Source: Verrucomicrobiota bacterium (GTDB lineage: Bacteria; Verrucomicrobiota; Verrucomicrobiia; Verrucomicrobiales; Verrucomicrobiaceae). Taken from it: DNA of 16,509 nt. The stretch is from NCBI GenBank assembly GCA_009885275.1, contig VFKY01000347.1:1-16509 (forward strand). The letters are read 5' to 3'. The translations under genes were made by a program, and so were the position numbers. The notes under the pieces are model-generated. The model saw nothing but the letters and a program-made list of their open reading frames with translations. It ran no database searches and was not told the origin of the DNA. Shown piece after piece: positions 1 through 16,509 of the stretch (position 1 is its first letter; every line of letters starts with the position of its first letter).

Positions 1-103
1 GGAATTCAGATGGGAGGTGAGTCATGCGAAAGATGCTGGAGTGAAGTGGGTTGGCCTGGTATTTATCCGTGTCAATTAGTGTGATTTGTGGTTCTAAAAT
101 CAT
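1..103 (-). CDS. Possible 5' end of a gene cut off by the window edge
   Basis: On the minus strand an ATG at 103-101 opens a frame of 34 codons without a stop up to base 1. Its first 13 residues (MILEPQITLIDTD) closely match the start of the neighbouring GxxExxY protein (MISEPRISQIDTD), because both starts lie inside the two copies of a 39-bp direct repeat. After the repeat the two proteins diverge completely. The ATG overlaps the TGA of the GxxExxY gene (ATGA), the same junction that joins lutA to that gene. I do not recognise the visible residues. LutB would be the expected next gene after lutA, but nothing here identifies it. The frame may be only a by-product of the repeat. Confidence 0.25.
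   Translation of the reverse strand, partial: MILEPQITLIDTDKYQANPLHSSIFRMTHLPSEF
65..103. repeat. 39-bp direct repeat, copy 1 (downstream end of the GxxExxY gene)
   Basis: It matches 475-513 in the same orientation at 32 of 39 positions, without gaps. The first 12 bases are identical and the mismatches cluster in the middle. It ends on the CAT that reads ATG on the minus strand and overlaps the TGA of the GxxExxY gene. The start-to-start offset between the copies is 410 bp, so together they bracket exactly one gene. Confidence 0.85.
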
Positions 104-513
104 CTGACGACACGCCTCCAACGCAGGTCAACGTGCTTGAAATTAATGAGTAATGCCAGCCTCAAGCGAGTGATGGCGAGATAGCCTAGCATTTGAGCAT
201 TATGTGTATCGTTGAATTCAGTCGCGACCTTAGGATCAACAATGACCATATCATCAACGATAAGATCAGGAATCAGGGTGTCCACAAGTATGCCGTCATA
301 GAAAACATCAAACCGTTGCTGCTGTTCGATTTTGTGTCCGCGTTTCTTCAATTCAATTACCATCGCGTTCTCATAGGCTTTCTCATTCAAACCGGGCTTG
401 AGAGTGTTGAGCACCTTCATGGCAGCGCCAAGGATGACACGCGACAATTCACGATAAATCAGTTTTGCTGAATCATCCGTGTCAATCTGTGATATCCGTG
501 GTTCTGAAATCAT
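100..513 (-). CDS. GxxExxY family protein (PD-(D/E)XK nuclease-like fold)
   Basis: This is a 137-aa protein with the family signature GLNEKAY (GxxExxY) near residues 41-47. A nuclease-core-like strand follows (DLIVDDMVIVDPKVA, about residues 83-97), then the typical tail AQMLGYLAITRLRLALLINF. The length fits the family. Known members usually read VELKA where this protein reads VDPKV, so the expected acidic-x-Lys pair is present as Asp-x-Lys rather than Glu-x-Lys. The family's function is not established; a nuclease role rests on fold similarity only. The start ATG overlaps the lutA stop as ATGA, so translation is probably coupled. The first 13 codons lie in a direct repeat that recurs just past its stop codon, which suggests a cassette inserted behind lutA. 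Family assignment is firm; biochemical activity is unknown. Confidence 0.9.
   Translation of the reverse strand: MISEPRISQIDTDDSAKLIYRELSRVILGAAMKVLNTLKPGLNEKAYENAMVIELKKRGHKIEQQQRFDVFYDGILVDTLIPDLIVDDMVIVDPKVATEFNDTHNAQMLGYLAITRLRLALLINFKHVDLRWRRVVR
475..513. repeat. 39-bp direct repeat, copy 2 (upstream end of the GxxExxY gene)
   Basis: It is the partner of 65-103 (32 of 39 identical). It holds the internal heptamer ATCCGTG twice, at 475-481 and 494-500. On the minus strand it encodes the first 13 residues of the GxxExxY protein and the overlapping stop of lutA. From memory, ATCCGTG-rich repeats of this kind accompany GxxExxY genes in several bacterial genomes; this could not be checked here. 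Confidence 0.85.
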
Positions 514-1229
514 GCGCGGGAGGCGAGTATCTCAGCAAGGTGAATGGTCTTCATGGGTTGATTTTGCCGTGTAGCAAGCCCTTGCATGTGCATCAGGCAA
601 CTCGAATCCGCTGACACGGTGAATTCTGCGCCGGTAGCGCAAGCGGACGCACACTTCACCTCTCCCATCGCCGTGGAGATGGCGGGAAACTTCGCCGCGA
701 AGGTGCCACCAAAACCACAGCAAGTTTCTGCTTCAGACATTTCGATGAGTTCAAGGCCACTCACTTTCGCCAGCAGCTCTCGTGCAGGTTTCTTCAATCC
801 AAGTTCACGCAATCCGTGGCAACCATCGTGATAAGTTACGGTGTGAGGAAAGGTTGCGCCGAGATCGGTGATTCCTAGTTTGTTCACAAGGAAATCGGAG
901 AATTCCCAGCAACGATCTGACAGCGAGCGCGCCTCAGCTTCTTCGGGTTGACCGGCGAACAGTTCCTTATAAAAGACTTTAAGCATCGCACCGCAAGAAC
1001 CGGAAGCGATGACGACCACCTCAGCGGCTTTCAATTGCTTGAGCACAGGGCGTGCGGCTTCGCGTGCGGCATCCCAGTAGCCTGAATTAAAGGGGGGTTG
1101 CCCACAACAGCCTAGCTTTTCAGCGTATTCAACACGGTGCCCCAATTTTTCAAAAATACCCACCATGCAAATGCCCACCTGAGGATACATCAAGTCGACA
1201 AAACAAGGGATAAAAAGAGTGATGGTCAT
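510..1229 (-). CDS. lutA: (Fe-S)-binding oxidoreductase subunit, LutA/YkgE type
   Basis: This 239-aa protein carries two copies of the cysteine-rich CCG module (DUF3400/CCG family): C9 with C41-C42-G, and C137 with C170-C171-G. The second module shows the typical CHGLRELG and CCGFGG signatures. Length and motifs match LutA, the small subunit of the LutABC L-lactate oxidation complex, which is cytoplasmic and bears Fe-S clusters. The same module occurs in glycolate oxidase GlcF and heterodisulfide reductase subunits, so the substrate is inferred rather than shown. LutB and LutC are not visible. The gene directly downstream is instead a GxxExxY protein with an ATGA overlap, so a lutBC pair, if present, lies beyond the left edge. 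The ATG at 1229 has no clear Shine-Dalgarno sequence. Confidence 0.85.
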   Translation of the reverse strand: MTITLFIPCFVDLMYPQVGICMVGIFEKLGHRVEYAEKLGCCGQPPFNSGYWDAAREAARPVLKQLKAAEVVVIASGSCGAMLKVFYKELFAGQPEEAEARSLSDRCWEFSDFLVNKLGITDLGATFPHTVTYHDGCHGLRELGLKKPARELLAKVSGLELIEMSEAETCCGFGGTFAAKFPAISTAMGEVKCASACATGAEFTVSADSSCLMHMQGLATRQNQPMKTIHLAEILASRA

Positions 1230-1518
1230 GCTGTGGCAAGGGTAATTTCAGATTCTCACCCATTCATGCATTCAGACGTCCAGCAACATTTGTTTTCGGA
1301 CAGGTTGGGAAATTGAGGCGCTTCAAATGGTCGGTCATGCTTTGAGTATTGTATAAATAGGTGATCGCTTACCGATGATTATGGGAGTTAGTCATAAGAG
1401 CGTAAGACACAACATGCCCGCCAGCAAGACTACACCACACACCATCGCGCGACTTAAACACACATAGAGCGATACAATTGATGAGTTTGTCTCTAATTCA
1501 CGACAGTAGAATGTCGAG
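1230..1518. other. Intergenic region between the VOC gene and lutA
   Basis: These 289 bp separate two minus-strand genes. I see no conserved gene, RNA or strong hairpin. An AT-rich stretch near 1349-1360 (TATACAAT on the minus strand) could be a -10 element for lutA, but no convincing -35 accompanies it. A 17-codon hydrophobic frame at 1445-1392 (minus) is noted among the findings. Confidence 0.5.
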
Positions 1519-1881
1519 CTACCCGCGTTTCCGCGTCAGCATGATTTCATTGCCTTCGGTATCAACGCACATGGCGAGGTGGGGTGGTTCACCGTTTTCG
1601 GGCTGGGGATCACGAGTGATCTCACCGCCTGCGGCTTTAATTTCAGCGGCACCGATAATGACGTCGGGGACTTGAAAGCTCATGCCAGTCCAGGTGCGAC
1701 CGCCCTCGCCTCCCCCGTGAATGCCGATGATGCTGCCGCAAAGGGCGACTTCGCTGATGACTTCCGAGCGCTTGATGACCTCGGCCCCAAGGACATCCTC
1801 ATAGAATTTCAAGGCACGGTTCATATCCACGGCCCAGATGACATATTTGACACGTTCAACTTTCATTGAGGGATGTAGCAT
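1519..1881 (-). CDS. VOC (glyoxalase/bleomycin resistance/dioxygenase) superfamily protein
   Basis: This 120-aa single-domain protein has the beta-alpha-beta VOC pattern. The N-terminal strand and helix read VIWAVDMNRALKFYEDVLGA, and a C-terminal module ends DTEGNEIMLTRKR, the usual D-P/T-x-GN-x-hhhh closing strand. Proteins of this size act as dimers and cover lyases, dioxygenases and binding proteins, so no substrate can be assigned. The first metal-ligand position, often His or Gln in glyoxalase I, appears to be a hydrophobic/Trp stretch (YVIW), so glyoxalase I activity is doubtful. A second Met five residues in (MKVERV, start 1866) fits the domain edge equally well; neither start has a Shine-Dalgarno sequence. 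It is transcribed toward lutA but separated from it by 289 bp, so it is probably independent. Confidence 0.85.
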   Translation of the reverse strand: MLHPSMKVERVKYVIWAVDMNRALKFYEDVLGAEVIKRSEVISEVALCGSIIGIHGGGEGGRTWTGMSFQVPDVIIGAAEIKAAGGEITRDPQPENGEPPHLAMCVDTEGNEIMLTRKRG

Positions 1882-1980
1882 CGCTATACGAGAAAAGACA
1901 GGAGCAAACCGACATTTTGAATATCCCTTATAACTTCATCTATCACACTTCACCCCTCTTTTCCCCTTGCTGGTGGAACA

Positions 1981-3150
1981 GTGACTGCTAAAAGAATGAC
2001 CATGCATTTCACTAACCGTTTTTTTCTACTCATGGGTGCCATCAGCACCATCCTAATTTCCTTCACCAGTTGTAACAGTGGAGGCGGCGGCGACACCATC
2101 GCGATAGGCGAGTTTGCCTCCCTCACCGGCAAGGAAGCCACCTTTGGAATATCATCCCACGAAGGCACCCTACTCGCTATCGAAGAGATCAATGCCGCAG
2201 GCGGTGTACTCGGAAAAAAGCTTACCCTGAAAACAGAGGACGACCAGACCAAGCCAGGCGAACCCGCTAACGCAGTCAACAAGCTCATCTTCAAGGACGG
2301 TGTCATCGCGATCCTCGGCGAGGTGGCCTCAAGCCGATCACTGGAAGCTGCTCCCATTTGCCAAAAAAACAAGATCCCCATGATCTCTCCGGCCTCTACC
2401 AACCCGACAGTGACCCAGACTGGCGATTATATTTTCCGCGTCTGCTTCACTGATACTTTCCAAGGGGCAGCGCTCGCCAACTTCGCAAGCGGAACACTAA
2501 AAGCTAAAAAAGTCGCCGTGCTCACTGACGTGAAGAGTGATTACAGCAAAGGTCTCGCCAAAAGCTTCAAGGAAAAATTCAGCACCAGCGGTGGCAAAAT
2601 CGGCAGTGAACTCGATTTCAACGGTGGTGACAAAGATTTTAAAGGTCAACTCACTGCCATCAAGAGCGATGCGCCGGACGCCATCTTCATTCCCGGTTAC
2701 TACAACGACGTTGCTCTTATCTGCATTCAAGCCAAGCAGCTCGGCATGAACATACCGATCTTCGGTGGCGACGGCTGGGAAAGTGAAAGCCTCCTCACCA
2801 TCGGCAAGGACGCTGTTGAAGGTCATTATTTCTCAACCCATTGTTCACCCGATCAGGGAACCCCTGAAATGACAAATTTTGTAGCAGCCTATAAAAAACG
2901 CTTCAACGGCAAAACTCCTGATGCGATGGCAGTTCTCGGCTACGATTCCGCCATGGTGTTAATCGATGCCATTAAACGGGCCAAGACCACCGAGTCAACC
3001 GCCCTTCGCGACGCGATCGCGGCCACCAAAGACTTCTCTGGTGCCAGTGGAAAGTTCTCACTCAACGCGGAGCGCGATGCCGTGAAAGCTCTCGTTTTCA
3101 TCCAGATCAAGAATGGCAAGTTCACCTATAACGCCACCGTGAACCCCTGA
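1981..3150 (+). CDS. livK: Branched-chain amino acid ABC transporter, substrate-binding lipoprotein (LivJ/LivK type)
   Basis: This 389-aa periplasmic-binding-protein type 1 (Peripla_BP_6) protein opens with a basic and hydrophobic signal segment ending SFTSC, then NSGGGG. That is a lipobox with the modified Cys near residue 31 and a flexible Gly linker. The mature part begins with the family's IAIGEFASLTG and INAAGGVLGKK motifs and continues with PASTNP. Tethering to a membrane differs from the soluble LivJ/LivK of Escherichia coli. The start is uncertain: GTG 1981 follows a GGTGG at 1972-1976 at short spacing, while ATG 1996 or 2002 would give a more usual signal-peptide length. It heads the Liv gene set; 58 bp separate it from livH. 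The ligand is inferred to be Leu/Ile/Val, but the family also binds amides, urea and aromatic acids. Confidence 0.93.
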   Translation: MTAKRMTMHFTNRFFLLMGAISTILISFTSCNSGGGGDTIAIGEFASLTGKEATFGISSHEGTLLAIEEINAAGGVLGKKLTLKTEDDQTKPGEPANAVNKLIFKDGVIAILGEVASSRSLEAAPICQKNKIPMISPASTNPTVTQTGDYIFRVCFTDTFQGAALANFASGTLKAKKVAVLTDVKSDYSKGLAKSFKEKFSTSGGKIGSELDFNGGDKDFKGQLTAIKSDAPDAIFIPGYYNDVALICIQAKQLGMNIPIFGGDGWESESLLTIGKDAVEGHYFSTHCSPDQGTPEMTNFVAAYKKRFNGKTPDAMAVLGYDSAMVLIDAIKRAKTTESTALRDAIAATKDFSGASGKFSLNAERDAVKALVFIQIKNGKFTYNATVNP

Positions 3151-3208
3151 TACGATAGTATTGATTCGCCACGAAGTCGTCATATCAACCATCACCCATT
3201 AATTTCCA

Positions 3209-4120
3209 TTGGATTGGTTCTTCCAGCAGACAATTAACGGGCTGGGGCTGGGCGCGATTTATGCGCTCATTGCACTGGGCTACACGATGGTCTATGGCGT
3301 GCTACGCTTCATCAACTTCGCCCACAGCGATGTGCTAATGCTTGGGGCATTCACCGCTTTTTACATCTCACCGATGATCGATAAGAATCTCGGTTCGCAG
3401 TCAACACTTGGCTGCATCATGGTGTTTGTAATAGCGGCAGCAATTTGTGCCTGCCTCGGAATTTTGATTGAGCGTCTAGCCTATCGCCCTTTGAGAAATC
3501 GCCCGAAACTTACGGTGTTGATTACTGCCATCGGTGTTTCACTGCTGATTGAATTCACCGGACAAAATGAACATGTATTCGGTGCTGCACCGTTGCCTTT
3601 TCCTCAATTGCTTCCTGAACAGAGTATTCACTTGGGAAATCTTGTCATTTCCAGCAACGACGTGCTTACGGTGGGGGTCACTGTCATTCTGCTCATCGCG
3701 ATGTGGTTGATCGTACAGAAAACGCGTATTGGCACTGCCATGCGCGCCGTTTCATTTAACCAGCAAGCCGCTTCGCTCATGGGCATCCCGGTTGATAAAA
3801 TCATCTCTTTCACCTTCGGACTTGGTTCCGCACTGGCTGCGATTGCTGGAATCCTTTATGCCATGAAAGCACCGGGCATTGATCCCCTCATGGGCGTGCA
3901 GCCCGGACTAAGAGCGTTCGTTGCGGCGGTGCTTGGTGGCATTGGGAATCTTCCAGGTGCGGTGATTGGCGGAGTGCTTCTCGGACTACTTGAGACCTTT
4001 GCCGGAGGCATCCCAGGTCTCTCCAATTACCGTGACGGCATTGCCTTCGCCATTCTCATTCTCATTCTCTTGTTCAAACCTGCCGGGCTTCTTGGCAAAG
4101 CAACCGTGGAAAAAGTATGA
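3209..4120 (+). CDS. livH: Branched-chain amino acid ABC transporter permease LivH
   Basis: This 303-aa inner-membrane permease has about eight hydrophobic segments. The N-terminus (INGLGLGAIYALIALGYTMV) and the loop ending GMRAV-like (TAMRAVSFNQQAASLMGI, near residue 175-192) are hallmark LivH sequences; the latter is the coupling region contacting the ATPases. The start codon is TTG at 3209. An in-frame TAA sits just upstream at 3200-3202 and the next Met falls inside the first membrane segment, so TTG is the only start that keeps the conserved N-terminus. No Shine-Dalgarno is visible. It pairs with LivM, whose ATG overlaps its stop by 4 bp. Confidence 0.95.
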   Translation: MDWFFQQTINGLGLGAIYALIALGYTMVYGVLRFINFAHSDVLMLGAFTAFYISPMIDKNLGSQSTLGCIMVFVIAAAICACLGILIERLAYRPLRNRPKLTVLITAIGVSLLIEFTGQNEHVFGAAPLPFPQLLPEQSIHLGNLVISSNDVLTVGVTVILLIAMWLIVQKTRIGTAMRAVSFNQQAASLMGIPVDKIISFTFGLGSALAAIAGILYAMKAPGIDPLMGVQPGLRAFVAAVLGGIGNLPGAVIGGVLLGLLETFAGGIPGLSNYRDGIAFAILILILLFKPAGLLGKATVEKV

Positions 4121-5055
4121 CGGATCGTGGTGCAAAACGTTGGCTTCTAGCAGGCATCGCACTTGCGATTCTGGCATCTTATTTTTCCGGGCAATTCAAT
4201 CGATATTATCTTGGCATCGCCATCGATTGCGGCATCGCCATCATCCTTGCCGTAAGTTTGAACCTCATCAACGGCCACACCGGACAGTTCAGTCTCGGAC
4301 ATGCTGGGTTCATGGCGGTCGGTGGTTACACGGCAGCAAAAATCACATTGGTTCTAGAGCCATCGATTCCAGACGCTTTTAAACCACTGCTGTTTCTCGG
4401 AGCCTTGATCTTTGGCGGCTTGATCGCTGCGATCATTGGTCTTGCGGTGGGCATCCCCTCTCTTCGACTCAAGGGTGACTATCTGGCTATCGTTACTTTG
4501 GGGTTTGGTGAGATCATCCGTGTCGTTTTACAGAACATGGAATCAGTCGGTGCCGCCAGTGGCTTGAAAGGAATTCCGAAATATACCACCCTCGGCTGGA
4601 CCTTCGGCCTTGCGGCAGTCACGATTTATGTCATCACGGCTCTGGTAAACTCCACATACGGACGTGGATTCATCGCCGTGCATGATGACGAAGTGGCAGC
4701 CAGTTCCATGGGAATCAATCCCGTTCGGTACAAAGTCACCGCCTTTGTCACCGGAGCTTTTTTTGCCGGGATCGCCGGTGGTCTCTATGCGCACCACAAA
4801 CAGTTCCTCTCACCCACGGGGTTCGACTTCCTCAAGTCCATCGACATCGTGGTCATGGTTATTCTCGGAGGCATGGGGCGCACCGTCGGTGTTATTATGG
4901 CGGCCATCCTGCTAACCCTGATGCCAGAAGTGCTTCGACAATTTTCGGATTATCGTATGATCATCTATGCCCTGCTTATTATTGGTCTGATGATCCTTCG
5001 CCCCCAAGGCTTGTTTACTTTCACTAAGAAAAAGAAAGGGGCGGCAGAGATATGA
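4117..5055 (+). CDS. livM: Branched-chain amino acid ABC transporter permease LivM
   Basis: This 312-aa multi-spanning permease is the partner of LivH. The family signature NLINGHTGQFSLGHAGFMAV lies near residues 49-68. LRLKGDYLAIVTLGFGEIIR and the AVHDDEVAASSMGI coupling loop follow, and the end reads LRPQGLF. Length is normal for the family. The ATG overlaps the livH stop (ATGA) and its own stop overlaps the livG start in the same way, which points to coupled translation and matched subunit amounts. The C-terminus is Lys-rich (KKKKG) and cytoplasmic. Confidence 0.96.
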   Translation: MTDRGAKRWLLAGIALAILASYFSGQFNRYYLGIAIDCGIAIILAVSLNLINGHTGQFSLGHAGFMAVGGYTAAKITLVLEPSIPDAFKPLLFLGALIFGGLIAAIIGLAVGIPSLRLKGDYLAIVTLGFGEIIRVVLQNMESVGAASGLKGIPKYTTLGWTFGLAAVTIYVITALVNSTYGRGFIAVHDDEVAASSMGINPVRYKVTAFVTGAFFAGIAGGLYAHHKQFLSPTGFDFLKSIDIVVMVILGGMGRTVGVIMAAILLTLMPEVLRQFSDYRMIIYALLIIGLMILRPQGLFTFTKKKKGAAEI

Positions 5056-5831
5056 ATCAACCGTTGCTTAAGCTTGATCGCACCACGATCCGTTTCGGTG
5101 GTCTTACAGCTGTCTCTGACTTGAACATGGAAGTTCATCCCAACGAACTCATCGGCCTCATCGGACCAAATGGAGCAGGCAAAACCACCGCTTTCAATCT
5201 TATTACAGGAGTCTATCAGCCTACCGAAGGCGAGATTAGCTTGTCAGGTAAATCGACTGCTCAATGCAAGCCTCATCAACTGACAAAATTAGGTATCGCT
5301 CGTACTTTCCAAAACATCCGACTCTTCGGTTCTTTTTCCGTTTTCGACAACGTCCGTGCAGCGACGCAACTGCATAGGCCGCACGGTATAGGAGACGCAC
5401 TCTGGCGCGGCAAAAGTTTCAAGACCGGTGAAAAAGCCGTAGAGAAAGAGGTTCTGGAACTGCTCGATATTTTCGATCTAGGGAAGGTGCGCGATGAGGA
5501 AGCCAAGAGCCTTCCTTATGGCGATCAGCGGCGCCTTGAAATCGTCCGAGCTCTTGCCACAAAGCCAAAATTGCTATTACTCGATGAGCCAGCAGCAGGC
5601 ATGAACCCGACGGAGAAAGAGGAACTGATGCATCTTATCAAGTTCATCAAAGATAAATTTAATATCGCCATCATGTTGGTGGAGCACGACATGAAAGTTG
5701 TCATGGGTATCTGCCAACGTATTTATGTGCTGGAATACGGCATCAAAATTGCCGAAGGCACGCCCACTGAAATCCAGAAGAATCCCAAGGTGATCGCCGC
5801 CTACCTCGGCACTGAAGTGGCTGATGACTAA
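5052..5831 (+). CDS. livG: Branched-chain amino acid ABC transporter ATP-binding protein LivG
   Basis: This 259-aa cytoplasmic ATPase has Walker A GPNGAGKTT (residues 38-46), a Q-loop in ARTFQNIRLF, and an ABC signature LPYGDQRRLEI near residue 154, where the family consensus is LSYGxQR. Walker B LLLLDEPAAG is near 174, with the switch His in LVEHDM near 211. The longer segment between Q-loop and signature is typical of LivG as opposed to LivF. It overlaps livM by 4 bp and is preceded by a purine-rich AAAGGGG about 12 bases before the ATG, one of the few plausible ribosome sites in the window. It should dimerise with LivF under LivHM. Confidence 0.96.
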   Translation: MNQPLLKLDRTTIRFGGLTAVSDLNMEVHPNELIGLIGPNGAGKTTAFNLITGVYQPTEGEISLSGKSTAQCKPHQLTKLGIARTFQNIRLFGSFSVFDNVRAATQLHRPHGIGDALWRGKSFKTGEKAVEKEVLELLDIFDLGKVRDEEAKSLPYGDQRRLEIVRALATKPKLLLLDEPAAGMNPTEKEELMHLIKFIKDKFNIAIMLVEHDMKVVMGICQRIYVLEYGIKIAEGTPTEIQKNPKVIAAYLGTEVADD

Positions 5832-5890
5832 CTCCCCAGAACCGATAAAGCTTTCGCCTTCCTTACAACTTTCCGCGCTTAACTCACGCC

Positions 5891-6598
5891 ATGCTTGAAA
5901 TCAACCAACTTGAAGTCTGTTATGGCTCCATCAGAGCCCTGCACGGTGTCACGTTGAAGGTGCCGGAAAAATCCATCGTCACCCTGATCGGTGCGAATGG
6001 TGCCGGCAAGTCCACCACCCTGCGTGCCGTCTCCGGATTGATCAAATCGAAGTCCGGCACCGTGAATTACAATGGACAGGACATCACCAACAAACCCGCA
6101 CACGAAATTGTGGGACTGGCACTCTGTCACGTGCCTGAAGGACGCATGATATTTGCCAATCTCACGGTGGAGGAAAACCTGCGCATGGGGGCTTATCTGC
6201 GTAATGATAAGCTGGGTATTGCCGCGGACATCGAGTATGCTTTCACGGTCTTTCCCCGATTGAAGGAACGCTTTCATCAACTCTCCGGCACCCTTTCCGG
6301 TGGCGAGCAACAGATGCTGGCCATTGCCCGTGCGCTCATGAGTAAACCGCGATGCCTTATGCTCGATGAACCATCACTCGGTATCGCCCCTATTCTTGTT
6401 CGCGCCATCTTTGATCAAATCGTCACCATCAATAAAGAGCGTGGCATTACCATTCTACTCGTCGAGCAAAATGCCAATCTCGCCCTCGCCATTTCCGATT
6501 ACGGTTATGTCCTGGAGACTGGTAAAGTTATCCTCGAAGACACAGCAGAAGCTTTAAGGAAAGATCCGCAAGTGCGTGAAGCATACCTTGGGGAATAA
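5891..6598 (+). CDS. livF: Branched-chain amino acid ABC transporter ATP-binding protein LivF
   Basis: This 235-aa ATPase has Walker A GANGAGKST (34-42), the LivF-specific VPEGRMIFANLTVEENL stretch, the ABC signature LSGGEQQML (135-143), Walker B LMLDEPSLGIAP (156-167), and switch-region LVEQN. All nucleotide-binding residues are intact. It follows livG after 59 bp, without overlap, and is the last gene of the transporter set. Its stop lies only 12 bp from the stop of the convergent FtsK/SpoIIIE gene, leaving no room for a separate terminator. The ATG lacks a Shine-Dalgarno sequence. Confidence 0.96.
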   Translation: MLEINQLEVCYGSIRALHGVTLKVPEKSIVTLIGANGAGKSTTLRAVSGLIKSKSGTVNYNGQDITNKPAHEIVGLALCHVPEGRMIFANLTVEENLRMGAYLRNDKLGIAADIEYAFTVFPRLKERFHQLSGTLSGGEQQMLAIARALMSKPRCLMLDEPSLGIAPILVRAIFDQIVTINKERGITILLVEQNANLALAISDYGYVLETGKVILEDTAEALRKDPQVREAYLGE

Positions 6599-6610
6599 CT
6601 CACGATACCT

Positions 6611-9600
6611 CTACTGAGCAAGTTTATCAGAGCACTCCTGAAGCCATTGGGCATCCGGCGATGCGTAGGGACGAAAAGTTTCCAGTGCACCTTCATGCTC
6701 ACTGTAGAACAACGCTCGATGAAGACCTAGATTGCTAGCCTTAGGTGAATCAATGAGACTAGCGGAATCATTGGCGCTCATTTGAAATACGACGCGCATT
6801 TCAAATTCACTGAGCGTTTTACGGCTCATGCTACGGTTCACATTGTTATAAGTATCTACCGTGGTGATGATGTGAATGCCATGACTGCTGCCTTCCGTGA
6901 TTAATTCAACAAATTGAGCGCCGGGATTGGAAGCGCTTGCTTCATCACTCATGGAGAAACTGAAGTCATCCTCCTGCCGAAGTTTCTTATACTTGTGCAA
7001 ACCATGGATGAAGAGAAAGACCGTCGGAGCGACAACGGAGCCGTTGTTGTTGACACGTGCCTTGAGATCGGTAGCCAAGTCATTGATGATTTCAGCAATA
7101 TCCATTCCCTCTGCCATCAAGACTTCATGAGGCATAATCTTAACGATCTGCTCAAATAATTCAGCGTCAGATGAACCTGGATTGGCTGATTGGATGAGAA
7201 CAAACTTCACCGAGCCAACAGGATGCTGTGCCGCCAATGCCAACATGGAAAGTCCTATCATCGTCACCGCTGCTTCATCGCGTTGTCCAACGATCAGCAG
7301 ATGATTGCCACTCTGTCGATGAAAAACAACCTCTGTGGGACCCTTGATTGAATTTGGTGCACCGAGCCAGCAGCGTGGAGCAACGGGTGCGGTGACAGGC
7401 CTGGTATTGATTGCCTTGATGAGTGCTTCATTCTCGCGAATTTCAGCAGGAGCATTGCCTTCAAAAACAATAGGCATGGAATGCTGCGGGTATTTTTCTT
7501 CGGCAAGCAGATTAACCTTGTCGAGCCATTGGTCGCGTTCATCATCTGGCAACCAGACAACTTGGAAAGGGCTATTGCCCTCGATTGCACCGGCGGCGTC
7601 ATTGTAAATCCCCTCACCTGGTCGTGAAAGTAATCGCGGCGCAGAGTTGTTTTCATCCATGATTAAATACGCATCAGCCTCATTGCACTGCAAAGCGACA
7701 CGAATAACCATCTGACCAAGAGTGGCACGAGCAAGCGAATAGGCACCACCGAGTGTCTGAGAACCTAGCAAGACATGAATGCCAAAGGCTCGACCTTGAC
7801 GAACGATGCGATCAAACAGCAGCGATGCCGTCTGCGCAATGGTGTCATCATCCACGAAAAACTCCTGAAACTCATCAATGATAAGCAAGGAACGCGGCAT
7901 GGGTTCTGCGCCGCCAGCGCGCTTGTACCCCGCAACATCCTGCACCCCGAGTTTGCGAAACATGTCACCTCGTCGCTTCAACTCTGAATCCACCTTTTGC
8001 AAGACGCTCAGAGCAAACTCACGGTCACTTTCAATCGCCACCACTCGGGCATGAGGCAGTCTCTTGGTAGCGTAGCACTTGAACTCCACCCCCTTCTTGA
8101 AATCAATGAGATAGAACTCCACCTGTTCGGGACTATAAGCCAGAGCGAGATTTGTGATGATAACGTGAAAAAGTGTGGACTTGCCCGATCCTGTCTTACC
8201 CGCAAAGAGGGCGTGCTGACGCGTGCCTTTGCCGATAGCGAGTATCTGATGCTTCGTGGCACCAGTGCGTCCGATGGCGATGCGCAGTTCATTGGTGGAT
8301 TCGCTTGTCCACAGTTCCTCGGGCTTGGGCGCAATTTGGGTAAAGGGCACCTGCACACGATTGGAGTCGATGCTGCTCGCGCCGATCTTGTGAACAAGAT
8401 TGATCGCAAGATCAGGATTAGGCGGCAAATCCAAAATCAAAATTGCGTTACCGGTAGCCTGCCCATCAAGTCTAACCCCATTTTTATCATGGCGAATGCA
8501 GACACTATTTTGCCTAAGGGCATCTGGCAGAAAGCCATCAGGAAGCGGTTGACGTTGATCCCAATGGATGAGGGTGTAAATGCCACAGCGAGGACCACTT
8601 GCCGCGATACTCTGTAGGCGCTTCACCGCGATCTCACTAAAATTTGCAGGAAAGTCGGCCACCACGAGAAATTGATATTTCTCAGCCACGCTACCGGCCT
8701 TCTCATTGTATTCCGTGATGGTTGCATACTCGTTACGCAGATACATTTGAATGACCTTCTCAATGTGCTCACTCAATTCTGCCAACCTCTCTTCGATTTG
8801 ATCACGTTGCGTCCATATGCGATGATTGATCAAGCTCTCTTCATAGTCAGAAAGATGCATCAGTCCTGCGAAATTTTTTCCAAGACCTACTGGGTCAAGA
8901 ATCGTAAAACTTAGCTTCCCGGGAGGGGTCGTAGCAAGAAGACGAAGGACAATATTGTTCAATGTGCCAGTGACGATCTCCTCACCGGAACCCATGGTTT
9001 CAAAAAGAATAGAGCCTTGAACAGGAAACGTTAACGCCAACGGAACACTCACTTGTGGGTTCCCTGGCAGCGCAAGACGAACATCCTGAGGAATTCGGCA
9101 AGGAAGCATTGTTAGATCAAGATCAAGATGCGCAAACTTCGTGGCGGAAGTAAACTCTGTAGGTGGCACCCAGCCTTCCACAAACGAATCAGACCACCGT
9201 GGAAAACGATGCTCCATGATCATATTCATCTCACCTATCGCGTGATAGATGCTCCCAATATCACGCTTCCAATTAACCTCCATCTCATCCCAGAGACTTC
9301 GATTCACAGTATCAAGCCCCAAAAGTTCGCTGTTGAGTTTTTCTTTAATCTCTTGAATTTTTATATTTGCCTCATCTTGGAGAGCTTGCGCTTTTACTGA
9401 TCGCCCATCGTTGATGATCGTCATTTTTTCGTCCAGAATGATTTCCAGTTTACGAATGACACGAGGCAGTTGAGTTTCGAGCTTAGCTTTGACCCGTTGT
9501 TCAAACTCCGCTTCCGTTTCACCAGCACGCGATTTCTGTTCTTCAATGGTTGCAGCCATCTGCTCAAACTCCTGCTGCCTGCGAACACGGTCCTCCTCAT

Positions 9601-10504
9601 GCTTCGAAGATGCCAAGGCACGACAAGTCTCATAAAGTCGATTGGCCTCGCCAAGCGAAGACGCCACGGCATCAGCGGCTGGCGTCGCGCGGTTCCGACT
9701 AATCTGATGAACAATATACAACAAGAACAATAATCCTGCAGTGACGCCTCCTGCCGTAACATGCGATTCCATGCTAAATCCCATCGCAAAAGATAATGAC
9801 ACACCAGCTATAAGAATAAGCACGCTAAGTAGAGAAAGAGGTGCCAGGCTAAAAATACGAGGCAGCGTGAGTAAACCAAATGCGGTGATATGTTCCTCAG
9901 CGTTTTCAATTTTTTGCTGAAACCGAACAAGCAGCACTTCAGAATCATCCTTCGTTATTTTATTCTCAGAAGGTTTAATAAACTCCTTTTTGAGCATTTT
10001 TTGAAATGCGTCATAACCTTGAAAATGGCGTTTAGATATCCTACCTAAATTCAATAATTTACTTCGCTGTGTGGCAAGTCGCTCAGAATACTCCTGCAAT
10101 GCGCCATCAGCCAGCGCCTCGTCCGCTTTAAGTTTTCCATCCAAACGATATCGCTTCATCTGCAAATCACCTAACCATCCTGTCCGCACTTCTTTAACAC
10201 GTCGGGGAAGGCTGCGTATCGCCAGGAGGTGCGTGCGCTGTAGCTTAGCACGACGTTTTTCCGCAATGTTTTGCACACGATCAGCAGTTGCCTGAAAGTG
10301 CGATTCAACATCATTGATCTGGGTAGCAACACTGACTTCAGTGCCTTCGATGAGTTCCTGATACGTTCGAGTTACCTTGTAACGTTGCGCATTGAGATCA
10401 CGATTGATTTGATCTTCTTGTTTCACAAAATCTGAAACAGTTTGTTCCAATTTTTTGAGAAGCTCCAAGCTATGGGTGACGCGTAAATCCATTAAGTTAC
10501 TCAC
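6611..10504 (-). CDS. Membrane-anchored FtsK/SpoIIIE ATPase, EccC/EssC-like motor of a type VII-like system
   Basis: This is a 1297-aa protein. Residues 8 to about 200 are charged, helical and probably coiled coil. Two membrane segments follow at about 209-241 and 250-267, then a second coiled-coil stretch (285-400). Three ATPase-like modules come next. The first (about 470-700) has no Walker A. The second (about 740-985) has a full Walker A, GKTGSGKST at 769-777, and Walker B SLLIIDEF at 872-879. In the third (about 1060-1290) the P-loop position reads GQRDEAAV at 1073-1080 and Walker B reads FLFIHG. Multiple modules in tandem resemble EccC/EssC, the motors of type VII secretion, where the extra modules bind substrate. 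FHA domains as in EssC are absent. The start is GTG 10504, with AAGG about 12 bases upstream, and it overlaps the 70-aa gene by 8 bp. The FtsK fold is certain; the secretion role is inferred from the WXG100 gene in the same operon. Confidence 0.9.
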   Translation of the reverse strand: MSNLMDLRVTHSLELLKKLEQTVSDFVKQEDQINRDLNAQRYKVTRTYQELIEGTEVSVATQINDVESHFQATADRVQNIAEKRRAKLQRTHLLAIRSLPRRVKEVRTGWLGDLQMKRYRLDGKLKADEALADGALQEYSERLATQRSKLLNLGRISKRHFQGYDAFQKMLKKEFIKPSENKITKDDSEVLLVRFQQKIENAEEHITAFGLLTLPRIFSLAPLSLLSVLILIAGVSLSFAMGFSMESHVTAGGVTAGLLFLLYIVHQISRNRATPAADAVASSLGEANRLYETCRALASSKHEEDRVRRQQEFEQMAATIEEQKSRAGETEAEFEQRVKAKLETQLPRVIRKLEIILDEKMTIINDGRSVKAQALQDEANIKIQEIKEKLNSELLGLDTVNRSLWDEMEVNWKRDIGSIYHAIGEMNMIMEHRFPRWSDSFVEGWVPPTEFTSATKFAHLDLDLTMLPCRIPQDVRLALPGNPQVSVPLALTFPVQGSILFETMGSGEEIVTGTLNNIVLRLLATTPPGKLSFTILDPVGLGKNFAGLMHLSDYEESLINHRIWTQRDQIEERLAELSEHIEKVIQMYLRNEYATITEYNEKAGSVAEKYQFLVVADFPANFSEIAVKRLQSIAASGPRCGIYTLIHWDQRQPLPDGFLPDALRQNSVCIRHDKNGVRLDGQATGNAILILDLPPNPDLAINLVHKIGASSIDSNRVQVPFTQIAPKPEELWTSESTNELRIAIGRTGATKHQILAIGKGTRQHALFAGKTGSGKSTLFHVIITNLALAYSPEQVEFYLIDFKKGVEFKCYATKRLPHARVVAIESDREFALSVLQKVDSELKRRGDMFRKLGVQDVAGYKRAGGAEPMPRSLLIIDEFQEFFVDDDTIAQTASLLFDRIVRQGRAFGIHVLLGSQTLGGAYSLARATLGQMVIRVALQCNEADAYLIMDENNSAPRLLSRPGEGIYNDAAGAIEGNSPFQVVWLPDDERDQWLDKVNLLAEEKYPQHSMPIVFEGNAPAEIRENEALIKAINTRPVTAPVAPRCWLGAPNSIKGPTEVVFHRQSGNHLLIVGQRDEAAVTMIGLSMLALAAQHPVGSVKFVLIQSANPGSSDAELFEQIVKIMPHEVLMAEGMDIAEIINDLATDLKARVNNNGSVVAPTVFLFIHGLHKYKKLRQEDDFSFSMSDEASASNPGAQFVELITEGSSHGIHIITTVDTYNNVNRSMSRKTLSEFEMRVVFQMSANDSASLIDSPKASNLGLHRALFYSEHEGALETFRPYASPDAQWLQECSDKLAQ

Positions 10505-10709
10505 AATCGTTTCTTACCTTTCTGAGGAAAGCATCAATCTCATCCATCGCGGTCTTCGCTTGCGAGACATGGTTGGGTAATTGTTCGAGATACTTTTGCT
10601 CAAACTCTTTACTCTTAATATCACGCCAGTAGTTTTTTGCTTGTTGCCATTCCACGCTCAAATCGCGGACAGCGTTGGCTAAATTATTGGCGCTTACTCG
10701 AGTGCTCAT
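10497..10709 (-). CDS. Small helical protein of the WXG100/FtsK operon, possible second WXG100-like partner
   Basis: This 70-aa protein is all-helical by inspection, with no membrane segment. The core reads EWQQAKNYWRDIKSKEFEQK (residues 20-39), in which W29-x-D and a Phe eight residues on from W29 match the turn-and-second-helix pattern of the operon's 90-aa WXG100-like protein (W-x-D ... F). It ends in a second helix and DCE. It lies 14 bp after the 173-aa gene and overlaps the ATPase start by 8 bp, so it is surely co-translated with the ATPase. I know no named family for it. It could be a secreted partner, a chaperone or an adaptor for the ATPase. No Shine-Dalgarno is visible before ATG 10709. 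Confidence 0.75.
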   Translation of the reverse strand: MSTRVSANNLANAVRDLSVEWQQAKNYWRDIKSKEFEQKYLEQLPNHVSQAKTAMDEIDAFLRKVRNDCE

Positions 10710-10723
10710 AGTCGGTTATAAAT

Positions 10724-11245
10724 CTAATGCGGCATTTCCGGTTCTGCGACAGAAACCGTGTCCGCATTAACTGGTGTAGATACAGTGTAATCTTCAAGGG
10801 TCCGCTGCACTTGGACGAGGAAGAAAACCGCTTTGGGCATTTCATGATCAAGCTCATAGCGCAGCGTCTCAAGACGCTTCAAAAGCGGGTCCACGGTGCT
10901 GTCAAAATTATGCGTCCATCGTTTCACCTGCCGCAGTTTTTCATCTGCCTCCTCGACTGCGAGACGAGACTTCCTAACCGCTTGTTGCTGCACTGTAGGG
11001 GAATCCACAAATTCGGACATTCGAGCACTCATCAATTCCCCTTCTGCTTGATCGAGCATACGTCGACGTTTGCGCAATTGATCTTCCCAATACACCCGCC
11101 GATCATTCTGCAACCACTGACGGGTTTGCCGCACTTCATCACTCACTTGATCCAGAGAACGACGCGCACGAGTCATGAACACGATCATTCTAGCTCGAAG
11201 GGATTCGAGAGCATCCAATGATGTGATCTTGACCTGCTCTGCCAT
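10724..11245 (-). CDS. Coiled-coil protein of the WXG100/FtsK operon
   Basis: This 173-aa protein is rich in Arg, Glu, Gln and Leu with a strong heptad character from about residue 8 to 150. It has no signal peptide, membrane segment or cysteine pair. The final 20 residues are a low-complexity acidic/Val/Thr tail. Conserved-looking points are YWEDQLRKRRRMLDQAEGEL and WTHNFDSTVDPLLKRLE. It starts 6 bp after the WXG100 gene stop and ends 14 bp before the 70-aa gene. Position suggests a structural or chaperone part of the type VII-like apparatus, perhaps pairing with the coiled coils of the ATPase. I do not recognise a named family, and no enzymatic motif is present. Confidence 0.75.
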   Translation of the reverse strand: MAEQVKITSLDALESLRARMIVFMTRARRSLDQVSDEVRQTRQWLQNDRRVYWEDQLRKRRRMLDQAEGELMSARMSEFVDSPTVQQQAVRKSRLAVEEADEKLRQVKRWTHNFDSTVDPLLKRLETLRYELDHEMPKAVFFLVQVQRTLEDYTVSTPVNADTVSVAEPEMPH

Positions 11246-11251
11246 GATATA

Positions 11252-11524
11252 TCAACGTTGATCCAGATATTGCTCAATCCGTTGAGCTTTCCGTAAGAGG
11301 AAGGGTGTGTGTTTCTCAGATACCTCGACAAATTTTTTCAAGACTTTCATGGTCGAAATAAACTCCTCGGCGAACTTCTCCTGTTCCTGATCCTGCCATG
11401 AGCTGCCTAAAGCAGTAAAACGCGCCTGCAAAGCTCCAGCTCTACCCGCAACATCATCATTGAAACGCTTCAACTCTTTAGCAAAACGTCGCACTTCTTC
11501 AGGATCCATGATTGCCTGCGCCAT
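11252..11524 (-). CDS. WXG100-like protein (type VII secretion target/ESX-like)
   Basis: This 90-aa helical-hairpin protein shows FNDDVAGRAGALQARFTALG in helix 1, then SSWQDQEQEKFAEEF. That gives a W-x-D turn in place of strict W-x-G, followed by the spaced Phe usual for the family, and a long second helix ending FLLRKAQRIEQYLDQR. Size and pattern match proteins annotated as WXG100 type VII secretion targets in Planctomycetes and Verrucomicrobia. Known ESX proteins are secreted as helical dimers. The usual C-terminal YxxxD/E export signal is not obvious; the end reads EQYLDQR. It is the first gene of the operon that ends with the FtsK/SpoIIIE motor, which strengthens the call. An AT-rich TATATAAA lies just before the ATG, so the leader may be very short. 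Confidence 0.85.
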   Translation of the reverse strand: MAQAIMDPEEVRRFAKELKRFNDDVAGRAGALQARFTALGSSWQDQEQEKFAEEFISTMKVLKKFVEVSEKHTPFLLRKAQRIEQYLDQR

Positions 11525-11736
11525 AGTCTTTTATATACAAGGTTGGGTTGAACTTAGCGTGATGCACAAAAGAATGTCTTGTTGGAGAGAATAATGCAAG
11601 CTTCGTGATAGCACATCGGCTCACAAGGCCGTTCTGACCATGCCCCCCCATGTCCGCATATCGGTTTACCGCAGAGATATTTTCTCGGTTTCAATAATGT
11701 CGCTTGCGTTCCTCTCTGACTTTGGGAAAACAAGGG
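11525..11736. promoter_or_regulatory. Divergent intergenic region between the WXG100 operon and the ROK-ppx-ppk1 cluster
   Basis: The genes on either side point away from this 212-bp gap, so promoters for both units should be here. On the minus strand TATATA (11537-11532) would place a transcription start next to the WXG100 ATG, but no matching -35 sits 17 bp upstream. On the plus strand CAATAAT near 11691-11697 is a possible -10, again without a good -35. No operator palindrome or RNA element stands out. The role is inferred from gene orientation. Confidence 0.5.
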
Positions 11737-12432
11737 ATGGCCAAGAAAGCTACGAAAATCAAACTCAAGCGACCTGATAAATCCTATTGGATTGGATTTG
11801 ACCTCGGCGGCACTAAAATGATGGCTTGTATACTGGATGATAAATACCAAGTAATTGCGGTAGCAAAGAAATCCACCCAAGGCACCCAAGGTCCCATAAA
11901 GGGATTAGCCCGAATTAAATCAACCATTGATGAAGCCCTAGCAATCGCTGGCCTGTCTCGCACTCAAATCAAAGGAATAGGCATCGGCTGTCCAGGCACG
12001 GTGAATTCGGAAAAAGGCATCCTGATACACGCACCTAATCTCGGTTGGGACAGACTCCCTCTAGGGCCTCGCTTGAGCACGACTTACAAATGCCCTGTCA
12101 AAATTCTCAACGACGTTGACGCTGGTACTTATGGCGAATATGCCCTGGGTGCAGGCAAGGGAGCTCGCTCACTTATGGGGGTTTTCCCGGGTACCGGCCT
12201 TGGAGCCGGCTTCGTTTATAACGGACAGCTTATTCAAGGTAAAAATGTATCCTGTATGGAACTAGGACTCATTTGGTTGCCTGGCACGCACTTAAACTCT
12301 CCGCTGCCCGGTGCCGTACTCCTGGAAGATTTGACTAGCAGACTAGGTATTGCCGCAGCATCAAGCGTAGAATGCTATCGCGGTAAAGCAAAGCTACTGG
12401 ATGCCAAGACCAACGCCCCCTGCGTGAGATGA
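11737..12432 (+). CDS. ROK family sugar kinase, N-terminal part (frameshifted)
   Basis: This holds the first two thirds of a ROK kinase. The phosphate-binding loop reads FDLGGTK, then GIGCPGTVN, the catalytic-region motif LNDVDAGTYGEYALGAGKG, and the second phosphate loop FPGTGLGAG. The frame stops at TGA 12430-12432. Adding one C to the five-C run at 12416-12420 restores a continuous reading (PLREMKSKALSSSFKANES) into the following frame. The gene is therefore either truly broken, translated by frameshifting, or affected by a sequence error. The zinc-binding CxCGxxGCxE motif expected after the CMELG stretch is missing; PGTHLNSPLPGAVLLEDLTS stands there. ATG 11737 is preferred over TTG 11704, as it is close to the domain start. 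It is the first gene before the ppx-like gene and ppk1. The substrate is unknown; glucose is usual for the family. Confidence 0.85.
   Translation: MAKKATKIKLKRPDKSYWIGFDLGGTKMMACILDDKYQVIAVAKKSTQGTQGPIKGLARIKSTIDEALAIAGLSRTQIKGIGIGCPGTVNSEKGILIHAPNLGWDRLPLGPRLSTTYKCPVKILNDVDAGTYGEYALGAGKGARSLMGVFPGTGLGAGFVYNGQLIQGKNVSCMELGLIWLPGTHLNSPLPGAVLLEDLTSRLGIAAASSVECYRGKAKLLDAKTNAPCVR
12416..12420 (+). other. Five-C homopolymer at the point of the ROK kinase frameshift
   Basis: The run GCCCCCTG reads Ala-Pro-Cys and then terminates nine bases later. Six Cs would read Ala-Pro-Leu-Arg-Glu-Met-Lys and join the two ROK fragments without loss. Homopolymers are common sites of sequencing error and of slipped-strand mutation, and the sequence alone cannot tell these apart. 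Confidence 0.7.
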
Positions 12433-12737
12433 AAAGCAAGGCGCTCAGTAGTTCATTCAAAGCCAACGAATCAACCGTCAACATCTTCAACAACTCCGTG
12501 CATTATCTGGGTATGGGCATTGCGATGGCAGTCAATTTACTCGGACCCGATCACATAACCCTAGGGGGAGGATTGGTGGAGGAGATGCCTCGTTACTATC
12601 TGGATCGATTAAAAATGGAAGTCTCACGTTATGCCGTTCCTGAAATCTTCCGCGGCATTAAATTCTCGATTGCAAAGCTAGGTGATAGCGCTGTCGCTGC
12701 TGGATCAGTGGCCTGGTTAAGAAATATTAACGCTTAG
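12429..12737 (+). CDS. ROK family sugar kinase, C-terminal part (frameshifted)
   Basis: This 102-aa frame holds the C-terminal lobe of the same kinase: GMGIAMAVNLLGPDHITLGGGLVEEMP, with the adenine-site LGGG motif, and a typical end GDSAVAAGSVAWL. The apparent ATG at 12429 overlaps the stop of the N-terminal part (ATGA), so reinitiation could in principle give two polypeptides. That ATG falls inside a helix of the intact fold rather than at a domain border, so I read it as part of one gene of about 333 codons. The well-kept sequence on both sides of the break suggests a recent break or an artefact. It ends 6 bp before the ppx-like gene. Confidence 0.85.
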   Translation: MKSKALSSSFKANESTVNIFNNSVHYLGMGIAMAVNLLGPDHITLGGGLVEEMPRYYLDRLKMEVSRYAVPEIFRGIKFSIAKLGDSAVAAGSVAWLRNINA

Positions 12738-12743
12738 TTCAAC

Positions 12744-14306
12744 ATGTCTGAACCTCTACCTTCCATAACCATTGACGTTGAATCGGGCGCGGTCATCCAT
12801 TTCGGAGCGACCTCTGTCACCTTGTTGATTGGAGAACGACGCCCGCCCAAGGGCTATGTCGTCCTTGATTATCTTGAGAAACCGCTGCCACTCGCTCGCG
12901 ATATTTTTCGTAATGGCATGGTATCCCGTTTCGTGATGGAACAAGCGGCAACCATCCTGCGGGAGTTTCGTCAAACCTTAGTCGAATACGCCGTTTTACC
13001 TACAAGCGTGCGCTGCTTCACCACCAACATTCTCGCAGAGGCTATAAATCACGAAATTTTCCTTAATCGCATGCAAGTCGCGGGAAACACCCGCGTGGAG
13101 CTGATCGATGATGGAGACATGACTCGCCTCATCTACCAAACCACCGTGCGCCTATTAAAGAGCAACCCTGAGATTGCTGATGCTAATACATTAGTCTCCC
13201 ACATTGGCCCCGGAAACACTCGCGCACTGCACTTTGAAAAAGGTCATATCAATGCGTACAGTAGCTACCGTTTGGGTATTTTCCGTACACAAGAAGCAGT
13301 GGCTTCGAATGCATCAGAATCGACTCCTCAACTCATTCACATCGAGGAGCAAATTCGAGGGGTAGTCGATCATCTGGCGGCAGACTTTTCTCAAGCAGCC
13401 GTAGACTACCATGTCGCGATCGGTTCGGAAATTCAGTGCGTTGCCCCTCTCATCGTAAAGCCAAAACAGGGCGCCTCATTCATCACACTCAAGGAGTTGG
13501 AGGTTTTTACCGAAAAGCTTGCCAGCATGTCCGCCGATGAAATGGTGCGCCGCTTGCATCTCAATTACACCGGTAGTGAGGGTGTAGTAGCGGCATTGCA
13601 AACCAATTTAGCTTTGGCTCGTCGATTCAATGACAAGGTCATCGTAGTTCCTGAAGGCGACTTTCAGCGCGACCTTCTAATGGATCTCCTCGCCAATAAT
13701 CCTCAGACCAAGACCTTTCAATCGGAAGTTCTACAAGCAGCTCGTGAAGTCGCTAAAAAGTTTAAAACAGATCATAAACACGCAGAACACGTTGCTAAGT
13801 TTAGCCAACAAATTTTTCATGAACTGCAAGATTTACACAATCTTGATCCCAAGTATGAACTCCTTCTGAGAGTTGCCGCCATTCTACATGAAACAGGGAT
13901 GTTCGTCAGTCCACGCGAACATCATAAACACAGTCTCTATCTTATCCTCAACAGTGAAATTTTCGGATTAAGCGCAAAAGATCGCACTATCGTGGCCCTC
14001 CTAGCTCGCTATCACCGAAGATACAATCCCGACGCCAATCACCCACATTTTTCAGAACTTATCCGCGAGGATCGCATGACGGTGATTAAACTTGCGGCGA
14101 TTCTACGGGTCGCAGATGCACTAGACAGCAGGCACTCTCAACGCATTAAGAACATCCAAATCAAACGCACTGAAGATGTGTTTATCATTGAAACTTCAGG
14201 ATTGGATGACCCCACTATCGAGCAATTATCGATCGATGCTAAATGTGACATCTTTCAGGAAATCTATGGCTATGAGATTCAACTACGATCCGCCGAATCG
14301 GTATAA
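12744..14306 (+). CDS. Ppx/GppA-like protein with C-terminal HD domain; active site degenerate
   Basis: This 520-aa protein has the layout of exopolyphosphatase/guanosine pentaphosphatase: an actin-like ASKHA region (about 14-310) and an HD-type helical domain (about 325-515). The fold landmarks are easy to place, but acidic catalytic positions are replaced. The first loop reads VIHFGATSV where the family has IDIGSNS. The IxGEEEARL stretch reads IDDGDMTRL (121-129). DIGGGSTE reads HIGPGNTR (153-160). The HD region keeps H346, HE in place of HD at 382-383, HHKHS (393-397) and H424. In known Ppx enzymes these acids catalyse phosphate release from polyphosphate or pppGpp, so normal hydrolysis is doubtful here. 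A regulatory or polyphosphate-binding role is possible. It lies 27 bp before ppk1 and 6 bp after the ROK kinase, so it is probably co-transcribed with both. Confidence 0.88.
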   Translation: MSEPLPSITIDVESGAVIHFGATSVTLLIGERRPPKGYVVLDYLEKPLPLARDIFRNGMVSRFVMEQAATILREFRQTLVEYAVLPTSVRCFTTNILAEAINHEIFLNRMQVAGNTRVELIDDGDMTRLIYQTTVRLLKSNPEIADANTLVSHIGPGNTRALHFEKGHINAYSSYRLGIFRTQEAVASNASESTPQLIHIEEQIRGVVDHLAADFSQAAVDYHVAIGSEIQCVAPLIVKPKQGASFITLKELEVFTEKLASMSADEMVRRLHLNYTGSEGVVAALQTNLALARRFNDKVIVVPEGDFQRDLLMDLLANNPQTKTFQSEVLQAAREVAKKFKTDHKHAEHVAKFSQQIFHELQDLHNLDPKYELLLRVAAILHETGMFVSPREHHKHSLYLILNSEIFGLSAKDRTIVALLARYHRRYNPDANHPHFSELIREDRMTVIKLAAILRVADALDSRHSQRIKNIQIKRTEDVFIIETSGLDDPTIEQLSIDAKCDIFQEIYGYEIQLRSAESV

Positions 14307-14333
14307 CCCAGCTAATATTAACTCTTACAGTCA

Positions 14334-16442
14334 ATGAATCCCGACCATTACATCAACCGTGAATTAAGCTGGCTAGCGTTCAATGAACGAGTTCTCGAGG
14401 AGGCTGGAAAAGCCAATCTTCCTCTGTTGGAACGTATAAAGTTCTTAGCAATAACCGCATCAAATTTGGACGAGTTCTTCATGGTGCGCGTTGGTGGACT
14501 GCAATACATGAAGGATTCAGGGAAGCGGGTTCGCGACCTCACTGGGTTGACACCTACACAGCAACTCGCAGCGATTGCAGAACGCACGAACGCTTTTGTG
14601 GAGCGTCAGTATCAAATACTCAACCATGAACTTCTGCCAGGGCTAAGAGAAAACGGTATTCGTCGCCTGCTACCTGAAGAATTGACTCCAGCTCAGCGCA
14701 CCTACTTGGGCGATTACTTTACGGAGCAACTCTTCCCTGTGCTGTCCCCCATTGCATTGGATACCGAAGGGCAACGCATCCATTTACCTGCACTGCAAAT
14801 CATTCTCGTATGTGAAGTGCGCTCCCAACAAGCTGGCACTGACAACACACGTCATGTTTTATTTACTCTACCCTCGAACATTCCCCGTCATATTGTCGTT
14901 CCCACTCTCGAAGATGGAACGCACGCCTATATTAACGTGGATGATCTAGCAGAATTGTTTCTTCATCAATATTTCCCCAAGGAACAAGTCATCGCCTCAG
15001 CTCGCTTTCGAATCAGTTTAAACAGTGATATCACTCTGGATGATGAAAGCGCGATGGATCTCGTTGCGGAAATGGAACAAATCCTTGAAGCGAGAAAAGC
15101 TAGCAATACCATTCGTTTGGAGATCGAAGTCGGAGCCACTTCCGCTCTCATTAAAATCATCCAGGGACTCTGTGGCGTATCTGCGCAGCAGACTAGCATG
15201 ATTCCTGGAGAGCTTGATCTACGATCATATTTTGCCATCGCCTCCCTTCCTGGTTTTGAAAAACTCAAGGTAGAACCGTGGCCGACGGAACAAGTGCAGG
15301 GAGGTCTTTCGGAAGAGACCATTTTTGACCGAATAAACCAAGGGGACATCCTGCTATATCACCCCTACCAGTCATTTGAGCCCGTCATTCAGTTGCTTGA
15401 GCAAGCTGCTGTCGATACCAATGTCGTGGCGATCAAACAGATCCTTTATCGCACTGCTAAAAATAGTCGCATCATCAGTGCTCTGATCAAGGCCGCACAA
15501 GCCGGTAAACACGTCACTGTTTTAGTAGAACTAAAAGCACGTTTTGATGAAGCTCGCAATCTGGAGCGCGCGGAAGATCTCATTAATGCTGGAGCTCAGA
15601 TTATATATGGAGTCCGTGGATTAAAGACTCATGCCAAGATATGCCTCGTGATGCGTCGTGAAGGAGGTCGAATGGTGCGATACTGTCACTTCGGCACCGG
15701 TAATTACAATGAGTCAACGGCAAAGCTTTATACCGATATCAGTTATTTAACTAATCGTGCGGATTACGGAGCTGATGCTTCGGCATTTTTTAATACCGTG
15801 ACTGGTCGATCACGCTTTGTTCATTTCCAGCGTATCAGCATGGCTCCCTTTGGATTGCGCGAGCGTTTACTTGATCTCATCCACAGTGAAACAGAACGCG
15901 CCAAGCAAGGAGACACCGCAGAGATGATTTTGAAAATGAACTCCCTAGAGGATGTACAAATGATTGATTCACTCTACGAGGCTTCTAAAGCAGGTGTAAA
16001 AATTAATCTTATCATTCGTGGGATCTGTTGCCTTCGTTCAGGCATCAAAAATCTCAGTGAAAACATTCGGGTAATAAGCATCGTCGACCGCTATCTTGAG
16101 CATGGTCGTATCTATTGGTTCCGTCAGGGAGGTAATCCTGTGGTCTTCATTTCTAGTGCCGACTTCATGACGCGTAACTTAAGCAAGCGCGTAGAATTAC
16201 TTACCCCTATTGAAGACACTAATGCCAAGAAGCGTCTTCTGGAAATACTCCTGACGCAATTGGAAGACAACGTTCAAGCGCGTGAATTGCACAAAGATGG
16301 ACAATTTTATCTCCTAAAAGGAGCGAAAGGTAAAAACCTTCGCTCACAAGAATATTTTTCAAAACAATCTGCCAAATTGACACGAGCAAGAACTCAATCA
16401 CCCGATTTGCTGATTCCACACAAACCAATAATTACAGTTTAA
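14334..16442 (+). CDS. ppk1: Polyphosphate kinase 1
   Basis: This 702-aa enzyme builds polyphosphate from ATP at the membrane/cytoplasm face, reversibly. The N-terminal domain begins with NRELSWLAFNERVLEEA and contains ASNLDEFFMVRV, the ATP-cradling segment. The two catalytic phospholipase-D-like domains carry the histidine expected to be phosphorylated, H433 in LKTHAKICLV, followed by YCHFGTGNYNESTAKLYTDI. The second active-site histidine is H590, in VDRYLEHGRIYWF, ahead of SSADFMTRNLSKRVELL. These correspond to H435 and H592 of the Escherichia coli enzyme, and length and order are normal, so the enzyme should be active. ATG 14334 has no Shine-Dalgarno but sits right at the conserved N-terminus. 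It is last of the ROK-ppx-ppk1 set. Confidence 0.97.
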   Translation: MNPDHYINRELSWLAFNERVLEEAGKANLPLLERIKFLAITASNLDEFFMVRVGGLQYMKDSGKRVRDLTGLTPTQQLAAIAERTNAFVERQYQILNHELLPGLRENGIRRLLPEELTPAQRTYLGDYFTEQLFPVLSPIALDTEGQRIHLPALQIILVCEVRSQQAGTDNTRHVLFTLPSNIPRHIVVPTLEDGTHAYINVDDLAELFLHQYFPKEQVIASARFRISLNSDITLDDESAMDLVAEMEQILEARKASNTIRLEIEVGATSALIKIIQGLCGVSAQQTSMIPGELDLRSYFAIASLPGFEKLKVEPWPTEQVQGGLSEETIFDRINQGDILLYHPYQSFEPVIQLLEQAAVDTNVVAIKQILYRTAKNSRIISALIKAAQAGKHVTVLVELKARFDEARNLERAEDLINAGAQIIYGVRGLKTHAKICLVMRREGGRMVRYCHFGTGNYNESTAKLYTDISYLTNRADYGADASAFFNTVTGRSRFVHFQRISMAPFGLRERLLDLIHSETERAKQGDTAEMILKMNSLEDVQMIDSLYEASKAGVKINLIIRGICCLRSGIKNLSENIRVISIVDRYLEHGRIYWFRQGGNPVVFISSADFMTRNLSKRVELLTPIEDTNAKKRLLEILLTQLEDNVQARELHKDGQFYLLKGAKGKNLRSQEYFSKQSAKLTRARTQSPDLLIPHKPIITV

Positions 16443-16509
16443 TAAATGGTGTTATACAATCACCAGTAACGCTTACGTACTATCATTTCCTAACCATCAT
16501 CAGGATTAC
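16443..16509. other. Intergenic tail after ppk1
   Basis: These 67 bp to the window edge are AT-rich and contain a short inverted pair TGGTG/CACCA (about 16446-16464) with a nine-base loop. No T-run follows, so it is not a convincing intrinsic terminator. Confidence 0.4.

Follow-up and report, generated by a model that had tools for sequence, protein, structure and literature searches.

Most work on WXG100 proteins has treated them as secreted components of type VII systems. A WXG100-like gene beside an FtsK/SpoIIIE-like motor gene in a two-membrane bacterium raises the question of whether the cluster is an ESX machine pared down to its motor and helical partners, as a sequence-only reading of the locus had suggested. 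The locus lies in a stretch of 16,509 nucleotides from a Verrucomicrobiota contig (the window), with the following features:

11252-11524, minus strand: WXG100 gene, 90 aa
11372-11398, minus strand: W43-x-D45-x5-F51 motif of the WXG100 protein, of W-x-D type
10724-11245, minus strand: p173 gene, 173 aa, helical
10497-10709, minus strand: p70 gene, 70 aa, short helical protein
10602-10628, minus strand: W28-x-D30-x5-F36 motif of p70
6611-10504, minus strand: motor gene, 1297 aa, GTG start, FtsK/SpoIIIE-like
9905-10504, minus strand: N-terminal region of the motor, residues 1-200, coiled-coil-like by eye, 23% mean pairwise identity over 71 loci
9710-9856, minus strand: two hydrophobic segments, residues 217-235 and 247-265, by Kyte-Doolittle hydropathy only
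8405-9046, minus strand: ATPase-like domain 1, residues ~487-700, no Walker A, 58% mean identity
7550-8296, minus strand: ATPase domain 2, residues ~737-985, Walker A GKTGSGKS at residue 769, Walker B LLIIDEF
6635-7417, minus strand: ATPase-like domain 3, residues ~1030-1290, no Walker A, 52% mean identity

A conserved four-gene unit

The cluster is a conserved four-gene unit with a true WXG100 protein. The four minus-strand genes are spaced by gaps of 6 and 14 bp and an overlap of 8 bp, and the tight packing described earlier matches the ORF positions, gaps and overlap throughout. We found the complete set, on one strand and in the order WXG100-p173-p70-motor, in 71 of 80 related loci, so the association of the genes is not due to chance. 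The earlier reading had proposed a search for this order without other ESX genes, and that is how it recurs: neighbourhood clustering placed no further family beside the set in more than 5 of the 80 loci, and no envelope gene beyond the four is recurrent nearby. Among the nine incomplete loci, six are interrupted by a contig end (five contigs start within the motor and one, L045, within p173) and three are real departures: L070 has p173, p70 and the motor with WXG100 absent at the site, and L027 and L072 have just p70 and the motor. A p70-motor pair like that of L027 also forms the motor locus (L012) of genome G054, in which the WXG100-p173 pair sits on a separate contig. Within the window, promoter and terminator scans gave signals no commoner than in shuffles, and there was no Rfam match at the gathering threshold and no tRNA.

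The 90-aa protein, previously called WXG100-like, proved genuine, scoring 36.2 bits against the Pfam WXG100 model (cut-off 27.3); against the NCBI ESAT-6 model it reaches 27.9 bits, under the cut-off of 44.85. Its closest solved relative by profile is H. pylori HP0062 (E 9e-11, residues 1-88), and the W.D.....F motif is present in all 72 WXG100 sequences, the window's own counted. Each of the 35 genomes, out of 57, that have any Pfam WXG100 match has exactly one, and the motor is present in the same 35 plus G016, whose contig begins inside the motor; window-type motors score at least 941 bits in 36 of the 57, own genome counted. An exception to the single copy is G291, one of 12 further genomes, with two WXG100 matches; by the A3 profile there are also two in G257. 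Over 71 loci, mean pairwise identity is 69% for WXG100, 48% for the motor, 38% for p173 and 39% for p70, which puts WXG100 ahead of the full-length motor in conservation.

Motor architecture and relation to type VII systems

The motor matches FtsK_SpoIIIE with 117 bits. Exactly one Walker A motif was detected in 77 of 78 motors, in the middle domain in the window motor, and mean identity over residues 730-985 of domain 2 is 81% (71 loci); the evidence for domains 1 and 3 is the alignment with the motor of a related operon (L148) and the Walker A scan. The earlier label of a 'multi-ATPase' motor is misleading, since only one of the three ATPase-like domains carries a Walker A. Membrane anchoring, also claimed earlier, agrees with the two hydrophobic segments of the window motor but fails for one entire group of relatives: among motors of at least 1150 aa (n=78), 61 have two hydrophobic segments and 10 have none, and eight motors of 1214-1226 aa, of the Prosthecobacter type, form a group without the hydrophobic hairpin. 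PADLOC gave cross-matches of the motor to FtsK/HerA-type models (among them SspH, mad8 and HerA) over the ATPase region and no match for the three small proteins. In a motor tree with a Bacillus protein listed as DNA translocase FtsK as outgroup, the window-type motors form one group with 88% SH-aLRT, below the 95% mark, and very long branches predominate outside this group. Matches from Chlorohelix and Rhizorhabdus, with motors of about 1800 aa and no WXG100 annotated nearby, were left out of the comparison.

The motor aligns with that of L148, a Lentisphaera operon of TerY-P type, over residues 487-1280 and all three domains (27% identity, E 7e-77). Records annotated eccCa in a plasmid search align from motor residue 705 onward (best 40 of 366 records), so that domain 1 falls outside these matches. 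In the comparison with solved EccC the top stretch covers no more than 728-967, with a second passing stretch in three chains, and the Walker A scan of Streptomyces EccC returned three motifs. The window-type motor has three ATPase-like domains and one Walker A, whereas four NTPase domains are predicted for the EccC/EssC orthologues of T7SSc-j in the text of PMC11217815. In common with the ESX/T7SS systems built on EccC or EssC are the WXG100 protein and an FtsK-family motor; EssB was not found here (0/57).

The claimed lack of ESX partners was upheld for YukC/EssB (0/57 genomes, control matched in B. subtilis) and for YukD/EsaB, whose one match in 57 genomes lies away from the four-gene set, beside a ThiF/E1-like ORF; for EccD the result of 0/57 comes with a weak control, matched in one genome only and below cut-off. 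The EccB search gave no match in 57 genomes and its control was equally without match, so that it proves nothing. The motor domain plan and the missing YukC/YukD are our grounds for not taking a reduced ESX as the main reading. Because of the motor domain plan, the closest relatives and the gene order, we assign the set to a class of WXG-FtsK modules that stands apart and had been noted before, not to a pared-down ESX; on this comparison of sequences it is related to the type VII secretion machines, has received little study and is found in many Verrucomicrobia.

Solo-WXG modules whose FtsK/HerA ATPase has three domains, the middle one being active, were footnoted in 2012 as 'mobile versions of T7SS', and a table footnote includes verrucomicrobia in their list (PMC3482391); a single Walker A in the middle domain is described for this motor class (PMC3482391; PMC11090510). 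The four-gene set shares with them a WXG100 protein and a three-domain motor with its sole Walker A in the middle domain, but its two small partners and toxin-less slot are not among the features described in the parts of PMC3482391 that concern these modules. That footnote was also the nearest of the literature matches listed, among which there was no publication on the four-gene set in Verrucomicrobia. The WXG100 proteins of a 2014 family survey came almost exclusively from Actinobacteria and Firmicutes, a few being from Chloroflexi (PMC3935865).

With the WXG100-EssC-like operon of TerY-P/Type III-A CoCoNuT systems, as outlined in PMC11090510, the set has in common three ATPase domains of which the central is active, a long N-terminal coil, WXG100 plus a second small protein, and the gene order; the same source describes CoCoNuT motors without membrane helices. 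The TerY-P-type relatives L148 and L155, ordered WXG100, coiled-coil nuclease, small gene, small helical protein and motor, differ in their coiled-coil/REase protein, extra small gene, and vWA, PP2C and kinase genes. Such vWA, PP2C and kinase genes are not recurrent beside the four-gene set, and in the window p173 no fusion to a REase-like nuclease was detected. Related motors also adjoin CARF genes, or TerD genes. In Helicobacter, the dimeric HP0062 is WXG100-like with the motif W-R-D, and the HP0062/HP0066 cluster includes an FtsK/SpoIIIE gene, according to the sections of PMC4978471 and PMC3397514 that treat it; a Helicobacter plasmid operon (L156) has the same order as L148 and L155 and differs from the window in its HNH nuclease, SMI1/KNR4 gene and 823-aa motor.

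The small partners and the nuclease slot

p70, found in 75 of 80 loci, carries W-x-D-x5-F in 76 of 76 sequences; this is the motif of the WXG100 protein, and its occurrence in both is a new observation. The C-terminus of p70 has a conserved D-C-E, with an acidic-Cys end in 73 of 76 sequences. Profile comparison tied p70 neither to the WXG100 family (probability 2.6%) nor to the other small protein encoded in TerY-P-type loci (4 sequences), for which 6 of 60 shuffles did equally well; motif, size and place suggest kinship to WXG100-type small proteins. The idea that p173 and p70 are additional WXG100 proteins was unsupported by profile comparison, which upheld kinship to WXG100 for the 90-aa protein but for neither p70 nor p173.

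p173, found in 73 of 80 loci and judged coiled-coil-like by eye, has a variable tail. Most of its homologous ORFs (n=74, every eighth length sampled) are 164-195 aa; the longest, of 340 aa (L097), has an uncurated start and overlaps the WXG100 gene. The p173-p70 interval is too small for another gene in 70 of 71 loci, and no nuclease family matched the window p173; where relatives have a nuclease protein and a small gene, this slot contains p173 alone. Against the coiled-coil part of the coiled-coil/REase proteins, p173 gave E 1.3e-4 and a probability of 54%, and with the profiles uncut a score of 37.7 versus 18.0 +/- 3.4 in 60 heptad-block shuffles (highest 30.3). With both profiles trimmed to the shared part, the probability was 15-16% (local score 27.0, global 22.0), and 64 rotated or reversed nulls gave up to 27.0 local and 26.5 global, reaching or exceeding the real score. 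Because many rotated nulls retain the real p173 match, reversed and heptad-block nulls on uncut profiles were used instead; the weaker trimmed result remains a caution. A single pair of coiled-coil-type profiles, at 54% probability, suggests a link between p173 and the coiled-coil nuclease.

The motif Y-x-x-x-D/E is the C-terminal export signal of ESX/T7SS substrates. It was found in the last 25 residues of none of 72 WXG100 and none of 76 p70 sequences, and within the last 60 residues of 9 of 74 p173 sequences.

A proposed mechanism and its rivals

We consider it probable that the set encodes a toxin-less machine consisting of a WXG100-p70 bundle, a docked p173 and a motor with a single active domain. 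WXG100 and p70 would pair into a helical bundle, on which p173 may dock as a permanent client or adaptor; p173 occupies the position taken in relatives by a fusion of coiled-coil protein and nuclease. The motor would assemble as a hexamer, located at the inner membrane in most species, and ATP hydrolysis in domain 2 would pull either the hairpin complex or a client that p173 brings in. Given such a complex, the WXG100 protein would more probably be an integral component than an effector that is secreted, and the Verrucomicrobia set appears to have retained the machinery while lacking a toxin for it to deliver.

Two rivals concern function, and the one invoking export is compatible with the same class assignment. 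In this minimal secretion system the motor would export the WXG100/p70 pair and p173, or cargo borne by p173, across the inner membrane as in ESX. WXG100 together with an FtsK motor would fit, as would the pair of hydrophobic segments seen in 61 of 78 motors and the one relative in which an HNH nuclease gene has SMI1/KNR4 as its neighbour, a pattern familiar from exported toxins. We nevertheless hold export to be rather doubtful: the C-termini of WXG100 and p70 lack Y-x-x-x-D/E, WXG100 is highly conserved, unlike effectors, the eight motors of 1214-1226 aa have no hydrophobic hairpin and no additional envelope gene is recurrent nearby. A cytosolic stress or defence module that remodels nucleic acids or protein complexes without export, as in TerY-P/CoCoNuT relatives, is unlikely. 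It would account for the loss of the hairpin in one motor group, for the vWA, PP2C, kinase, CARF or TerD genes that adjoin related motors and for the CoCoNuT motors described without membrane helices in PMC11090510, but none of those partner genes is recurrent beside the four-gene set, PADLOC is blank for the three small proteins and most motors retain the hairpin.

The other two rivals concern what the genes are. That this is a true ESX/T7SS with its remaining core parts elsewhere in the genome is very improbable in view of YukC (0/57 with a working control), YukD (1/57, in a ThiF-like context), EccD (0/57, weak control) and the differing motor domain plan, even though a neighbourhood search is blind to distant genes and the genome-wide searches took in YukC/EssB, YukD, EccB and EccD. 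We give equally little credence to an FtsK/TraB-like DNA translocase that merely adjoins a WXG100 gene: the motor does belong to the FtsK family, but 35 of the 36 genomes with the motor also have WXG100, the exception being a contig end, and G054 retains the full set despite its split operon.

A WXG100 machine that is free of toxin and widespread among two-membrane bacteria would allow a clean test, with just four genes, of what the motor and hairpins do alone, and a natural version without the membrane hairpin adds to the value of the system for isolating the roles of motor and hairpin. As to its origin, we put forward only tentatively that Verrucomicrobiota converted a toxin-delivery WXG100-FtsK module into a permanent machine of the cell without a toxin: the nuclease part of the coiled-coil protein and the adjacent gene would have been lost, the WXG100 hairpin, once an export substrate, would now be a fixed subunit and one lineage would do without the membrane anchor. 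The module is patchy, being present in 49 of 286 genomes of the class sample. While solo-WXG modules have been called mobile in a footnote of PMC3482391, here motor distances largely follow RpoB distances (Mantel r 0.69, 0/5000 permutations as high), with some discordant neighbours among the 17 of 20 genomes compared (G009, G016 and G018 were excluded for broken or missing genes). Both versions of the operon are present in genome G257.

The four-gene set, its conservation and its descent

The sequence-only reading had proposed four genes with gaps of 6 and 14 bp and an overlap of 8 bp, and its frames and spacing agree exactly with the ORFs in the window:

11252-11524, minus strand, WXG100 protein (90 aa)
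10724-11245, minus strand, p173 (173 aa)
10497-10709, minus strand, p70 (70 aa)
6611-10504, minus strand, FtsK/SpoIIIE-like motor (1297 aa)

The 90-aa protein is indeed a WXG100 protein, matching the Pfam family at 36.2 bits (cut-off 27.3); against the NCBI ESAT-6 model it scores 27.9 bits, under the 44.85-bit cut-off. In profile comparison its top solved relative is HP0062 of Helicobacter pylori (E 9e-11); entries for EsxB (E 1e-7) and EsxA (E 0.007) rank below it. The motor matches the FtsK_SpoIIIE family and carries two hydrophobic segments (the hairpin, residues 217-265) and a single Walker A, at residue 769, within the second of its three ATPase-like domains. The ROK-type kinase adjoining the operon (11704-12737) is split into two frames overlapping at 12429-12432, a frameshift or draft-assembly error.

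Whether the gene order recurs in relatives, as the same reading had asked, can be answered from 80 motor loci, the best of at least 475 relatives confirmed in a genome-contig scan. By phmmer, WXG100 is present in 71, p173 in 73 and p70 in 75, and the 71 loci with all four genes always have the order WXG100, p173, p70, motor on a single strand. Among the nine incomplete loci, five contigs begin within the motor and one within p173; the three real departures are one locus without WXG100 at the site (L070) and two with p70 and motor only (L027, L072). The same p70-motor pair forms locus L012 of genome G054, where a WXG100-p173 pair lies on a separate contig. Outside the operon, no flanking family occurs in more than 5 of the 80 loci (ORFs above ~100 aa from a simple caller, flanks up to 10 kb, with over 4 kb of sequence ahead of the motor in 62 loci); one cluster of 29 lies over the operon itself, on the opposite strand.

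WXG100 shows a mean pairwise identity of 69% across the 71 loci, against 48% for the motor as a whole, 38% for p173 and 39% for p70. Within the motor, domain 2 reaches 81%, domain 1 58% and domain 3 52%; the N-terminal part, the membrane segment and the region after it lie at 21-23%. WXG100 is thus more conserved than any part of the set except motor domain 2.

In the window's genome and 56 relatives, a window-type motor (at least 941 bits) is found in 36 of 57 and Pfam WXG100 in 35, exactly one apiece; the two coincide except in G016, whose contig starts within the motor, and both are absent from the remaining 21. A WXG100 alignment search matched at least 49 of 286 class-sample and at least 14 of 240 phylum-sample genomes, counts in which misses are possible as some genomes had only part of their first-look candidates scored. 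In the phylum sample, the sole match of G242 and the second match of G257 belong to the TerY-P/CoCoNuT-associated WXG100 operon (TerY-P type), leaving 13 of 14 genomes. Twelve genomes were reached via named loci, eleven with one WXG100 and one with two. The p173 profile has 181 relatives within 8000 scored candidates, and the organism names among the 120 matches listed are Verrucomicrobia-type or Lentisphaerae. Motor distances track those of RpoB across 17 genomes (Mantel r 0.69; none of 5000 permutations as high, top 0.42), with some discordant nearest neighbours, which suggests that the motor has descended mainly vertically, in contrast to the label 'mobile', albeit with patchy presence.

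Kin operons and the slot of p173

This kind of system is already known, though barely studied, since a footnote of a 2012 survey (PMC3482391) describes solo WXG domains accompanied by an ATPase of three domains, the middle one alone active, and lists verrucomicrobia. Residues 487-1280 of the window motor align at 27% identity with the motor of a TerY-P type operon (L148, 6665-18999) in G257, Lentisphaera marina going by the name of P0241. That operon comprises vWA, WXG100, a 442-aa coiled-coil nuclease-like protein, 125-aa and 82-aa proteins, the motor, CARF/Card1-like, PP2C, kinase and AAA_11 genes; G257 also bears a window-type set (L149). A Caballeronia plasmid (L155) repeats the L148 order, and a Helicobacter plasmid (L156) has an 89-aa W-x-D protein, an HNH nuclease, SMI1/KNR4, a 77-aa protein and a motor. 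In a plasmid search, eccCa-annotated rows among the best 40 of 366 records start at window-motor residue 705 or later, and so do not cover domain 1. When 32 motors are placed in a tree, all 21 of window type group together (SH-aLRT 88, unstarred), and several branches outside this group are long.

In L148 and L155, WXG100 is followed by a coiled-coil protein that ends in a nuclease-like part and then by a small gene, whereas in the window p173 takes that slot and no gene intervenes before p70. The stops of p173 and p70 are 201-352 bases apart in 70 of the 71 loci, leaving no space for one; the exception (L051, 1115 bases) shows no clear additional gene on the operon strand. While p173 matches no nuclease family, it aligns with the coiled-coil part of the coiled-coil/nuclease family (hhalign E 1.3e-4, probability 54%), its score of 37.7 exceeding all 60 heptad-block shuffles (top 30.3) and all 44 reversed profiles. 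With both profiles trimmed to the common part, the probability is 15-16% and nulls partly retaining the match equalled or exceeded the score. This is moderate evidence that p173 may be the coiled-coil part without its nuclease. Counting the weaker trimmed-profile result, we regard it as a tentative idea that a toxin-delivery WXG100-FtsK module lost its nuclease and became a permanent, toxin-free machine in Verrucomicrobiota, and hold the mechanism set out below to be reasonably probable.

Another arrangement is seen in L150 (6816-12504, G014, in the window's family): a 1157-aa motor ORF, a small ORF, a hairpin-like protein of 109 aa, and a protein of 560 aa that by eye is HNH-like. L157 (584-9636), a contig of faecal origin deposited as phage, carries by eye a ThiF-like ORF, a 1423-aa FtsK motor, a recombinase-like ORF and a protein of 349 aa whose start is hairpin-like and whose end looks like a metallopeptidase. 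Besides its motor, a Deinococcus plasmid (L152, 6264-11503) encodes two hairpin-like proteins and a helical protein of 326 aa in which no toxin domain is visible, possibly a second toxin-less form. A Rhodococcus plasmid (L153, 5489-13294) encodes a related motor and small helical proteins, with a TerD gene nearby.

Predicted pairing, membrane anchor and possible roles

The motif W-x-D-x5-F is present in all 72 WXG100 and all 76 p70 sequences, each collected by similarity to the window's proteins. In profile comparison p70 shows no match to the WXG100 family (probability 2.6%) and a weak one to HP0062 (E 0.2), so that pairing of WXG100 with p70 is a prediction. An acidic-Cys tail ends p70 in 73 of 76 sequences; in the window it is D-C-E (residues 68-70, 10500-10508), its Cys invariant across a 30-row alignment.

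In the mechanism that we find most likely, the hairpin pair and p173 would dock on a motor hexamer at the inner membrane, and domain 2 would power its pulling on a substrate. Of this, the genes, their motifs, the single Walker A and the co-occurrence are observed; that the proteins pair and dock, that the motor is a hexamer and pulls, and what it moves are inferred. We think it rather unlikely that the motor instead exports WXG100/p70 and p173, or a cargo, as a minimal secretion system. A cytosolic stress or defence role, without export, seems to us a little less probable still.

YukC/EssB, which the sequence-only reading had noted as absent on either side of the operon, was found in none of the 57 genomes, with a positive control matched. 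EccD was likewise found in none, with a weak control. EccB had no match in the 57 genomes or in any control, which makes that result uninformative; the families covered were YukC/EssB, EccD, EccB and YukD. YukD occurs in one genome only, adjoining a ThiF/E1-like ORF; judged by eye, this locus (L102, 1468-2947, G004) resembles a bacterial ubiquitin-like operon rather than a T7SS.

Among the 78 motors that reach 1150 aa, the window's included, 61 have two hydrophobic segments, six have one, one has three and ten have none. Eight of these ten are 1214-1226 aa long (L060, L063, L068, L072, L074, L075, L077, L078), three from records named Prosthecobacter; the others are L084, cut by its contig start and resembling L077, and the borderline L088. 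The L077 motor retains its N-terminal part and, in the 32-motor tree, L074 and L077 are nested within hairpin-bearing motors, so the hairpin was probably lost in motors of this type, which counts against a machine that needs membrane embedding to work.
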